Below are positions 1 through 64,000 of a stretch of DNA of 64,000 bases, one piece after another (the stretch's first letter is position 1; every line of letters begins with the position of its first letter). The position numbers were made by a program, and so were the translations under genes. Source of the DNA: Pseudomonadota bacterium (GTDB taxonomy: Bacteria > Pseudomonadota > Gammaproteobacteria > Burkholderiales > Eutrophovitaceae); the NCBI GenBank assembly GCA_027624715.1, contig JAQBTV010000001.1, forward strand, positions 1-64,000, read 5' to 3'. A model generated the notes under the pieces. That model made no database searches. It was not told the DNA's origin and worked only from the letters and a program-made list of their open reading frames with translations.

Positions 1-2
1 AT

Positions 3-455
3 CAACTCGCAATGGTAGGTATCAACGTCCCCATGCCTGTTTCAGACCAGTTATTGGAAGCATCCAAAAGTAATCCCAAAGTCGCCTACCGACTTGTGAA
101 CCAATATTCATTTAGCAGACGGGCAAAGCTAGGAAAAAATGATATTCCCGGCCTATCAATGCAAGGGGTAAGCCTCAAGCTAATGAATCGCGCTCAGCCA
201 GGAGTTTTACATGCGGATTTCATCGCATGTAACACATACGACGAGGGCATTTCTTCAGCTAAAAAAATCAACTGCCCTAATATGTTACTTTTGGGATCTC
301 AGGACCGAATGACTCCCGCGTCCCGTACCAAGAGCTTGAGCAATGCGCTACCTAACAGTCTAGTCAAAGTCCTACCAGGCACTGGACATGCCATCATGGC
401 TGAGCAGCCCAATCGGGTAACGGAATGCCTTAGGAAATTTTTAGTCAAAACTTAA
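3..455 (+). CDS. Alpha/beta hydrolase, C-terminal part (truncated by window edge)
   Basis: The reading frame is open to the first base of the window, so only the C-terminal ~150 residues are present and the apparent ATG at base 12 is internal. The end of the fragment has the usual alpha/beta-hydrolase layout: a strand with LLLGSQDRMTP that carries the acidic residue of the triad, then PGTGHAIMAEQP with the catalytic histidine, then a terminal helix. The nucleophile elbow lies upstream of the window. The substrate cannot be told from this part; relatives include lactonases and esterases. Its stop faces the peroxiredoxin gene on the other strand. Confidence 0.75.
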   Translation, partial: QLAMVGINVPMPVSDQLLEASKSNPKVAYRLVNQYSFSRRAKLGKNDIPGLSMQGVSLKLMNRAQPGVLHADFIACNTYDEGISSAKKINCPNMLLLGSQDRMTPASRTKSLSNALPNSLVKVLPGTGHAIMAEQPNRVTECLRKFLVKT

Positions 456-501
456 TCAGAAAAAAACAGCGTACAAAAAAACAGACGTTTAAATCTGCAA
501 C

Positions 502-1005
502 TTAAACTTGCTTCAACATATTGTCGGCGCCACTAACTTCCATAAGGCCAGGAGCCTTTTCAACATTAATTGCTTTAACAACTCCGTCTTCAATCAGCAT
601 GGAGTAGCGCTTAGAACGCACACCCAATCCTTTATCAGTAAGATCAAGGTCCATTCCTACTGCCTTAGTAAATTCAGCACCGCCATCTGCCATCATGCGA
701 ACAGCACCCGTCGCATTATTTTCTCGTCCCCAAGCGCCCATAACGAAGGCATCATTGACGGATACGCACCAGATTTCATCAATCTTCTTTTTAAGTTCAT
801 CTGCCTTTCCGACGTAACCTGGCAGGTGCTTCGCCGAACAGGTCGGTGTATAAGCACCCGGCAGTGCGAATAAAGCAATACGCTTACCCTTCACAAGCTC
901 AGATAACTTGAATGATTTCGGTCCGATGCTGCAATCTTCTGTTTCCTCATTAATATACTCATATAGCGTACATTGCGGAACGTGATCACCTACTTTAATA
1001 GTCAT
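502..1005 (-). CDS. Prx5-type peroxiredoxin (redoxin)
   Basis: A 167-residue thiol peroxidase of the AhpC/TSA superfamily, Prx5 subgroup, expected to reduce hydrogen peroxide and alkyl hydroperoxides in the cytoplasm. The peroxidatic site is PGAYTPTC with Cys56, and the length fits stand-alone Prx5 proteins that lack a fused glutaredoxin domain. Cys12 and Cys25 are additional cysteines; whether either resolves the sulfenic acid is unknown. Prx5 enzymes of this type usually take electrons from glutathione/glutaredoxin or thioredoxin, which fits the glutathione-related genes 1-5 kb downstream. A Shine-Dalgarno-like AAGGAG precedes the ATG. Confidence 0.9.
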   Translation of the reverse strand: MTIKVGDHVPQCTLYEYINEETEDCSIGPKSFKLSELVKGKRIALFALPGAYTPTCSAKHLPGYVGKADELKKKIDEIWCVSVNDAFVMGAWGRENNATGAVRMMADGGAEFTKAVGMDLDLTDKGLGVRSKRYSMLIEDGVVKAINVEKAPGLMEVSGADNMLKQV

Positions 1006-1102
1006 GGTTACTCCTTATTAATATTCCTGCTGAGAATAAGTTTACTTTTTAACCCTAGACGCGAATTATAATATTACAATAATTTGACCCAGATAGGTCG
1101 AA

Positions 1103-1118
1103 ACAGGTACCGACCTGT
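1103..1118. repeat. Short inverted repeat between prx and greB
   Basis: A perfect 6-bp inverted repeat, ACAGGT and ACCTGT, separated by ACCG, lies in the divergent intergenic region between the peroxiredoxin gene and greB. A second possible pairing, GGTCG at 1096-1100 with CGACC at 1111-1115, overlaps it. No T run follows, so it is more likely an operator or a leader hairpin than a terminator. It may also be chance. Confidence 0.3.
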
Positions 1119-1186
1119 AAGTCCAAGTGGTTTTTCTGAAAATACCAACTGATACCTTTTACTTTTGATCAAGCAATTTACATTCA

Positions 1187-1678
1187 ATGACATCAAAGAA
1201 CTACATCACGCCCGATGGAATGAAGCGACTCAAAGACGAGGCGTTACGTTTAATTGACATCGAGCGCCCCGAACTCGTTAAAGTCGTTTCATGGGCAGCC
1301 TCAAACGGAGATCGATCAGAAAATGGGGACTATATCTATGGCAAAAGAAAGTTGCGTGAAATCGATAAGCGAATAAGACTTCTCACAAAAAAATTAGAGT
1401 CAGCAGTGGCAATAGACCCAGTACAACGAGAGGAAACTGACCAAGTATTTTTTGGTGCAACAGTCTCATTTCAAAGGTCAAATACCCAAAAAGAAACTGT
1501 AGCTATCGTCGGCATTGACGAAGCAGACGGAAAAAAAGGGTTGATCAGTTGGATGTCCCCGCTAGCAACATCTTTATTAAAGTCCCGCATAGGAGATCGC
1601 GTTTATCTAGACACCCCGAATGGAAGGGACGAACTAGAAATAACTAACATTCAATATAGACGAATCGTCCTAGATTGA
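1187..1678 (+). CDS. greB: Transcription elongation factor GreB
   Basis: A 163-residue Gre factor. It binds RNA polymerase in the secondary channel and stimulates cleavage of backtracked RNA. The N-terminal half is the antiparallel coiled coil, with the acidic tip motif DRSENGDY (around residues 42-49) that coordinates the catalytic Mg2+. The C-terminal half is the FKBP-like domain, ending in a region like the family's D-G-x-x-x-x-x-I pattern. The length and basic coiled coil favour GreB over GreA. It stands alone, divergent from the peroxiredoxin gene. Confidence 0.92.
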   Translation: MTSKNYITPDGMKRLKDEALRLIDIERPELVKVVSWAASNGDRSENGDYIYGKRKLREIDKRIRLLTKKLESAVAIDPVQREETDQVFFGATVSFQRSNTQKETVAIVGIDEADGKKGLISWMSPLATSLLKSRIGDRVYLDTPNGRDELEITNIQYRRIVLD

Positions 1679-1687
1679 ACGGCCAAT

Positions 1688-2389
1688 TTATGATCGGATT
1701 GCTGTGGGGTACGCAGGAGCAGATCGGCCTAAGCCATTAAACAAATCCAGTAATCTTTCTTGATACGCATAAACATCATCAGTTCTGTCAAAAATGATTA
1801 CCCCAGAACCACAGCGAAGCCACTGAAAAATACCAACCATAATGTAATCTGAAAAATTAGAGCTTTTCCCACCCAGAAAAGCTTGGCAGCTTAAAATCTG
1901 GCGCAGAGGCTCTAAGGCCTTTAAGAAATCTATACGTGCGACTTTGGGATTACCCCCCCATTCTTCCAGAGTGACACCGCGAAGCTTTTCTCGACTTTCT
2001 CGGAAATATATTTGATCAACATCCTTTTGTAAACCAAAGAAGTCCAAGATGGCCATACGAGAAACTAATGAATGCAACACCGTCTCTGACCAGCACTTCA
2101 CAAATAAGGATTGCGCTCGAGACTCATCACTATCAAATAATAGATGTTGTGGATATTTTTTATCAAGAAAAAGTGCGATATCCCAAGAGTCAAAAACAAC
2201 TTCATCCCCATCAACCAAAACTGGAACCTTACCGTCGTTTGGCACGGGTAATTGTTCTTTTTCAGAAAAACAAACCGGAACCTCCTCCCAGTTCAGACCT
2301 TTATGCGCTAAAGCATATTTTATACGCCAGCAATATGGAGAAAATCTAACCTCAGAATACTTCGTCGCTAAGTCAAATAGTTTAATCAT
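1688..2389 (-). CDS. Glutathione S-transferase family protein
   Basis: A 233-residue protein. The N-terminal thioredoxin-like GST domain opens with MIKLFDL and has SPYCWRIKYALAHKG, with a cysteine near residue 20 where bacterial GSTs carry Ser or Cys. The cis-proline motif is KVPVLVDGDEVVFDSWDIALFL (VPVLV and DSW, glutathione-binding positions). An all-helical C-terminal domain follows. It is the last gene of a three-gene minus-strand operon: it starts 3 bp after the stop of the neighbouring GST. The two GSTs differ too much at sequence level to be a recent duplication. Substrate unknown. Confidence 0.87.
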   Translation of the reverse strand: MIKLFDLATKYSEVRFSPYCWRIKYALAHKGLNWEEVPVCFSEKEQLPVPNDGKVPVLVDGDEVVFDSWDIALFLDKKYPQHLLFDSDESRAQSLFVKCWSETVLHSLVSRMAILDFFGLQKDVDQIYFRESREKLRGVTLEEWGGNPKVARIDFLKALEPLRQILSCQAFLGGKSSNFSDYIMVGIFQWLRCGSGVIIFDRTDDVYAYQERLLDLFNGLGRSAPAYPTAIRS

Positions 2390-2392
2390 GGA

Positions 2393-3097
2393 CTAATCCT
2401 TTCCTTGAATTGTATGTACCCCTTGACCAAATAAGAATTTTTTTGCCTCATCATCTACCACTGGTACTCGGCTGATTTCTTTTCCTCGTGCATATGCTCT
2501 CACCACAGACTCTTTAGCTCTTAAACGTTCATACCACTTCTTTATCGCAGGAAAGTCATCAAGATTCTGTCGCTGCCGCTCATGCAAAACCACCCACGGG
2601 TAACAAGCCATATCTGCTATGGAATAGTCATCCACGATATAGTCTCGCCCATTGAGTTGTTTATCTAAAACCGCGTATAGCCGCCCCGTCTCATTAACAT
2701 AACGCTCAATAGCATAGGGAATTGGCTCTGGCGCGTAAGATACAAAATGGTGATTCTGACCTGCCATCGGACCCAAACCACCCATTTGCCAGAATAACCA
2801 CTCCATTACTCGGACTTTCTTACGCAAATTATTTGGAATAAACTGATCCGTCTTTTCCGCCAAATACTGCAAAATAGCTCCGGACTCAAAAACAGTAATG
2901 GGATCCCCTCCGTCAACCGGCTCTTCATCAACAATCGCTGGCATACGATTATTGGGGGCGATTTTTAAGAACGACTCCTCAAACTGCTCCCCACGACTGA
3001 TGTTAATAGGAACAATTTCATACGCCAAACCAGCCGCCTCTAAAAACATCGTAATTTTATGTCCGTTCGGAGTTGGCCAATAAAATAACTTAATCAC
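2393..3097 (-). CDS. Glutathione S-transferase, YfcG/Ure2p-like
   Basis: A 234-residue GST. The N-terminal domain starts MIKLFYWPTPNGHKITMFLEAAG; the TPNG/TPNGHK motif is typical of the Nu-class YfcG/YghU/Ure2p-like group, whose characterised members have disulfide-bond reductase activity. NNRMPAIVD supplies the cis-proline and FESGAILQYLAE the glutathione gamma-glutamyl contact. The C-terminal helical domain has the group's GGLGPMAGQNHHF segment. It sits between the haloacid dehalogenase (11 bp upstream) and the second GST (3 bp downstream), so all three are probably co-transcribed. Confidence 0.9.
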   Translation of the reverse strand: MIKLFYWPTPNGHKITMFLEAAGLAYEIVPINISRGEQFEESFLKIAPNNRMPAIVDEEPVDGGDPITVFESGAILQYLAEKTDQFIPNNLRKKVRVMEWLFWQMGGLGPMAGQNHHFVSYAPEPIPYAIERYVNETGRLYAVLDKQLNGRDYIVDDYSIADMACYPWVVLHERQRQNLDDFPAIKKWYERLRAKESVVRAYARGKEISRVPVVDDEAKKFLFGQGVHTIQGKD

Positions 3098-3108
3098 ATC
3101 TACCCTCT

Positions 3109-3792
3109 CTAGTCCGCGTTATACCAACAAGTGTCACAAATAAGATCGGCAACCGAAGTTAGGCTATCGGCTGTAATCGTCGGTACCGGTGCAATTGGGT
3201 TGGAGGCAATACCAAACCGCTTGATTAATGCCCCCTTACAACCAATCGCCATTGCGCCTGCAACATCCCATGCATGCGCAGCAATTAGATAGGCATTTTC
3301 TGGATCAACCTTCATTTTCTCAGTCGCATAACGATAGACTTTTGGGTCAGGCTTAAGCGTCTTAACTTCCTCTACCGAAATAACCGTTTCGAAAAAGTCA
3401 ATTAATCCTGCGTGCGCCAATTGCTCCTGAGCGACAGCTACCGGCGAGTTGGTCAACGCAGCCATACGAAAATTTAATGATTTAAGTTTCTTGAGTGCAG
3501 GAATGACATCGTCATGTGGTGGCAACTTTCTCATTCCATCAACAATATCACTCAACATACTTTCTGATAGTGAGAGATCGTGGCGCTCCACAACCATTTC
3601 CAAAGCAGAGCGACCGACTTCCGAAAAATTGCGAGACCATCCAAGAATCACGGATAACATAGCAGTTTGTATTACCTGATCAAACCATTCGCTCACCATG
3701 ATTTCATCTCCGAAATGCGTTTTAAAATGTGGCTCAAGCGTTTTGAGATCCAGTAATGATTCATTAACATCAAACAGTAAAACTGGCTGCAT
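3109..3792 (-). CDS. Haloacid dehalogenase type II (HAD family)
   Basis: A 227-residue HAD hydrolase matching L-2-haloacid dehalogenases, which hydrolyse the C-halogen bond of short 2-haloacids. Motif I is FDVNESLLDL with the nucleophilic aspartate near residue 8. Motif II is ALTNSP. Motif III includes the lysine in TLKPDPKVYRYA. The acidic motif IV region is AAHAWDVAGAMAIGC, where HAxDVxGA is a good signature of the type II dehalogenase subfamily. It is the first gene of a minus-strand operon with two GSTs, which suggests detoxification of electrophilic or halogenated compounds. Function as a phosphatase-like HAD is less likely. Confidence 0.85.
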   Translation of the reverse strand: MQPVLLFDVNESLLDLKTLEPHFKTHFGDEIMVSEWFDQVIQTAMLSVILGWSRNFSEVGRSALEMVVERHDLSLSESMLSDIVDGMRKLPPHDDVIPALKKLKSLNFRMAALTNSPVAVAQEQLAHAGLIDFFETVISVEEVKTLKPDPKVYRYATEKMKVDPENAYLIAAHAWDVAGAMAIGCKGALIKRFGIASNPIAPVPTITADSLTSVADLICDTCWYNAD

Positions 3793-3932
3793 ATTATCCC
3801 TTTTAATCCACTATTAAGGCCCGCAAGAATGAGTACACGACTGACTTAACTTGTTAACTACAATTCACAATAAAATACATTTAATCATATAGACTAGCGG
3901 GCAGTAATCAACATTATGGAGTAAAGAGTAGC

Positions 3933-5309
3933 ATGTCTCAGTATGATCTGATTGTAATTGGGGGCGGTAGCGGCGGAGTCGCGACAGCCAATCGCGCGGG
4001 ATCTTATGGTGCTCGAGTAGCACTGATCGAGAAAGGTCGAATAGGTGGCACTTGTGTTAACGTCGGCTGCGTTCCCAAGAAGATAATGTGGACTGCCGCG
4101 AGTCTTCATGAGGCAGTAAAAGAAGCAAAAAATTATGGTTTTGACACGCATCTTGGGGAGTTTCATTGGTCCAAACTCAAAGCACAACGAGACAGCTACA
4201 TCCAAAGCCTCCATGCCGGCTACGAGCGTGGTCTAGATGGTAATAACGTCGAAGTTATAAAAGGCGACGCTGTTTTTGAGTCGCACAATACCGTGCGCGT
4301 TGGCGACAACACCTATCAAAGCACCCGCATACTGGTCGCCACAGGAGGTTATCCTTTGGTCCCGGCGATTCCGGGCGCTCAGCTGGGCATTACCTCAGAC
4401 GGCTTTTTTGAGCTCGAACAGCAACCCAAAAAAATTGCCGTCATCGGTGCTGGCTACATCGCTGTAGAATTCTCCGGGTTATTGAATACGCTTGGTTCAC
4501 ACGTATCCTTATTTTTACGAAAAACTGAAGTTTTACGACACTTCGATCACTCCATTCGATCAGTACTGATGAGCGAAATGGAGAGAGACGGAATTCAAAT
4601 CATTAAAAACACTGAATTTAAGGAAATCATAGAAGACAATAAGACTCTTCTATTGAAGTCAAATAACGGAGATGAATACTCTGGATTCGATCAAGTCATT
4701 TGGGCAACCGGTCGAACACCCAACACCGAGACCCTAAACCTAGATAACGTTGGCGTGAAAACGACAAAATCTGGTCATGTCACTGTCAACAAATATCAAG
4801 AAACAAATGTTCCTGGAATCTTTGCCGTGGGTGACATCACAGGGCACCACGAGTTAACGCCCGTTGCTATTGCGGCAGGTAGGCGCCTCGCTGATAGATT
4901 ATTTAATGGGCAAGAAGATCGACATTTAAACTACGAAAACATTCCAACAGTTATTTTTAGCCATCCTCCGATAGGAACCGTCGGGATTACCGAACACGAG
5001 GCAGTCACAAAATTCGGGGCACACAATGTCAAAGTCTATGAAAGCAGTTTCAAACCGATGCACTTTGCCTTCAACGCTAATGGGGCGAAATGCCTCATGA
5101 AACTAGTCGTTACTGGACCAGAAGAAAAAGTGGTCGGCTGTCATGGGATTGGGCTTGGGATGGATGAAATGATGCAAGGTTTTGCCGTTGCTATTCGAAT
5201 GGGGGCGACTAAAAAAGACTTCGACGATACCGTCGCGATCCACCCAACCGTTGCCGAGGAAATGGTCACCATGAAAATATCTCGTGCAGCAATCCCTGGC
5301 TCAAACTAA
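3933..5309 (+). CDS. gorA: Glutathione-disulfide reductase
   Basis: A 458-residue flavoprotein that reduces glutathione disulfide with NADPH in the cytoplasm. The N-terminal FAD motif is [13 protein letters not shown]. The redox-active disulfide is [13 protein letters not shown] (Cys41, Cys46), the glutathione-reductase form with KK after VP. The NAD(P)-binding loop is [13 protein letters not shown], with an arginine-bearing strand after it ([12 protein letters not shown]) consistent with NADPH. The C-terminal dimer interface carries HPTVAEE, with the catalytic His-Glu pair. It is divergent from the dehalogenase/GST operon across 140 bp and is followed 34 bp later by a RidA gene, making a compact glutathione cluster. 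Confidence 0.93.
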
Positions 5310-5343
5310 AATCAACAAATATTAAAACTATTAAGGATTACTT

Positions 5344-5694
5344 ATGAGCATCACGAGAATTGACTCTAATAACCGAATGTCCCAAGCCGTAATACATGGC
5401 AACATAATCTACACAGCAGGTATCGTGGCTGGAGACCCCAATACCGACATTCAAGGACAAACCGGACAAATCCTCGACACCATTGACGGTTACCTCATCT
5501 CAAATGGTTCGGATAAAACCAAGATACTATCAGTCACCATATGGTTAGCCGACATGAAAGACTTTGCAGATATGAATGTTATCTGGGATATGTGGGTCCC
5601 TAAAGGGCATACCCCAGCCAGGGCCTGCGTTGAATCCAAGCTGGCCACGCCTGATTACAAAGTAGAAATTCGTGTGACTGCAGCGATAGCGTAA
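5344..5694 (+). CDS. RidA family protein (YjgF/YER057c/UK114)
   Basis: A 116-residue chorismate-mutase-like fold protein of the RidA family, whose best-known members hydrolyse reactive enamine/imine intermediates to ketones and ammonia. The sequence has GNIIYTAGIVAGDP near the N-terminus and a C-terminal PARACVESKLATPDYKVEIRVTA segment; PARAcVE contains the substrate-binding arginine of the family. This subgroup (AGIVAGD... WVPKGHTPARA) resembles RidA paralogues linked to catabolism rather than RidA itself. It lies 34 bp after gorA and is probably co-transcribed. Confidence 0.88.
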   Translation: MSITRIDSNNRMSQAVIHGNIIYTAGIVAGDPNTDIQGQTGQILDTIDGYLISNGSDKTKILSVTIWLADMKDFADMNVIWDMWVPKGHTPARACVESKLATPDYKVEIRVTAAIA

Positions 5695-5702
5695 TTATCG
5701 CT
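5682..5702. terminator. Possible bidirectional hairpin between ridA and the DMT transporter gene
   Basis: A 7-bp inverted repeat, AGCGATA and TATCGCT, with a 7-nt loop spans the stop codon of the RidA gene at the convergent junction with the transporter gene. It is AT-rich, followed only by AATTATT on the plus strand, and lacks a strong T run, so it is at best a weak terminator. Confidence 0.3.
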
Positions 5703-5704
5703 AA

Positions 5705-6604
5705 TTATTCGTTAGCAATAGTGGTCAGTTCAGCGTGACGGGGTTTTTGCCCCAACGCGACATATAACCCAGCGCCCACGATAACTACCATTCCGACAAA
5801 CCCCATTGTGCTTGGGACGTGGTTGAATGCCACATAACCAAAAAGGGTTACCCAAACAAGTTGTACGTACCCGAGCGGGGATAAAAATGAAGCATCTTCT
5901 AATTCCATCGCTTTAATCAGCATGAAGTGTCCGACTGCTCCAGCGAATCCTAAGAAAAGAAACTTTGGGAGGTCGGCAAACTGCGGAGTAACCCAAAACA
6001 CAGGGACCACCAGACTAAGTAACAGTGATCCAACCAAGCCCGTGTAGAAGAGTGTCGCAACTGGATGTTCTCGATTGCTGAAGTGACGCGTCATGATTTG
6101 ATACATACTGTAAAAAATTGCGGATAGCAGAGGGAGCACAAAATACCAATCGAAGCTTTTTGTGGGATTAATTACTAATAACACCCCAACGAATCCAACT
6201 AACACTGCCACCCATCTAGGCCTAGAGACCTGTTCTTTCAATATCCAAAAAGCAAACATTGTCACCATTAATGGGGAAATAAAACCGATCGATTTTGCCG
6301 TAGCCAAAGGTAAAACGCTTAATGCCGTAAAGTAGAGTAGCGTTGACCCCATTAAAAGCATCGCCCTTAAAATCTGCGCCTTAGGATTATCTGTTTTAAT
6401 CAACCGAGACCCATATCTGGGCCCTAGAAGCAATAGCATCAAGACGAAGTGTGTGACATACCGAAACCAAACGATAAGAGGCACCGGATACGATTGACTC
6501 AAAGACTTTGCCGTTGTCTCAAGCATGGCGAATAAAAAAACCATACCCATCATGAATAGTATTGCTCGGTGCGTAGGTTTCAAATCAGCTGCAAGACGAA
6601 CCAA
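5705..6604 (-). CDS. DMT superfamily transporter (EamA domains)
   Basis: A 299-residue inner-membrane protein with about ten predicted hydrophobic segments arranged as two EamA repeats, the architecture of drug/metabolite exporters. Hallmarks are the early PVPLIVWFRYVTHF stretch and TAKSIGFISPLMVTMFAFWILKEQVSRPRW, which is typical of the RhaT/EamA-type S-adenosylmethionine or amino-acid-metabolite exporters. The substrate cannot be assigned. The frame opens with TTG at 6604, directly downstream of an in-frame stop; no ATG is available before the first membrane segment, so a TTG start (here or 7 codons in) is likely. Confidence 0.85.
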   Translation of the reverse strand: MVRLAADLKPTHRAILFMMGMVFLFAMLETTAKSLSQSYPVPLIVWFRYVTHFVLMLLLLGPRYGSRLIKTDNPKAQILRAMLLMGSTLLYFTALSVLPLATAKSIGFISPLMVTMFAFWILKEQVSRPRWVAVLVGFVGVLLVINPTKSFDWYFVLPLLSAIFYSMYQIMTRHFSNREHPVATLFYTGLVGSLLLSLVVPVFWVTPQFADLPKFLFLGFAGAVGHFMLIKAMELEDASFLSPLGYVQLVWVTLFGYVAFNHVPSTMGFVGMVVIVGAGLYVALGQKPRHAELTTIANE

Positions 6605-6784
6605 AGGTGACTTTCAAAAAAACATTGTATCGAGCTTTGGAGGGGGATTTTACGTCATTCCACACTTAATACAAATATCTTTTATTTTTTATAACTTAAA
6701 AGTATCAGACGCCTTTAATAAAAGTAAAATAGACTTTGAAACTACCCATTAAAAAAACCACTTAATACGGGAACAGGGCTAAAA

Positions 6785-8071
6785 ATGACAATAACAAACC
6801 TAGCAAAGTACTTTGCATTTATATTTTTAGCATTGGGTATTGCAAACACGAGTCACTCAAACCCATTACCTACGGCACAACCAGAAAGCGTGGGAATCTC
6901 TTCAGACCGACTGCAAAGAATAACTCAGGCTTTTGAAAATCGTATTGAAGCCAAAAGTTTACCCGGGGTCGTCATACGCATCGCACGCCGAGGTAAATTG
7001 GTGTACTCCAATGCCATAGGTTGGCAGGATATCGAATCGAACATTCCGATGGCTCAAGATTCAATATTTCGGATTTACTCGATGACGAAACCCATCGTAA
7101 GTGTCGCAGCAATGACGCTCGTAGAATCTGGCCTATTGTCCTTGTCAGATCCTGTTTCAAAATACCTCCCGATGTTTAAAGATGTGCAAGTTGGGATTGA
7201 AACAGTAAATGGTGATGGGATTACACTACTTAAGACCCAAAATGCCCGTACCCAGATAACAGTTCAAGACCTTATGCGCCACACGTCGGGGTTAACTTAT
7301 GGCGAATTCGGAAAAAGAACACTAGTAAAAGAAAAATATTTAGCAGCAGACCTATGGGAACCCCATAGCTCTTTAAACTGGACCCTTGAAGATTATTCTA
7401 ATACTTTAGCCGGACTACCTTTAGCATATGAACCCGGGTCCACATGGGAATATGGCCGATCGACAGACGTTTTAGGAAGAGTAATCGAGGTGGTATCAGG
7501 TACAACACTTGATCGATACTTGAGTACGACTATTTTCATCCCCTTAGGAATGAAAGACACAAGTTATGGCGTACCAGAAAACAAACATAATCGTGTTGCG
7601 GAAAACATGATTGACACCGAGACAGGAACAAAAATCAATCTCACCGATGTGAAAAAACCTGTGACCTTATTTTCTGGTGGAAGTGGGCTTTCTTCTACTG
7701 CGGATGATTACCTTCGTTTTTGCCAAATGATGCTTAATGGCGGTGAACTGAATGGGGTACGTATCTTGTCTCCAAAAACAGTTCGTTTTATGTCAGTAAA
7801 TCACATCAATGAAAATATCAGTAAAGGTACTCTCTATCTACCTGGGCCTGGCTACGGTTTTGGGTTAGGTTTCGCAATCAGACTCGAAAATGGCCAATCA
7901 GCCTGGCCGGGCTCAGTAGGCGAATATTTTTGGGCCGGCTACGGTGGCACGTATTTTTGGATTGACCCAGTAGAGGAGTTAGTCGTATCCTTCATGTCAC
8001 AAGACCCCTATAGAAGAAACGAACACCGAGTTCTCTTAAGAAACTTGGTCTATCAATCTATCATCGATTAA
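6785..8071 (+). CDS. Exported serine hydrolase, beta-lactamase/penicillin-binding fold
   Basis: A 428-residue class C beta-lactamase-like hydrolase (esterase EstB / D-alanyl-D-alanine carboxypeptidase-like family). Residues 1-26 form a signal peptide ending near SHS, so it is likely periplasmic. The SxxK nucleophile is SMTKP, and the Tyr motif is in WEYGRSTDVLG (YxS in place of YxN). A downstream GYGGTYFW stands where KTG/HTG-type motifs lie in the family. The local text RHTSGLTYG is a hallmark of this group. The substrate is likely an ester or amide. It is followed 11 bp later by an SDR gene in the same direction. Confidence 0.87.
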   Translation: MTITNLAKYFAFIFLALGIANTSHSNPLPTAQPESVGISSDRLQRITQAFENRIEAKSLPGVVIRIARRGKLVYSNAIGWQDIESNIPMAQDSIFRIYSMTKPIVSVAAMTLVESGLLSLSDPVSKYLPMFKDVQVGIETVNGDGITLLKTQNARTQITVQDLMRHTSGLTYGEFGKRTLVKEKYLAADLWEPHSSLNWTLEDYSNTLAGLPLAYEPGSTWEYGRSTDVLGRVIEVVSGTTLDRYLSTTIFIPLGMKDTSYGVPENKHNRVAENMIDTETGTKINLTDVKKPVTLFSGGSGLSSTADDYLRFCQMMLNGGELNGVRILSPKTVRFMSVNHINENISKGTLYLPGPGYGFGLGFAIRLENGQSAWPGSVGEYFWAGYGGTYFWIDPVEELVVSFMSQDPYRRNEHRVLLRNLVYQSIID

Positions 8072-8082
8072 ATGGGGTTCCC

Positions 8083-8868
8083 ATGTCAGATGCATTATTT
8101 TCCGTCAAAGATCAAGTCGTTATCATCACTGGTGGTAGCCGAGGAATTGGTAAAGAAATCGCATCAGCATTTGCGTACCGAGAAGCAACGGTCATTATTG
8201 CTGGTCGTGACAAAGCAGCACTAAAAAAAACCGTAACGGAGATTTCAGCAAAGGCTAATTCTATCCACGCAGAAGTCTGTGATGTCTCGAGTTCAAAAGA
8301 CGTTAATGCATTGGTCAATTCAGTTGCCTCTCGGCACGGAAGAATCGATACGCTCGTAAGCGTCGCAGGGGTTAATAAGCGCATGAAGGCTGAGGCATAT
8401 ACACCTGAGGATTATGATTGGATTACTGACATAAACGCAAAAGGGGCATGGATTATTGCTCAAGCTGTTGGAAAGAAAATGATTGCACAGCAAAGTGGCT
8501 CAATTATCAATGTGGACTCACTGAATACATATGCACCTCTGCGGGGAACGACTCCTTACGCAATGAGCAAAGCGAGTGTCCTGATGATGACTAGAGGTTT
8601 AGCTAACGAGTGGGGGCGGCACGGGATACGCGTAAACTCCATTGCGCCTGGATTTATCTTGACAGACTTAACCAGAAAAGTTTGGTCCGATGAAACCATG
8701 CAAGCTTGGGGAAAAGCAAATACCCCACTCGAGCGACTTGGCACCGTTTCTGATTTAGTTGGCTCTGCAATCTTTCTAGCATCTGATGCATCGAAGTTTA
8801 TGACAGGTCAGACGATTAGGGTTGATGGTGGCGTCACTGCAGGAATTAACTGGCCAATTGAGCTATAA
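8083..8868 (+). CDS. Short-chain dehydrogenase/reductase (SDR)
   Basis: A 261-residue classical SDR oxidoreductase. The cofactor-binding motif is TGGSRGIGKE near residue 17, the catalytic Tyr-Lys is in YAMSKAS (YxxxK), and the active-site serine is in NVDSLNTY. The C-terminus ends MTGQTIRVDGGVTAG, like gluconate 5-dehydrogenase and 3-oxoacyl reductase relatives. The substrate is unknown. It starts 11 bp after the serine hydrolase and is probably co-transcribed. A degraded gene follows it. Confidence 0.88.
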   Translation: MSDALFSVKDQVVIITGGSRGIGKEIASAFAYREATVIIAGRDKAALKKTVTEISAKANSIHAEVCDVSSSKDVNALVNSVASRHGRIDTLVSVAGVNKRMKAEAYTPEDYDWITDINAKGAWIIAQAVGKKMIAQQSGSIINVDSLNTYAPLRGTTPYAMSKASVLMMTRGLANEWGRHGIRVNSIAPGFILTDLTRKVWSDETMQAWGKANTPLERLGTVSDLVGSAIFLASDASKFMTGQTIRVDGGVTAGINWPIEL

Positions 8869-8949
8869 GAGAGGCTCATGGAAAGAACCGTATTAGAGTA
8901 AACGATCTACAGACAAAACTTCTGCTTTACCAGTCTATGACAACACGGT

Positions 8950-10193
8950 TAGCGCAAAAATCAGCTATATCAATGGCTCTTCGGCTCTTCTAAGCCTGGC
9001 CTTATTCATACCTCTATGGGCTCACTCAGACTTCGATGTAGCGAAAAAAAGGGACTGAGCTGTTTAACACTCGCTAGGTGATTTCTTCTTTAAGTAATGA
9101 CTCCTGGGGACGCGGACCCCATTCAAACGGGGAATCGTATATTGACTGTCACCACAACGGAACGAATCCTTACATGGCCGACATTTCAAATGGCAAGATA
9201 CGCCCTATTATTTTGAAAATTTGGGATTTAGATGGAGAGTCTGGTCATCCTGAATACGGGAATGAATTAAGCCTGTTCGGCGTCACAGGTAAATTACCCA
9301 GAGAGGGGACTTTCACTTTAAACTAAAAAAATAAAAAAATAGAATGACAGTTCATTAAATTCCCCCCCCCAGATCACTGAGTTAAGGTTTAATGAGTTAG
9401 GCCCGAACATAATAATCTCACTTCGTATGGGCAGAGACCTAACTGGTATTGGCTTATTAGGGTCGATCGATGAAGATCGGCTCAAATTAATCGTTGCCGA
9501 GCAAAAGAAACTAGGACTAAACGGACGTATTAATTACGTCATTGATCTGATCACTAAAAAACAAAAGTAGGACACGTCGGATATAAACCATCATCCCCCT
9601 CTCTATCGGATCAAATTAGCAAAGCATTTAGGGATGAATTAGGCATCACATCAATTTCATACCCAAACAATGCATGCACTGCTAAACAAGAAATCTGCAA
9701 AGCATTAAATACTGTAGGTGGTCATGAAGTTCTTGAAGATATAATTATCTCAATCGCAGAATTTCTTAAAACTAATAAACCATTCCCCAACACTAAAAGA
9801 AATAAAACGTGGTACGAAGGTAAGAATTATTTCGAAATGGTTGGATGTAACATCTGCGCCCGTACTGACCTCTACGCTAACTTATCAAGTAATAGTCAGA
9901 ACACCCACAGCGTTACCCTGTATACATACCTCCTACTTCATGATAGGGGTAGTGGCTTAAACGATAGATTTAAAGAATTTCAAGCTCAATCAGAGGACTG
10001 GCGAACGGCTCCCATAATAGGTATTGGGGAACATTTGAGGGCTGGAGGCTCATTACTACATGATGGTCGTGCGAAAACCACAGAGGAGGCTATTCTATGG
10101 CACGAAGGTGAAGCAAACACCGCAAGAAATGCCTATTTGTCGCTTAAACCAGATAGCAAAATATTGTTACAATCCTTCGTCGAAAACCTTTAA
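8950..10193 (+). pseudogene. Decayed di-haem oxidoreductase (DUF1111, thiol-oxidoreductase-like)
   Basis: Three pieces in order match one DUF1111 di-haem cytochrome. Piece 1 (9078-9326) has WGRGPHSNGESYIDCHHNG and PEYGNEL. Piece 2 (9370-9567, shifted frame) has ELGPNIIISLRMGRDLTGIGL. Piece 3 (about 9567-10193, first frame again) has SLSDQISKAFRDELGIT, YEGKNYFEMVGCNICART, DWRTAPIIGIGEHL and LLHDGRAKTTEEAILWHEGE. Frameshifts and stops separate the pieces, one near a run of nine C at 9362-9370. Both haem sites are broken: the first CxxCH reads YIDCH, and the second reads CNICA without histidine. A signal-peptide-like stretch before 9078 is interrupted by stops. The family is periplasmic, so this looks like a dead gene rather than several small ones. 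Confidence 0.85.
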
Positions 10194-10224
10194 TCTCATT
10201 CTAATTATAAAAGCAGTAATCGAT

Positions 10225-10872
10225 ATGGTCTCAATTGAAATATTCTCTGATGTGGTTTGTCCTTGGTGTCTCATTGGTAAAAGAAATCTAGAAGCAGCGA
10301 TAACTCAACTCGCCGCAAAGCACGAGGAGGCCAAAAATATAAAAATTAAGTGGCGGTCGTTTCAATTGAACCCACAACTACCGCCAAGCGGAATCTCCCG
10401 TGCTGAATACACATCATCAAAATTTGGCGGCGCAGAACGCGCAGCAATAGTTTACGACCGAATTCAACGGTCCGGTCAAGAAGTTGGGTTAGAGCTACAC
10501 TTTGATAAAATTAAAAACCAACCAAATTCTGCCATCCTACATGCCCTAGTCTATGCCGCAGAAACAATTCAACGTGATCATGATTTTATTGAGAATCTTT
10601 TTAAAGCATTTTTTATTGACGGCTTAGACCTAACCAATAGAGCTAACATTGTTGCGCTTGCGACCGATATTGGACTCTGTAAGACTGATATTGAGGCTGT
10701 TCTAAATGATGGTCTCTTTATGGACAAAATCAAAGAAGATATAGAGCGGTCAACTCGCCTTGGAATACAAGGCGTTCCATTCTTCATCATCAATGAATCT
10801 ATTGGCTTATCGGGTGCTCAACCGCCAGATGCCATTGTCAAAACGATAGAACGGTCTCTTCAACAGTCCTGA
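10225..10872 (+). CDS. FrnE-like DsbA-family oxidoreductase
   Basis: A 215-residue cytoplasmic DsbA-superfamily protein of the FrnE/2-hydroxychromene-isomerase-like group. The thioredoxin-type active site is VVCPWCLIGKR with Cys12 and Cys15. A helical insertion follows, and the cis-proline is in GIQGVPFFIINE. FrnE proteins act as thiol-disulfide oxidoreductases in polyketide synthesis or stress resistance. The open frame extends upstream to 10060, but that part overlaps the decayed DUF1111 gene, and the ATG at 10225 is the natural family start. Confidence 0.9.
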   Translation: MVSIEIFSDVVCPWCLIGKRNLEAAITQLAAKHEEAKNIKIKWRSFQLNPQLPPSGISRAEYTSSKFGGAERAAIVYDRIQRSGQEVGLELHFDKIKNQPNSAILHALVYAAETIQRDHDFIENLFKAFFIDGLDLTNRANIVALATDIGLCKTDIEAVLNDGLFMDKIKEDIERSTRLGIQGVPFFIINESIGLSGAQPPDAIVKTIERSLQQS

Positions 10873-10884
10873 GTCAGCACCGAA

Positions 10885-11919
10885 TTAGTCAACTTGGTTT
10901 AGTGCAGCGACTAACTCGGCCACAAAGATCTCGACATCATCGTCGTTCACATCCAGATGAGTCACTAACCGTACTGATTTTCCAGGAGTAATGAAAATGT
11001 TTTTAGCGCGAAGATTGATGGCAATACTGGTCACATCTGCTTTATGGAATGAGATAAACACCATATTGGTATGAGCACCCAAAACCTTCAGTTTCGGGTG
11101 ATTAAGATTCAGTAATTTATCGAATAATAATCGCGCCCTTGTATGATCTAACTCTAATCTTTCCACGTGATTATGCAACGCATAAATCCCTGCCGCCGCA
11201 ATAATACCAGCTTGCCGCATACCACCACCCAGCACCTTCCTCCATCGTCTCGCCCTGCGTATAAGATCTGCAGGGCCGCATAAAATCGAGCCAACTGGCG
11301 CTCCTAAACCTTTAGAAAGACAGATCGATACCGTATCAAAAAATTGCGTTATGGTGGTAACGTCAACACCAAGACCAACACTTGCATTAAATAAACGCGC
11401 GCCGTCCAGGTGCAGTGACAAGCCAGTACGATCGCAAAAAAATCTGGCATCCTCTAAATACTTAATAGGAAGAGGTCGACCTGCTTGAGTATTTTCAAGA
11501 CACAGAAGTCTCGTACGAGCAAAATGTATATCGTCGGGCTTAATAGCAGCCTCTACAGCACTCAAATCTAACGTTCCATCTTTTTCGTAATCCAATGGCT
11601 GAGGCTGTATGCTGCCCAGCACCGCTGCCCCTCCTCCCTCATACTTATAGGTATGCCCTTGTTGGCCAACAATGTATTCGTCGCCGCGCTCACAATGCAC
11701 TAGAAGTGCGATCAAATTACTTTGAGTACCAGTGGCTACAAAAAGTGCCGACTCTTTACCACTCACGCTAGCTGCCAAGGCTTCCAATTCATTAACCGTA
11801 GGATCCTCACCGTACACATCGTCCCCGACTTCTGCACGTGTCATAGCTATACGCATCTTGGATGTGGGTTTGGTAACTGTATCGCTACGAAAATCAATCA
11901 TCTGTTTTCGGATGCTCAT
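10885..11919 (-). CDS. ltaE: Low-specificity L-threonine aldolase
   Basis: A 344-residue PLP-dependent enzyme of fold type I that cleaves L-threonine or L-allo-threonine to glycine and acetaldehyde. The N-terminus has IDFRSDTVTKPT and GDDVYGEDPTVNELE, both strong signatures of the family. The PLP lysine is in CLSKGLGAPVGS (Lys203), and the cofactor aspartate is in LHLDGARLFNA. An alternative ATG six codons in would give the common MIDFRSDT start. It is convergent with the FrnE-like gene, with only 12 bp between the stops. Confidence 0.92.
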   Translation of the reverse strand: MSIRKQMIDFRSDTVTKPTSKMRIAMTRAEVGDDVYGEDPTVNELEALAASVSGKESALFVATGTQSNLIALLVHCERGDEYIVGQQGHTYKYEGGGAAVLGSIQPQPLDYEKDGTLDLSAVEAAIKPDDIHFARTRLLCLENTQAGRPLPIKYLEDARFFCDRTGLSLHLDGARLFNASVGLGVDVTTITQFFDTVSICLSKGLGAPVGSILCGPADLIRRARRWRKVLGGGMRQAGIIAAAGIYALHNHVERLELDHTRARLLFDKLLNLNHPKLKVLGAHTNMVFISFHKADVTSIAINLRAKNIFITPGKSVRLVTHLDVNDDDVEIFVAELVAALNQVD

Positions 11920-12001
11920 AAGCTGAATAATATTTTTGCAATTATCTGATTAAAGTTTAAAAAAATAATTTATTAATTTAATAATAAATGTTGAATAACA
12001 A

Positions 12002-14041
12002 CTAAGTCTTTAACCCAAAAACACCAAGAATAAATGCGTACTCAAATGCAATTTCTCTTAAAAAATCATAACGGCCAGACGCGCCACCATGCCCAGCATC
12101 CATGTTTATGTTGAGAAGCAATGGCCTATCATCAGTTTTAAGCTTGCGCAAGCGCGCTACATACTTTACTGGCCCCCAAAACATTACTTGGCTATCGTTT
12201 ATAGATGTCTGTACCAGCATAGCAGGATAATTTTGAGCCACAATATTTTCGTAGGGTGAGTACGATTTTATATATTTGTAGTATGCCTTCAACTTTGGAT
12301 TGCCCCACTCCTCGAATTCTCCGATGGTAAGTGGCAATGTCTCATCTAACATTGTGTTAATCACATCAACGAACGGAACATCAGCTAGTACGCCACAGAA
12401 TAATTCTGGTGCCATATTGGTTACCGCCGCAACTAACAAACCACCGGCACTGCCTCCTTGTATCACTAAGCTATCCGGATCGGTATAACCAGAAGCAATT
12501 AAATGCTTCGTGCATGCTATAAAATCGGTAAAAGTATGTCGCTTCAGCAACATTTTTCCCTGATCGTGCCACGCTTCTCCGAGCTCTCCACCCCCGCGGA
12601 CATGGGCTGTTGCAAAAATAATACCCCGGTCTAATAAAGATAATCTAGTCGCACTAAAGCAAGGATCACTGGGAATGCCATATGCACCGTAAGCCGTGAG
12701 TAACATGGGACTCGGTCTAGCACTTCGCATTTTGCGATTATAAACGATAGTCACTGGCACAACCGCCTGATCCCCAACTCGTACCTCAATCAGCTCAGTG
12801 GCATATTGAGATTGCCGGTACCCCTGTTTAACGATATCCTGTTTGAGCAGTGTAATTTTTCGAGAGTTAAAGTGATAGGTGTACACTGATTCCGGCGAAT
12901 TATAGGATTCATATTCAAACAAATAATCGTCACAGTCATACTCCTCATTGTAATAGCCAGAAACAGAACATAAGCGCTCAGGTAGGGGGATGTCTTGACT
13001 GAACCATGTTCTGAGATTAACGACTCGAAGTCGAGGAAAGCCTTGCATTCTTTCCATTACAATCATATGCCCTTTGAAGACATCAATATCGTTGATAACC
13101 AAATCTCGCTGATGTGGAATAACCTCCACCCATAGTTTCTCCGCTGTGGCGTCTTCCTTGACAAACATCACGCGAAAATTTTTCGCCTGTTTATTCGTTA
13201 GGACGTAAAACCCAGACTCGCCATGCTCTACATAGTACTCATGACCTGATCTACGCTTAGCAAAAATTCTTAACGCTTTTAAAGGTTCCCCCCCACCAAC
13301 AAATAAAACCTCACTGGTCGTGCTACTCGAGCAATGAACAAATAAATACTTACCGCTTCGTGAGCGAACGACAGATACAGAAAAACGAGGATCCTTCTCC
13401 TCGTAAACAAGGGATGTTCTGTCATCTACTGTATCCCTGCGCCAAACTTGATATGGTCGTTTCGCCTTATCCTCCAGAACAACAAATAGATATCGCCCAT
13501 CATTTCCCCACGCAAAAGAACGTACTCTATTACGGTAGAGCGTTGTCTCCTCCTTATCTTTAATCGACCGCAGTCGTAACTCAAAATTCAGAAAGCCCGT
13601 AAAGTCTATCGAATAAGCTACGTGTGTTGATCCAGGTTTGATTTCCACATTACCGAGGCTGGCATAAGATCGTCCCTTAGACAAAACATTTAAATCAAGA
13701 ACCACTTTTGGTCGAGTTGTAGCGCTGCTTTTTCTATATAGAATCGGATATTGCTTACCTTTTTTCGTTTTTGTAAAATACAAATAATCTTCTATTTGAT
13801 AAGGAACACTTTCGTCAGTCTCATTAATTCGACCTAGAAACTCTCGAAACAATCGTTTCTGCAGCATTCGACTGGGCCTCATCATTTCGTCGGTATACCC
13901 GTTTTCGGCTTTAAGATAAGCCCTGACCTCCTTGGATTTCTTATTTTGCAGCCAGCGGTAAGGATCGCTTCGATCCTCACCATGTAACGAGTACGTATAA
14001 GGAGCTATCTTAGGTGACGGCGGGAAAATTTTTTTGTTCAT
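12002..14041 (-). CDS. ptrB: Oligopeptidase B (prolyl oligopeptidase family)
   Basis: A 679-residue serine peptidase of family S9A. Oligopeptidase B cuts short peptides after Arg or Lys. The N-terminal beta-propeller opens with the family's YxWLxN-type stretch (DPYRWLQNKKSKEVRAYL). The C-terminal alpha/beta-hydrolase domain has the nucleophile elbow GGSAGG (Ser531), the aspartate in INDSQVMFW (Asp616) and the histidine in DAGHGGASGRYD (His651), so the triad is complete. ARPSPMLLTAYGAYG and SDPCFSATRLSLLDRG are typical of S9A. No signal peptide is visible, so it is probably cytoplasmic. It is divergent from the DUF3460 gene. Confidence 0.92.
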   Translation of the reverse strand: MNKKIFPPSPKIAPYTYSLHGEDRSDPYRWLQNKKSKEVRAYLKAENGYTDEMMRPSRMLQKRLFREFLGRINETDESVPYQIEDYLYFTKTKKGKQYPILYRKSSATTRPKVVLDLNVLSKGRSYASLGNVEIKPGSTHVAYSIDFTGFLNFELRLRSIKDKEETTLYRNRVRSFAWGNDGRYLFVVLEDKAKRPYQVWRRDTVDDRTSLVYEEKDPRFSVSVVRSRSGKYLFVHCSSSTTSEVLFVGGGEPLKALRIFAKRRSGHEYYVEHGESGFYVLTNKQAKNFRVMFVKEDATAEKLWVEVIPHQRDLVINDIDVFKGHMIVMERMQGFPRLRVVNLRTWFSQDIPLPERLCSVSGYYNEEYDCDDYLFEYESYNSPESVYTYHFNSRKITLLKQDIVKQGYRQSQYATELIEVRVGDQAVVPVTIVYNRKMRSARPSPMLLTAYGAYGIPSDPCFSATRLSLLDRGIIFATAHVRGGGELGEAWHDQGKMLLKRHTFTDFIACTKHLIASGYTDPDSLVIQGGSAGGLLVAAVTNMAPELFCGVLADVPFVDVINTMLDETLPLTIGEFEEWGNPKLKAYYKYIKSYSPYENIVAQNYPAMLVQTSINDSQVMFWGPVKYVARLRKLKTDDRPLLLNINMDAGHGGASGRYDFLREIAFEYAFILGVFGLKT

Positions 14042-14121
14042 TTTGACTCACATCGGGCCGAACCTGCTTTATAATTAGGCCTCATATAAATTAAGAACTT
14101 AAGGTCAAAAATCAAACTACC

Positions 14122-14307
14122 ATGCCAAAAAAACCTTACGAATCGGACACAACAACTTTCATCAAATCATTATTTAAAGCAAATCCTGATCTGAGAGAAA
14201 AACAACTAAAAGCAAGAAGCATTTGGTGGGATAGAGAACAAAATCTGTCGGAACGATCTGATCTAGAAAAATCGAATGTTACTAAAAAACCCTACGAATA
14301 TTATTAA
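14122..14307 (+). CDS. DUF3460 family small protein
   Basis: A 61-residue protein that resembles DUF3460, a small family found largely in betaproteobacteria. The recognisable pattern is YESDxTxFIKxLxxxNPxLxxxQxxxRxxWWDR, here with KSLFKANPDLREKQL and SIWWDRE. The function is unknown. The C-terminal tail repeats the KKPYE motif that also opens the protein (KKPYESD near the start, KKPYEYY at the end), a small oddity. It is one of the better lineage markers in this window. Confidence 0.8.
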   Translation: MPKKPYESDTTTFIKSLFKANPDLREKQLKARSIWWDREQNLSERSDLEKSNVTKKPYEYY

Positions 14308-14459
14308 CGCTATTTCATATTGTGCAGCTCGCGACACTAAATAAATAAAATACTTATTTACGAGAATGAATATCCTCGCGCTCTGACTCAACTCGTATGC
14401 CCCCAATAACACTTTAGCAAAACAACATCATCAAGCAATTTGAATCTACTGCCCTTTGA

Positions 14460-14876
14460 TCACTTAGAAGGTGCCGGCATTTTTGCTAAAGACTTAATTT
14501 CAAGTACATTAAAGTTCGGGTCCATGACGAAAAATGTTTGCTGTTCGTACTCAGTTCCACCGAAACGAATATAAGGCTCATCTATAAACCCAACAGTATT
14601 GGCTACGCTTTCTCTAATTTTATCAAACACATCTCGCTCAAGATGTACTCCGAAATGCGGAACCACAACTGCGCCCATCTCTACATTATGACGGTCTCCA
14701 TGCATCCTCCTCCTCGGCGCCGAAGCATGTAAGGTTAACTCATTACCCCAAAAATCTATATCGACCCATTTACCCTCTTCAGAGTTATCAGTCTTACAAA
14801 ACAAGACGTCCGTGTAAAATTTGACCGTCTCTTCAAGGTTGCCCGCCTCTACAGCACAGTGAAATATATTGCTCAT
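14460..14876 (-). CDS. VOC-superfamily (glyoxalase-like) protein
   Basis: A 138-residue protein of the vicinal-oxygen-chelate fold. The first half, FHCAVEAGNLEETVKFYTDVL, is a canonical start with a metal-ligand histidine. The middle has FGVHLERDVFDKI, and the end has QQTFFVMDPNFNVLEIKS, where the final glutamate is the usual metal ligand. Family members include glyoxalase I, extradiol dioxygenases and dioxygenase-like proteins of unknown substrate; this one cannot be assigned further. It stands alone, minus-strand, with about 150 bp of noncoding DNA downstream. Confidence 0.85.
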   Translation of the reverse strand: MSNIFHCAVEAGNLEETVKFYTDVLFCKTDNSEEGKWVDIDFWGNELTLHASAPRRRMHGDRHNVEMGAVVVPHFGVHLERDVFDKIRESVANTVGFIDEPYIRFGGTEYEQQTFFVMDPNFNVLEIKSLAKMPAPSK

Positions 14877-15134
14877 AACTTCTTCTTCAATCCAAAAATG
14901 ATCATTCTACTGAATTTTTAACTTTTTGGTGCCGACAGCTCCCTAAAGGAAGAAGGCATCAATCCGTTGAAAAATCACTCAAGGGTCCAGTGCGGCACCT
15001 CTTAGAACACCTTATAAGAAATGTATTTCAAAAAAAATTTAAACAATTTTATTTAAACTTATTTGTACTAATATGACATACCTTGGCTCCCGTAGACTTA
15101 CAATAAATAAAAATCGACCAACAGTTCGGAACTA

Positions 15135-16133
15135 ATGAAACTATCCATCCTTGATCAAAGCCCGATTATAAAAGGCCACTCCCCCAATACAGCAATTAAG
15201 GAAACGGTTAATTTAGCGAAAATAGCCGATGACCTTGGATTTCATCGTTATTGGCTAGCAGAGCACCACAATATGAGGGGCCTTGCGAGCGCGTGTCCAG
15301 AAGTACTTCTTACCGCGATTGGACAGCAAACTAAGCGTATCCGCATTGGAACGGGTGCGGTACTCCTGCCTTACTACAGCGCAGTCAAGGTTGCTGAAAC
15401 GTTCCGTATGCAAGAAGCTTTATGTCCTGGACGCATTGATCTTGGCATTGGTCGCGCCCCCGGCGGCGACATGTTAACGGCTAAAGCAATCAATGAAAGC
15501 GCCCTCTATTCCATAAACGAATTTCCTAACCAAGTAGTTGATCTGATTGGTTGGCTCCGCAACGAGTTACGAGAAGATCATCCCTTCAATTCAGTCAAAG
15601 CAATGCCACAGGGCGACACCTGTCCTGAGGTTTGGCTACTTGGATCTTCCGATTACAGCAGTTGCCTCGCCGCATATCTCGGAGTACGCTTTGCGTTTGC
15701 CCATTTCATTAACCCATTCGGCGGTGCTGCCGTAAGTCAACAATATCGCTCAACATTTTCGCCATCTCACCTCGAGACGCAACCAACCTCAATGGTTTGC
15801 GTTTTCGTTATTTGCGCAGAATCTAACGAAGAGGCTGAGCATCTTGCCGCATCAATAGACCATCGCCGTGTTATGATGGCGACGGGAAAAGAATCTGAAA
15901 TAATGCCAAGTGAAGAAGCCGCTGGGTGGCCATACTCAGAGCGTGAAAAAGAAATCATTCAACAAGAACGCAGTCGGGTTATTTTAGGCACTCCAGAAAA
16001 CATAAGAGTGCAGTTGTCTAAAATTAAAAACGATTTTCAAGCTGATGAGCTTATGATCCTAACAATCACTGGAGACTATAGAACTCGTGTCAAATCATAC
16101 GAACTAATCGCTAAAGAATTTGATCTCCAATAA
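15135..16133 (+). CDS. Luciferase-like FMN-dependent oxidoreductase (LLM class)
   Basis: A 332-residue flavin-dependent monooxygenase of the bacterial-luciferase superfamily, in the MsnO8/YhbW-like group. The start MKLSILDQSPI and the block LGFHRYWLAEHHNM are strong signatures, followed by RIRIGTGAVLLPYYSAVKVAE and LGIGRAPGGD. The protein is a single TIM-barrel domain and needs reduced FMN from a partner reductase. The substrate is unknown. Its stop faces the CitE-like gene, 23 bp away on the other strand. Confidence 0.9.
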   Translation: MKLSILDQSPIIKGHSPNTAIKETVNLAKIADDLGFHRYWLAEHHNMRGLASACPEVLLTAIGQQTKRIRIGTGAVLLPYYSAVKVAETFRMQEALCPGRIDLGIGRAPGGDMLTAKAINESALYSINEFPNQVVDLIGWLRNELREDHPFNSVKAMPQGDTCPEVWLLGSSDYSSCLAAYLGVRFAFAHFINPFGGAAVSQQYRSTFSPSHLETQPTSMVCVFVICAESNEEAEHLAASIDHRRVMMATGKESEIMPSEEAAGWPYSEREKEIIQQERSRVILGTPENIRVQLSKIKNDFQADELMILTITGDYRTRVKSYELIAKEFDLQ

Positions 16134-16156
16134 CAAGGCCTTATGCTTTTAATACC

Positions 16157-17020
16157 TTAGGACTCATCAATCATCTGAGCAATAGCTAACAATCGGTACA
16201 TAGAACGTACAACAGGTAGCTCAATCAGTTCATCATCAACGACTACCAAACCCGTATCACTACTTTCAAACGCAGCACACACCCTACGTGCCCGATCAAT
16301 ATCTTCTTGAGAAGGCGTAAAAATTTGATTGATGACGGGTAACTGTTTTGGATGAATTGCTGCTCGACCGGTAAACCCAAGATCTCGACTGGAGATTGTT
16401 TCTCGCACTAGCCCATCACTATCCATCAAATCCAGATATGGCACATCTAGCAGATCAATGCCAGCACTTGCCGCGGCATGCACCAAACGCGAGCGGGTAT
16501 AGAGTAGCGATTGCCAATCTCTTTTACATCTAAGATCCGCCGACATATCCACTCCACCTAAAATTAAAGAGGTGATGCGCGAGCACGAGCGTGCGATATC
16601 AATCGCATGTTCTAATGCTGCATTCGTCTCAATAATCACACAAAAACTTAGATGCCTCGTGTTTTCCGTTGAGAGCAACTCATCAAGAATACGAATCTCG
16701 CTTGCCGATTTAATCTTGGGTAACATTAAAGCGTCTGGTGTAAACTTTAAATCAAACAAGGAATCTAGGTCACTCAACCCATGTCGAGTCGTAATAGGAT
16801 TGATTCGCACCATTATCTCCGATGATGTCTCATATTTTTTTGATAGCAAATCCATCGTTAGAGCTCTTGATTCATTCTTTCTGTGAAGTGCCACCGCGTC
16901 TTCTAAGTCGATACAAATAATATCCGTAGACTCACTTAGTGCCTTCACAAACATGTCTGGCCGAAGGCCAGGTACGAACAAAAGACTGCGTCGTGCCTTA
17001 GCTATTTTCTCAATATTCAT
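16157..17020 (-). CDS. CitE-like CoA ester lyase (HpcH/HpaI aldolase family)
   Basis: A 287-residue TIM-barrel lyase of the CitE/HpcH superfamily, which cleaves or forms acyl-CoA adducts such as malyl-, citramalyl- or citryl-CoA. Signatures are RRSLLFVPGLRPDMFVKA at the N-terminus, IDLEDAVALHRK (Mg2+-binding acidic residues), MVRINPITT, and FTGRAAIHPKQLPVINQIFTP near the C-terminus. The length fits stand-alone citramalyl-CoA lyase-like proteins. It lies 41 bp after the efflux gene emrB on the same strand and may be read through from it, though a functional link is not evident. Confidence 0.88.
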   Translation of the reverse strand: MNIEKIAKARRSLLFVPGLRPDMFVKALSESTDIICIDLEDAVALHRKNESRALTMDLLSKKYETSSEIMVRINPITTRHGLSDLDSLFDLKFTPDALMLPKIKSASEIRILDELLSTENTRHLSFCVIIETNAALEHAIDIARSCSRITSLILGGVDMSADLRCKRDWQSLLYTRSRLVHAAASAGIDLLDVPYLDLMDSDGLVRETISSRDLGFTGRAAIHPKQLPVINQIFTPSQEDIDRARRVCAAFESSDTGLVVVDDELIELPVVRSMYRLLAIAQMIDES

Positions 17021-17061
17021 GGATACCTTTTAAATTATTTAAGCAAAAAATTTATTCATCA

Positions 17062-18621
17062 TCAATCGATTGGGGCTTGATTTGAACTTTCACCACCATC
17101 TTGCCTCTTAACATCTACGCGACCGATCAGAAAAACAATAGGAATCGCCATAAAAGAAGCTATTGCAAGTACAAAAAAACTTGCGATATAACCCTGTAAT
17201 TTTGATTGTCGATCTACCTCATTATCTAAAACAGTCAGAGATTGCAACGTTTCTAATGAATATCCTTCACTTGCTACCGGTATATTATTCAACGCATCAT
17301 TGAACAGATTTACGTGTTCTACCAGCTCTGATCTTCCAGTAGCACCTGTATATATAAAAATCGCCAAAATCAATGAAATACCAACACTACTAAATATCGT
17401 ACGAACTAAATTGAATACTGCCGCCCCCTCGGTTCTGTGTGCCGCGGCCACTCGGGAGAATGCCACAATCTGCGCGGGAACCATCATAACACCTGAACCA
17501 ATACCACTGACAAAACCAGTCCAGAGAATTGGCCAGACGCCAACGTCACTAGTCCAAAAAGCAATTGTGAGGGATGATATACCAAGGCAAGACAAACCAA
17601 ACGCTATCTGGACACGTACATTGATAATGCCCGAAATACGAGTACTTAAAACCATAGCTAAAAGCACTCCAATCCCTCGAGATGACTGAAGAATGCCGAC
17701 ATCAACGATCTCATACCCGATGAGCTCCTCAAGAAACGTTGGAAGCAAAACCATGGGAGGGACTGTCAATAAACCGTAAAAGGCAACCAAAATTAATGCT
17801 AAGAAAAAATTTCTTTCTAGTAATAACTTTGGATCTAGGAACGGATTTCTTTTCGTCATGACATGTGCGTTAAACATGTATATAGCGATTAATGCAAGGC
17901 AACCCTCGAAAATTATCTCACCTGACTCAAACCAATCGAGGCGCTGGCCGCGATCTAGCATCATCTGTAGCGAGGCAATACCAATTGCCAATGTCAGAAA
18001 TCCAAACCAATCTAACTGATCTTTTATTTTCCTTGGAATATCTGTAGGAAGAAATAGCAAACAACCGATTAGTGCTGCTATACCTAATGGCACGTTAATA
18101 AAAAATATATATCTCCACGAGAAATACTCTGTGAGCGCCCCTCCAAGAATAGGTCCAATGAAGGATCCTGCCCAACCCATACCCCAAATAGCCATTGCTT
18201 TTGGATGATCTTTCTCGGGAAACACATCAAGCATGATCGCTAGCGACACCGGCACTAAAAATGCCCCAGACATGCCTTGCGCGATGCGAGCAATAACCTC
18301 AAATGTGAGTGTACTCACGGTACCGCAGAATATGGAAGATAAAATGAATCCAGTAACAGCTAAAACATAAACCCTCTTCCGACCAAAGCGGTTAGTCAAA
18401 TAACCGGCCATGGGCATCATAATTGCTGACGCAACAATATAAGAAGTAATCACCCAACTTATTTGATCTTGTGTCGCCGAGAATGCACCTTGCATATGCG
18501 GTAGAGCAACTACTGCAATCGTCCAATCGATTGAATACAACAAGGAAGCAAGCACAACAGACGCGCTAATTAAATACGGATGTTCAGCTCCTCGATTGAC
18601 AGTATTTTCAGCTGGCGCCAT
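17062..18621 (-). CDS. emrB: EmrB/QacA-type multidrug efflux MFS transporter (DHA2)
   Basis: A 519-residue inner-membrane transporter of the major facilitator superfamily with about 14 predicted transmembrane segments, the DHA2 topology. Motif A is TNRFGRKRVYV, and the early DWTIAVVALPHMQG and motif C-like GWAGSFIGPILGGAL stretches are typical of drug:H+ antiporters. It follows an EmrA-like adaptor gene by 35 bp, so the pair should form an EmrAB-type tripartite pump with an outer-membrane channel encoded elsewhere. The substrates are unknown. Confidence 0.92.
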   Translation of the reverse strand: MAPAENTVNRGAEHPYLISASVVLASLLYSIDWTIAVVALPHMQGAFSATQDQISWVITSYIVASAIMMPMAGYLTNRFGRKRVYVLAVTGFILSSIFCGTVSTLTFEVIARIAQGMSGAFLVPVSLAIMLDVFPEKDHPKAMAIWGMGWAGSFIGPILGGALTEYFSWRYIFFINVPLGIAALIGCLLFLPTDIPRKIKDQLDWFGFLTLAIGIASLQMMLDRGQRLDWFESGEIIFEGCLALIAIYMFNAHVMTKRNPFLDPKLLLERNFFLALILVAFYGLLTVPPMVLLPTFLEELIGYEIVDVGILQSSRGIGVLLAMVLSTRISGIINVRVQIAFGLSCLGISSLTIAFWTSDVGVWPILWTGFVSGIGSGVMMVPAQIVAFSRVAAAHRTEGAAVFNLVRTIFSSVGISLILAIFIYTGATGRSELVEHVNLFNDALNNIPVASEGYSLETLQSLTVLDNEVDRQSKLQGYIASFFVLAIASFMAIPIVFLIGRVDVKRQDGGESSNQAPID

Positions 18622-18656
18622 TACCCTAATAACTTAGATTTAGTAGAACAATAAAG

Positions 18657-19757
18657 TTAAGGTTTTAAAAATTCAGGTAGCCACCCCTTAGCAACGAGTA
18701 GGTTTATTGGTCGAGGCAACCCTCTACTCACGCCAGTGCTCACACCAACAGTCACTGTCATGCCTGCGCGCAGTGGTGGTAGTCCCTCGGGCTGTTCAAC
18801 CGCAATATGAACCGGTAGCCGCTGCACAACCTTCACCCAGTTTCCAGTCGCGTTTTGAGGAGGAAGAATTGCGAACTCAGCACCAGTCGCTGGCGCGATA
18901 GTCGCGACGATACCATTCCATTGAAAATCGGGGTAGGCATCCACACTGATCTCGACTTTTTGTCCTACTTTCATCCAAGTAAGCTGTGTCTCCTTAAAAT
19001 TAGCTTCAATCCATACACGATCACTCGAAATAATGCTAAAAATCGAAGTCCCACGATTCACATACTCCCCAGCTTGAAGTTTCATGTTACTCACAATTCC
19101 ACTGACAGGCGCATATACAAATGAATCTTTGATTCCTAGGTCAGCTGTGTCATAGATCGCCACTGCTGCTAAATATTTAGGATCTTTCTCTGGGTTCAAA
19201 TTTGGATCACCTAACAAACCAGCTAAAACTTTTTTTGACTTTTTATCTAATGTAGTTAGATGCGCATTAGCTAACTCCAGCCTGTGCAATGCCTCATCAT
19301 ATTGATCAGCCCTACCCATACCGTGCTCCCGCAATGTCTCCTGCCTCTTGAGTTGCTTCATTTGGAACGCAATCATTGATTTCACTTCCTCTTTCTCGAC
19401 TTGAGCAACCTGATATTCCGCTTTCAATGAAGCTACTTCGGCTCGTACCAAGCCCATCTGTGCTTCAGCTCGCTGTTTTTCGACCACAAAACCTGCATGC
19501 TCCATACCGAATAAAAGAGCACCCTTTTCGATAAATTGATTATCCTCAACCTCGACATTGGTAACTCTGGATGAAACCTCCGGACTGACAATTACAATAT
19601 CAGCCTTGATATACGCATTTTCTGTTTCAACAACGGCCCCACCGTGCGCATATAGGTACATCGCTGTAATTGCTACAAAAATCGGCAGCACTAAGATAAA
19701 AAAGATACGTACCAAATAGAGTAAGGCCACATAAATATTTTTTTCCGACATGTTCAT
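18657..19757 (-). CDS. emrA: EmrA-like HlyD-family membrane fusion protein
   Basis: A 366-residue periplasmic adaptor with one N-terminal transmembrane helix (about residues 10-32). The first lipoyl half-motif is TENAYIKADIVIVSPEVSSRVTNVEVEDNQFIEKG. A long alpha-helical hairpin (about 75-180) follows, then the second lipoyl half (FVYAPVSGIVSNMKLQAGEYV) and a beta-barrel region (GQKVEISVDAYP). It bridges EmrB to an outer-membrane channel. Its start overlaps the marR stop by 4 bp, which implies translational coupling. Confidence 0.92.
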   Translation of the reverse strand: MNMSEKNIYVALLYLVRIFFILVLPIFVAITAMYLYAHGGAVVETENAYIKADIVIVSPEVSSRVTNVEVEDNQFIEKGALLFGMEHAGFVVEKQRAEAQMGLVRAEVASLKAEYQVAQVEKEEVKSMIAFQMKQLKRQETLREHGMGRADQYDEALHRLELANAHLTTLDKKSKKVLAGLLGDPNLNPEKDPKYLAAVAIYDTADLGIKDSFVYAPVSGIVSNMKLQAGEYVNRGTSIFSIISSDRVWIEANFKETQLTWMKVGQKVEISVDAYPDFQWNGIVATIAPATGAEFAILPPQNATGNWVKVVQRLPVHIAVEQPEGLPPLRAGMTVTVGVSTGVSRGLPRPINLLVAKGWLPEFLKP

Positions 19758-20248
19758 TTTGAGACCAACTCCTTATCTTTATCAAAAGAACTACCATCAC
19801 TTGGCGTTCGACTTTCTAGTGAGGCTAGGTTTAATTTGAGTTGCAAAAGAGTATCTACAAACTGCTCCTGCTCAGATTTTGAAATTCCAGTTAAAGCCTC
19901 TTCTCTTAAATCCGCCGCAGCCGCGCGCATGGCTTTCATTGCAGGACCTACCTCTTGAGTTAGGAGCACGCGTTTAGCACGACGGTCTTGTGAATCCTCC
20001 TCCCGGGTAACCCAGCCACTAGCTTCCATTCGGTCAAGTAAACGACCTAAGGACGGCTTATCGATCTCAAGGATTTGGGCCAGTTCAGATTGAGTCACGC
20101 CATCATTTCGATATAGATGAGTCAAAACCCACCATTGTGATCGCGTGAGGCCCAGAGTTTTCATTCTACGATCAAAAGCTTGACGCAGTAATCGTGCCAC
20201 GTCATGCACCATAAAACCGAAATTTCTCGATAAATCTTCACGTAACAA
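19754..20248 (-). CDS. MarR-family transcriptional regulator of the efflux operon
   Basis: A winged-helix MarR-type repressor of about 164 residues. The DNA-binding region includes RSQWWVLTHLYRNDGVTQSELAQILEIDKPSLGRLLDRMEASGWV, and the wing is REEDSQDRRAKRVLLT, with the classic DxRAKxVxLT signature. The frame is open 6 codons further up, but that part contains the Shine-Dalgarno GGAGGA, so the TTG at 20246-20248 with 6-nt spacing is the likely start. It is the first gene of marR-emrA-emrB and is likely autoregulatory, as MarR proteins are released by the compounds the pump exports. Confidence 0.9.
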   Translation of the reverse strand: MLREDLSRNFGFMVHDVARLLRQAFDRRMKTLGLTRSQWWVLTHLYRNDGVTQSELAQILEIDKPSLGRLLDRMEASGWVTREEDSQDRRAKRVLLTQEVGPAMKAMRAAAADLREEALTGISKSEQEQFVDTLLQLKLNLASLESRTPSDGSSFDKDKELVSK

Positions 20249-20288
20249 AATCAGTCCTCCTCCCAAGCGATAAATTTTACCATATTTA

Positions 20289-20332
20289 ATTGCCTAAACA
20301 ACTATATGTATAACAATTATATGTTGGGCAAT
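20289..20332 (-). promoter_or_regulatory. Candidate MarR operator/promoter region
   Basis: Forty to 85 bp upstream of the marR start lies an imperfect palindrome bounded by ATTGCC (20289-20294) and GGCAAT (20327-20332). Inside it are two near-identical decamers, AACTATATGT at 20300 and AATTATATGT at 20315, and CAAC...GTTG flanks. MarR dimers bind imperfect palindromes of this size and typically lie over their own promoter. The assignment is by position and symmetry only. Confidence 0.4.
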
Positions 20333-20503
20333 CATAATTAACACTTCGAGCAGAAATTTGTGCCCTCCAATTACTCCGAGAAATAAATCCAAGCTCGCAC
20401 CCTCGAACACCGCAATCTATGCCTAATCTACTTTGGACGGTCGAATAGATCTATAAATTAGATTAAGATGGATTCAACGCAATAACTTGCAAAGGACACT
20501 GAG

Positions 20504-20689
20504 ATGAACATAGTTGTCACAATCTCTTTCTCGCTACTAAGCCTAGTCAGCACCATTATTCAAGCGCAAACACCAGCATCAACTGATGCAGAGGGTTACC
20601 ATATCTCCCCACTTGAAGGAGAAACCGTCACAAACCCCATTATCGTGAAGTTCGGGTTATGCGGAATGGGCGTCGCTCCAGCACGTTAA
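20504..20689 (+). pseudogene. Truncated DUF4399 exported protein
   Basis: A 61-codon frame with a signal peptide (residues 1 to about 22, ending IQAQ) and then EGYHISPLEGETVTNPIIVKFGLCGMGVAPA. This is the start of a DUF4399 domain, whose usual form is about twice as long and goes on with GHHH and PHxPP motifs. The frame stops right after GMGVAPA. A trace of the next motif can be read in another frame just after (KDHQHIPI), so I infer a frameshift plus deletion. A good AAGGA ribosome site precedes the ATG. The HCCA-isomerase-like gene starts 44 bp later. Confidence 0.65.
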
Positions 20690-20733
20690 AGACCACCAAC
20701 ACATTCCCATCAACATCTAAATTTGTAAGCCTT

Positions 20734-21339
20734 ATGTCCAAAACCATTGATTATTTTTTTTCTCCCCCATCTCCATGGACATATTTAGGACATGAACGCC
20801 TGTATGCTTTAGCGACTGAGCACCGTGCGGTCATCAATGTATTCCCCTTTGATGTCCCAAAGCTTTTTGCAGCCACTGGAGGGGTAGCCGTAGCCCAACG
20901 GTCGACCCAACGTCAAAACTATAGAATCTCCGAGTTAAAAAGATGGAAATCATTCCTACAATCGCCAATCATCATTAGGCCGGAGTACTTTCCCTACAAT
21001 GCCACCCTGGTATCTTTGATTGTTGTTGCTGTGGTTAATGCCTACGGATCGGATAAGGCAATGGAAGTTAGCCTTAGCTTAATGAAAGGCTGCTGGGTGG
21101 AGAATAGAAACATGGCATCGCCTGATGAAGTCAGAACATCTCTTGAAAATTGTGGCTTAAATGGTGATGAATTACTTGGTCTGGCCGCCAACGATCAATC
21201 TGCAAAAGATTTAGAACGCAACACGCAATACGCAATTGATAGTGGCGTCTTTGGCGCACCAACATACATAATTGGAGGGGAGTTATTCTGGGGCCAAGAC
21301 CGACTTGATTTTGTCAAACGAAGTCTCAAAAAAAGTTAA
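20734..21339 (+). CDS. 2-hydroxychromene-2-carboxylate isomerase-like protein (DsbA superfamily)
   Basis: A 201-residue protein of the kappa-GST/HCCA-isomerase family. Members isomerise 2-hydroxychromene-2-carboxylate in naphthalene breakdown using glutathione as cofactor, but many homologues have other, unknown roles. The N-terminus IDYFFSPPSPWTYLGHERL has the SPWTY stretch that replaces the DsbA CxxC with a serine-type glutathione site. The end has GVFGAPTYIIGGELFWGQDRLDFV, a strong family signature with cis-proline. The ATG at 20734 is chosen over upstream in-frame starts because it gives the natural N-terminus. Confidence 0.88.
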   Translation: MSKTIDYFFSPPSPWTYLGHERLYALATEHRAVINVFPFDVPKLFAATGGVAVAQRSTQRQNYRISELKRWKSFLQSPIIIRPEYFPYNATLVSLIVVAVVNAYGSDKAMEVSLSLMKGCWVENRNMASPDEVRTSLENCGLNGDELLGLAANDQSAKDLERNTQYAIDSGVFGAPTYIIGGELFWGQDRLDFVKRSLKKS

Positions 21340-22537
21340 ACCTTACTAGTCGCAAAACCATTGTCACTTAAGGCCGAAATAATATCCTCTATGTGCTGAT
21401 GATCACGAGTTTTGAGAGAGAATTCAACCTCCGCACTTTGCACAGGTAGCGCAGTGAACGTGCGCTGGTGATGTACCTCATCAATATTGGCATTACATTC
21501 ACCAAGAATGCGCGTTACCACAGCCAGCGCTCCAGGTAAATCGGTCATGTGTACATTTATACGAACTAAACGACCTGATTTAACCATGCCGCGCTCGATA
21601 ATCGCGGTCAGTGTCAATGGGTCTACATTTCCGCCACAAAGAATTAACCCCACTTTTTTACCCTTAAATGAGTCTTTGTTTCTTTTGAGCGCCGCTAAAC
21701 CAACAGCACCCGCCCCCTCAACAAGCGTCTTTTCAATCTCTAGCAGAAGAAGTATTGCTTCCTCAATTTCGTCCTCGGCAACAAGAAAAATATCAGTAAC
21801 CAATTCGGATACAATTTTAGAGGCCAGTTTCCCTGGCTCTTTAACAGCGATCCCATCAGCTATCGTGACCGAACCAAAACAGGCAGGTACACCTTTAATT
21901 CGAGCATACATAGAATTAAAATGAGCGGACTCAACACCATAAACTTCTACATTGGGATTAATTGCCTTAGCGGCGGTTGCAATGCCAGCGATGAGCCCCC
22001 CCCTCCGATTGGAACAAGAATCGCGTCTAAATCAGGGATAGCGTCTAACATCTCCAATGCAATTGTTCCCTGACCGGCAATTACCTTAGTGTCGTCATAA
22101 GGGTGAACAAAAATTAACCCCTTTTCTGTTGCAAGCTCTAACGCATATTCTCGTGCCGCATCAAAATTATCTCCATGCAGCAAGACTTCCGCCCCTAATG
22201 CACGCGTATGCGTAACCTTAACCTGTGGAGCAATACGAGGCATGACGATAACAGATCGAACTCCATGCCTTGTTGCATGATAGGCCAGCCCTTGAGCATG
22301 ATTTCCTGCAGATGCTGCAATAACACCCTTAGCACGCTCCGCCGGGCTCATTGAGAGGATCCGATTCAAGGCGCCACGTTCTTTAAAGGACGCTGTGAAC
22401 TGGTGATTCTCAAACTTCAAATATACTTGGCACGAAAGTAGGCTCGATAACGTGATCGATTGCACAAACTGTGTCTTCTGGATACTCGGAGAAATATCTC
22501 GATGAGCTTGCTGGATATCTCTAAACAATTGATTCAT
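21336..22537 (-). pseudogene. ilvA: Threonine ammonia-lyase with a one-base frameshift
   Basis: Two minus-strand frames add up to one PLP enzyme of about 400 residues that deaminates threonine to 2-oxobutanoate. The N-terminal piece (22537 down to 21947) has the PLP lysine in TASFKERGALN (Lys52), SAGNHAQG and VPIGGGG. The C-terminal piece (21911 to 21336) continues with MYARIKGVPACFGSVTIADGIAVK, then GAGAVGLAAL, CGGNVD and one ACT-like domain (MTDLPGALAVVTRILGE). The break is a run of eight C at 21996-22003 (G on the coding strand). Adding one G restores VPIGGGGLIAGIATAAKAIN and a continuous protein. It may be a real mutation, a phase-variable tract or a sequencing error. Confidence 0.85.
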
Positions 22538-22633
22538 AGATTATGCGCGGATTAAGTAATAACTAGTAGCGACTATAATAGCGACATATTCTCACCACAC
22601 ATTATAAATATTATTTCTTTTAACTGACACAAT

Positions 22634-24031
22634 ATGTTTTTAGGCGAATTTGTCTTTCTTGATTTAGAAACAACTGGAGCCATGACTGACACAGATCGTA
22701 TAACTGAAATCGGTCTCATATCGGTCAAAAATGGAGAATATCAGGACGAATGGCAAACACTGATAAATCCGCAAAAAAAAATTCCTTTCAACATTCAAAT
22801 GATTACAGGAATTAACGATGAAATGGTCAAAAATGCACCTACATTTAGTGACATTTATGAAAGTTTATTCGCCCGTTTAGATGGAAAGATCTTAGTCGCA
22901 CATAATGTTCGCTTTGATTACGCTTTTCTGCGAAATGAATTCAAAAGTAACGGGATTAAATATTCTCCTAGCTTGCTTTGCACGGTCAAGCTCTCTCGGC
23001 TCCTTTATCCAGAAGAAAGGAAGCACGGATTAGATAGCATAATCAAAAGACTTTCATTGGTTTGCGGAACCCGTCATCGCGCGATGACTGACACTAGAGC
23101 AATCTGGGGCTTCGCTCAATACGTCCAAAAAAACTTTGAGTCTTGTTTAATCTCCTCTTCGATAGAAAAGCTACTCAAGGGATCCTCGCTTCCAAAAGGA
23201 ATCGATAAAGAAATGGTTGATGCTATCCCCTCTTGCCCTGGCATCTACATCTTTAAAGGTGAAAATGGTTGTGTCCTATACGTTGGAAAAAGTAAGAACT
23301 TACGTATGCGAATCAACTCTCATTTCAGCGGAGATCACTCAAATAAAAAAGACCTCAAAATCAATCAAAACATAACCCAAATCGAATGGTGCGAGTCGGC
23401 AAGTGAGCTGGGCGCATTGCTATTGGAGTCCCAACTCGTTAAGACGATGAGCCCCTTGTACAACCGAAAACTGAGACAAAAAAAAGAAAGTTTTACAATT
23501 CATTGGGATCCAATTGACGGGCCAAAAGATCCTCAAATTAAGGAGCTATTAGAATTTACTGCGATCCCATTCGGTTCCATTTACGGTATTTTCGAGAGTA
23601 AAAAAGCAGCTTTGAAGACTCTTAGAGATCTATCGAAAACTTACAATCTTTGCCTAAAAACATTGGCTATAGAGCCTGGATTAGGATCTTGCTTCTCCCA
23701 TCAATTAGGAGTTTGTATGGGTGCTTGCGTTGAAAAGGAATCGAAGCTGAATCACGCGATGCGACTATCACTGGCGCTAAATAAATTTTTAATTCCAAGC
23801 TGGCCCTTTAAGGGTGAAGTACTTTTGATCGAGCAAAGTGAGCGAGGCAGCCTCGTAGAAAAACATAGAGTTAGGAATTGGGCTTACCTTGAATACCGAG
23901 TTGCAGGCAACAACTCAAGCAATAAATATCGCCTTTTACCGTCGAAAAAATTCGACTATGATACGTTTCAAATCTTACGTAAATTCATAGAAAAGCCACC
24001 AAATCACATCACCATCATTCCTCAAGTTTAG
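22634..24031 (+). CDS. DnaQ-like exonuclease fused to a GIY-YIG (UvrC/Cho-like) nuclease
   Basis: A 465-residue two-domain nuclease. Residues 6-165 form a DEDDh 3'-5' exonuclease: FLDLETTG (Asp, Glu), HNVRFDYAFL (Asp) and RHRAMTDTRA (His, Asp) supply all catalytic residues. Residues 190-280 form a GIY-YIG domain: CPGIYIFKGENG, VLYVGKSKNLRMRI and GALLLESQLVK (Tyr, Tyr, Arg, Glu), as in UvrC and Cho. The remaining 180 residues are UvrC/Cho-like, with a Cys-rich patch (CFSHQLGVCMGAC). It is likely involved in DNA repair, with incision and trimming in one chain. It stands alone and is convergent with the next hydrolase, 1 bp away. Confidence 0.88.
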   Translation: MFLGEFVFLDLETTGAMTDTDRITEIGLISVKNGEYQDEWQTLINPQKKIPFNIQMITGINDEMVKNAPTFSDIYESLFARLDGKILVAHNVRFDYAFLRNEFKSNGIKYSPSLLCTVKLSRLLYPEERKHGLDSIIKRLSLVCGTRHRAMTDTRAIWGFAQYVQKNFESCLISSSIEKLLKGSSLPKGIDKEMVDAIPSCPGIYIFKGENGCVLYVGKSKNLRMRINSHFSGDHSNKKDLKINQNITQIEWCESASELGALLLESQLVKTMSPLYNRKLRQKKESFTIHWDPIDGPKDPQIKELLEFTAIPFGSIYGIFESKKAALKTLRDLSKTYNLCLKTLAIEPGLGSCFSHQLGVCMGACVEKESKLNHAMRLSLALNKFLIPSWPFKGEVLLIEQSERGSLVEKHRVRNWAYLEYRVAGNNSSNKYRLLPSKKFDYDTFQILRKFIEKPPNHITIIPQV

Positions 24032-24032
24032 C

Positions 24033-24827
24033 TCACCGCATCGAATGCTCTTTCAAAAAATCTAACAATGCCTTATTAAATTGTTGAGGTTGCTCCAAAT
24101 TCGATAAGTGAGACGCCCCCTCAATAACCGTTAGACTTGACCCAGGGGCTGCAGCTTGAATCTCTTTTGACATAGACACCGGTGTCCCAACATCTGAGTC
24201 CCCGACAATAATCTTAATCGGTACTTTAATTTCTGCCAAGCGCTCTGTGCAATTTATCTGTGAAATCGCATGGCAGCAGCCCACATAACCAGCTACCGGT
24301 GTCTTCTCAATCAGACTAGCGACAAATTCGATCTCGGGTCGAGGCTGACTCAAAAAAGAGTCTGTAAACCATCGCTCCATGGTCCCAGATACTAACGCCT
24401 TCATACCTTCTTTTTTTGCTATGGCGATTCGTTCCCGCAATGCGGGTTGCGCCTCCAAAGGCATACGACTTGTAGTGTCACATAAAACAAGAGAAGCGAA
24501 TGAATTTGGAAACTTGATTGCGTAAGTCATGCCGATCATGCCTCCCATAGACAACCCGATCCAATGAGGGTTCTTTATGTCCAGTCTATCGAGCAATGCC
24601 TTTGCATCGATCGCTAACTGATCAAGCGTATACGCACCCTCTGGCGCCTCGCTTCCACCATGTCCTCGCGTGTCAAAAGCCAAAACTCGGTAATGACTTT
24701 TAAGCGCATCAATTTGCGCCCCCCACATCTTCAAATCACACATCAACGAATGACTTAAAACAACCCATGGGCCTGAGTCCCCGAAAACTTCATAATTTAA
24801 CGTCACCCCATTCACTTGCAATCGCAT
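24033..24827 (-). CDS. pcaD: Alpha/beta hydrolase, 3-oxoadipate enol-lactonase-like
   Basis: A 264-residue alpha/beta hydrolase resembling PcaD, which opens 3-oxoadipate enol-lactone in the beta-ketoadipate pathway. The oxyanion region is VVLSHSLMCDLKMWGAQI, the nucleophile elbow is WIGLSMGGMIGM (GLSMGG), and the acid and histidine are in IIVGDSDVGTP and IEGASHLSNLEQP. The sequence RVLAFDTRGHGGSEAPEG is typical. The frame is open to 24845, but GGGGAG sits 7-9 nt before the ATG at 24827, so that start is chosen. No other pca genes are near, so the substrate is tentative. Confidence 0.82.
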   Translation of the reverse strand: MRLQVNGVTLNYEVFGDSGPWVVLSHSLMCDLKMWGAQIDALKSHYRVLAFDTRGHGGSEAPEGAYTLDQLAIDAKALLDRLDIKNPHWIGLSMGGMIGMTYAIKFPNSFASLVLCDTTSRMPLEAQPALRERIAIAKKEGMKALVSGTMERWFTDSFLSQPRPEIEFVASLIEKTPVAGYVGCCHAISQINCTERLAEIKVPIKIIVGDSDVGTPVSMSKEIQAAAPGSSLTVIEGASHLSNLEQPQQFNKALLDFLKEHSMR

Positions 24828-24962
24828 TGATCTCACTCCCCACATTGATCACCAACCGTTTAGGCATGATGTCTCAGTAATTCTAAATTTATATGAATGT
24901 TTCATTAGAATAGCCAATATTGCAGGCAAGAACTAACATAATAACTAACGTGGAGGTAATCA

Positions 24963-25961
24963 GTGCGAATCATTCAATTTAAGGGGAGAGATGGCGCAAG
25001 GAGAGTTGGTCGGGTATCTGAGGGTGGCGTCGTGCACACTATTAAAGGAGCCACTACCACCTATGAGCTAGCACTAGAATCGATTAAGAAACGAGAATTT
25101 ATTGAGAACATCATCAACGAGCGGTCAAGCGAAGAAAAGGACACGATGGATCAAATCCTCGCTGAAAAGAGGATTCATGTCCCCTTTCATCACCCCAACC
25201 CTTATCATCAACTAGTCTCAGGAACAGGGTTATCTCACCTCGAGAGCGTCAATGCCCGAGACTCCATGCACGCAAAACTTGATCGAGACGAGTCATCGTT
25301 AACAGACTCAATGAAAATGTTTAAATGGGGTCTGGATGGTGGTAAACCAAACGGCACAAAAATCGGAACTCAAGCGGAATGGTTCTATAAAGGAGACGGG
25401 GATTGGGTCGTAGATCCTGAAGCAGAGCTAATATGGCCAGCTTATGCTCTAGATGGTGGGGAGGAAGTTGAACTAGTTGGTATCTACCTAATTGATGAGA
25501 CCTCAGCTGTAAGGCGCGTGGGTTACGCTCTCGCCAATGAGTACTCTGACCATATCATGGAGAGACAAAACTACCTATATTTATCCCACTCGAAATTAAG
25601 ACATTGCTCGTATGGTCCCGAGCTATTAATCGGAGATTTACCACTGGATGTTCAAGGCAGCGCACGACTCTTAAGGTCGAATGTGGTGATTTGGGAGGAT
25701 GAATGGCTATCAGGCGATAACCATATGTCTCACTCAATTCAAAACTTAGAACACCACCACTTCAAGTACCCCGAATTCAGACGATCAGGTGATGTTCACA
25801 TACACTTTTTTGGTGCGGCCAACGGAAGCTTTACGAAAAATATTAAGACTCAAGATGGTGATGTTTTTGAGATTGAATCAGCCACTTTTGGCTACCCACT
25901 CAGAAATACGCTAGTGAAGAGCAAAAATAAAGATGAAAAAATCATAGTTAAATCTTTATAA
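24963..25961 (+). CDS. AraD1/GguC-type FAH-fold protein
   Basis: A 332-residue protein resembling the AraD1 / GguC family, with a C-terminal fumarylacetoacetase-hydrolase-like fold. AraD1-type members are linked to oxidative L-arabinose breakdown (2-keto-3-deoxy-L-arabonate dehydratase activity). Recognisable parts are YHQLVSGTGLSHLESVNARDSMH, DGGKPNGTKIGTQAEWFYKGDGDWV, YGPELLIGDLP and GDVHIHFFGAANGSF. The start is GTG at 24963, preceded by GGAGG at good spacing. No other arabinose genes are visible nearby, so the sugar-acid substrate is not certain. Confidence 0.82.
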   Translation: MRIIQFKGRDGARRVGRVSEGGVVHTIKGATTTYELALESIKKREFIENIINERSSEEKDTMDQILAEKRIHVPFHHPNPYHQLVSGTGLSHLESVNARDSMHAKLDRDESSLTDSMKMFKWGLDGGKPNGTKIGTQAEWFYKGDGDWVVDPEAELIWPAYALDGGEEVELVGIYLIDETSAVRRVGYALANEYSDHIMERQNYLYLSHSKLRHCSYGPELLIGDLPLDVQGSARLLRSNVVIWEDEWLSGDNHMSHSIQNLEHHHFKYPEFRRSGDVHIHFFGAANGSFTKNIKTQDGDVFEIESATFGYPLRNTLVKSKNKDEKIIVKSL

Positions 25962-26192
25962 CACTGAATGGACATCGGTTTAAATAAAATCTCAATAAGC
26001 CTGACCACGAGGCGCCCAAATGAAAAATACGCTACTGTACAGGTAAATAAATACAATGAATGGATGGGTTTACAAGGTTAGCACTAATTTTATACTGTAT
26101 CTTATCTAACGATAAAAATATAAATTTAATTCGTAATTTGTGTTCAGAAACTAATATTCACAATCAAAATATAAGAATAATTACATCAAGAT

Positions 26193-27266
26193 ATGAGCCA
26201 AGAATTAATCAACAACCTAAATGTTAAAGCGCAGCAAATACTCTCTACACCGCAAATCATAAAAAGCGAGCTGCCAGTGCCCGATAAGGCCATATCAACC
26301 ATTATCAACGGGCGCAAATCTATCGAAGCCATTTTGGACCGAAAAGATAAGCGTCTCTTGGTGGTCGTTGGTCCCTGCTCCATACACGATACAAAAGCAG
26401 CAATGGACTACGCCAGTAGACTGCAAAAACTCTCGGTACAGGTCTTCGAGACAATGATGATTGTGATGCGGGTTTACTTTGAAAAACCACGTACCACGGT
26501 AGGCTGGAAGGGACTCATCAATGACCCGCACATGAATGAATCTTTCGATATCGAAGAAGGCATTCGTATCGCGCGACGGCTACTGATCGATATCAATGAA
26601 ATGGGGTTACCTGCAGGCACAGAAGCCCTTGATCCAATCAGCCCTCAGTACTTAGGCGACCTGATCTCTTGGAGCGCCATAGGGGCTCGAACGACCGAGT
26701 CTCAAACTCATCGGGAAATGGCTAGCGCACTATCTTCTCCTGTCGGATTTAAAAATGGAACTGATGGCAGCTTGTCTGTAGCGGTCAACGCTCTCCACTC
26801 AGTGTCTAATCCGCACAGTTTTTTAGGTATTAATAGCGATGGTCAAGTTGCGATCACTCATACGAAGGGTAATAGCTACGGGCATATCGTGCTTCGAGGA
26901 GGATCAAGAGGACCTAATTACGACTCAGTATCCATATCTTTAGTTGAAAAAGAACTTAGTGAAGCTAAACCTAAGCTACCTTCAAACATAATCGTCGATT
27001 GTAGCCATGCGAACTCAAACAAAGATCACAATCTACAACCCCTCGTCTTCATCGATTGTATCAATCAAGTCGTTGATGGGAATAAATCGATTATTGGCAT
27101 GATGCTTGAGAGCAACATAGGTCCTGGCAACCAGAAATTAATTCAGGACCGGAGCAAAATGCAGTACGGTATATCCATCACAGATCCATGTATCGATTGG
27201 GCGACCACTGAGAAAACATTGCTCGATGCACACAAAAAGTTGGCACCAGTTCTTTCAGTGCGTTAA
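26193..27266 (+). CDS. aroG: 3-deoxy-7-phosphoheptulonate (DAHP) synthase, class I
   Basis: A 357-residue enzyme of the first step of aromatic amino-acid synthesis, joining phosphoenolpyruvate and erythrose 4-phosphate. Motifs are VVGPCSIHD, MRVYFEKPRTTVGWKGLINDP, PAGTEALDPISPQY, SWSAIGARTTESQTHREMAS and VDCSHANSNKDH, with metal-binding Cys, His, Glu and Asp present. It is the type I alpha (AroF/G/H) form, with the N-terminal extension that carries feedback control; which amino acid inhibits it cannot be read. Its stop codon shares two bases with the stop of the convergent membrane-protein gene. Confidence 0.94.
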   Translation: MSQELINNLNVKAQQILSTPQIIKSELPVPDKAISTIINGRKSIEAILDRKDKRLLVVVGPCSIHDTKAAMDYASRLQKLSVQVFETMMIVMRVYFEKPRTTVGWKGLINDPHMNESFDIEEGIRIARRLLIDINEMGLPAGTEALDPISPQYLGDLISWSAIGARTTESQTHREMASALSSPVGFKNGTDGSLSVAVNALHSVSNPHSFLGINSDGQVAITHTKGNSYGHIVLRGGSRGPNYDSVSISLVEKELSEAKPKLPSNIIVDCSHANSNKDHNLQPLVFIDCINQVVDGNKSIIGMMLESNIGPGNQKLIQDRSKMQYGISITDPCIDWATTEKTLLDAHKKLAPVLSVR

Positions 27267-28018
27267 CTGAGTTTTTGTATCGTCGAGTAACTCAGTGCGA
27301 TTAGCGCTACCTCAAAAGGTAGGACAAACCATACTAATATCGTACCGGTAAGCTTTGCAAAGGGGATCCCAGTAAGACTAAACCAGTTAATCGCAAGGGC
27401 GATTGCCACAGGAAAAATAACTGCCAAAAACATCAACAACAGGCCATTTCCTCTAGTGACCATCCAAGACCACTTAAAGGCTTCAAAGAGCCCAATCTCA
27501 GGATTTCTGCTCACTTCAGGAAACACGAGTATAAATCTCGCAGCGATATAAATCGGTGGCAAGAAGTTGAGCATGGCCAAATAGCCAACATCCCCTAAGG
27601 CATTAAAAATACTCACAAGAATCGTACTCGTAATGACCAACACGATCATAAATATCATCGCTAAAAAAAACATGGCTAGAGTGAATTTAGTTTCCGACAA
27701 TCCCCACGAAATCCACGAAATCTTAGCTAAGTCACACTCCAATAAGACTCGATATGTACGGACAGAGGCTATGACTGTGATGAAAAACATAGCAGTAAGG
27801 ACAAATAACATAACACCATACCTACCCGTTACCTCACCAACTGCAATCTCCTCGCCGATGATTTTCACGCTGGAAGAATCAGCAAACGATAAAGTCACTC
27901 CAATGACAAACGGCAACCATAGCGAACGAGCAAGTACGAAGCGCTTCTCATACGCAAAAATTGCTGAGCCGAGAATCAACTTAAGCAAAGGGAGCCTGAT
28001 CGTTATATTTTCTGTCAT
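27263..28018 (-). CDS. Hypothetical multi-pass membrane protein
   Basis: A 251-residue hydrophobic protein with about six membrane segments. I do not recognise a named family with confidence. The pattern of an N-terminal cytoplasmic stretch, long hydrophobic blocks around 33-50, 70-85, 112-140, 150-165, 195-215 and 220-240, and an FxxAFKWSWMVTRGNGLLLMFL segment resembles the YciC/glycerophosphoryl-diester-phosphodiesterase-membrane-domain-like proteins. No catalytic motif is visible. The downstream neighbour on this strand is none; upstream is an MFS gene 28 bp away. Confidence 0.7.
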   Translation of the reverse strand: MTENITIRLPLLKLILGSAIFAYEKRFVLARSLWLPFVIGVTLSFADSSSVKIIGEEIAVGEVTGRYGVMLFVLTAMFFITVIASVRTYRVLLECDLAKISWISWGLSETKFTLAMFFLAMIFMIVLVITSTILVSIFNALGDVGYLAMLNFLPPIYIAARFILVFPEVSRNPEIGLFEAFKWSWMVTRGNGLLLMFLAVIFPVAIALAINWFSLTGIPFAKLTGTILVWFVLPFEVALIALSYSTIQKLS

Positions 28019-28046
28019 GAATGTTTAAGTCTAGAAATGATATATT

Positions 28047-29303
28047 TTAAGTGCTTCGATGCTTTAGATACCCGCGCACCATCCAAGAAAATCCTAATAC
28101 CTGAAGAATTAAAAAAATACTGAAAGCACGGACATACCCTTCTGGCGCATAACCACTATCTACGGCGTCCCATTGATTTAATATGATACCGAATAACCAT
28201 TGAGACCCGAATGCCGTTGTAAACGCTAAAAGATTTAATGCGGTGGTGGCACGTCCCGTAAGTTGTACTGGAAAGCTATGGGAGATAATTGAAAACGCTA
28301 AGCTGCCAGATGTGCCCAACAATCCCCACCCAATCCAAATGATCCATGGCGCCTGAGTAACCTCAAAAACAAGAAGAAGCTGCAAGGCCATATAAGCAAC
28401 CGTAGCCCAAATAAGTATCACGATCGGCTCAATGCCACGTCGATTCATTCGCGTAGCAAAAGCACCCCAGAAGAGAAAGCCGAGCATCGTGGCAATACCT
28501 AACATTAACAGATGCATGGCTACGCTCGTGCGATCTAGTCCAGCCACATCTGATAGCCAAGGCCCAGCCCACAACCCTTGCACAGACATATTGAATGCTT
28601 GAGGTATTACTGAGCCTAATGCGATTTGCCAAAATATTGGCGATCGATACACACTCAGCGCCCCCAGTAATTGATCCTTCGTCGAGCCAATGTCATAAGC
28701 ATTTTTTCTATCTGGAGCCAAAAAAAACACAATTGCTGATGCGACAACCGTAGCAACACATAGAACTAGAAAGAATTCTCTCCATCCAGTAAAAGACAGC
28801 GCGTACTCTACCGGGGCAGTCGCAGAAATTGCTCCAAGACCACCAATAAACATAATTCTCCCAGTCATTTCCGGAAGCTTTTCCTTTGGGAACCACAAGG
28901 AGAACATCTTGATGCTCGACATCAAACAAGCCGCCACACCAAAGCCAATAAATGCACGGCCTAAAAGTAAACTCTGGAAGCTGTCGGCCCTAGAAAAAAT
29001 AAAAGCACCAATAGACGCCAAGATTAGCAACGTCGCATTCACTCGCCGGGGACCAAAACGATCAAGGAAGACCCCAATAGGAATTTGTAAAGATGCAAAA
29101 GTTAAGAAGTAAACTGAGGTCAATAGACCCAATTCACTTGCACTCAAATCAAACTCGGAAATCAGATTTGGGGCTATGACCGCATTAATGGAGCGAAATA
29201 AATACGACAGAAAATAGCCGCACGCGAATGGTAAGAAAACCAATAACGCTTGACGCAACGATATCGCACGCACGCTCTCTTCAGATTGTTTATTCACCGC
29301 CAA
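28047..29303 (-). CDS. MFS transporter
   Basis: A 418-residue major-facilitator protein with about 12 membrane segments. The first cytoplasmic loop has GVFLDRFGPRRVNATL, the motif-A form G-x-x-x-D-R-x-G-x-R, and the fourth helix has GRAFIGFGVAACLMSSIK. The overall look is of an organic-anion or metabolite uptake permease; the substrate is unknown. The frame opens with TTG at 29303 inside the last codons of pmbA; a GTG two codons later is an alternative. The 14-bp overlap with pmbA suggests co-transcription. Confidence 0.85.
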   Translation of the reverse strand: MAVNKQSEESVRAISLRQALLVFLPFACGYFLSYLFRSINAVIAPNLISEFDLSASELGLLTSVYFLTFASLQIPIGVFLDRFGPRRVNATLLILASIGAFIFSRADSFQSLLLGRAFIGFGVAACLMSSIKMFSLWFPKEKLPEMTGRIMFIGGLGAISATAPVEYALSFTGWREFFLVLCVATVVASAIVFFLAPDRKNAYDIGSTKDQLLGALSVYRSPIFWQIALGSVIPQAFNMSVQGLWAGPWLSDVAGLDRTSVAMHLLMLGIATMLGFLFWGAFATRMNRRGIEPIVILIWATVAYMALQLLLVFEVTQAPWIIWIGWGLLGTSGSLAFSIISHSFPVQLTGRATTALNLLAFTTAFGSQWLFGIILNQWDAVDSGYAPEGYVRAFSIFLILQVLGFSWMVRGYLKHRST

Positions 29304-30636
29304 CAGTCATTGAATCTATCAGAACAGACCCTACCTTAAAAGAAGAACGATTCAAAACATCATTACCTATTGCACTGATAGCTTTAAACATGTCTTTAAG
29401 ATTACCCGCTACAGTGACCTCTTGAACAGGATGCGCGATTTCCCCATTTTCCACCCAATAGCCTGATGCGCCTCGAGAATAATCTCCAGTCACCATATTG
29501 GTTCCGTGCCCAAGAAGATCGGTAACCAGAAAACCTGTATGCATCATTTTCAATAAATCACTAAACTCATATGTAGCCCTAAGAGAACGGACAAACAGGT
29601 TATGAGCACCCCCTGCGTTTCCGGTCGAAGCTAACCCCAGTTTTTTAGCTGAATAGGTACTCAAAAATAGCCCCTCTAGCCGTCCTGCAGAAACAATGGA
29701 TCGCTTAGTTGCTTGAACACCCTCATTATCAAACGAAGTACTAGACAAGCCTCGAGGCACGAAAGGATCTTCTTCAATCGATATAAGCTCAGGAAACACA
29801 ATTTCTCCAACCTTACCCTCCAAAAAAGATTGTTGGCGATACAAATTGCCACCACTGACCGCTGACACAAAATGCCTCAGTATTCCTGAAGCTAAGGGCG
29901 CTTCAAAAAGAACAGGTATTTTCTTGGTATTGATTTTTTTTGCACCCACCTTTCCGAGAGCTCGACTCCCGGCACGCTTGCCAATCTCATAGGCAGACTC
30001 CATATCTTCCGCGCATCGCGCGGTACTCCACCACCCATCCCTCTGCATTTGATCTCCCTCACCAGCGGTCACCGAACAACTTATATAATGACGTGTGCTG
30101 GGGAACCCTTGCATAAACCCATTTGAGTTCGCGTACACAAACTGGCCCTCTTGAACCGATACGCTAGCGCCCTCAGAATTCTTAATTTCAGGACTCACGT
30201 CAAACGCCGCTTGTTCGCACTCGCGAGCAAGGTCTATTGAATCCTCCATGGATATATGCCATGGATGGTAAAGATCAAGATCACAGACTTCTCTCGCCAA
30301 TCGGTCTGGATCAGCCAATCCAGAGAACGAGTCTTCTGCAGTCAGTTGAGCTATCGATACAGCGGCTTCTACTGTATGTCCAATTGCTTCTGCGCCTAAA
30401 TCAGTTGTACTGGCAAATCCTTTTCGATATCCAACGTAGACCGTCAAGCCTAAACCCTTGTCCCGGCTATATTCCAGATTCTCGACCTCACCTTTTCGAA
30501 CTGATACCGCACTACCTAGACCCTCGTTAAGATCCACTTCGACTGAGCTTGCTCCTAGAGCTTTGGCCATTTGTAGGGTTTTTTCCGCAATTTCTTTGAA
30601 TTGGTCTATGCTATACGCAAACTCTTTTTGGGACAT
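29290..30636 (-). CDS. pmbA: Metalloprotease PmbA/TldE
   Basis: A 448-residue member of the TldD/PmbA family. In other bacteria TldD-TldE acts as a zinc metalloprotease that processes microcin B17 precursor and degrades the antitoxin CcdA; TldE lacks the metal site and is the partner subunit. Signatures are SVEVDLNEGLGSAVSVRKGEVE, RDKGLGLTVYVG, LFVRSLRATYEFSDLLKMMHTGFLVTDLLGHGTNMVTGDYSRGASGYWVENGEI in the last third. No HExxxH zinc motif is seen, as expected for TldE. It is divergent from darP (113 bp), the usual betaproteobacterial order. Confidence 0.93.
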   Translation of the reverse strand: MSQKEFAYSIDQFKEIAEKTLQMAKALGASSVEVDLNEGLGSAVSVRKGEVENLEYSRDKGLGLTVYVGYRKGFASTTDLGAEAIGHTVEAAVSIAQLTAEDSFSGLADPDRLAREVCDLDLYHPWHISMEDSIDLARECEQAAFDVSPEIKNSEGASVSVQEGQFVYANSNGFMQGFPSTRHYISCSVTAGEGDQMQRDGWWSTARCAEDMESAYEIGKRAGSRALGKVGAKKINTKKIPVLFEAPLASGILRHFVSAVSGGNLYRQQSFLEGKVGEIVFPELISIEEDPFVPRGLSSTSFDNEGVQATKRSIVSAGRLEGLFLSTYSAKKLGLASTGNAGGAHNLFVRSLRATYEFSDLLKMMHTGFLVTDLLGHGTNMVTGDYSRGASGYWVENGEIAHPVQEVTVAGNLKDMFKAISAIGNDVLNRSSFKVGSVLIDSMTVGGE

Positions 30637-30749
30637 TTTTTATATCACTCACCTAAAAAAACACTAACGAAAAGTACTTAGAAACTCAAAATGTTAAATA
30701 CGACTAACGTATTGAATGATATCACCACAACCAACTTCCTATCAGACTT

Positions 30750-31238
30750 ATGGATTCATCAAGACCAAGCAAAACAAAACTAAAAAAAGAAATGGAAGAT
30801 CTACAAAATATCGGCGAATCCCTCGTGGCTCTGCCGAGAGACGTTTTAAACAAATTTGAGCTTCCAGATTCCTTAAAACATGAAGTCTTTGAAGCAAAAA
30901 ATATAAGGCAAAACGGCGCAAAACGTAGGCAACTGCAATTCATAGGGAAAATAATGCGGAATATTGATGTTGATCCAATACGCATACAGCTTGAACAACT
31001 TAAACAACCTTCTGCGGCTAAAGTAAAACTGCTTCACGCAACAGAGTCATGGCGTAACAAACTTCTAGATGATGAGCAGAGTTTAAAAGATTTCTCCGCT
31101 CTCTACCCTACTGCAGACTCATCCGAACTGGAGCCTCTAATTTCAGATTGTCGCGGAACATTGTCGAATAAGTCAAAATCATCCTACCGTAAGTTATTCA
31201 AACTCATATCAACAGTTCTCCAAGAAAAGAACGGATAA
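30750..31238 (+). CDS. darP: Ribosome biogenesis factor DarP (YjgA, DUF615)
   Basis: A 162-residue DUF615 protein. DarP binds the 50S subunit late in assembly and helps 23S rRNA domain formation. The recognisable parts are SKTKLKKEMEDLQNIGESLVALP near the start, RQLQFIGKIMRNIDVDPIR in the middle and the WRNKLLDDE segment in the second half. The pI is basic, consistent with rRNA binding. It is divergent from pmbA and followed 71 bp later by mog, a gene order common in this group of bacteria. Confidence 0.92.
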   Translation: MDSSRPSKTKLKKEMEDLQNIGESLVALPRDVLNKFELPDSLKHEVFEAKNIRQNGAKRRQLQFIGKIMRNIDVDPIRIQLEQLKQPSAAKVKLLHATESWRNKLLDDEQSLKDFSALYPTADSSELEPLISDCRGTLSNKSKSSYRKLFKLISTVLQEKNG

Positions 31239-31309
31239 GTGACGTAATTTATTATAGTTTCTTATTAAAATTAGGCACATACACATCAAGGAAAAGGCAT
31301 CGATTTTTT

Positions 31310-31900
31310 ATGAGTAGAGAAAAAGTACGCATTGGCCTCATCTCAATCAGTGACCGTGCATCAAGTGGTGTCTATACAGATGAGGGATTACCCTCTTTGA
31401 GGCAATGGTTAGACAGCGCCCTAGCTAATCCTATCGAATATGTTGAAAAACTTATTCCCGATGAACAGGAAATAATTGAAGAGAACCTCATAGGACTCGT
31501 GGATCAAAATAAATGCGACCTGGTCTTTACAACTGGAGGCACCGGGCCTTCTCTCCGGGATGTCACACCAGAAGCGACCTTAGCAATCGCAGATAAAATA
31601 ATGCCTGGTTTTGGTGAGCAAATGCGTCAAATCAGCCTTAATTTTGTACCGACTGCGATTCTATCTCGGCAAGTCGCCGTAATCAGAAAGCATACCCTCA
31701 TCATAAACTTGCCTGGTCAGCCCAAAGCAATCAAAGAAACTCTCGAAGGGCTGAAAAATACCGAGGGAAAAACAATTACGCACGGAATATTTTCCGCGGT
31801 ACCGTACTGTATCGACTTGATTGGCGGACCTTATATTGATTGCCAGGAGGAGTTTTGCAGCGCCTTTAGACCAAAATCTGCCAGAAGAAACAAAAAATAA
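31310..31900 (+). CDS. mog: Molybdopterin adenylyltransferase
   Basis: A 196-residue MogA-type enzyme that adenylates molybdopterin before molybdenum insertion. Signatures are VRIGLISISDRASSGVYTDEGLPSL, CDLVFTTGGTGPSLRDVTPEATL and INLPGQPKAIKETL. The length fits MogA rather than the longer MoeA or the MoaB form. It is the last gene of the darP-mog pair and is convergent with the UMF1-type transporter gene. A molybdoenzyme should be encoded elsewhere, since none is in this window. Confidence 0.92.
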   Translation: MSREKVRIGLISISDRASSGVYTDEGLPSLRQWLDSALANPIEYVEKLIPDEQEIIEENLIGLVDQNKCDLVFTTGGTGPSLRDVTPEATLAIADKIMPGFGEQMRQISLNFVPTAILSRQVAVIRKHTLIINLPGQPKAIKETLEGLKNTEGKTITHGIFSAVPYCIDLIGGPYIDCQEEFCSAFRPKSARRNKK

Positions 31901-31948
31901 CTTCGGTAGTTGGCGACTTATTAACTATTCCGCATCACCAAATAACAG

Positions 31949-33253
31949 CTAATACGAATGCCTAGCGGCCGACATGCCTCGCTCGGCATCAACGGTCATT
32001 AGAATAGACAGGCCTATTACAAACAAGACTACTAAAGATAAAATCGCATTTCGATGGTCTCCATTCGTGAGCCAGGTAAGAGCCCCATAGGTGAGCGGTC
32101 CCAGGATCGATGCACACTTAACCGATATACCCCAAAGTCCAAAAAATTCGGCTTTCCTGCTTATCGGCGTCAGGACCGACACAAACGCCCGAGCATTAGA
32201 TTGGCAAGCACCAAGCAACAACCCAACCAAATTAGCGGTTACCCAGAAACTGGGTCGGCTATCAGATAACCATGCCAATAATGTCACTACAATCCATCCG
32301 ATCAATATGACGATCAAAGACTGCTGATGGCCCAAAAAATCATGCAGCCGACCAAAGATGTATGCGCCCAAAGCCGCTGTAAGATTAACAACCATAATCA
32401 ACATGATGGTTTCAGTAAAGGTAAATCCAATCACTTGCTGCGCATATATAGCGGCAAGCGCTATGACCGCTTGAACCCCGCCCTGAAAAAAAACTGTACT
32501 CAACAAAAACCGATACAAATCAACAAACCTGCGCCCCTGACGCAGCGTATCCAGAAATCGATTGGTCACAAACGCAATACTTAGATTGTCTATTTTCTTT
32601 GCTTCGTCTCTATCCAAGTAAATGAATGTAGGTAAAGCCGCTAAAAGAAAGATAACGCCCGTGATAATCAAGGTCATTGGCACATACTGCTCAGCCTCCC
32701 AACCCATCGACTCCAGTTGAGAAATGGTTACAAGAGATAAAGCCAAGGTCAAGATGCCACCAAAATACCCAATAGCCCAGCCAATTCCCGATACGCGACC
32801 AACTGATTCCTTTTTAGCTATTTCTGGGAGGTAAGAGCCAATGATATTTTCGCCAATACTAAAGAAGTAATTTGAAATTACTAAAAATAGTGTAGCAAAC
32901 CACAATTCACCTTGGCCTACAGTTGACAACACAATAGTGCTCAGCGCACAACCTAGCGTAACTACAAACAATACCTTTTTTTTAGACCGCGTCACATCTA
33001 TATATGCTCCCACAACCGGCCCGGTAATCACTACAAGCAAGTAGGAAAAAGAGAGCACTAACGTCCATAAAAACGTAGCCCAAACCTCATTCTCAGCAAC
33101 GATAGATACAAAGTAGGCGTTAAAAATGGCGGTTATGACTACGGTCGTATAACCTGAATTCGCGAAATCATACATCGACCAAGCCCAAAGATGCCGTTTC
33201 GTGTATCCGTCATTTAGCATGTTTGATATCCCGCTTTGGCTCAAGTTGTCCAC
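31949..33253 (-). CDS. MFS transporter, UMF1/Atg22-like
   Basis: A 434-residue membrane protein of the UMF1 / Atg22-like branch of the major facilitator superfamily, with about 12 hydrophobic segments. The hallmark is WAWSMYDFANSGYTTVVITAIFNAYF near residue 23, followed by GPVVGAYIDVTRSKKKVLF and ENIIGSYLPEIAKKESVGRVSGIGWAIGYFGG. The family includes amino-acid or sugar-like effluxers, but the substrate here is unknown. The frame opens with GTG at 33253; an ATG 11 codons in is an alternative start. Confidence 0.88.
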   Translation of the reverse strand: MDNLSQSGISNMLNDGYTKRHLWAWSMYDFANSGYTTVVITAIFNAYFVSIVAENEVWATFLWTLVLSFSYLLVVITGPVVGAYIDVTRSKKKVLFVVTLGCALSTIVLSTVGQGELWFATLFLVISNYFFSIGENIIGSYLPEIAKKESVGRVSGIGWAIGYFGGILTLALSLVTISQLESMGWEAEQYVPMTLIITGVIFLLAALPTFIYLDRDEAKKIDNLSIAFVTNRFLDTLRQGRRFVDLYRFLLSTVFFQGGVQAVIALAAIYAQQVIGFTFTETIMLIMVVNLTAALGAYIFGRLHDFLGHQQSLIVILIGWIVVTLLAWLSDSRPSFWVTANLVGLLLGACQSNARAFVSVLTPISRKAEFFGLWGISVKCASILGPLTYGALTWLTNGDHRNAILSLVVLFVIGLSILMTVDAERGMSAARHSY

Positions 33254-33293
33254 CTTAGTTAGATCGATTAGTCATAACCATACTTATACATGA

Positions 33294-34478
33294 TTAGACG
33301 ATATTCCGATCTCTAAAATCTTGAATTTGCTCCACTGAGTAACCTGCGCCAGATAAAATCGCATTAGTATGTTCGCCTAGATCGGGCCCCAACCATTGCG
33401 TCTTACCCGGAGTATCAGAAAGCTTTGGAACAATCCCTGGGATAAGTAGACTTTCATCTTTCGACAATGCAAACTCTTCAATCATATGCCTCGCACGATA
33501 GTGGACATCAGAAACAATATCAGCAACATCGTATATTTTTCCCGACGGCACCTCAGCTTTTTCCAGTACCTTAAGCACATGCTGCAGGTCATGCAACGCA
33601 CACCAGTCACCGATAATCGTATCTAATTCATCACTACGAGCCGCCCTGCCATCGTTGCCCGACAACTCAGGATCAACCGCCAAATCGACGCGATCAATAG
33701 CGAGCATCATCCTATTAAAAATGGAATCGCCGTTAGCCCCTATGACTACATACTTACCATCTTTTGTTAAATAAGAATTAGAGGGAGCAATCCCCGGTAA
33801 CGTAGAACCGGTCCGCTCCCGAACAAAATCATAATAATCAAACTCCGGAACCATACTTTCCATCAGACTGAAAACAGCTTCGTATAAAGCAACATCAACA
33901 ATCTGCCCTTTGCCCGAAGTGTCACGTTGCCTAAGCGCCATCAATGCGCCAATAACACCATATAGTGACGCCACCGCATCACCCAGACTAATACCTACTC
34001 TTACGGGTGGCCGGTCAGGGTACCCAGTGACATGTCTCAGCCCACCCATCGCCTCGCCAATAGCCCCAAACCCAGGTCTGTCACGATAAGGGCCTGTTTG
34101 GCCATACCCCGATAAACGCACCATCACCAAACCCGGATTTTCTTTCGCAAGGGAGTCATAATCTAAACCCCATTTTTCCATGGCACCCGGTCGGAAATTT
34201 TCCACGACAACATCAACGTCTTTTGCCAAACGTCGAACGATCGCTTGCCCGTCTTTTTCTTTTAGATTGATTGTCACTGACTGTTTGTTCCTGGCTTGCA
34301 ACAACCACCAAAGTGACTTATCTTTGTATAACTTCCTCCATTTTCTGAGGGGATCACCCCCTTTGGGAGATTCAACTTTAATCACTTGAGCCCCAAACTC
34401 AGCCATTACCCTTGTACAAAATGGCCCAGCAATTAACTGCCCCAACTCAAGAACCTTTACATTTTCAAGAGGTCCCAC
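33294..34478 (-). CDS. CaiB/BaiF-family CoA-transferase
   Basis: A 394-residue family III CoA-transferase, which moves CoA between an acyl-CoA and a free acid. Signatures are LENVKVLELGQLIAGPFCTRVMAEFGAQVIKVESPKGGDPLRKW, NKQSVTINLKEKDGQAIVRRLAKDVDVVVENFRPGAMEKWGLDYD (with the catalytic aspartate a little further on) and YGQTGPYRDRPGFGAIGEAMGGL. The start is GTG at 34478 with AAGGA 7 nt upstream. The substrate is unknown. It is divergent from the glutathione peroxidase gene. Confidence 0.92.
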   Translation of the reverse strand: MGPLENVKVLELGQLIAGPFCTRVMAEFGAQVIKVESPKGGDPLRKWRKLYKDKSLWWLLQARNKQSVTINLKEKDGQAIVRRLAKDVDVVVENFRPGAMEKWGLDYDSLAKENPGLVMVRLSGYGQTGPYRDRPGFGAIGEAMGGLRHVTGYPDRPPVRVGISLGDAVASLYGVIGALMALRQRDTSGKGQIVDVALYEAVFSLMESMVPEFDYYDFVRERTGSTLPGIAPSNSYLTKDGKYVVIGANGDSIFNRMMLAIDRVDLAVDPELSGNDGRAARSDELDTIIGDWCALHDLQHVLKVLEKAEVPSGKIYDVADIVSDVHYRARHMIEEFALSKDESLLIPGIVPKLSDTPGKTQWLGPDLGEHTNAILSGAGYSVEQIQDFRDRNIV

Positions 34479-34556
34479 AGCGATTCCTTCTGTAACACAG
34501 CAAAAATAGATAAATTATGTGTTACCATCATATTTGATAGAAAGCGGTTCTGCCTC

Positions 34557-35096
34557 ATGTTAAAAAATATTTTAGTGCTCCTTATAAGTATGTGTACCAC
34601 CCAAGCTGTTATGAGTGCCGAATGCCCAAAGGTATTGAATGCCCGTCTAAATAACCTAAACGGTCAGTCTATTGACTTTTGCGAATATCAAGGCAAGGTG
34701 ATTTTAGCCGTCAACACGGCGAGTCAATGTGGCAATACACCTCAATATGAGGCACTAGAATCGCTCTTCCAAAAGTACGCCGAGAAAGGCCTTGTGGTGA
34801 TTGGCTTTCCAGCAAATAATTTTGGAGATCAGGAGCCGGGATCCAATAAAGACATCCAAGATTTCTGCCGACTTAACTATGGCGTCAATTTTCCGATGGT
34901 CGAAAAGACCGATGTGGTTGGGCCAAACAGCAATCCGATTTTTTCCGAATTACAGTCAATGACGGGCGTATCTCCAAGCTGGAACTTTCATAAGTATTTA
35001 ATATCGCGCGACGGGACCCGCGCCTTTAGTTTTTCGTCCTCAATAAGTCCCATGAATGCAAAGCTTGTCAAAAAACTTGAACAACTACTGCAATAA
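34557..35096 (+). CDS. Exported glutathione peroxidase (cysteine type)
   Basis: A 179-residue glutathione peroxidase with an N-terminal hydrophobic signal (about residues 1-20, ending VMSA), so it is probably periplasmic or membrane-anchored. The catalytic block is VNTASQCGNTPQYEALESLFQKY, in which cysteine replaces the selenocysteine of animal enzymes. GFPANNFGDQEPGSN supplies the glutamine, and SPSWNFHKYLI supplies the tryptophan and asparagine of the tetrad. Many bacterial members use thioredoxin rather than glutathione. It is divergent from the CoA-transferase and convergent with the amidohydrolase. Confidence 0.9.
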   Translation: MLKNILVLLISMCTTQAVMSAECPKVLNARLNNLNGQSIDFCEYQGKVILAVNTASQCGNTPQYEALESLFQKYAEKGLVVIGFPANNFGDQEPGSNKDIQDFCRLNYGVNFPMVEKTDVVGPNSNPIFSELQSMTGVSPSWNFHKYLISRDGTRAFSFSSSISPMNAKLVKKLEQLLQ

Positions 35097-35126
35097 AAAC
35101 CGAACATACCATTGGTGAGACACGCG

Positions 35127-36806
35127 CTAGTACGCGTCATACTCCCGAATCACTTGACCAGCAAGTGGCACACCGCTAACGAAACCATCTCCATCAGCAA
35201 CTTTCTGTCCATTAACCCAAACGCCATGAACACCTAAGGCAGGAGTTGTAAGACGGGAGGCCCCTGCAGGTAGATCATGCAGCCGCTGCGTAGGACCTCG
35301 GCCCACAGTACTTGGATCAAATAGTAATAAATCTGCCCAGGCACCTGGGCCAATGTAACCCCTATTTTTAATTCCAAATAGTTTAGCTGGCTCTAAGGTC
35401 AGTTTATGTACCGCCTTTTCCAGCGGCATGATTTTCTTGTCTCTCGCCCAATACCCCAAAACGTGTAACCCAAATCCAGCATCACATAAAAATGTTAAAT
35501 GAGCTCCAGCATCAGAAAGTGAAATAATTGCGTTTTCATCACACATCATTTTCCCTACAGCATCCTCATCCGAATTCATGATGGTCGCAGTGAACATCGT
35601 ATCGAGGTTTTCTTCAAGCGCTAGATCCAACATGAAGTCAAACGGGGCTTTGTGCGACACCTCAGCCAAATCAGCAATAGACTTACCCTCAAGAGAAAAA
35701 TTTTCCGCGCTGGCTACTTGAGCGACATAGATTTTATCCCACTGCCCACTAAAAACCTTTACCTCTCCACTATTCAACTCATCCATAAATGCTTGTCTGA
35801 AACCTGGATCAGCTAGCGCATCCTTATAAGCTTCAACGTCTAGATCCATCAAAGGGTGCCAACATGCAAAACCTTCAAGGGGATATGGTGAGTGGAAAGA
35901 AAAATCCATACTGAGTGGACATGCCGATACGGCTCCATACAAACGATTACCACGCGACTGAGCCGCTTTTATTTGCGATAAGTCAGAAAAAGTTTTGTTC
36001 GGGTCAAGATGTGAGTGCAGAAGCGCTGCAATTAAATAAGGCCGATTGGCTTCCGCACTCAGTTTCTCTATATTGCTTATAGGCATATCAAATGACTTGG
36101 TCATCATTAAAACACCTCGCCCTACATTCTTTAATGCACCAGACAAAGTCAACATTTCAGCATCATCGGCAAGTCTAGAAGGCATAGGGATGCCATGCTC
36201 TCCGTTATGTCCTGGATACCGCGTCGTTGCAAAACCACAAGCACCCGCTTCCATTGCCTCAATGACAATAGCTTTCATTTGTTGGACTTCTTGAGGCGTA
36301 GCAACTCTCGTCGCAGCGTCACCCCGTAAGACATAAGTTCTAACGCTGGAGTGCCCGACAAAACAACAAACGTTAGGCACAACTCCTTTTTTCTCGAGCA
36401 TGTCTAGGTACTGGGGAAATGTCTCAAAGCTCCAATCAATACCATCTTTGAGCGCATCAATGGACATACCCTCGACTTGGGTTAGATTTCGCATCGTAAT
36501 ATCGCGATCGCTGGGATGGCATGGTGCGATCGTGAACCCACAATTCCCCATGACTAGAGTGGTGACGCCCAGCAGAGGTGATGGATTGCAATAGGGATCC
36601 CAAGTCACTTGCGCATCGTAATGTGTGTGGTTATCAACAATGCCGGGCATCAGACACAAGCCTGAAGCATCAATTGTTTCTTTCGCTCGCCTATAACAAG
36701 ATCCAACCTCGAGAATACGGCCCTCCTGAACGCCTACAGATCCCAAAGACCCAGGCTTTCCAGTCCCGTCAATGATCGTGACATTATCAAAACGAATATC
36801 AAGCAT
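35127..36806 (-). CDS. N-acyl-D-amino-acid deacylase-like amidohydrolase
   Basis: A 559-residue metal-dependent hydrolase of the amidohydrolase superfamily. Signatures are RFDNVTIIDGTGKPG, GLCLMPGIVDNHTHYDAQVTWDPYCNPSPLLGVTTLVMGNCGFTIAPC (HxH metal ligands in HTHYD), GHSSVRTYVLR, GACGFATTRYPGHNG, LSDAGAHLTFLCDAGF and the C-terminal GAWADLLLFDPSTVGRGPTQR. This is the D-aminoacylase / dihydroorotase-like subgroup seen in marine bacteria. The substrate is unknown. No signal peptide is visible. It begins a 550-bp noncoding stretch upstream (to arsS). Confidence 0.88.
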   Translation of the reverse strand: MLDIRFDNVTIIDGTGKPGSLGSVGVQEGRILEVGSCYRRAKETIDASGLCLMPGIVDNHTHYDAQVTWDPYCNPSPLLGVTTLVMGNCGFTIAPCHPSDRDITMRNLTQVEGMSIDALKDGIDWSFETFPQYLDMLEKKGVVPNVCCFVGHSSVRTYVLRGDAATRVATPQEVQQMKAIVIEAMEAGACGFATTRYPGHNGEHGIPMPSRLADDAEMLTLSGALKNVGRGVLMMTKSFDMPISNIEKLSAEANRPYLIAALLHSHLDPNKTFSDLSQIKAAQSRGNRLYGAVSACPLSMDFSFHSPYPLEGFACWHPLMDLDVEAYKDALADPGFRQAFMDELNSGEVKVFSGQWDKIYVAQVASAENFSLEGKSIADLAEVSHKAPFDFMLDLALEENLDTMFTATIMNSDEDAVGKMMCDENAIISLSDAGAHLTFLCDAGFGLHVLGYWARDKKIMPLEKAVHKLTLEPAKLFGIKNRGYIGPGAWADLLLFDPSTVGRGPTQRLHDLPAGASRLTTPALGVHGVWVNGQKVADGDGFVSGVPLAGQVIREYDAY

Positions 36807-37357
36807 ATATGGTCTCCCTACACTGTCGACTTGCTGTCTCAGAATGTCTCAGTTAGATGTTGCAAACTTAAACTTGTCGCGCACGTTAGCCAATAGTTAT
36901 ACTAACGCTAATTATAAATAATACAGGCACAAACAATGCCAATCCATCATAACGCAGCAGCCCACTTAATTACATTCCTATAATATATTCTGCCAAGCGG
37001 TTGTGGTCTGTTAATGTAGTCCAGATAAGGTCATGCGACGCTTGGATAAGTGTTTCAATTTCTACATATAGCACACCATTTGCCAAATTTAGAGTAGACA
37101 TTCAGTTGTCTACCATAACTTAAGCTATCATCAGATCTTGTAAGTAAAAAAATCAAAATCAAAAAATAAACGTTCGTCGCTTTTCACTTTAAATTAAAAC
37201 AATAGAGAACTCTAAGAACCAATTTTTGAATTAATAATTCATGTTGCGCAATCTCCACACACATATTACTTAGCATCAACCTCTAAATCCATGAGGAATA
37301 ACAATTATTTAATTTTGTTAATATTCAATCTATTAAAATATAAAAAAAGTTCACATT
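36807..37357. other. Noncoding leader region upstream of arsS
   Basis: About 550 bp without a supported gene. It is AT-rich with no open frame of note on either strand. It holds two inverted repeats: CCAAGCG (36993-36999) with CGCTTGG (37039-37045), and GTAGACA (37094-37100) with TGTCTAC (37107-37113). A TATAAT box lies at 36979-36984, ahead of the first repeat. This could be a promoter, a leader or a small RNA for the arsenosugar genes. None of it is followed by a clear T run. Confidence 0.4.
37094..37113. repeat. Perfect 7-bp inverted repeat upstream of arsS
   Basis: GTAGACA and TGTCTAC are separated by TTCAGT, about 245 bp before the arsS start. There is no T run after it on either side, so an operator is as likely as a terminator. 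The regulator, if any, is not encoded in this window. Confidence 0.35.
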
Positions 37358-38317
37358 ATGCACGACACCCTATCGCTTCTTAAATCTAGAAATTTTCCAG
37401 CTCTCAAGCGTAAACAGATTGAAACCGTACAGGTCAATCTGGGTTATCGATGTAACCAAGCATGCCTTCACTGCCATGTCAATGCTGGCCCCAATCGTAC
37501 AGAACAAATGACGCGCGATACCATTGGAGAGGTCATACAATTCATTGATGCAGTAAAACCCAATGTAGTTGACCTCACAGGCGGAGCTCCAGAACTCAAC
37601 ACCCACTTTAGAGAGCTTGTCTCCGAAATGCGGGGGCGTGAGATTTCAGTAATTGACCGATGCAACTTAACGATCCTGTCTGAACCTGGCCACGAGGACC
37701 TACCTGATTTTCTATCGGATCATAAGGTTATTATCGCGGCTTCACTGCCTTGCTATTCGGAAGAAAACGTCAATTCACAACGAGGGGACGGCGTATTCGA
37801 TAGAAGTATTCGAGGCTTACGCAGACTAAACAAAGTGGGTTATGGGGAAGGAAACCCCAAACTGCAATTGCATCTGGTTTATAACCCTTTGGGTGCAACC
37901 TTGCCACCGCCGCAAGAAACGCTAGAAGCGGAATATAAGGAACATTTAGCCAATAACTATGATGTGCACTTTGATGCACTAATGACCATAACGAACATGC
38001 CTATAAAACGCTTTGGCAGTACTTTAGTGAGTCGTGGTCAATTCGAAACTTACTTGCAACTACTGCAGGACAACTATAGAGAAGAGAATGTTAAGTCCGT
38101 CATGTGCAAAACATTAATTTCTATTGACTGGGAAGGTTACCTATTTGACTGTGATTTTAATCAGATGCTGGGCATCCCTCTTGGAGACGCAACAAAAAAG
38201 ATTCATATACGAAATTTAAATATAGACAATATCAAAGGGAAATCGATTGCAGTTAGAGATCACTGCTTTGGCTGCACCGCTGGACAGGGCTCTAGTTGCA
38301 GCGGAGCACTACAATAA
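37358..38317 (+). CDS. arsS: Arsenosugar biosynthesis radical SAM protein ArsS
   Basis: A 319-residue radical SAM enzyme. ArsS joins the 5'-deoxyadenosyl group to arsenic to make the precursor of arsenosugars. The SAM [4Fe-4S] motif is GYRCNQACLHCHVNAGP (Cys32, Cys36, Cys39). A DUF3641-type C-terminal domain ends in HCFGCTAGQGSSCSGA (Cys303, Cys306, Cys314), with further cysteines in VMCKTLISIDWEGYLFDCDFNQMLG. Both halves match ArsS; the closest alternatives are other SPASM-type radical SAM proteins. It is followed by a noncoding gap of 330 bp and then the rest of the arsenosugar-type genes. Confidence 0.93.
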   Translation: MHDTLSLLKSRNFPALKRKQIETVQVNLGYRCNQACLHCHVNAGPNRTEQMTRDTIGEVIQFIDAVKPNVVDLTGGAPELNTHFRELVSEMRGREISVIDRCNLTILSEPGHEDLPDFLSDHKVIIAASLPCYSEENVNSQRGDGVFDRSIRGLRRLNKVGYGEGNPKLQLHLVYNPLGATLPPPQETLEAEYKEHLANNYDVHFDALMTITNMPIKRFGSTLVSRGQFETYLQLLQDNYREENVKSVMCKTLISIDWEGYLFDCDFNQMLGIPLGDATKKIHIRNLNIDNIKGKSIAVRDHCFGCTAGQGSSCSGALQ

Positions 38318-38648
38318 AACGTATGTAATAGCAGCCGCAGCACAATCCTAGACAAGATAAAAAATAGAACAACTCAAAAACTTTTTAGGCTAGGAAAGGG
38401 AGATGTCTATGTCTATGTCTATGTCTATGTTGATGTTGATGTTGATCTAGTTCGAATAGAATATAGTCATTAAGATCAAACAGGCAAAGCTCTAAAGACA
38501 TGACGACCTCATTCACTGGCGTTTTAATCTTAACCCCAAACAATAATCAGAGGTTTCAACTAGACCACAGATTTGACTTCCATAAGTATTATTTCAACCA
38601 AATATTAAAGTTTGATTTAAAACAACGATAGACAGCAATCCTTAGAGT
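38318..38648. other. Noncoding gap between arsS and the membrane-reductase fusion
   Basis: A 331-bp stretch without a supported gene. Its main feature is the hexanucleotide tandem repeat at 38403-38444 (separate entry). The remainder is AT-rich and shows no RNA gene, terminator or long frame. Confidence 0.5.
38403..38444. repeat. Hexanucleotide tandem repeat (7 units)
   Basis: Four copies of ATGTCT are followed by three copies of ATGTTG, seven 6-bp units in all (42 bp), then ATCTAG. Read from 38403 it gives alternating Met-Ser then Met-Leu codons and a stop, with no sign of being a gene. It is the only sizeable microsatellite I see in the window and lies between arsS and the fusion gene, where it could vary in copy number by slippage. 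Confidence 0.8.
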
Positions 38649-40826
38649 ATGAAACTCACAAATTCTCATAAGAAGTGGATAGGCTTAATTATTACCACCT
38701 CGATCATCGCATTAGTCTTTATTTTTTTTCGTGAAAACGCTTTCAATCTACTTGCGCAATTAAACCTACAATCCCTCAAAGATAACTACTCTGAATTACA
38801 GATTTACTTTAAAGACCATCCGGTCCGACTAAGTCTGATATATGCCTTAATCTACATCATCGTGACGGCTTTTTCACTACCTGGCTCGGTGATTCTGACA
38901 ATCGGAGGAGGAGCAATATTTGGCCTAGTTTTAGGAACTATCCTTGTATCTTTTTGCTCATCTATTGGCGCAACAGCTGCCTTTCTGATCACGCGATATT
39001 TTTTTCGCAGCTCCGTTAGAGCACGTTTTGGCGACAAATTAAAAATCATCAATGAAGGTATAAAGAAAGACGGGCCTTTTTACCTACTAACGATGAGGTT
39101 AGTTCCGATTTTCCCGTTCTTTGCAATCAATGTGTTGATGGCTCTGACACCAATCAAGACGCAAACGTTCTATCTGGTCAGTCAAATCGGAATGCTCCTC
39201 GGAACCATAATATTCGTAAATGCCGGAACCCAACTCGCTACTCTAAATTCGATCGGCGACATTCTCTCAATAAATTTGATTATTTCTCTTTGTATTCTCG
39301 GGCTATTCCCCATTGCCGCAAAAGTTTTATCAGATCTAATGAACCGACATCGAGTCTATGCCAGATGGTCGAAACCAAAACATTTCGACTATAACCTAAT
39401 AGTAATTGGGGGTGGCGCCGCGGGACTTGTATCCTCCTACGTAGGTGCTGCCTTGAATGCACGAGTGGCTCTCATTGAAAAACACAAAATGGGAGGTGAT
39501 TGCCTCAATACGGGATGCGTGCCTTCGAAGGCGTTAATTAAAACTGCCCATTTCATTGAACAAGCAAAACAATCTAACCGTTTAGGCATCCAAAAAGCTG
39601 ACGTAATCTTCAATTTTTCAGACGTAATAAAACGAGTCCATAAGATTATCAAGAAAATAGAGCCTCATGACTCAATAAATCGTTACACAGAACTAGGCGT
39701 GACATGCTATCAAGGAAATGCGAAAATCATTACGCCGTGGACGATAGCAATTAATAGCGTAGGAGGTGAAAAAATAATCAGCGCTCGATCAATTATTGTA
39801 GCGGCCGGGGCCAGCCCGATCATTCCGCACCTACCCAATATCAACGAAATCAACCACATCACTTCTGACACCGTCTGGGATCTAGATGAGCTACCAAAAC
39901 GTCTGATCATCATTGGCGGCGGCGCGATCGGTTGTGAATTAACACAAGCCTTCCAACGATTGGGCTCTCAGGTCATTTTGGTAGAATCTGCTGATCGCAT
40001 TCTTTTGAAAGAGGATACCGATGTCGCCAAGATGCTCGAAAACCAGTTATCGGATGAAGGTGTCGCGGTATTAACACGCCATCGAGCTAAGGGATTCATT
40101 AAGGAAAATGGGGTGCAAACACTAGTTTGCGACAGTCCTAATGGTGAGGTTAGTCTATCTTTTGATCAAGTTCTTTTTGCTATTGGAAGGCAAGCTAATA
40201 TAAAAGGTTACGGACTAGAAGATATAGATGCTATTTGTACAGACGATATTGTTTTACCTACAAATGATTTTCTACAAACGAAGTTTCCAAATATCTACGC
40301 ATGCGGAGATGTGACTGGCAGAATGCAGTTCACTCATGCTGCTGCTCATCAAGCCTGGCATGCGGTAGTAAATGCCCTCTTTGGTCAATTTAGAAAATTT
40401 ACTATCGATTTTTCATCTGTACCGTGGGCTATATTCACTCATCCCGGAGTTGCAAGAGTGGGGTTAAATGAGAACGAAGCAAACAAACAAAACATAGCTT
40501 ACGAAGCTACGACATACGGACTAGATGATCTCGATCGCGCAATTGCGGACTCAGAAGACCATGGTTTTATCAAAGTACTAACGCGGCCAAAATCTGATCG
40601 AATAATCGGCGTTACTATTGTGAGTGAACATGCCTCTGAAATTATTGCTGAATTTGTTCTCGCTATGAAATATAAATTAGGACTTAATAAGATTCTCGCT
40701 ACTACGCATATCTACCCAACATTCTCAGAAGCCAACAAATATGTAGCAGGAGAGTGGAAAAGGAAACACGCTCCTCAAAAGATTCTAAAGGTCCTAGAGA
40801 TATATCACCAATTCCTGCGTCGATAA
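38649..40826 (+). CDS. TVP38/TMEM64 membrane domain fused to FAD-dependent disulfide reductase
   Basis: A 725-residue fusion. Residues 8-230 are a TVP38/TMEM64 (VTT, DedA-like) membrane domain with about six hydrophobic segments. GGGAIFGLVLGT and MRLVPIFPFFAINVLMALTPI are VTT signatures. Residues 248-725 form a pyridine-nucleotide-disulfide oxidoreductase: FAD motif IVIGGGAAGLVSSY, redox disulfide GGDCLNTGCVPSK (Cys285, Cys290), NAD motif IIGGGAIGCELTQAF, FAD motif YACGDVTG, and the C-terminal THIYPTFSEANKY with His and Glu. There is no N-terminal HMA domain or C-terminal cysteine pair, so it is not a mercuric reductase. As I recall, fusions of this kind often lie beside arsS; the reaction is unknown. 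Confidence 0.92.
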   Translation: MKLTNSHKKWIGLIITTSIIALVFIFFRENAFNLLAQLNLQSLKDNYSELQIYFKDHPVRLSLIYALIYIIVTAFSLPGSVILTIGGGAIFGLVLGTILVSFCSSIGATAAFLITRYFFRSSVRARFGDKLKIINEGIKKDGPFYLLTMRLVPIFPFFAINVLMALTPIKTQTFYLVSQIGMLLGTIIFVNAGTQLATLNSIGDILSINLIISLCILGLFPIAAKVLSDLMNRHRVYARWSKPKHFDYNLIVIGGGAAGLVSSYVGAALNARVALIEKHKMGGDCLNTGCVPSKALIKTAHFIEQAKQSNRLGIQKADVIFNFSDVIKRVHKIIKKIEPHDSINRYTELGVTCYQGNAKIITPWTIAINSVGGEKIISARSIIVAAGASPIIPHLPNINEINHITSDTVWDLDELPKRLIIIGGGAIGCELTQAFQRLGSQVILVESADRILLKEDTDVAKMLENQLSDEGVAVLTRHRAKGFIKENGVQTLVCDSPNGEVSLSFDQVLFAIGRQANIKGYGLEDIDAICTDDIVLPTNDFLQTKFPNIYACGDVTGRMQFTHAAAHQAWHAVVNALFGQFRKFTIDFSSVPWAIFTHPGVARVGLNENEANKQNIAYEATTYGLDDLDRAIADSEDHGFIKVLTRPKSDRIIGVTIVSEHASEIIAEFVLAMKYKLGLNKILATTHIYPTFSEANKYVAGEWKRKHAPQKILKVLEIYHQFLRR

Positions 40827-40998
40827 TCATTATCATCACCTAAAACTTTAAAACCGTAACATCTTTTCGATTAGTTTCAGCATTAATTATTTTAATTTCA
40901 ACATTTGATAAATGGTATATGACAAAACATCAGTTCGAATCCTTTGAAAAAGAGCAACAGCTTGTATCCCTAATCAATGCATAAATTGTCTATACCAT

Positions 40999-41736
40999 AT
41001 GCGATTGGTCATAAAAAAAAAGCATTTCGGAGTAGCGCATCGTCTCATGTCAGCAGAAGACATCACCATATCGGTAATCATCCCTGTCTTAAACGAAGAA
41101 CAACTTATTCCTTTATTACTTAATGAGCTGCATACTAAAAAGTCGGGCAAAACGGAAATAATCGTAGTAGATGGAGGTAGCACCGATAACACCTTGGAGA
41201 TCGTACGCCACACAGCGGATCAGATTATCCACTCACATCCAGGACGCGCAAAACAAATGAACGCAGGAGCACTAAGTGCGAACGGTAAATTTTTATGGTT
41301 CTTACATGCAGATTCTTCGATTTGTTTCGAATTCGAAGATATCATTGAATTAGCCCTGCACCACCACTCTTGGGGTTGGTTCAACGTGCACTTAAATCAT
41401 CAGAAGAAAATTTTTCGGATCATTGAGTCCATGATGAATCTGCGGTCAAGAATCACCAATATTGCTACTGGTGATCAGGGAATTTTTGTTCGTAAAGATA
41501 TTTCTTTAGCTATAGGCCTTTTTCCGTCGATAGCAATCATGGAGGATATTGTTTTTTCAAAAAAACTAAAACGTGTAGGACAACCCTTCGTGAGTAGCGC
41601 GCGAATAAAGACATCGGTCAGAAGATGGGAGGAAAATGGACCTCTGAGAACAATCTTTAAAATGTGGGCTCTGCGACTATTGTTTTTTTTCGGGACAAAC
41701 CCAAATTGGTTAAAAAAACAATACGATAAAAGATGA
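40999..41736 (+). CDS. Glycosyltransferase of the arsenosugar-associated TIGR04283 type
   Basis: A GT-A family 2 glycosyltransferase. The core begins ITISVIIPVLNEEQLIPLLLNEL, with the donor-binding acidic region IIVVDGGSTDNTLEIVRH and the DxD-like LWFLHADSSI. The segment GDQGIFVRK and the block FPSIAIMEDIVFSKKLKRVG, whose MEDxxFSxxL is characteristic, match the TIGR04283 proteins found in arsenosugar clusters. These are thought to attach sugar-like units to dimethylarsinoyl ribose. The frame is open from 40999; an ATG at 41047 (MSAEDITISV) gives a more typical N-terminus, but neither has a clear ribosome site. Its stop overlaps the next gene by 4 bp. Confidence 0.9.
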   Translation: MRLVIKKKHFGVAHRLMSAEDITISVIIPVLNEEQLIPLLLNELHTKKSGKTEIIVVDGGSTDNTLEIVRHTADQIIHSHPGRAKQMNAGALSANGKFLWFLHADSSICFEFEDIIELALHHHSWGWFNVHLNHQKKIFRIIESMMNLRSRITNIATGDQGIFVRKDISLAIGLFPSIAIMEDIVFSKKLKRVGQPFVSSARIKTSVRRWEENGPLRTIFKMWALRLLFFFGTNPNWLKKQYDKR

Positions 41737-42371
41737 CTAACTCTACCAATAAAGAACACAATACTTTAATTCAGATTTTCACGCGGACACCTGTTGCAGG
41801 TGCAGTTAAAAAAAGACTTATTCCCGAATTAGGCTCAGACAGATCGTGTGAATTACATCAACGTATGACACTTCATACCTTAAAGGTGGCTACAAACATG
41901 TCGTCAAATCTTGAGATATGGGTCACACCAGATATCAATCATATTTTCTTTACGACACTGATCTCTAATAATCATCTGAAGCCTCAAATTGGAGAGTCTC
42001 TAGTTGAGCGAATGGCTTTTAGCCTTAACAAGGGTTTAGAGAATCATAAAAAAGTACTCCTCATTGGATGTGACTGCCCTTCTATCAATAAAGCTATGCT
42101 AAAAAGAGCATTTCTTGAACTAGATCGGCACGAATACGTATTCATTCCTGTAGAAGACGGCGGATTTTCTTTGGTAGGGACGCATACGTTCTCCCCAGCA
42201 ATATTTCACAACGTCCCGTGGGGCACTAACCAAGTAATGCATCAGATTCGATCTAACTTAAAAACACACAGTCGTACCTGGCAAGAGTTGCCGATATTAT
42301 GGGACGTAGATGAAATTGCCGATTACCATCGACTCACTGAATACATGCCTCAATTAACACACGGACTATAA
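41733..42371 (+). CDS. Arsenosugar-associated TIGR04282-type glycosyltransferase (DUF2064)
   Basis: A 212-residue protein with a Rossmann-type nucleotide-sugar transferase fold. Signatures are LIQIFTRTPVAGAVKKRLIPELG (the F[TA]+P..G..K[TK]RL form), VLLIGCDCPSINKAMLKRAF (GCDCP in place of GTDCP), VFIPVEDGGFSLVGT and FHNVPWGTNQVMHQIRSNL. It matches TIGR04282/DUF2064 proteins, which are found with TIGR04283 in arsenosugar gene sets. Its ATG overlaps the previous stop (ATGA), so the two are translationally coupled and probably act in sequence or together. The precise sugar donor is unknown. Confidence 0.9.
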   Translation: MTNSTNKEHNTLIQIFTRTPVAGAVKKRLIPELGSDRSCELHQRMTLHTLKVATNMSSNLEIWVTPDINHIFFTTLISNNHLKPQIGESLVERMAFSLNKGLENHKKVLLIGCDCPSINKAMLKRAFLELDRHEYVFIPVEDGGFSLVGTHTFSPAIFHNVPWGTNQVMHQIRSNLKTHSRTWQELPILWDVDEIADYHRLTEYMPQLTHGL

Positions 42372-42431
42372 AGACTGATAATCATTCCATTAGTCACCGT
42401 GCATAATATAAGATTACTCGCTCAAATATAA

Positions 42432-43544
42432 ATGAAGAAACTTGTACTTATTGGTGGCGGCCATACGCATTTAGAAACTATTCGACGACTGGGCGAGCAA
42501 TCGTCTCTTGATGTTGCGCTAACATTAATTAGTGGCGATCGATACACACCGTACTCAGGCATGCTGCCTGGCCTAATATCGGGTCATTACACAGCTAGTG
42601 AGTGTCATATTGATCTTGAAGAGCTATGTAATAGATATAAATTTAATTTTATTCAAGAATCTGTAACTCGAGTCTCACACAACGAGCAACGAATACATAC
42701 TCAAACAGACCAGCATGAATATGACCTAGCATCTATCAATATCGGATCAACACCAAACCTCTACTCAACAATTGGCGCTAAACAGTGGGCTATTCCGGTA
42801 AAACCAATTGATCAGCTGCTCGATAAAATCAATTGTTTTCTAGACAAAGTTGCTAACGCACCCATGAAACAAAAATTTGAGGTCACTGTTGTGGGAGGTG
42901 GGGCGGCCGGTCTTGAAATCTTGCTAGCGCTAAAATATCGCACAGATACCTGTGGCTATACCAATCTAAATTTCTCGATGATCACTGGCTCTAATGATAT
43001 TCTAGACACACATCCCATGCCCATTCGGCGTAAATTTCACCGAATCCTCCATCAAAAAAATGTGACGACCTACTATGCTAATCCTGTAGTCAAGGTATCT
43101 AAAGAGCATGTCACAACCGCCTCGGGGAAAATAATTAAATCTGACCTGACGGTATGGGCTACTGGAGCTGCAGCGAGTACTTGGCCTAAATTATCCAATC
43201 TTCCTACGACAGAAGATGGATTTATTAAAACGGATCAATACCTCAAAGTTAAAAATATCAATAATCTCTTTGCAGTCGGAGATATTGGGTCTATTGAGAG
43301 GTTACAGCATCCGAAGTCCGGAGTTTATGCATTGAAGCAAGCCGCAGTACTGACTACTAACATCAACAATCTAGTGAACGATAGGCCGCTTGAGCGATAT
43401 ATACCCCAGAAACACGCCCTCGCTTTAATCAGTGCGGGAAGCAAATATGCCGTTGCCTCAAGAAATATTTTATGTACTAGCGGAAAATGGGTATGGCACT
43501 GGAAAGATTATATTGACCGAAATTTCATGGGCAAATTTCGGTAA
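42432..43544 (+). CDS. SelD-like FAD-dependent oxidoreductase (stand-alone)
   Basis: A 370-residue flavoprotein of the NDH-2-like family. It resembles the FAD domain that is fused N-terminally to selenide, water dikinase (SelD) in many bacteria. Signatures are KKLVLIGGGHTHLETIRRLG (FAD), YTPYSGMLPGLISGHY, FEVTVVGGGAAGLEILLAL (NAD(P)H), VWATGAAASTWP and NNLFAVGDIGSI. No kinase domain follows. It ends the arsenosugar-type gene set, 60 bp after the preceding glycosyltransferase. In this setting it may supply or remove electrons in arsenic chemistry, which is inference. Confidence 0.87.
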   Translation: MKKLVLIGGGHTHLETIRRLGEQSSLDVALTLISGDRYTPYSGMLPGLISGHYTASECHIDLEELCNRYKFNFIQESVTRVSHNEQRIHTQTDQHEYDLASINIGSTPNLYSTIGAKQWAIPVKPIDQLLDKINCFLDKVANAPMKQKFEVTVVGGGAAGLEILLALKYRTDTCGYTNLNFSMITGSNDILDTHPMPIRRKFHRILHQKNVTTYYANPVVKVSKEHVTTASGKIIKSDLTVWATGAAASTWPKLSNLPTTEDGFIKTDQYLKVKNINNLFAVGDIGSIERLQHPKSGVYALKQAAVLTTNINNLVNDRPLERYIPQKHALALISAGSKYAVASRNILCTSGKWVWHWKDYIDRNFMGKFR

Positions 43545-43570
43545 CAGGATTACATTGAGAGCGGCTGAGC

Positions 43571-43990
43571 TCAAGCTATCCAGATTAGTTCAATTGGCTT
43601 CAAAATTCTAAAAAACAAAATGGCATTTTGTCTGAATTTACAACCTATCCGACTTGCCTCAAGGCTACTTACATTTAACACAAAAAAACCTAATTCGATG
43701 GGCCAATCAGCAGAGTCAGGAATACCTAATCCCAATAAATATTTCATATTTCTCGTACGCAAATATCGTAATAATATACCGCTCTTACCTGCATTCGTTC
43801 GCTCAGTTAATCGAATAGAACCAGGATTCTCTGCAGAAATAAAGGCCCAACTAGTTACCCACTGACTTCTAAAAAACCAACTTTGACCCCTGTTCCTTTC
43901 GTTAACACGAAATTCTACATAGGTCTTGCCAAGATACGCTCTGTATGAGGTTTTTTGATACAAGTCAATTAACACTTCACTATTAAACAT
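43571..43990 (-). CDS. DUF3293 family protein
   Basis: A 139-residue protein that fits DUF3293. The key parts are SYRAYLGKTYVEF, AFISAENPGSIRLTERTNAGKSGIL (the family has ITAxNPxSxxLxxxxN), LLGLGIPDSADWPIELGFFVL, and GCKFRQNAILFF, where F-x-Q-N-A-I-x-[FY] is the most conserved stretch. The function is unknown. It is convergent with the FAD oxidoreductase, with 26 bp between the stops. Confidence 0.8.
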   Translation of the reverse strand: MFNSEVLIDLYQKTSYRAYLGKTYVEFRVNERNRGQSWFFRSQWVTSWAFISAENPGSIRLTERTNAGKSGILLRYLRTRNMKYLLGLGIPDSADWPIELGFFVLNVSSLEASRIGCKFRQNAILFFRILKPIELIWIA

Positions 43991-44010
43991 AATGAATCTT
44001 TCAAGGCAAT

Positions 44011-45162
44011 TTAATTAACCTTGAATCTTTTTATTATCTCTCTGTTGACTTGAATCCCAAGTCCTGGAGCATCCGATATTTCAACCATTGCATCCTTGTT
44101 AAGTGTTAGGGGTCGATCTACCAGATCATTTCTAAAGGGATGCGATGATCGATCGTACTCAAGAATAGGTTGTCTTGGATATAACGAATGAACTGCATCG
44201 GGTAGCGCCGCTAAAACCTGAAGAGAGGCCGCCTGTGAGACTCCAGAACCCCAGACATGAGGATTAACTTCTATTCCGTTGGCTTGGGCTAGTATCGAGG
44301 CATGCCTAGCTCCCGTAATGCCGCCGCAAGATCCGATATCAGGCTGCACAATATCAACTGCATGGCGATTCAACAACTCACGAAATCCATATATAGAGTG
44401 CTCATTCTCCCCTCCAGCGATTGGTGTCGCTAATTTGGTACGAAGCTCAATATACCCATCAATATCTTCCGGCGGAACAGGCTCTTCGTACCAGCGCAGG
44501 TCATACTCATCAAGTACTCGCCCTAACCGTAAGGATTCAGTGCGACCATAAGCATGATTCGTATCTACCATGAGCTCAACACCTCGCCCCTCAAGCACCC
44601 GCCCGACTTGGCGCATGACCCTAATGTCATCATCTACACCAAAACCAAGTTTAATTTTCATTGCTTTAAAACCTGCTTCGTTGTGCGCAATGGCTTCATC
44701 GGCCAATCGCCCCTCCTCATTCTGCCCGCTCAATCGATAAAAACCTGTGGCGTAAGGTTGGACCTGATTTCGAAACCTTCCCCCAATGAGTTGAGAGATC
44801 GGAACCTCAAAAAATTTTCCTGCAATATCCCATAAGGCGATATCTACAGCACTGATGGCCGCCATGATGGATCCTTTTCGCCCAAAGTCCCGCGTATGGT
44901 TGTACATTTTATGCCAAAGGATTTCTAAGTCCGTCGGATTGGCGTCCAAGATCAATGGTTTAAGCGAGTGCTCTATCACTGATGCGGCTATTTGTGGAGA
45001 CTCAAGGCCTTGCGCGAAGGCCTCACCCCAACCTACTAAGCCTTGATCAGTCTGAACTTCAACAATAGTCGCAGACCTCACCTTGACCCACCCCTGGGAA
45101 AAGGCAAAGGGCTTATCCAAAGTACTTTGCAAGATATGCACCTTAACATCTGTAATTTTCAT
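44011..45162 (-). CDS. Mandelate racemase/muconate-lactonizing enzyme family (enolase superfamily)
   Basis: A 383-residue enolase-superfamily enzyme of the mandelate-racemase subgroup. The acid-base KxK motif is AMKIKLGFG, the metal ligands are VDTNHAYG (Asp), EEPVPPEDI (Glu) and GGENEHSIYG (Glu), and the second acid-base pair is DIVQPDIGSCGG with NPHVWGSGV (Asp-His dyad). Such enzymes dehydrate or racemise acid sugars or related carboxylates. The frame is open with TTG to 45186, but the ATG at 45162 (MKITDVKVHI) is the natural family start. The substrate is unknown. Confidence 0.9.
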   Translation of the reverse strand: MKITDVKVHILQSTLDKPFAFSQGWVKVRSATIVEVQTDQGLVGWGEAFAQGLESPQIAASVIEHSLKPLILDANPTDLEILWHKMYNHTRDFGRKGSIMAAISAVDIALWDIAGKFFEVPISQLIGGRFRNQVQPYATGFYRLSGQNEEGRLADEAIAHNEAGFKAMKIKLGFGVDDDIRVMRQVGRVLEGRGVELMVDTNHAYGRTESLRLGRVLDEYDLRWYEEPVPPEDIDGYIELRTKLATPIAGGENEHSIYGFRELLNRHAVDIVQPDIGSCGGITGARHASILAQANGIEVNPHVWGSGVSQAASLQVLAALPDAVHSLYPRQPILEYDRSSHPFRNDLVDRPLTLNKDAMVEISDAPGLGIQVNREIIKRFKVN

Positions 45163-45424
45163 AAAAATCTTGATCCAATAAGGCAATTGATTAAACGATA
45201 CCTAGGAAGATATGTTTATATTACTCAGTAATCAAGAGACGTGATCTGCATTATAAAATTGACTTCTTTAGGGAGGCGCGATTGAGGATGCTACAGACCC
45301 CTATTGCGATCTAACTTTTATGCCATGACATGCGTATTAAGGATTGATGATAGGGCCTTCAAGACTTCAACCCGAAGATAGGAAGTTAGATTTCAGCGTC
45401 CTCCTCTATGACCAATAATGAAAT

Positions 45425-45736
45425 TTATTCTTTAGTACAGGGGAACCCTATTCTGAGCGCTTGCACTATTAAATAACGTCGAGGCCGAAAAAGATTTTCA
45501 GGATGATTCTCTAGGTAGTACAAAACGGCTGCGAATGTCGTCTCCCTTATGTTTTCTTCAGGAATACAAAATAGTCCATTATTCCACTTAATCCAAACAT
45601 CATCGATGAATGGCTGAGTTGCCTCGCGACCATTAGGGTGCTGCATCATCTCAAGCAACTCGTTACCATCAGTTTCCGCTCTCAATAAAGCCGGTAGTAG
45701 CAACACTAAACATAATGCTAGGTTTACACGTTTCAT
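45425..45736 (-). CDS. Rap1a/Tai-like small exported protein
   Basis: A 103-residue protein with a signal peptide (residues 1-20, ending LLRA). The rest resembles the Rap1a/Tai immunity domain: NGNELL-like DGNELLEMMQH, FCIPEENIRETTFAAVLYYLENHPENLFRPRRYLIVQALRIGFPC, with the VCIPxxV...YLxxHPExxxxxxxxLVxxALxxAFPC pattern. Rap1a/Tai proteins neutralise amidase effectors of type VI secretion, but many family members occur without an effector gene, as here. Cysteines at about 56 and 100 would form the usual disulfide. Confidence 0.78.
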   Translation of the reverse strand: MKRVNLALCLVLLLPALLRAETDGNELLEMMQHPNGREATQPFIDDVWIKWNNGLFCIPEENIRETTFAAVLYYLENHPENLFRPRRYLIVQALRIGFPCTKE

Positions 45737-45913
45737 TTATTTGCCTCTCGAGTATCCACAAATTGTACAGAATATTTATTATTGTCACGACAAAAGAATT
45801 TATTTACTGCGCTTAATATACCGGTTTATATATGTCACTTAAGTTTCATATAATGAAAAATTCTTATGCCTCTCATACACCCGTCTGCTTGATCTTAAGC
45901 CGAAGCCAATCAA

Positions 45914-46096
45914 TTGCAGACAGAATTAATTCAACGCTTAAGGCCTTGGACTAAATCGACCGGTGCTAAAACCCCCGAAGGCAAAAGAAAGTCATCTCAA
46001 AATTCATTCAAGACCGGTAGAGGCCTAGAATTTAGGAAAATGATAAAACAATTAAATAAATTATTGAAAGACCAGAAAGAATTACTAACTTGTTAA
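45914..46096 (+). CDS. Small conserved-looking protein (PW..STGAKTPEGK type)
   Basis: A 60-codon frame opening with TTG after an in-frame stop 15 bp upstream. The sequence RLRPWTKSTGAKTPEGKRKSSQNSFKTG resembles a motif I know from small proteins of unknown function (PWxxSTGPxTPEGKxxxSxNxxKxG). The rest is a basic helix. There is no ATG and no strong ribosome site, so it may be a remnant of a longer gene. The function is unknown. Confidence 0.45.
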   Translation: MQTELIQRLRPWTKSTGAKTPEGKRKSSQNSFKTGRGLEFRKMIKQLNKLLKDQKELLTC

Positions 46097-46109
46097 TGCA
46101 CGGGTGACA

Positions 46110-46325
46110 CTACTTTGATGTCGGTACTACTCGCAACTCAGGTGGGCCTGATGGCCTTGCGGGAGTGGCACGCACAATCGGACGAGGAGGATTGAGTTGG
46201 CGCATATTGTTCGGATCAATCTGCCTCCATTGGATGTACGCGCGCAAGTTTGCGTGGTCCTCCACTGTGGCTGGGATGCCGTCCCTACGATCTTCCAAAA
46301 CAGATATGGATATTAAATTGTTCAT
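46110..46325 (-). CDS. Hypothetical small protein
   Basis: A 71-residue frame, with an ordinary ATG, ending in a proline-rich stretch (RPIVRATPARPSGPPELRVVP). I do not recognise it. The middle segment, TVEDHANLRAYIQWRQIDPNN, reads like protein with balanced composition. The plus-strand frame covering the same bases (46165-46374) is about as long but looks less protein-like. It is weakly supported. Confidence 0.35.
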   Translation of the reverse strand: MNNLISISVLEDRRDGIPATVEDHANLRAYIQWRQIDPNNMRQLNPPRPIVRATPARPSGPPELRVVPTSK

Positions 46326-46440
46326 AGATCATAAGTATACCACTCGACCTTTATGTCATTTAGTCAATCCATAGTCAATACATGCACTAAAAACTAGAAA
46401 GGGCTTCAGAGCAAGTTCCCCTTGAAACCCTTATTCTAAC

Positions 46441-46516
<76 letters not shown>

Positions 46517-46527
46517 GCAGAACGGAT

Positions 46528-46533
46528 ATTATA
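46528..46533 (-). promoter_or_regulatory. -10 box for the tRNA-Thr promoter
   Basis: On the minus strand a perfect TATAAT lies 12 bases before the 5' end of the tRNA, so transcription would start within a few bases of the mature end. The matching -35 region is poor (TATTTC at 17-nt spacing), so the promoter call depends on the -10 alone. Confidence 0.45.
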
Positions 46534-46580
46534 CGTGCGGACAGGAATAAGAAATATTGTGGCGGTGAGAACTTAAGAAA

Positions 46581-47363
46581 CTACTTATTCTTAAAATTTG
46601 GCTTCCGCTTCTCAGCAAACGCAGACATTCCTTCTTTTTGATCCTCTGTAGAAAAAGCGGAATGAAATAAACGTCTTTCGAAACGAATACCCTCATTAAG
46701 GGTTGTCTCATAAGCTCTGTTCACACTTTCTTTAGCCATCATTACTATAGGTTGGCTCAAATCGGCAATCTTTTGTCCCGTACTGACCGCCTCATCAATA
46801 AGTTCATTGAGGGGAACAATGCGACTAACCAAACCGCACCGTTCCGCTTCAGCTGCATCCATCATTCTAGCCTGACCCAACAAAGCCATTTCCATAGCTT
46901 TTGACTTCCCTACAAACCGTGGTAATCGTTGGGTGCCGCCAGCGCCCGGTATTATGCCCAGATTGATCTCTGGTTGCCCAAATTTGGCATTTTCCGCAGC
47001 CAAAATAAAATCACACATCATAGCCAGCTCACATCCACCTCCTAAGGCATAACCCGCAACAGCTGCAATGACCGGCTTACGGCACCGAGCAATGCGCTCC
47101 CATTCGCTGGTGATAAAATCAGACATATAAACATCCATGTAACTCTTTATTTTCATTTCTTTAATATCCGCACCTGCCGCAAAGGCTTTCTCACTACCGG
47201 TGATGACTAAACAACCCACAGCTGGGTCCGGCTCCAACATATCGACAGCCGAAGACAATTCACGCATAAGATCAGGTGATAGAGCATTTAACACCTCAGG
47301 ACGATTCAATGTGATAAGTGCAACATTGCCTCGCTTCTCGACTAATATATTTTCGTAATTCAC
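46581..47363 (-). CDS. Enoyl-CoA hydratase (crotonase family)
   Basis: A 260-residue enoyl-CoA hydratase. It hydrates trans-2-enoyl-CoA in fatty-acid or related catabolism. Signatures are ALITLNRPEVLNALSPDLMREL, AFAAGADIKEM (first oxyanion part), GYALGGGCELAMMCD (second oxyanion part and first catalytic glutamate in CELAM) and GQPEINLGIIPGAGGTQRLPR (second glutamate in PEINLG). The frame is open to 47402, but AAGGA sits 7 nt before the GTG at 47363, which gives VNYENILVEKRG as the N-terminus, so that start is chosen. The neighbour upstream is the Irr-like regulator. Confidence 0.92.
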   Translation of the reverse strand: MNYENILVEKRGNVALITLNRPEVLNALSPDLMRELSSAVDMLEPDPAVGCLVITGSEKAFAAGADIKEMKIKSYMDVYMSDFITSEWERIARCRKPVIAAVAGYALGGGCELAMMCDFILAAENAKFGQPEINLGIIPGAGGTQRLPRFVGKSKAMEMALLGQARMMDAAEAERCGLVSRIVPLNELIDEAVSTGQKIADLSQPIVMMAKESVNRAYETTLNEGIRFERRLFHSAFSTEDQKEGMSAFAEKRKPNFKNK

Positions 47364-47441
47364 AGTAATTCCTTTCAATCTACTAGATATCATTCCGAAC
47401 ATTTATCCGAAAAAATATAGCTAAAAAAATATATAAAACTG

Positions 47442-47864
47442 CTAGGCAGATTGCATCCGACGGACACGAATGACAACATCGGCACCCTCAATCTCAAACC
47501 CCATTGGGATCCGCGGCAACTCTAAGAGCCCAACATCTTTAGGGCTTACGTCTATCAACTTTCCCGTCTCGACGTAGTACACATGGTGATGAATCGAAGT
47601 ATTTGTATCGTAGACAACCTTATACTTATCAATGATTAATGCTTTAATCAACTTTTTATTCAAGAATAAATTCAGCGTATTGTAAACAGTCGCTCGAGAA
47701 ACAGTAGAATCCTCCCGCCTCACCATTTCTAGCAACTGGTCGGCGCTGACATGCTGCTTCTTGCCAAAAAGAACTTTAGCAATAGTTAAGCGTTGCTTAG
47801 TCGGCGTAACGCCGCAATCCCTTAACTGATCAATCAAATCTAGCACAGCTGTGGTTGGCTCCAT
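47442..47864 (-). CDS. Fur-family regulator, Irr-like
   Basis: A 140-residue Fur-superfamily repressor. The winged helix is CGVTPTKQRLTIAKVLF and SRATVYNTLNLFLNKKLI. The second domain has IHHHVYYVETGKLIDVS, with three histidines (92-94), as in Irr, whose HxH/HHH region is a haem- or metal-sensing site. The zinc-finger cysteines of true Fur are missing: only Cys17 is present, and the HxxCxxCG region is replaced by HHHVYYVETG. It is likely to respond to iron or haem. It lies 53 bp downstream of ispH on the same strand, possibly in the same transcript. Confidence 0.85.
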   Translation of the reverse strand: MEPTTAVLDLIDQLRDCGVTPTKQRLTIAKVLFGKKQHVSADQLLEMVRREDSTVSRATVYNTLNLFLNKKLIKALIIDKYKVVYDTNTSIHHHVYYVETGKLIDVSPKDVGLLELPRIPMGFEIEGADVVIRVRRMQSA

Positions 47865-47917
47865 AACAAACTTCCATCACATATTCATGGTATTGACTTT
47901 TAAGATACCAGAAATTT

Positions 47918-48868
47918 TTACGCTTTTCTCTGCAGTACACCAGGCACATAAAAAACTACATTCTCCTGTACACCAGAAGACTCCTTAACAACAGTGACCC
48001 CAAGTTCTTTTAATCGCTCAACGACAGCAGCAACAAGCACCTCAGGAGCTGAGGCTCCCGCAGTTACTCCTACTCTGGTCACCCCGGTTAGCCAGTCTGG
48101 TTCCAAGTCAGCAGCATTGTCGACCAAAAATGCTCGAACACCCCTGGTTTCTGCCACTTCTCTGAGTCGATTCGAGTTAGAGCTATTAGCTGAGCCAACG
48201 ACAATAATCAGATCACAATGCTCGGCGAGCAATTTGACTGCATCTTGGCGATTTTGCGTGGCATAACAAATATCATCTTTCGCAGGGACCTTTATCTTTG
48301 GATACTTAGCCACAAGTGCTTTAACAATCTGAGAGGCGTCATCCACACTGAGTGTTGTTTGAGTCACATACGCCAAGTAGTCAGGATTTTTCACAACAAG
48401 ACTGTTTACGTCATCGATAGTTTCAACCAAAAAAATACCGCTTGAAACCTGCCCCATAGTCCCCTCAACCTCCGGATGTCCTTTGTGACCAATCATAATG
48501 ACCTCAAGACCTTTTTTACGATATCGAACCACTTCGGCATGAACTTTAGAGACTAGAGGACACGTAGCATCAAAAACCCGTAATTTTCTCTTCTTCGCAT
48601 CCGTGCGAATCTGCACCGATACGCCGTGCGCACTATAAATCAGGATATGCCCCTCTGGCACGTCATTCAAATCCTCGATGAATATGGCACCTTTAGACTT
48701 CAAATCATCAACAACATACTTGTTGTGAACGACTTCATGTTTGACATAAACTGGGGCGCCATACTTCTTAATAGCTAGCTCAACAATCTCGATGGCTCGA
48801 TCAACCCCCGCGCAAAACCCTCGCGGGTTCGCTAAATGCAGCTCAGAAACTATTGGGGTAGTCGTCAT
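47918..48868 (-). CDS. ispH: 4-hydroxy-3-methylbut-2-enyl diphosphate reductase
   Basis: A 316-residue iron-sulfur enzyme for the last step of the MEP isoprenoid pathway, making isopentenyl and dimethylallyl diphosphate. Signatures are [19 protein letters not shown] (Cys19), [21 protein letters not shown] (second cysteine), [39 protein letters not shown] (third cysteine) and [15 protein letters not shown]. All three cluster cysteines are present. Its start overlaps the lspA stop by 4 bp, and the dxs gene for the pathway start is at the other end of this window. Confidence 0.95.
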
Positions 48869-49380
48869 GGTAGAGTTTGCCGCGCCTCGCCTCGTTTCCG
48901 AAAAAAACCATCAAATAGTAAAATACCTACACCTATAGAAATACAAGAATCTGCCACGTTGAATACAGGCCAACGGAAATCTCGCCAATGAATCAAGATA
49001 AAATCAACAACCGCACCAAGCATAATTCGATCAATTAAATTACCAAGAGCACCTGATAGTATTAAAACGAAACCAAACGATAAGAATCGGTCTTTGGTGC
49101 TTCGGTACAGCATAACTAACAAAAGGGCAACTGCAATAATCGCAATGATAGAAAAGAACCATCTTTGCCATCCTGATGCATCCGCCAGAAGACTAAAAGC
49201 CGCACCCGGATTCATCGTAAACACAATTGCAAAAAATGGAAGCACCTGCTTAACGTCAAAAGGACCTACTGTCCGGACAATCAACTGCTTTGTCAGTTGA
49301 TCAATACACACGAGCACCACTGCAAACAACAACCATTTGACAAAACGTTTGACCTCAATCGAACACAAGATGCTATACAT
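48865..49380 (-). CDS. lspA: Lipoprotein signal peptidase (signal peptidase II)
   Basis: A 171-residue inner-membrane aspartyl peptidase that cleaves the signal of prolipoproteins. It has four hydrophobic segments. Signatures are [46 protein letters not shown] (first catalytic aspartate in NLIDR) and [14 protein letters not shown] (second in VADSC). The frame is open to 49440 inside ileS, but the ATG at 49380 gives the normal length and overlaps the ileS stop by 8 bp, which fits translational coupling. ispH follows with a 4-bp overlap. Confidence 0.93.
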
Positions 49381-52132
49381 AACGTCTCTGCTGGCCACCG
49401 CCAGATAAATTACTGACACATCGCCCACAAATAGTTTCATGTCCCGAGATGGAACCTACGTCTGACCGATAGTGCCAGCATCTTTCGCATTTTTTATGCA
49501 AGCTCTTATCTACCGTCATAATAAAGTCTGGCGAATCACCTTTTGTCAAATTAAACGAGGACGTCAAGAATAAATAACGCGAGTCATCCTGAAGGGAGCT
49601 CAATAGGTCGTAGTCTTGTCCATACGCAGTCGCACTAACCTCAGCCTGCAACGAGGACCCAATAGCGCCAGCACTTCGCTTCTCTTCTAGTTTCTTCTGT
49701 GCGAGCGCCCGCAATCGCCTCAGGTGATCCCACTTAGGCAATAAATCTTGATCGATATGAGGGAACTCATACCAGCCATATAACAACACAGAATCTTGAT
49801 CATCGCGAATGAAAATAGCCCAGGCCTCATCAGCTGTAAATGACAGGATCGGCGCCATTAAACGTAGTAAAGAATTTGTGATGTGCCATATCGCATTCTG
49901 CGCCGCCTTCCGCTCAAGCGAACTTTCCCCACTTGTATAGAGTCGATCTTTCAGGATATCCAGGTAAAAGCCACCCAGATCTTCAGAACAAAATGTTTGA
50001 AATTTTTGCACTACATGATGAAACTCAAACTGCTCATAATCGCGTTCAATTTTCTGCTGTAATCGCTGAGTAATTTGCACCGCATAACGATCAACCTCAA
50101 GCCAATCAGCCGGGTCTAGCCTATCTACCTTTGGATCAAAATCACTGAGATTAGCGAGTAAGAATCTCAGCGTATTACGGATACGCCGATAACTTTCAAC
50201 CACCCGCTTTAAAATTTCATCAGATATCGTTAACTCCGCAGAGTAATCTGTTGACGCAGCCCATAGGCGCAACACGTCAGCACCTAGCGTGTCTGAGATC
50301 TTTTGTGGTGCTATTACGTTACCCATGGATTTGGACATTTTTCGTCCTTTACCATCCACCACAAATCCGTGAGTAAGTAGACTCTTATACGGAGCCCGAC
50401 CATCGATCGCACAACCTGTGAGAAGACTTGATTGAAACCAACCTCGATGTTGGTCAGAGCCTTCCAAATACAAATCCGCCGGCTTTGTCAAATCTCCGCG
50501 CGTCGCAAGAACACTCCTGTGTGTAGTCCCAGAGTCAAACCAGACATCGAGCGTATGTCTGACTTTCTTCCAATTCTTTGCGTCTTCGCCTAAGAGTTCC
50601 TCGAGGTCAAGCTCGAACCAGGCATCGATACCCTTAATCTCTACCCGCTTAGCTACTGCCTCCATGAGAGCAGGTGTATCGGGATGTAATTCCTCCGTCT
50701 CAGCATGCACCACTAACGACATCGGCGTCCCCCAGCTTCTTTGCCTAGACACACACCAATCAGGTCGGTTACTGATCATACCCTCTAATCGAGCACGGCC
50801 CCAACTGGGATAAAAAGAGGTCTCAGCTATGGCCTTTGCTGCACGACTCCTAATGGAATCCTCACCGCAATCGAGTCCAATAAACCACTGCTTAGTTGCT
50901 CTGAAGATAATTGACGTTTTATGCCTCCAACACACAGGGTAACTGTGTTCATACGCAACCTCTTGCAGCAACTTGTGATTTTCACGGAGAATCTCAATAA
51001 TTTTTTTGTTTGCGTCCCAAACCAACATGCCTCCAACAATGGGAACCGAGGCATAGAACTTACCATCAGCACCAACAGGATTATCAACCTCAAGGCCATA
51101 ACGTAGACCAGCCACATAATCCTCAACACCATGAGCTGGGGCGGTGTGAACCAAACCAGTTCCCGCTTCTAAGGTCACGTGGTCTCCAGTAATTATTAAC
51201 GATCGTCGGTTATAAAACGGATGTTGAAGCCAAAGGCCCTCGAGCTTATCTCCTTTGAAATTACATAGGATCTCAAACTCCAAAATGCCATATCGCTGAA
51301 CACAAGATCCAACTAGCTCGCTAGCTAATATGAGCAAACCATCCGAAATTCGAACAAGCGAGTAGTCAATATCTGCTCCAACAGCAACCGCCTGATTTGC
51401 TGGCAACGTCCAAGGGGTAGTTGTCCAGATCACGGCAAATACAGGATCGTTGATGTGCGTAAACCTCAGCGCGGAAGCCAGAGCCTTTGTGTCTGAAACA
51501 GAAAAGCCAACATCTATTGCTGGAGATTTTTTGTCCTCGTATTCGACTTCAGCATCAGCGAGTGCCGAGCCACAATCAAGACACCAGTGTACGGGTTTAG
51601 CTCCTTCTTGCAAGAATCCATTTTGCTGAATGCTTGCCAGCGATCGAATCGTATCAGCTTCAGTTTGAAACTCCATGGTTTTATAGGGATTATCCCAATC
51701 CCCGAGTACACCAAGACGCATAAAATCTTTTCTTTGCCGGTCTATCTGCTGCCCGGCGTACTCTCGACAAAGAGAACGAAATTTTGCAGGTTCTATTCCC
51801 TTCCCGTGTAACTTCTCGATCTGGTGTTCAATTGGCAAACCATGGCAATCCCATCCGGGAACATACGGCGCATCAAAACCAGCAAGCGTTTTGGATTTGA
51901 CAATAATATCTTTGAGAACCTTATTAACAGCATGCCCAATATGGATATCACCATTGGCATAAGGTGGGCCGTCATGCAAGATGAACGTAGGTCTACCCTT
52001 CGCTTTCTCTCGAATTTTTTGATACAGGCCGTCGGTTTGCCATTGTGCAACCCAAAGAGGCTCGCGCTTCGCTAAATTCGCACGCATCGGAAATGGCGTA
52101 TCAGGAAGATTCAATGTTTTTTTATAGTCCAT
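49373..52132 (-). CDS. ileS: Isoleucyl-tRNA synthetase
   Basis: A 919-residue class I aminoacyl-tRNA synthetase, the long bacterial form. The HIGH motif is [18 protein letters not shown], and KMSKS is [15 protein letters not shown]. The editing domain is [16 protein letters not shown] with the isoleucine-specific [16 protein letters not shown]. The C-terminal zinc finger is [10 protein letters not shown] with CGRCVSNL, as in the E. coli type. The TTG at 52144 extends the frame by four residues, but the ATG at 52132 ([10 protein letters not shown]) is the natural start. It lies between ribF (71 bp) and lspA in a conserved operon. Confidence 0.95.
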
Positions 52133-52203
52133 CTGTTTCAGCAACTACCTCAAGCGATTAAACATTAATGGTCACGAATACCTAATACTATGCAGCCATC
52201 GTT

Positions 52204-53136
52204 TTAAGTAACGTTTAATTCAAAAGAAAGACGAGCGTTTCTTTCATCTTCTTTCATAGCATCAATAAGGTCACACGTACTGGTGAACGCCTCTTGGTCA
52301 CGAATTTTACGAACGAATGTGACATTAAGCATTTGGCCATACAAATCACCATCGAAATCAAGGATGTATGTCTCAATACAAACATCTCCCCTACTCTTCA
52401 CGGTAGGCCTCTTCCCAACGCTTACTAGCGCCGGCCGCTGATTAAGTTCAGGGCCATCAACATAAGCCGTGAACACTCCAGACAGAGGAAAAGACTCTCT
52501 GCCAAAATGTATATTCGCAGTAGGAAATCCTAACGTCCTACCAATTTGATCACCTCGAACTACGCGACCAATGATATTGTAACGCTTGCCTAACAATTCT
52601 TCCGCAAAGTTAAGATTCCCACTCAACAAAGCTTCTCGAACAACGGTGCTAGACACGCGTACCTCGCTAATTTTAATGGTTCGATTAGCCTCGACCTCAA
52701 AACCTAATTCAAGACTACGATTCTGTAGCATTTGATAATCACCGCTCCGGCCCGATCCAAACCTAAAGTCATCCCCAACCAATAACCACTGCACCGAGAG
52801 CTCTTTTACCAGCACATCATGCACAAAGTCTTCGGCTAGCATCCGGGCGTATTTAACATTGAAGGGGAGCAAACAGACTTGCTCAATACCCGCGTCAAAA
52901 AACGAGCATACTTTCTCCCGGATTCCATAAAGCCTGATTGGGGCTTTACTAGGCGAAAAAAATTCTGCGGGGTGCGGTTGAAAAATCAAAACGGAAGGAA
53001 TGAGATTTTTTTTAGAAGCTACAGATACCAAATGTTCCAATATGGCTTGATGTCCCAAGTGCACGCCATCGAAATTACCGATGGTGAGGGCACGCCCAAT
53101 CTTGCATCCTGGCTCTCTGAGTGTTAAAACTCGCAT
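52204..53136 (-). CDS. ribF: Bifunctional riboflavin kinase/FAD synthetase
   Basis: A 310-residue enzyme that phosphorylates riboflavin and adenylates FMN. The N-terminal adenylyltransferase has LTIGNFDGVHLGHQAILEHL (HxGH), and VSSTVVREALLSGNLNFAEELLGKRYNIIGRVVRGDQIGRTLGFPTANIHF joins the halves. The C-terminal kinase has TANIHFGRESFPLSGVFTAY and CIETYILDFDGDLYGQMLNVTFVRKIRDQEAF. It is the first gene of the ribF-ileS-lspA-ispH run. The start ATG at 53136 is chosen for its standard length. Confidence 0.94.
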   Translation of the reverse strand: MRVLTLREPGCKIGRALTIGNFDGVHLGHQAILEHLVSVASKKNLIPSVLIFQPHPAEFFSPSKAPIRLYGIREKVCSFFDAGIEQVCLLPFNVKYARMLAEDFVHDVLVKELSVQWLLVGDDFRFGSGRSGDYQMLQNRSLELGFEVEANRTIKISEVRVSSTVVREALLSGNLNFAEELLGKRYNIIGRVVRGDQIGRTLGFPTANIHFGRESFPLSGVFTAYVDGPELNQRPALVSVGKRPTVKSRGDVCIETYILDFDGDLYGQMLNVTFVRKIRDQEAFTSTCDLIDAMKEDERNARLSFELNVT

Positions 53137-53319
53137 TTAACAAATAATTTTGTGAAGATTAATTAAGGCTCAATTCTATCGCCTTTTACAAAAGCCCTGA
53201 TAAGCACTATGGTAAATAGCCATATACTAGATCAAAAAACTTATATAGAATTAAATTTATATATTGCAAAGTTCTAACAAAGAAGCATTAAGTCCATCAT
53301 CAACTGAATCGCTGAACCC

Positions 53320-54249
53320 ATGAAACTACAACAGCTCAGATACATATGTGAGGTTGCAAAACACAACCTTAATTTATCAAAGGCTGCGACCGAACTATAT
53401 ACATCCCAACCCGGGATCAGCAAACAGATTAAGGCGCTTGAAGAGGAACTAGGTGTTGATATCTTCATCAGACGAGGAAAACGGTTTGTTGGCATTACAG
53501 AGCCAGGCCAAGAAATCATCAAAAAATCCCAAGTTGCGCTCATTGAATTAAGCAATCTAAAAACGATAGGCAGCGAGTTCTCGGACGAAACATCAGGAAG
53601 CTTAACTATTGCGACAACGCACACACAGGCTCGATATGCACTTCCTAGCATCATCAAACTATTCCGCGAAAAATATCCTAGAGTACGATTATCACTGTAC
53701 CAAGGCAGCCCTTCACGGATAGTAGAAATGACGTTGTCGGGAGAGGCGGACATTGCCATAGCCACCGAAGCGACGTCTTTAACTAACGAGCTCGCGATGC
53801 TACCTTGCTACCAGTGGAATCGCTGCGTACTAACCCCACCGCGACATCCTCTGTTAAAGAGTAAAAATATTTCTTTGCAAGAGATTTGTGCGTATCCGAT
53901 CATCACATATGATTTAACGCATACAGGTCGCCCCATCATCAAACAAACGTTTGAGGCAAACGGCTTAAAACCAGACATCATACTGACAGCTATAGATGCA
54001 GACGTAATTAAAACGTATGTCGAGCTCGGGATCGGCATTGGGATAGTTTCGATGATGGCTTTCGACCCATTGCGCGATAATAAAATCAGAGCTATGGATG
54101 CCAGCCACCTATTCGAACCCAGCACAACCGGTATTGGCATTCGAAAAAACACCTATATGCGCGGATATGTTTACGATTTCATATCCATGTTTGCCCCGCA
54201 CCTTAATCCTACCGCTGTTGACGCCATCGTCAGTAAACAGGCGCGCTAA
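53320..54249 (+). CDS. cysB: CysB-like LysR-family regulator
   Basis: A 309-residue LysR regulator of the CysB/Cbl group. The DNA-binding helix-turn-helix is MKLQQLRYICEVAKHNLNLSKAATELYTSQPGISKQIKALEEELGVDIFIRRGKR, with NLNLSKAA and SQPGISKQI as in CysB. The effector domain opens with LTIATTHTQARYALP (sulfate/thiosulfate-binding TTHTQARY loop). CysB activates sulfate-assimilation genes with N-acetylserine as inducer. It is placed between ribF and murJ on the opposite strand. No sulfur genes are nearby, so it probably acts elsewhere. Confidence 0.9.
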   Translation: MKLQQLRYICEVAKHNLNLSKAATELYTSQPGISKQIKALEEELGVDIFIRRGKRFVGITEPGQEIIKKSQVALIELSNLKTIGSEFSDETSGSLTIATTHTQARYALPSIIKLFREKYPRVRLSLYQGSPSRIVEMTLSGEADIAIATEATSLTNELAMLPCYQWNRCVLTPPRHPLLKSKNISLQEICAYPIITYDLTHTGRPIIKQTFEANGLKPDIILTAIDADVIKTYVELGIGIGIVSMMAFDPLRDNKIRAMDASHLFEPSTTGIGIRKNTYMRGYVYDFISMFAPHLNPTAVDAIVSKQAR

Positions 54250-54258
54250 GAGAAGCCC

Positions 54259-55815
54259 TTAGGTTTGGGTGGGTTGCTTCACAACCAAAAGATCCTTTAA
54301 TCGATGGCCAAGGACTTTCAAGCCAAGTATGTAGATTATTACTCCAAGCAGTATTACACACAGGAGCAATCCGGCTCGTCCCCAGGAAGCGAAATGCAAC
54401 CACTCAATATTGAAAGAGACATAAGCAATAGTCAAAGTCATTGCGCCAGCCGCTACCGCACAATCTCTGCAAACTAATATCCAATTATTACTGACAACAA
54501 ATAGCCCTCGCCTACGCAAACTTGTGATGAGCATAACGGCGTTCAACCAAGCGCCTCCAGAAATCGCTAAGGCCAGCCCTGCGTGCTTCACATGATTCGG
54601 CAAAAACATCAAAAAAAAGACGTTCAGTAGCTGAGTAAAAAACACAGCCTTAATAGCAATTTGTACTGGCGCCTTTGTATCCTTATTGGCATAAAAAACA
54701 GGGGCAAGAAGTTTAACCATCACGATAGGAACCAAACCCACGCCATACCCCCAGAACGCAATTTTCGTCATAGAAACATCTGCGAACGAAAACTGATCTC
54801 GCATAAATAGTGTCATAAGAATAGGTTCGGATAGAACGACCAACCCCAACACGCTCGGTATTGAGATAACCAACATAAGGGTTAAGCCCCAGTCTAGAGT
54901 GGTTTGATACTCTTCTTTTTTGCTGTTTGCGACAGAAATAGATAGCGCTGGCAAAATTACAGTGCCCATCGCGACGCCGAGCAATCCAACTGGCAGTTCC
55001 ATTAATCGATCCGCATAAGTTAGCCAACTCACGCTACCTGTTTGCATTCTAGAAGCAATATTTGTATTGATAACCAAGGAAATCTGAGCCGCAGAGACCC
55101 CCAATACGGCGGGCGCCATCTTCTTCAAAATTTGAATCACACCTGGGTCAGCAGGATTCCAACGGAATCTTGGCCAAAGTTTAAGTCGCAGCAAAAACGG
55201 AATCTGAAAAAGGAGCTGTGCGGCGCCACCCATTAATATGGCTAGCCCAAGAGCCATTATCGGTGGATCAAAAAATGGCGTTAAATAAAGTGCCGATCCA
55301 ATAAAGCTGATATTTAACAGCGCCGGAGTAAACGCTGGAACCGCAAAACGACTCCAAGTATTCAGAACAGAAGAACAAAGGCTCGTCAAAGATATGAAAA
55401 ATAAATATGGAAACGTGAGACGAATTAAATTTACTGTTAACTCGGCCTGATCTGCTGAATCATTAAAGCCAGTCGCAATCACGTAAACCAGATAAGGTGC
55501 ACAAAGTACACCAACTATTGAAACAATCAGAAGCAGCAGAGAGAGTAAACTAGCGACATGGCCAATCAATAATTTGGCTCGCTCATCGCCCTCTCGTTCA
55601 CGATATTCCGATAAAATTGGAACAAAGGCTTGAGCAAAGGCGCCCTCAGCGAAAAGCTTTCTCAACAGGTTGGGAATACGAAAAGCGACAAATAGTGCGT
55701 CAGTCGAGGCGCTGGCTCCAAACTTCGCGGCAATAACCATTTCCCTGATTAACCCGAGGATTCGAGAAACCAAGGTAAAGAAACTGATAACCGATAAAAA
55801 CTTAAACAAACCCAT
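54259..55815 (-). CDS. murJ: Lipid II flippase MurJ
   Basis: A 518-residue membrane protein of the MOP superfamily that flips lipid II to the periplasm for peptidoglycan synthesis. The N-terminus FFTLVSRILGLIREMVIAAKFGASASTDALFVAFRIPNLLRKLFAEGAFAQAFVPILSEY is diagnostic. About 14 hydrophobic segments and the MELPVGLLGVAMGTVILPALS stretch support it. It is divergent from rpsT by 178 bp, an arrangement common in this group. Confidence 0.95.
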   Translation of the reverse strand: MGLFKFLSVISFFTLVSRILGLIREMVIAAKFGASASTDALFVAFRIPNLLRKLFAEGAFAQAFVPILSEYREREGDERAKLLIGHVASLLSLLLLIVSIVGVLCAPYLVYVIATGFNDSADQAELTVNLIRLTFPYLFFISLTSLCSSVLNTWSRFAVPAFTPALLNISFIGSALYLTPFFDPPIMALGLAILMGGAAQLLFQIPFLLRLKLWPRFRWNPADPGVIQILKKMAPAVLGVSAAQISLVINTNIASRMQTGSVSWLTYADRLMELPVGLLGVAMGTVILPALSISVANSKKEEYQTTLDWGLTLMLVISIPSVLGLVVLSEPILMTLFMRDQFSFADVSMTKIAFWGYGVGLVPIVMVKLLAPVFYANKDTKAPVQIAIKAVFFTQLLNVFFLMFLPNHVKHAGLALAISGGAWLNAVMLITSLRRRGLFVVSNNWILVCRDCAVAAGAMTLTIAYVSFNIEWLHFASWGRAGLLLCVILLGVIIYILGLKVLGHRLKDLLVVKQPTQT

Positions 55816-55925
55816 GATTTTTAATAATTTCTAGGCGTTGGTGTGCTCAATGTGAGCTACATATCGCTTCACGCGCTCACCTTATCAGTTTTTCTTCCCC
55901 AAATCGTATAAAAATTTAACCAATA

Positions 55926-55954
55926 TTGCGTAAAGCCACAGGCAGGGTTATAAT
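55926..55954 (+). promoter_or_regulatory. Sigma-70-type promoter for rpsT
   Basis: A TTGCGT at 55926-55931 and a perfect TATAAT at 55949-55954 are separated by exactly 17 bp, about 40 bp ahead of the rpsT start. This is the best promoter match I found in the window. It fits strong expression of a ribosomal protein gene. Confidence 0.6.
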
Positions 55955-55993
55955 CGGCGCCTTTTCATTAGCAGCCAAGCAGAACTAAAAAAC

Positions 55994-56257
55994 ATGCCAA
56001 ACATTGCATCAGCCAAGAAGCGAGCTCGTCAAACTGATAAACGAAATGCCCACAATGCTTCTCTTAGATCAGAGCTTCGAACGATGATCAAAAAAGTTCG
56101 GAAAGCAATATATGCTGGCGATAAGGACGTCGCGGTCAGTACATACGCAAATGCGCAAAGTAGAATCGACTCAATTGCGGACAAAAAGATTATTCATAAA
56201 AATTCAGCGGCACGGCATAAGAGTAAACTTTCTCGTGCAATTAAAACAATGGGCTAA
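55994..56257 (+). CDS. rpsT: 30S ribosomal protein S20
   Basis: An 87-residue basic ribosomal protein of the 30S subunit that binds 16S rRNA early in assembly. The start [39 protein letters not shown] is diagnostic, as is the ending [29 protein letters not shown]. It has its own promoter and terminator, and is transcribed alone. Confidence 0.97.
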
Positions 56258-56280
56258 CGACTGAACCGCTGGATGTTTTT

Positions 56281-56309
56281 AAAAACCCGCAGCTGGTCCT
56301 GCGGGTTTT
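56281..56309 (+). terminator. Rho-independent terminator of rpsT
   Basis: A strong hairpin begins 23 bases after the rpsT stop: ACCCGCAG pairs with CTGCGGGT around the 6-nt loop CTGGTC, extended by three A-T pairs, and ends in TTTTT. It is the clearest terminator in the window. The argD start is 85 bp further on. Confidence 0.9.
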
Positions 56310-56393
56310 TCATTTGAGGGTATGCTACTTAAAGAAATATAGAGAAAAAGCAACATTTGGCAAAAAATATAGGGAGCGGACTAAGGAATAACT

Positions 56394-57572
56394 ATGCGCC
56401 ATGTAATGAAAACGTATGGGAGAAAATCAGTCGCATTTACTCATGGAAACGGTGCTTGGCTTTTTGACACCTCAGGAAAGCGTTATCTTGACGCGCTCTG
56501 TGGAATCGCAGTGACAGGATTAGGCCACAATCACCCAAGGGTCACAAAAGCGATCCAAGATCAAGCAAGCACCTTAATTCACTGCTCGAACCTCTATCAG
56601 ATACCTGAGCAAGAAGTGCTAGCAGTTAAACTATGCGAACTCTCCAAGATGGAGACTGTGTTTTTCTCGAATTCTGGCGCTGAAGCAAATGAAACGGCCA
56701 TCAAGCTCGCCAGACTGTATGGGCACCAAAAAGGAGTGGAAAAACCAGTCATTATTGTCACCGAACAATCGTTCCATGGCAGAACAATGGCTACACTTTC
56801 TGCGACGGGAAATCGTAAGGTTCAAGCTGGCTTTGAACCTCTTTTATCGGGCTTCGCAAGAGTACCATTTGGAGACGTTGAAACAATACGTCAAGTTGCA
56901 CTCAACAATGAAAACGTGGTCGCTATTTTCGTAGAACCCATTCAAGGAGAAGGTGGTATTCAGATCCCCTCCCCCCAATACTTAAATGAGCTAAGACTAA
57001 TAGCTGACGAAGCTGATTGGCTCATGATGGTCGATGAAGTCCAAACCGGCATGGGAAGAACAGGTGCTTGGTTTGCTCACCAACATAACGCGATCATTCC
57101 CGATGTAATGACACTAGCCAAAGGTTTGGGTAATGGCATTCCTATCGGCGCATGTCTAGCACGCGGGAAAGCCGCAGAGACATTAACACCAGGCACTCAC
57201 GGTTCGACTTTTGGGGGAAACCCACTTGTCAGTCGAGCCGCTATGGCGACTATAGAAGCCATCGAATTAGATGGCTTAGTTGATCGTGCAACATATATTG
57301 GCGACGCCATTACTAACGGTCTAGCAAACAATCTTAAAGGTGTAACCTCAGTTATCGAAATCCGAAATAAAGGCCTCATGATTGGAATTGAACTAGACCG
57401 AGCATGTACACCTATCACTGACCTAGCGCTTGAGGCAGGAATACTGATCAACGTGACCGCTGATAAAGTCATTCGACTGTTGCCACCTTTGATCCTTGAC
57501 GATGAGCAAATTAAACTTCTAGTATCTACACTCTCTTCAGTAATTACACAATTCCTTAACGAATCGAAATGA
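56394..57572 (+). CDS. argD: Acetylornithine aminotransferase
   Basis: A 392-residue PLP enzyme for the fourth step of arginine synthesis, also able to act in lysine synthesis. Signatures are GKRYLDALCGIAVTGLGHNHPRV, FFSNSGAEANETAIKLARLYGH, EPIQGEGGIQIP, MMVDEVQTGMGRTGAWFAHQH and the PLP lysine in MTLAKGLGNGIPIGACLA. STFGGNPLVSRAA is the usual phosphate-binding block. Its stop overlaps the argF start by 4 bp. Confidence 0.94.
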   Translation: MRHVMKTYGRKSVAFTHGNGAWLFDTSGKRYLDALCGIAVTGLGHNHPRVTKAIQDQASTLIHCSNLYQIPEQEVLAVKLCELSKMETVFFSNSGAEANETAIKLARLYGHQKGVEKPVIIVTEQSFHGRTMATLSATGNRKVQAGFEPLLSGFARVPFGDVETIRQVALNNENVVAIFVEPIQGEGGIQIPSPQYLNELRLIADEADWLMMVDEVQTGMGRTGAWFAHQHNAIIPDVMTLAKGLGNGIPIGACLARGKAAETLTPGTHGSTFGGNPLVSRAAMATIEAIELDGLVDRATYIGDAITNGLANNLKGVTSVIEIRNKGLMIGIELDRACTPITDLALEAGILINVTADKVIRLLPPLILDDEQIKLLVSTLSSVITQFLNESK

Positions 57573-58480
57573 AAGATCTCAAACATTTCCTGAAGTTCAG
57601 CGATTTCAACCAAGATGAACTCGAATACCTGTTTAACTTAACCAGGGATATCAAGAAAAAATACAAAGCATTCGAGCAACGCACGACCCTTCGAGACAGA
57701 ACTTTGGTCATGATCTTCGAGAAAAGCAGCACCAGAACACATCTATCTTTCGAACTTGGTATGAGTCAACTGGGGGGAAGCTCCGTCTATCTGAATACCA
57801 AAGATTCACAACTGGGAAGGGGTGAGCCAGTTGCTGATTCAGCCCGAGTCATTTCTAGAATGTGCGACCTAGTGATGATCCGTACATTTGAACAAGAGCT
57901 GATTCAAACATTTGCACAGCACAGCACCGTTCCTGTCATCAACGGTTTAACCGACCAACATCATCCCTGCCAAGTCGTTGCAGATATTTTTACATTTATC
58001 GAGAAAAACGGCTCAATAAAGGGCTCAACAGTAACTTGGATTGGAGATGCGAATAACATGTGTAACACCTGGATTGAAGCCGCTGAAATACTTGACTTTC
58101 AGCTACATATCTCCTCACCACCAGGATACGAGCCAAAAGACTTAAGTCATTTTCAGCATGTCAAATTTTTTACAGACCCTGGGGCCGCCGTTCATCAAGC
58201 TGACTTAGTAACTACTGATGTATGGGCTAGTATGGGCTTTGAAGAAGAAACAAAACTTAGGAAACAGGCGTTTCAAGGCTGGCAAGTTAACAGCTCATTA
58301 ATGGCACAAGCATCCAAAGATGCCATTTTCATGCATTGTTTACCTGCCCACAGGGGGGAGGAAGTATCTGCAGAAGTAATCGATGGGGCCCAAAGCGTCG
58401 TATGGGATGAAGCGGAAAATCGTCTGCATGTCCAGAAGGCACTCATGGAATTTTTACTGCTCGGGATAGTCGTAGGTTGA
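57569..58480 (+). CDS. argF: Ornithine carbamoyltransferase
   Basis: A 303-residue enzyme that makes citrulline from ornithine and carbamoyl phosphate. The carbamoyl phosphate site is FEKSSTRTHLSFELGMSQLGG, HHPCQVVADIFTFIE binds ornithine and carbamoyl groups, and HCLPAHRGEEVSAEVIDG is the family's closing block. It is translationally coupled to argD. After it come 107 bp, then the MORN-repeat gene and argG, so the run is probably one arginine operon. Confidence 0.95.
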   Translation: MKDLKHFLKFSDFNQDELEYLFNLTRDIKKKYKAFEQRTTLRDRTLVMIFEKSSTRTHLSFELGMSQLGGSSVYLNTKDSQLGRGEPVADSARVISRMCDLVMIRTFEQELIQTFAQHSTVPVINGLTDQHHPCQVVADIFTFIEKNGSIKGSTVTWIGDANNMCNTWIEAAEILDFQLHISSPPGYEPKDLSHFQHVKFFTDPGAAVHQADLVTTDVWASMGFEEETKLRKQAFQGWQVNSSLMAQASKDAIFMHCLPAHRGEEVSAEVIDGAQSVVWDEAENRLHVQKALMEFLLLGIVVG

Positions 58481-58587
58481 GAACATCAATTGACGCCCGT
58501 TGGAGCTTTCAACAAGCCCCACGACTGATGTATTGTACAACTTGAAATTTCGTAATTTCTGCAATTTATCAAAAGGAAAAATTCAAT

Positions 58588-59079
58588 ATGCTCAAATTCT
58601 TTATTGGTATCGTAATACTTACTTTCGGTGCTTTTTCCGCTTATGCTAATGACCCTGATATGGGGATCATTGCAGACGAAAATGGATGCAAAGTGTATAA
58701 CCCCATGCCTCAAGAGGGTGAATCAATCAGATGGGACGGAAATTGCACCAATGGGTTTGCCAATGGTTCAGGTACACTTAAATGGTTCATTAATGAACAA
58801 CTCAAGGAACACTATGTGGGCAGTATTGTTGACGGATGGGCCGATGGTCAAGGTGTGTATACCTCCCACGATGGTACTCAATACGATGGGACCTGGGTCC
58901 GCAGCCGACAGCATGGGATAGGCGCGCAATTGAATCCGGATGGAAGTGCGTATGATGGCGAATGGCTAAATGGTCGCGCTCATGGCTGGGGTCAGCTTAG
59001 AACGCCTGACGGAGAAATATTCGAAGGCCAATGGCGTAATGGAGAACCTGTGAGTGAGCCGGATGGCAGACGAATTTAA
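58588..59079 (+). CDS. Exported MORN-repeat protein
   Basis: A 163-residue protein with a signal peptide (residues 1-20, ending SAYA), then about five MORN repeats of roughly 23 residues with the YxGxWxxGxxxGxGxxxxxxG form (HYVGSIVDGWADGQG, QYDGTWVRSRQHGIG, AYDGEWLNGRAHGWG, IFEGQWRNG). MORN repeats bind lipids or act as scaffolds. Its role here is unknown. It sits in the arginine gene run, 24 bp before argG, but no link to arginine is known to me. Confidence 0.88.
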   Translation: MLKFFIGIVILTFGAFSAYANDPDMGIIADENGCKVYNPMPQEGESIRWDGNCTNGFANGSGTLKWFINEQLKEHYVGSIVDGWADGQGVYTSHDGTQYDGTWVRSRQHGIGAQLNPDGSAYDGEWLNGRAHGWGQLRTPDGEIFEGQWRNGEPVSEPDGRRI

Positions 59080-59103
59080 CTTATTGTTGAACAAAAAGAA
59101 CAT

Positions 59104-60339
59104 ATGCATAAAGTTGAAAAAGTTGTTTTAGCCTACTCGGGCGGTTTGGACACATCAGTCATTCTGAAATGGCTACAAGAAACATACGATTGTGAAGTTG
59201 TTACATTCACCGCGGACCTTGGCCAAAAAGAAGAGGTTGAGTCCGCCCGTAAAAAAGCAAAGGCTGCGGGCGTCAAACAGATTTTCATAGAGGATTTAAA
59301 AGAAGAATTTGTGCGTGAATATGTATTCCCCATGTTCCGAGCAAACACAGTATACGAGGGTGAATATCTTCTTGGTACCTCGATAGCGAGGCCTTTAATT
59401 GCTAAAAGACTAATCGAAATTGCCAAAAAAACTGGAGCAGATGCCATTTCTCATGGCGCTACTGGAAAAGGGAATGATCAGGTTAGGTTCGAATTGGGTG
59501 CCTATGCGCTCATGCCAGGCGTCAAAGTAATCGCACCCTGGAGGGAATGGGATTTGTTATCTCGAGAAAAGCTCATTGCTTATGCCGAAAAACAGAGGAT
59601 CCCAGTCGACTTTAAGAAGAAAAAAGGAGTTGCTCCCTACTCAATGGATGCAAATCTACTTCACGTCTCTTATGAGGGTGGGGTTCTTGAAGATCCGAAT
59701 GTCGCTCCAGAAGAGAGTATGTGGCGGATGACAGTCTCTCCTGAAAATTCGCCCAATCGTGCTGAAAATATTCAATTAATTTACAAAAATGGCGATATCG
59801 TAGCCATAAACGGGAAAAAATTATCGCCCGCTAACGTTCTAGGAGAACTCAATAGACTAGGCGGTAAACATGGGATCGGCAGACTAGATTTAGTGGAGAA
59901 TCGCTATGTCGGCATGAAGTCTAGGGGGTGCTACGAGACTCCCGGGGGTACCATCATGTTGAAGGCTCACCGGGCTATTGAATCCATAACGCTTGACCGA
60001 GAAGTGTTAGCGCTGAAGGACGACCTCATGCCCCGCTACGCCAGACTAATCTATAACGGATACTGGTTCAGTCCGGAAAGGCTCCTGATTCAAAGTCTAA
60101 TTGATGAATCTCAACTACCGGTTAACGGGTCAGTAGAATTAAAGCTCTATAAAGGAAATGTCCAAGTTTTAGGGCGAAAATCCCCACGAAACTCGCTGTT
60201 CGATGAGCGTATTGCGAGTTTTGAAGACGACAAAGGTGCCTATAACCAGGCAGATGCAACAGGATTTATCAAACTTAACGCGCTGAGGCTAAGAATAGGC
60301 GCCAAACAAAATTCAAAATTGAACAAAAATAAAAAATGA
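59104..60339 (+). CDS. argG: Argininosuccinate synthase
   Basis: A 411-residue ATP-dependent enzyme that joins citrulline and aspartate. The ATP motif is [18 protein letters not shown], citrulline/aspartate binding includes [17 protein letters not shown] and [16 protein letters not shown], and [20 protein letters not shown] and [21 protein letters not shown] are also diagnostic. It follows the MORN gene by 24 bp, and its stop overlaps the next gene by 4 bp (ATGA). Confidence 0.95.
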
Positions 60340-60911
60340 CCACGATTGCTGTAGTCAAAAAAAATGGCGAAATAGCCATAGCAGCCGACACTCTTACTAA
60401 GTGGGGCTCGGGTAAAGAAAGTGCGAAATACATTCATAACTCAGGAAAAATTATTCAGGTAGGAGATAACCTTATTGCTATCACAGGTAATGCAACCTTT
60501 AAATTAATCTTGAGAGAATATTTTTATGAGGCACCTCACGAGATCGCACTTCGATCTACGGAAGAAATCTTTAGCACGTGGAACTTATTACACTTAAAAC
60601 TAAAAGAAAAATATTTCTTGATGCCTGAGGAAGATAAGGAAGATGCGGTTGAATCATCCAGAATGGATGTGCTAATTGCAAACCCATTTGGGATTTTTGG
60701 AGTATCGGGACACCGCACGGTTCAAGAATTCAGTCGCTTCTATTCTTATGGCAGTGGCAGTGATTACGCATTGGGGGCTATGTGGGCCATGTACGACATC
60801 CCGGACATCAGCGCGGAAACGATTGCCAGGAAAAGTATAGAAGCCGCATCCGAATTTGATGATGGAACTGGACTTCCCTTAGATTCCCGTCAAATAAAGC
60901 AAATTAATTAA
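60336..60911 (+). CDS. HslV-like self-compartmentalising protease, betaproteobacterial proteasome homologue (BPH)
   Basis: A 191-residue Ntn-hydrolase of the HslV/20S-proteasome superfamily. The N-terminus is MTTIAVV, giving threonine as the new N-terminal nucleophile after removal of Met. [26 protein letters not shown] includes the Asp and the lysine expected at positions 17 and 33 of proteasome-like enzymes. [34 protein letters not shown] is a proteasome-type GxGxxxA-like block. The protein is a good fit to BPH, described from Thiobacillus denitrificans as a 14-subunit double ring. No hslU is adjacent. It overlaps argG by 4 bp, an intriguing link to arginine synthesis. True HslV is shorter (about 175 residues). 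Confidence 0.82.
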
Positions 60912-60924
60912 GTTAGGATCACTT

Positions 60925-61413
60925 ATGCCATCATTTGATGTAGTCACGGAGGTTAATAAGGTTGAATTGAGAAATGCGATTGACCAATCCAACAAGGAAA
61001 TAAGCAATCGTTTTGATTTCAAAGGCTCTGACGCGCGGATAGAACTATCCGAAAATCAAGAAATCACGGTTTTTGCTGACGATGAATTCAAAATGAGTCA
61101 GGTCTATGATTTGATGATGGGAAAGATGACTAAAAGAGAAATTGACATTCGAAGCCTAACCAAGCAAGGATTAGAAAAAATAAGTGGCGATAAAGTAAAA
61201 CAAATTGTGACGGTTCTATCCGGTATTGACAAGGAATTAGGGAAAAAAATTATTAAGGTAGTTAAGGATAATAAACTGAAAGCCCAAGGCTCAATTCAGG
61301 GAGATGTTATCCGATTCTCTGGGGCGAAGAGAGATACGCTTCAAGAAGTAATTTCGTTACTTAAAAACGAAATTAAAGACGTACCTCTTCAATATAAAAA
61401 CTTTAGAGATTGA
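60925..61413 (+). CDS. yajQ: YajQ-family nucleotide-binding protein
   Basis: A 162-residue YajQ protein. Homologues bind cyclic di-GMP (XC_3703 in Xanthomonas) and nucleic acids; in E. coli it is also linked to rRNA/tRNA binding. Signatures are [41 protein letters not shown] and the C-terminal [29 protein letters not shown], two ferredoxin-like halves. It is 13 bp after the BPH-like gene and probably belongs to the same transcript. Confidence 0.95.
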
Positions 61414-61417
61414 CCAC

Positions 61418-62209
61418 CTAGCTTTTCACAATCATCGCATATGCAGAGTGATTATGAATCGACTCAAAATTTTCTGATTCGACGACATATGTATCTATTC
61501 GGTCGATTCCATTCAGCGCGGTCGCTACATCTCGCACCATATCTTCAACAAACTTTGGATTGTCGTAAGCTTTCTCAGTAACATACTTTTCATCTGGTCT
61601 TTTCAAAAGACCAAACAGTTCACAGGATGCCTGCTCTTCAGCCACCGCGATCAACTCCTCAATCCAAACATGCGCATTAGTCGTAGCAGAAATAGTGACG
61701 TGAGAGCGCTGATTATGGGCGCCATAGTCTGAAATCTGTTTTGAACAAGGGCACAGACTGGTCACAGGAACAACCACTTTCATCTCTAACTTGTAATCTC
61801 CCTTAGTAATCTGCCCCTTAAATGTCACTTCGTAATCAGACAGGCTTTTTACTTTTGATACGGGTGCGGATTTTTGAAGGAAATACGGGAACGTCATTTC
61901 GATATACCCGGAATCCGACTCCAATCGATCTAACATCGTTCGTAGAATGACTTCAAACGACTCAACAGATATTTCGCGTTCTTGCTCGTTGAGAATCTCA
62001 ACAAAACGGGACATATGGGTCCCTTTAAAATTGTGTGGGAGCTCGACATACATATTAAACATCGCGATGGTGTGCTGGATCCCCTCTGACTTGTCCGCCA
62101 CTTTGATGGGATGACGCATAGCCTTGATACCCACTTTATCAATAGCCAAGTGTCTCCCATCAATGGCATTTTGTACGTCAGGAATACTTAAATCTGTTGG
62201 TGAATTCAT
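61418..62209 (-). CDS. folE2: GTP cyclohydrolase FolE2
   Basis: A 263-residue type IB GTP cyclohydrolase (DUF198), which makes dihydroneopterin triphosphate for folate. It is zinc-independent, unlike FolE. Signatures are [66 protein letters not shown] (conserved metal-binding Cys region) and [16 protein letters not shown] near the end. It follows dxs on the same strand, 69 bp after the dxs stop. Confidence 0.94.
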
Positions 62210-62278
62210 TATTAATACTTTCTTTAAAAGATCACGTTGATTATACCTTAATCAGAATTAATACCTATTGAGATCAAC

Positions 62279-64000
62279 TCATCCCATATATGCATTAATT
62301 TGGTCAAAGATACCCCTCTCGTCTAAACCACACTCCTTAAGCAGTAAAGCCGTGTCCCCATGCGTCACGAATTTGTCTGGTAATCCAATCCGTAAGAACC
62401 TTAAATCTTTCTTCTCTAAAACCTCACCCACTGCGGAACCGCCACCACCCATGGAAACACCATCTTCTACGGTCACGATGAGCAAATGTTTTTCTGCTAT
62501 CCGTTGGACCATATCGACATCTAAAGGTTTCACAAATCTCATATCCACAACAGTTGCGTTCAATTTATCTGCAGCAAAAAGCGTGGTTTTAAGGAGTGGT
62601 CCAAAAACAAGAATGGCGACTCCAGAATTTCCCTCTTTGATTAGCTCCGCCTTACCCATATGAACCGTGCGGCAAACATCATGTGTAGCAACCAGAGCAT
62701 CCCCTCTTGGATATCTGACTACCGCTGGCCCAGGGTGTTCATAAGCTAAATTCAGCATATGCGCACATTGCGTTGCATCACTCGGCGTCATGATCACAAC
62801 GTTAGGAACACAACGAAGATAAGCCAAATCAAATGCACCGTGGTGGGTTGGTCCATCAGCACCCACCAACCCACTTCGATCTAACGCAAAAGTTACATCA
62901 AGATTTTGTATGCACACATCATGAATCAACTGATCATAAGCTCTTTGTAAAAATGTCGAATATATCGCCAACACCGGCTTAAAGCCTTCGGTCGCCAAAC
63001 CTGCTGCAAATGTAACTGCATGTTGTTCGGCAATGCCCACATCAAAATAGCGGTCTGGATACTGTTGCGAGAACTCTACCAAACCAGATCCTTCCCTCAT
63101 TGCTGGCGTAATGCCAATCAGTCGGTCGTCCTTCGCTGCCATATCACAAAGCCATTGACCAAATACTTGGGTATAGGTTTGATTCTGACTTGATTTTTTT
63201 TGAATGCCTTCTGGAGGATCAAACTTGCCCACACCGTGGTAGAGAATGGCGTCTTCTTCAGCACGCTGATAACCCTTACCCTTCGTCGTGACAACATGAA
63301 GAAATTGAGGTCCTTCAAGCTTTCGCAAATTACGTAATGTCGCACATAGAACATCTAAGTCGTGTCCATCAATTGGGCCAATATAATTAAACCCGAACTC
63401 TTCGAATAGAGTCCCAGGCATGACCATGCCCTTAACATGTTCCTCAGCACGTCGCGCGAGCTCGATAACAGGAGGAAGTTTTTTAAATACTGTCTCTCCA
63501 GCCTTCCAGGCGGCAGAATAAAACCGACCAGACAAAAGTCTAGCGAGGTAATTGTTAAGCGCCCCAACATTCTCTGAAATTGACATATCGTTGTCATTTA
63601 GAACAACGAGAATATTTGCATCCATAGCACCAGCGTTATTCAGTGCCTCAAACGCCATACCTGCGGACATGGCCCCGTCTCCGATAATTGCGACGACTCT
63701 ATTCTCATCCCCTCTCAATTGCGCACTCACCGCCATTCCTAGCGCCGCACTGATCGAGGTGCTAGAGTGCGCTGTACCAAAACTATCATATTCACTTTCT
63801 TCTCGGCTCGGGAATCCAGCAATGCCACCAAATTTTCTGAGCGTGCCCATCTGGTCACGGCGACCAGTTAGAATCTTGTGTGCATAAGTTTGGTGCCCTA
63901 CATCCCAAACTAATTTATCCTTAGGCGTATCAAAAATATAATGCAGCGCAACAGTTAATTCCACCGTTCCTAAATTAGACGCAAGATGACCGCCAGTCTT
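62279..64000 (-). CDS. dxs: 1-deoxy-D-xylulose-5-phosphate synthase (truncated by window edge)
   Basis: The C-terminal 573 residues of the first MEP-pathway enzyme; the frame is open to the last base, where [21 protein letters not shown] is read, and the N-terminal 40-50 residues lie outside. Signatures are [31 protein letters not shown], the thiamine-diphosphate block [70 protein letters not shown] and the C-terminal transketolase-like domain with [13 protein letters not shown]. Thiamine diphosphate is the cofactor. Confidence 0.95.

What the first reader, a model, noticed from the sequence alone, without database searches (positions are those of the whole stretch)
37358..43544. Compact arsenosugar biosynthesis locus without a visible arsM or arsR
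arsS, a TVP38/TMEM64-reductase fusion, a TIGR04283-like and a TIGR04282-like glycosyltransferase and a SelD-like FAD oxidoreductase lie in a row on the plus strand. The first steps (methylation by ArsM, arsenate reduction, ArsR control) are not encoded in the 64 kb. The locus therefore either relies on genes elsewhere or uses another arsenic substrate. Only arsS has an established arsenosugar role; the others are linked by neighbourhood.
Basis: partly seen in the sequence, partly recalled or inferred. Interest (0 to 1): 0.75.

Follow-up and report, generated by a model that had tools for sequence, protein, structure and literature searches.

The report
Arsenic-sugar locus lacking arsenic methylase
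A small bacterium carries an intact gene set for attaching arsenic to a sugar but not the enzyme that normally makes the methylated arsenic it needs, and its relatives point to an untested enzyme route for the later steps.

Summary
The five genes are real: ArsS (TIGR04167), TIGR04283, TIGR04282 and TIGR03169 pass curated cut-offs, beside a VTT (TVP38)/disulfide-reductase fusion. ArsM was not found in the 97%-complete genome or in five more genomes of its genus. Acr3, an ArsR and a probable ArsC are present as an operon on another contig. Lack of ArsM is common: 39 of 61 arsS genomes examined in this order. It marks no separate ArsS subfamily: both kinds mix on the tree, and eight cysteines are kept in 101 of 101. 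The genes are under purifying selection. Best reading: arsenosugar-type synthesis from dimethylarsenic made by other organisms. Main new result: in relatives a distinct clade of methylthioadenosine phosphorylases lies beside arsS in 17 of 144 loci, 16 of them with TIGR04283 and TIGR04282. With TIGR04282's nucleotidyltransferase fold this suggests ArsS, phosphorolysis, nucleotide activation, glycosyl transfer. The window's own genome has only a housekeeping phosphorylase. Substrate and product are untested.

The parts
37358..38317 (+). arsS: radical SAM enzyme (TIGR04167/DUF3641), proposed to adenosylate dimethylarsenite
   Evidence: 449.2 bits vs cut-off 300; C32/C36/C39 (CX3CX2C) and C250, C265, C303, C306, C314 present in 101 of 101 homologues aligned
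38649..40826 (+). Fusion: N-terminal VTT (TVP38/TMEM64) membrane domain + FAD disulfide reductase; possible arsenic or thiol reductase (inferred)
   Evidence: Pfam VTT 76.9 bits, Pyr_redox_2 195 bits; below cut-off for lipoamide dehydrogenase (394.4 vs 408.8) and MerA (361.8 vs 454.45); reductase part aligns with dihydrolipoamide dehydrogenases and a mercuric reductase of the PDB
40919..40999 (+). Probable remnant of a DUF547 gene that relatives keep whole at this spot
   Evidence: tblastn of three relatives' DUF547 proteins: the best hit of each is here, 27 codons, 44-63% identity, E 1e-4, 0.014 and 0.037; PF04784 not found in G000 but in 4 of the 5 other genus genomes
41047..41736 (+). TIGR04283 family-2 glycosyltransferase (longest ORF starts 40999)
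   Evidence: 249.4 bits vs 182; start from homologues
41733..42371 (+). TIGR04282/DUF2064 protein; CofC/FbiD-like nucleotidyltransferase fold
   Evidence: 179.1 bits vs 134; AlphaFold2 mean pLDDT 95; VIA-align Z 26.3 to 3cgx, 19.7 to 2i5e, 19.3 to 3-phosphoglycerate guanylyltransferase 7p97, 17.2 to Rv2983 6bwh
42432..43544 (+). TIGR03169 NDH-2/FSP1-like FAD oxidoreductase (stand-alone, no SelD domain)
   Evidence: 369.9 bits vs 310; matches type II NADH dehydrogenases and FSP1 in the PDB

Best explanation
This is a functional arsenosugar-type locus in a genome that does not methylate arsenic itself. ArsS would join a 5'-deoxyadenosyl radical to dimethylarsenite taken from outside (dimethylarsenic released by phytoplankton and other methylating microbes), giving 5'-deoxy-5'-dimethylarsino-adenosine, an arsenic analogue of methylthioadenosine. 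A methylthioadenosine phosphorylase would then remove adenine, leaving a dimethylarsenic ribose-1-phosphate; the TIGR04282 protein would activate that sugar phosphate with a nucleotide; the TIGR04283 glycosyltransferase would pass the arsenic sugar to glycerol or a glycerolipid. The fusion reductase and the TIGR03169 oxidoreductase would supply reducing power or reduce DMA(V) to DMA(III). Shown here: gene identities, the fold of TIGR04282, no ArsM found genome-wide, selection, and in relatives the linkage of a distinct phosphorylase clade. Established elsewhere: the ArsS step (SsArsS with SsArsM in Synechocystis; adenosylation of arsenic by a radical SAM enzyme; passages of two papers). Inferred: DMA scavenging, phosphorolysis, activation, transfer, the roles of both oxidoreductases, and that the housekeeping phosphorylase serves in this genome.
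For: Families. ArsM not found with two profiles in the 6 genus genomes and in 39 of 61 arsS genomes of the order. ArsS of arsM-minus and arsM-plus genomes interleaved: 19 changes on the tree, at least 8 forced by starred branches; no column separates them. Purifying selection, dN/dS 0.08-0.20 for the five genes and 0.05-0.08 for three neighbours (window vs L054). The cell deals with arsenic: ArsR, probable ArsC, Acr3 in a row. TIGR04282 fold. In relatives a methylthioadenosine-phosphorylase gene lies beside arsS in 17 of 144 loci (about 0.9 expected by a rough estimate with assumed genome size and copy number), 6 of them same strand 25-172 bp upstream; 16 of those 17 hold TIGR04283 and TIGR04282 against 65 of 127 others (P 5e-4); 19 of 20 linked rows (18 of 19 without a duplicate) form one clade (98/97 support). 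17 of 18 keep TDxDCW and one has TDWDSW, as the housekeeping enzymes also do, while 9 of 9 short thioinosine-type enzymes do not. The own genome has one such phosphorylase (PF01048), above an NCBIfam cut-off (498.2 vs 437). Papers: SsArsS works with SsArsM (PMC8552651, passage); radical SAM adenosylation of arsenic (PMC12159101, passage); [quoted passage not shown] Genus relatives are the MAGs TMED22 and UBA3031 (that these come from marine surveys is recalled).
Against: No uptake gene for DMA was identified or sought. The window's ArsS sits with its genus on a long stem branch (1.11 changes per site), so changed specificity is possible, though changes at conserved sites are mostly mild. The arsM label is clustered on the ArsS tree (0 of 500 shuffles as low). 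In the window's genome the phosphorylase is unlinked and of the housekeeping clade. 127 of 144 arsS loci have no linked phosphorylase, and several of the 17 are from one genus. Many arsS loci, including bare arsS-arsM pairs, lack TIGR04282/TIGR04283, so these are not needed by every ArsS pathway. In a wider sample most arsS genomes do have an ArsM match (49 of 68 at E 1e-28, 37 of 68 at 150 bits or more). TIGR04282 scores far below the CofC family cut-off (32.9 vs 105), and a shared fold shows no function.
Confidence: 0.5

Rival explanations
1. ArsS in arsM-minus genomes uses a different substrate: arsenite, monomethylarsenite or a non-arsenic nucleophile such as a selenium or phosphorus compound. 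The locus would then make a different adenosine-derived product.
For: ArsM not found in 39 of 61 arsS genomes of the order, and not significantly commoner there than in 19 arsS-negative ones (22 of 61 vs 3 of 19, P 0.16); only 27 of 61 have Acr3 over cut-off; long stem branch of this genus; the model names rSAM_SeCys and Nterm_to_SelD come from selenium neighbourhoods.
Against: arsM status flips many times on the ArsS tree and no column tracks it; eight cysteines are invariant in both groups; the same partner genes occur in arsM-plus loci.
Confidence: 0.2
2. A methyltransferase not recognised as ArsM, or one in the missing part of the assembly, supplies dimethylarsenic inside the cell.
For: The assembly is 97.2% complete, not closed; the genome has six weak matches to the ArsM profile.
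Against: Six assemblies of the genus give no ArsM by either profile; the same profile finds distant ArsM types at 100-200 bits in other genomes, while the best own match reaches 59.7 bits and fits other methylase families as well or better.
Confidence: 0.12
3. The arsS-linked phosphorylase only salvages 5'-deoxyadenosine made by uncoupled radical SAM turnover, and the arsenic nucleoside is processed by other enzymes.
For: Methylthioadenosine phosphorylases can act on 5'-deoxyadenosine (recalled); linkage exists in only 17 of 144 loci.
Against: Linkage goes with TIGR04283 and TIGR04282 (16 of 17 vs 65 of 127), as a pathway step would; a distinct clade suggests a distinct substrate.
Confidence: 0.25
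4. The locus is decaying in this genome.
For: DUF547 gene reduced to a probable remnant; repeat-filled arsS-fusion gap.
Against: dN/dS 0.08-0.20 and full-length frames in all five remaining genes; the same-family genome G018, which has an ArsM match, has no DUF547 match either.
Confidence: 0.05

Closest known systems
Synechocystis ArsM-ArsS arsenosugar pathway (SsArsM/SsArsS)
   Same: ArsS of the same curated family by name and function; complete motif. The Synechocystis sequence itself was not compared here.
   Different: No ArsM found in this genome; extra genes TIGR04282, TIGR04283, VTT-reductase fusion, TIGR03169
TIGR04282/TIGR04283 'arsenosugar biosynthesis glycosyltransferases' (NCBIfam)
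   Same: Both over their cut-offs, adjacent and overlapping by 4 bases
   Different: TIGR04282 fold matches guanylyl- and cytidylyltransferases; proposed nucleotidyltransferase. One paper already calls a TIGR04282 gene fbiD (PMC8801600, passage)
Methylthioadenosine phosphorylase (TIGR01694; PRK07432/PRK08931 types)
   Same: Six arsS-linked enzymes of relatives and the window genome's own enzyme score above TIGR01694
   Different: The arsS-linked ones form their own clade and the six scanned lie below the PRK07432 cut-off (388-434 vs 453); the window's own enzyme is of a separate housekeeping clade
CofC/FbiD phospholactate guanylyltransferase
   Same: Fold of TIGR04282
   Different: Far below the CofC cut-off (32.9 vs 105); F420 context not examined

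Membership tests
ArsS (TIGR04167 equivalog) | Score above curated cut-off | tested here: met
   449.2 vs 300 bits
ArsS (TIGR04167 equivalog) | CX3CX2C radical SAM motif and conserved C-terminal cysteines | tested here: met
   C32, C36, C39, C250, C265, C303, C306, C314 in 101 of 101
ArsS (TIGR04167 equivalog) | Adenosylation of dimethylarsenite | not testable with these tools
   Enzyme assay needed
Complete ArsM-ArsS arsenosugar pathway | ArsM in the genome | tested here: not met
   Best 59.7 bits vs 263 with NF008823; no NF038099 match at E 1e-12; assembly 97.2% complete
TIGR04283 | Score above curated cut-off | tested here: met
   249.4 vs 182
TIGR04282 | Score above curated cut-off | tested here: met
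   179.1 vs 134
TIGR04282 | Glycosyltransferase activity implied by the name | tested here: inconclusive
   Fold is that of CofC/FbiD/IspD-type nucleotidyltransferases; activity untested
CofC (TIGR03552) | Score above curated cut-off | tested here: not met
   32.9 vs 105
Mercuric reductase MerA (TIGR02053) | Score above curated cut-off | tested here: not met
   361.8 vs 454.45
TIGR03169 SelD-associated oxidoreductase | Score above curated cut-off | tested here: met
   369.9 vs 310
SelD fusion | SelD domain in the same protein | tested here: not met
   370 aa, residues 4-369 covered by TIGR03169
ArsC, thioredoxin-type (TIGR02691), G000 contig 13 | Score above curated cut-off | tested here: not met
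   59.9 vs 174.3; called probable ArsC from its place between ArsR and Acr3 and a CX5R motif read from the sequence
ArsR/SmtB regulator (NF033788), G000 contig 13 | Score above curated cut-off | tested here: not met
   52.8 vs 55; called ArsR with operon context
Acr3 (TIGR00832), G000 contig 13 | Score above curated cut-off | tested here: met
   430.1 vs 282.8

The most novel reading that the evidence does not exclude
Bacterial arsenosugars are made by a methylthioadenosine-salvage-like route: ArsS product, then phosphorolysis by a dedicated arsS-linked phosphorylase (or the housekeeping one), nucleotide activation of the arsenic sugar phosphate by TIGR04282, and transfer by TIGR04283. Many bacteria, this genus included, run it without ArsM, on dimethylarsenic made by neighbours, so arsenosugar synthesis is a shared, community-level process.
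Probability: 0.4. Interest if true: 0.75.

Novelty: new variant of a known kind. Interest (0 to 1): 0.5.

Why it matters
The steps after the ArsS product are, as far as I know (recalled; no held paper found on them), not assigned to enzymes. A named candidate for each step, in cultured strains, makes that question directly testable. If arsM-free arsS bacteria scavenge dimethylarsenic, arsM surveys miss part of the organoarsenic cycle, and arsenosugars need not come from methylating organisms alone.

Tried and rejected
Hidden ArsM: two curated profiles over the genome; of the six weak matches the best three were looked at and are other methylases; the other three (20 bits or less) were not. Separate arsM-free ArsS subfamily: not seen on the tree or in any column. 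DUF547 gene moved elsewhere: not found in G000 (whose controls were silent), while the same search finds it in 4 of 5 other genus genomes. Presence of TIGR01694 as a marker: uninformative, 75 of 80 genomes match; only linkage was informative. Promoter and terminator scans: at the level of shuffles. Papers: searches (0 papers; 0; 'arsenosugar'+'methylthioadenosine', 0; family accessions, 5; 144 with two terms, 20 listed); I saw the listings with starts of abstracts, and matched passages of eleven papers. None of these gave the later arsenosugar steps. Xue 2019 (PMC6467767) is not held; Cheng 2021 on ArsS was seen only as a citation and reference.

Weak points of my counts: the 61 arsS genomes are a chosen subset of 93 (all 8 of the genus and family, then 53 others of at least 95% completeness, at most three per genus); the 19 arsS-negative genomes are the 20 listed ones without G006 (68% complete), out of 207. 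ArsM was called at 150 bits or more in the order but at E 1e-28 in the phylum sample; in the tree the 40 added rows (of 68) carry the second kind of call, seven of them with matches under 150 bits. Locus counts are lowered by contig ends; five duplicate loci and those with short flanks were dropped (144 of 181 kept). The chance estimate of linkage assumes 3.7 Mb genomes, 1.3 gene copies and independent loci; several linked loci share a genus. dN/dS against the next relative, L051, is saturated for most genes.
Full report
WHAT IS THERE. The window is the first 64 kb of contig 1 of a 1.77 Mb, 97.2% complete genome. The five genes 37358-43544 are intact and on the plus strand. ArsS, TIGR04283, TIGR04282 and TIGR03169 pass their curated NCBIfam cut-offs. 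The 725-aa protein is a VTT (TVP38/TMEM64) domain fused to a pyridine-nucleotide disulfide reductase that stays below the cut-offs of both lipoamide dehydrogenase and mercuric reductase. Between the fusion and the glycosyltransferase lies a probable 81-base remnant of a DUF547 gene (40919-40999): the DUF547 proteins of three relatives, which keep the gene whole at that place, all have their best hit there (E 1e-4, 0.014, 0.037). No other DUF547 match was found in the genome, while the same search finds one in 4 of the 5 other genus genomes. The glycosyltransferase therefore probably starts at 41047.

SURROUNDINGS AND ORIGIN. They share the flanking genes. That these names come from marine surveys is recalled.

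IS THE ARSENIC PATHWAY COMPLETE IN THE GENOME? ArsM: best match 59.7 bits against a cut-off of 263. That protein fits DVU_1556-type and sarcosine methylases slightly better, all below cut-off; the next two are UbiE (390 vs 378) and PrmA (229.6 vs 183.15). The arsenosugar-specific ArsM profile NF038099 gives nothing at E 1e-12 in any of the six genus genomes. But an ArsR-ArsC-Acr3 row lies at contig 13, 1580-3431: Acr3 430.1 bits vs 282.8; ArsR 52.8 vs 55 and ArsC 59.9 vs 174.3 fall below their cut-offs and are named with the help of context. Acr3 was found in only 2 of the 6 genus genomes. None of the three has a close relative in the window.

HOW UNUSUAL IS AN arsM-FREE arsS GENOME? In the order, 93 of 300 genomes have arsS. 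Of 61 of these examined, 22 have an ArsM match of at least 150 bits and 39 do not; of 19 arsS-negative genomes 3 do (difference not significant, P 0.16); NF038099 picks the same 22 and 3. In a phylum-wide sample of genomes at least 95% complete, 71 of 396 have arsS; of the 68 not examined before, 49 have an ArsM match at E 1e-28 (37 at 150 bits or more; 11 only over profile positions 142-236) and 19 have none. arsM-free arsS genomes are thus the larger part of those examined in this order and a minority in the wider sample. At the level of the locus, 37 of 61 named loci with at least 5 kb downstream hold arsS, TIGR04283 and TIGR04282 with no arsM in the held stretch.

IS IT THE SAME ENZYME? 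On a quick maximum-likelihood tree of 101 ArsS proteins (54 arsM-minus, 47 arsM-plus) the label changes at least 19 times (34 in shuffles, none of 500 as low), at least 8 of them forced by starred branches. It is clustered but far from a single split. No alignment column separates the groups (largest difference in composition 0.53, at a variable site), and eight cysteines including CX3CX2C are invariant in 101 of 101. The window's genus sits on a long stem; its substitutions at otherwise conserved sites are mostly mild (L24V, L71V, D139N, R251K, Y263F, G315S among 14 sites). dN/dS against L054, the nearest relative whose locus was held beyond arsS, is 0.08 (arsS), 0.12 (fusion, first piece only), 0.11 (TIGR04283), 0.20 (TIGR04282) and 0.11 (TIGR03169); three neighbours give 0.05-0.08. 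The locus is maintained without ArsM. Two selenoprotein reviews list a TIGR04167 protein as a predicted selenoprotein (PMC13188914, with motif GxxU, and PMC9312934; passages); G311-S-S-C314 of the window protein may be the cysteine form (inference).

WHAT TIGR04282 IS. Its NCBIfam short name is glyco_like_cofC, and one paper calls a TIGR04282 gene fbiD (PMC8801600, passage), so the likeness to CofC/FbiD is not new. An AlphaFold2 model (44 sequences, mean pLDDT 95) matches 3cgx, a putative nucleotide-diphospho-sugar transferase (Z 26.3, 1.8 A over 204 residues), 2i5e, a probable nucleotidyltransferase (Z 19.7), 3-phosphoglycerate guanylyltransferase 7p97 (Z 19.3) and Rv2983/FbiD 6bwh (Z 17.2), ahead of the IspD/TarI-type rows (14.6 and below); sequence profiles agree. 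Invariant residues in 44 sequences include K26, R28, D114, D142-G143-G144, D191 and D193. A sugar-phosphate nucleotidyltransferase role is the simplest reading; the fold does not support the name 'glycosyltransferase'.

THE MISSING ADENINE STEP. The ArsS product resembles methylthioadenosine with arsenic in place of sulfur (chemistry recalled). A search for TIGR01694 was meant as a test; presence is uninformative (75 of 80 genomes), but several matches lay beside arsS. With a profile of five of these, phosphorylases turned up in 5 of 61, 10 of 80 and 3 of 40 loci of the three sets; housekeeping and thioinosine-type enzymes score 163-326 with that profile, so they would not have been missed. 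Across 144 unique arsS loci with at least 5 kb downstream and 1 kb upstream, 17 hold one; a rough estimate from gene density is 0.9. Six lie on the same strand 25-172 bp upstream of arsS, among them Polaromonas and Microbulbifer loci. Of the 17, 16 also hold TIGR04283 and TIGR04282, against 65 of the other 127 (Fisher P 5e-4). On a 39-row tree 19 of 20 linked phosphorylases (two of them one sequence) form one supported clade (98/97), apart from the housekeeping enzymes and from the short thioinosine-type enzymes; the exception is G298, a long branch. Of 18 linked sequences 17 keep TDxDCW and L215 has TDWDSW; the housekeeping enzymes keep it too, the nine thioinosine-type sequences do not. NCBIfam calls six of the linked ones methylthioadenosine phosphorylases by TIGR01694, but all six fall below the closest subfamily's cut-off (388-434 vs 453). 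Against this: 127 loci have no linked copy, and the window's own genome has one gene matching Pfam PF01048, of the housekeeping type and unlinked. In this genome the step, if it occurs, must be done by that enzyme or another.

MECHANISM AND CONFIDENCE. Identity as an ArsS-type locus: near certain. Use of imported dimethylarsenic: about 0.55, since no ArsM was found and the enzyme looks unchanged; the 2017 paper title on ArsM 'providing DMA' supports DMA as the branch point (reference list only). The phosphorylase-nucleotidyltransferase-glycosyltransferase route: about 0.45. Roles of the VTT-reductase fusion and of TIGR03169 (type II NADH dehydrogenase/FSP1-like): guesses.

NOVELTY. ArsS and its annotation are known; the arsM-free genome is a variant. 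An arsS-linked phosphorylase clade was not met in the held papers by the searches (listings and passages only); most papers of subscription journals are not held.

Noticed in passing
L071, L078, L083, L097, L104, L129, L151, L152, L156/L231, L169, L182, L184, L185, L187, L192, L210, L215 (positions): Methylthioadenosine phosphorylases near arsS form their own clade, distinct from housekeeping and thioinosine-type enzymes.
   Followed up: yes
window 38403-38446: Hexamer repeats (ATGTCT, ATGTTG) in the 331-base arsS-fusion gap, which is only about 160 bases in L051 and L053.
   Followed up: no
L054 10295-12563: The fusion gene is split into two frames in this relative; frameshift or assembly error not told apart.
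   Followed up: no
G271:C34:11571, G083:C34:83633, G010:C20:26124: ArsM matches with one in-frame TGA each, possibly selenoprotein ArsM forms.
   Followed up: no
L127, L130, L133, L145, L147, L158, L168, L180, L207-L209: A second ArsM type directly downstream of arsS whose match to the ArsM profile is split in two, suggesting an insertion.
   Followed up: partly
L196-L205: An arsS-arsM pair with no TIGR04282/TIGR04283 in the held stretch; the later steps of these genomes are unknown.
   Followed up: partly
window 45425-45736: Small ORF on the minus strand with a borderline Rap1a immunity-protein match (29 vs 27.7 bits).
   Followed up: no
L130, L170, L176: MAG records titled Halobacteria archaeon, Bordetella parapertussis and Klebsiella pneumoniae carry ArsS 57-59% identical to the window's; the titles look doubtful.
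   Followed up: no
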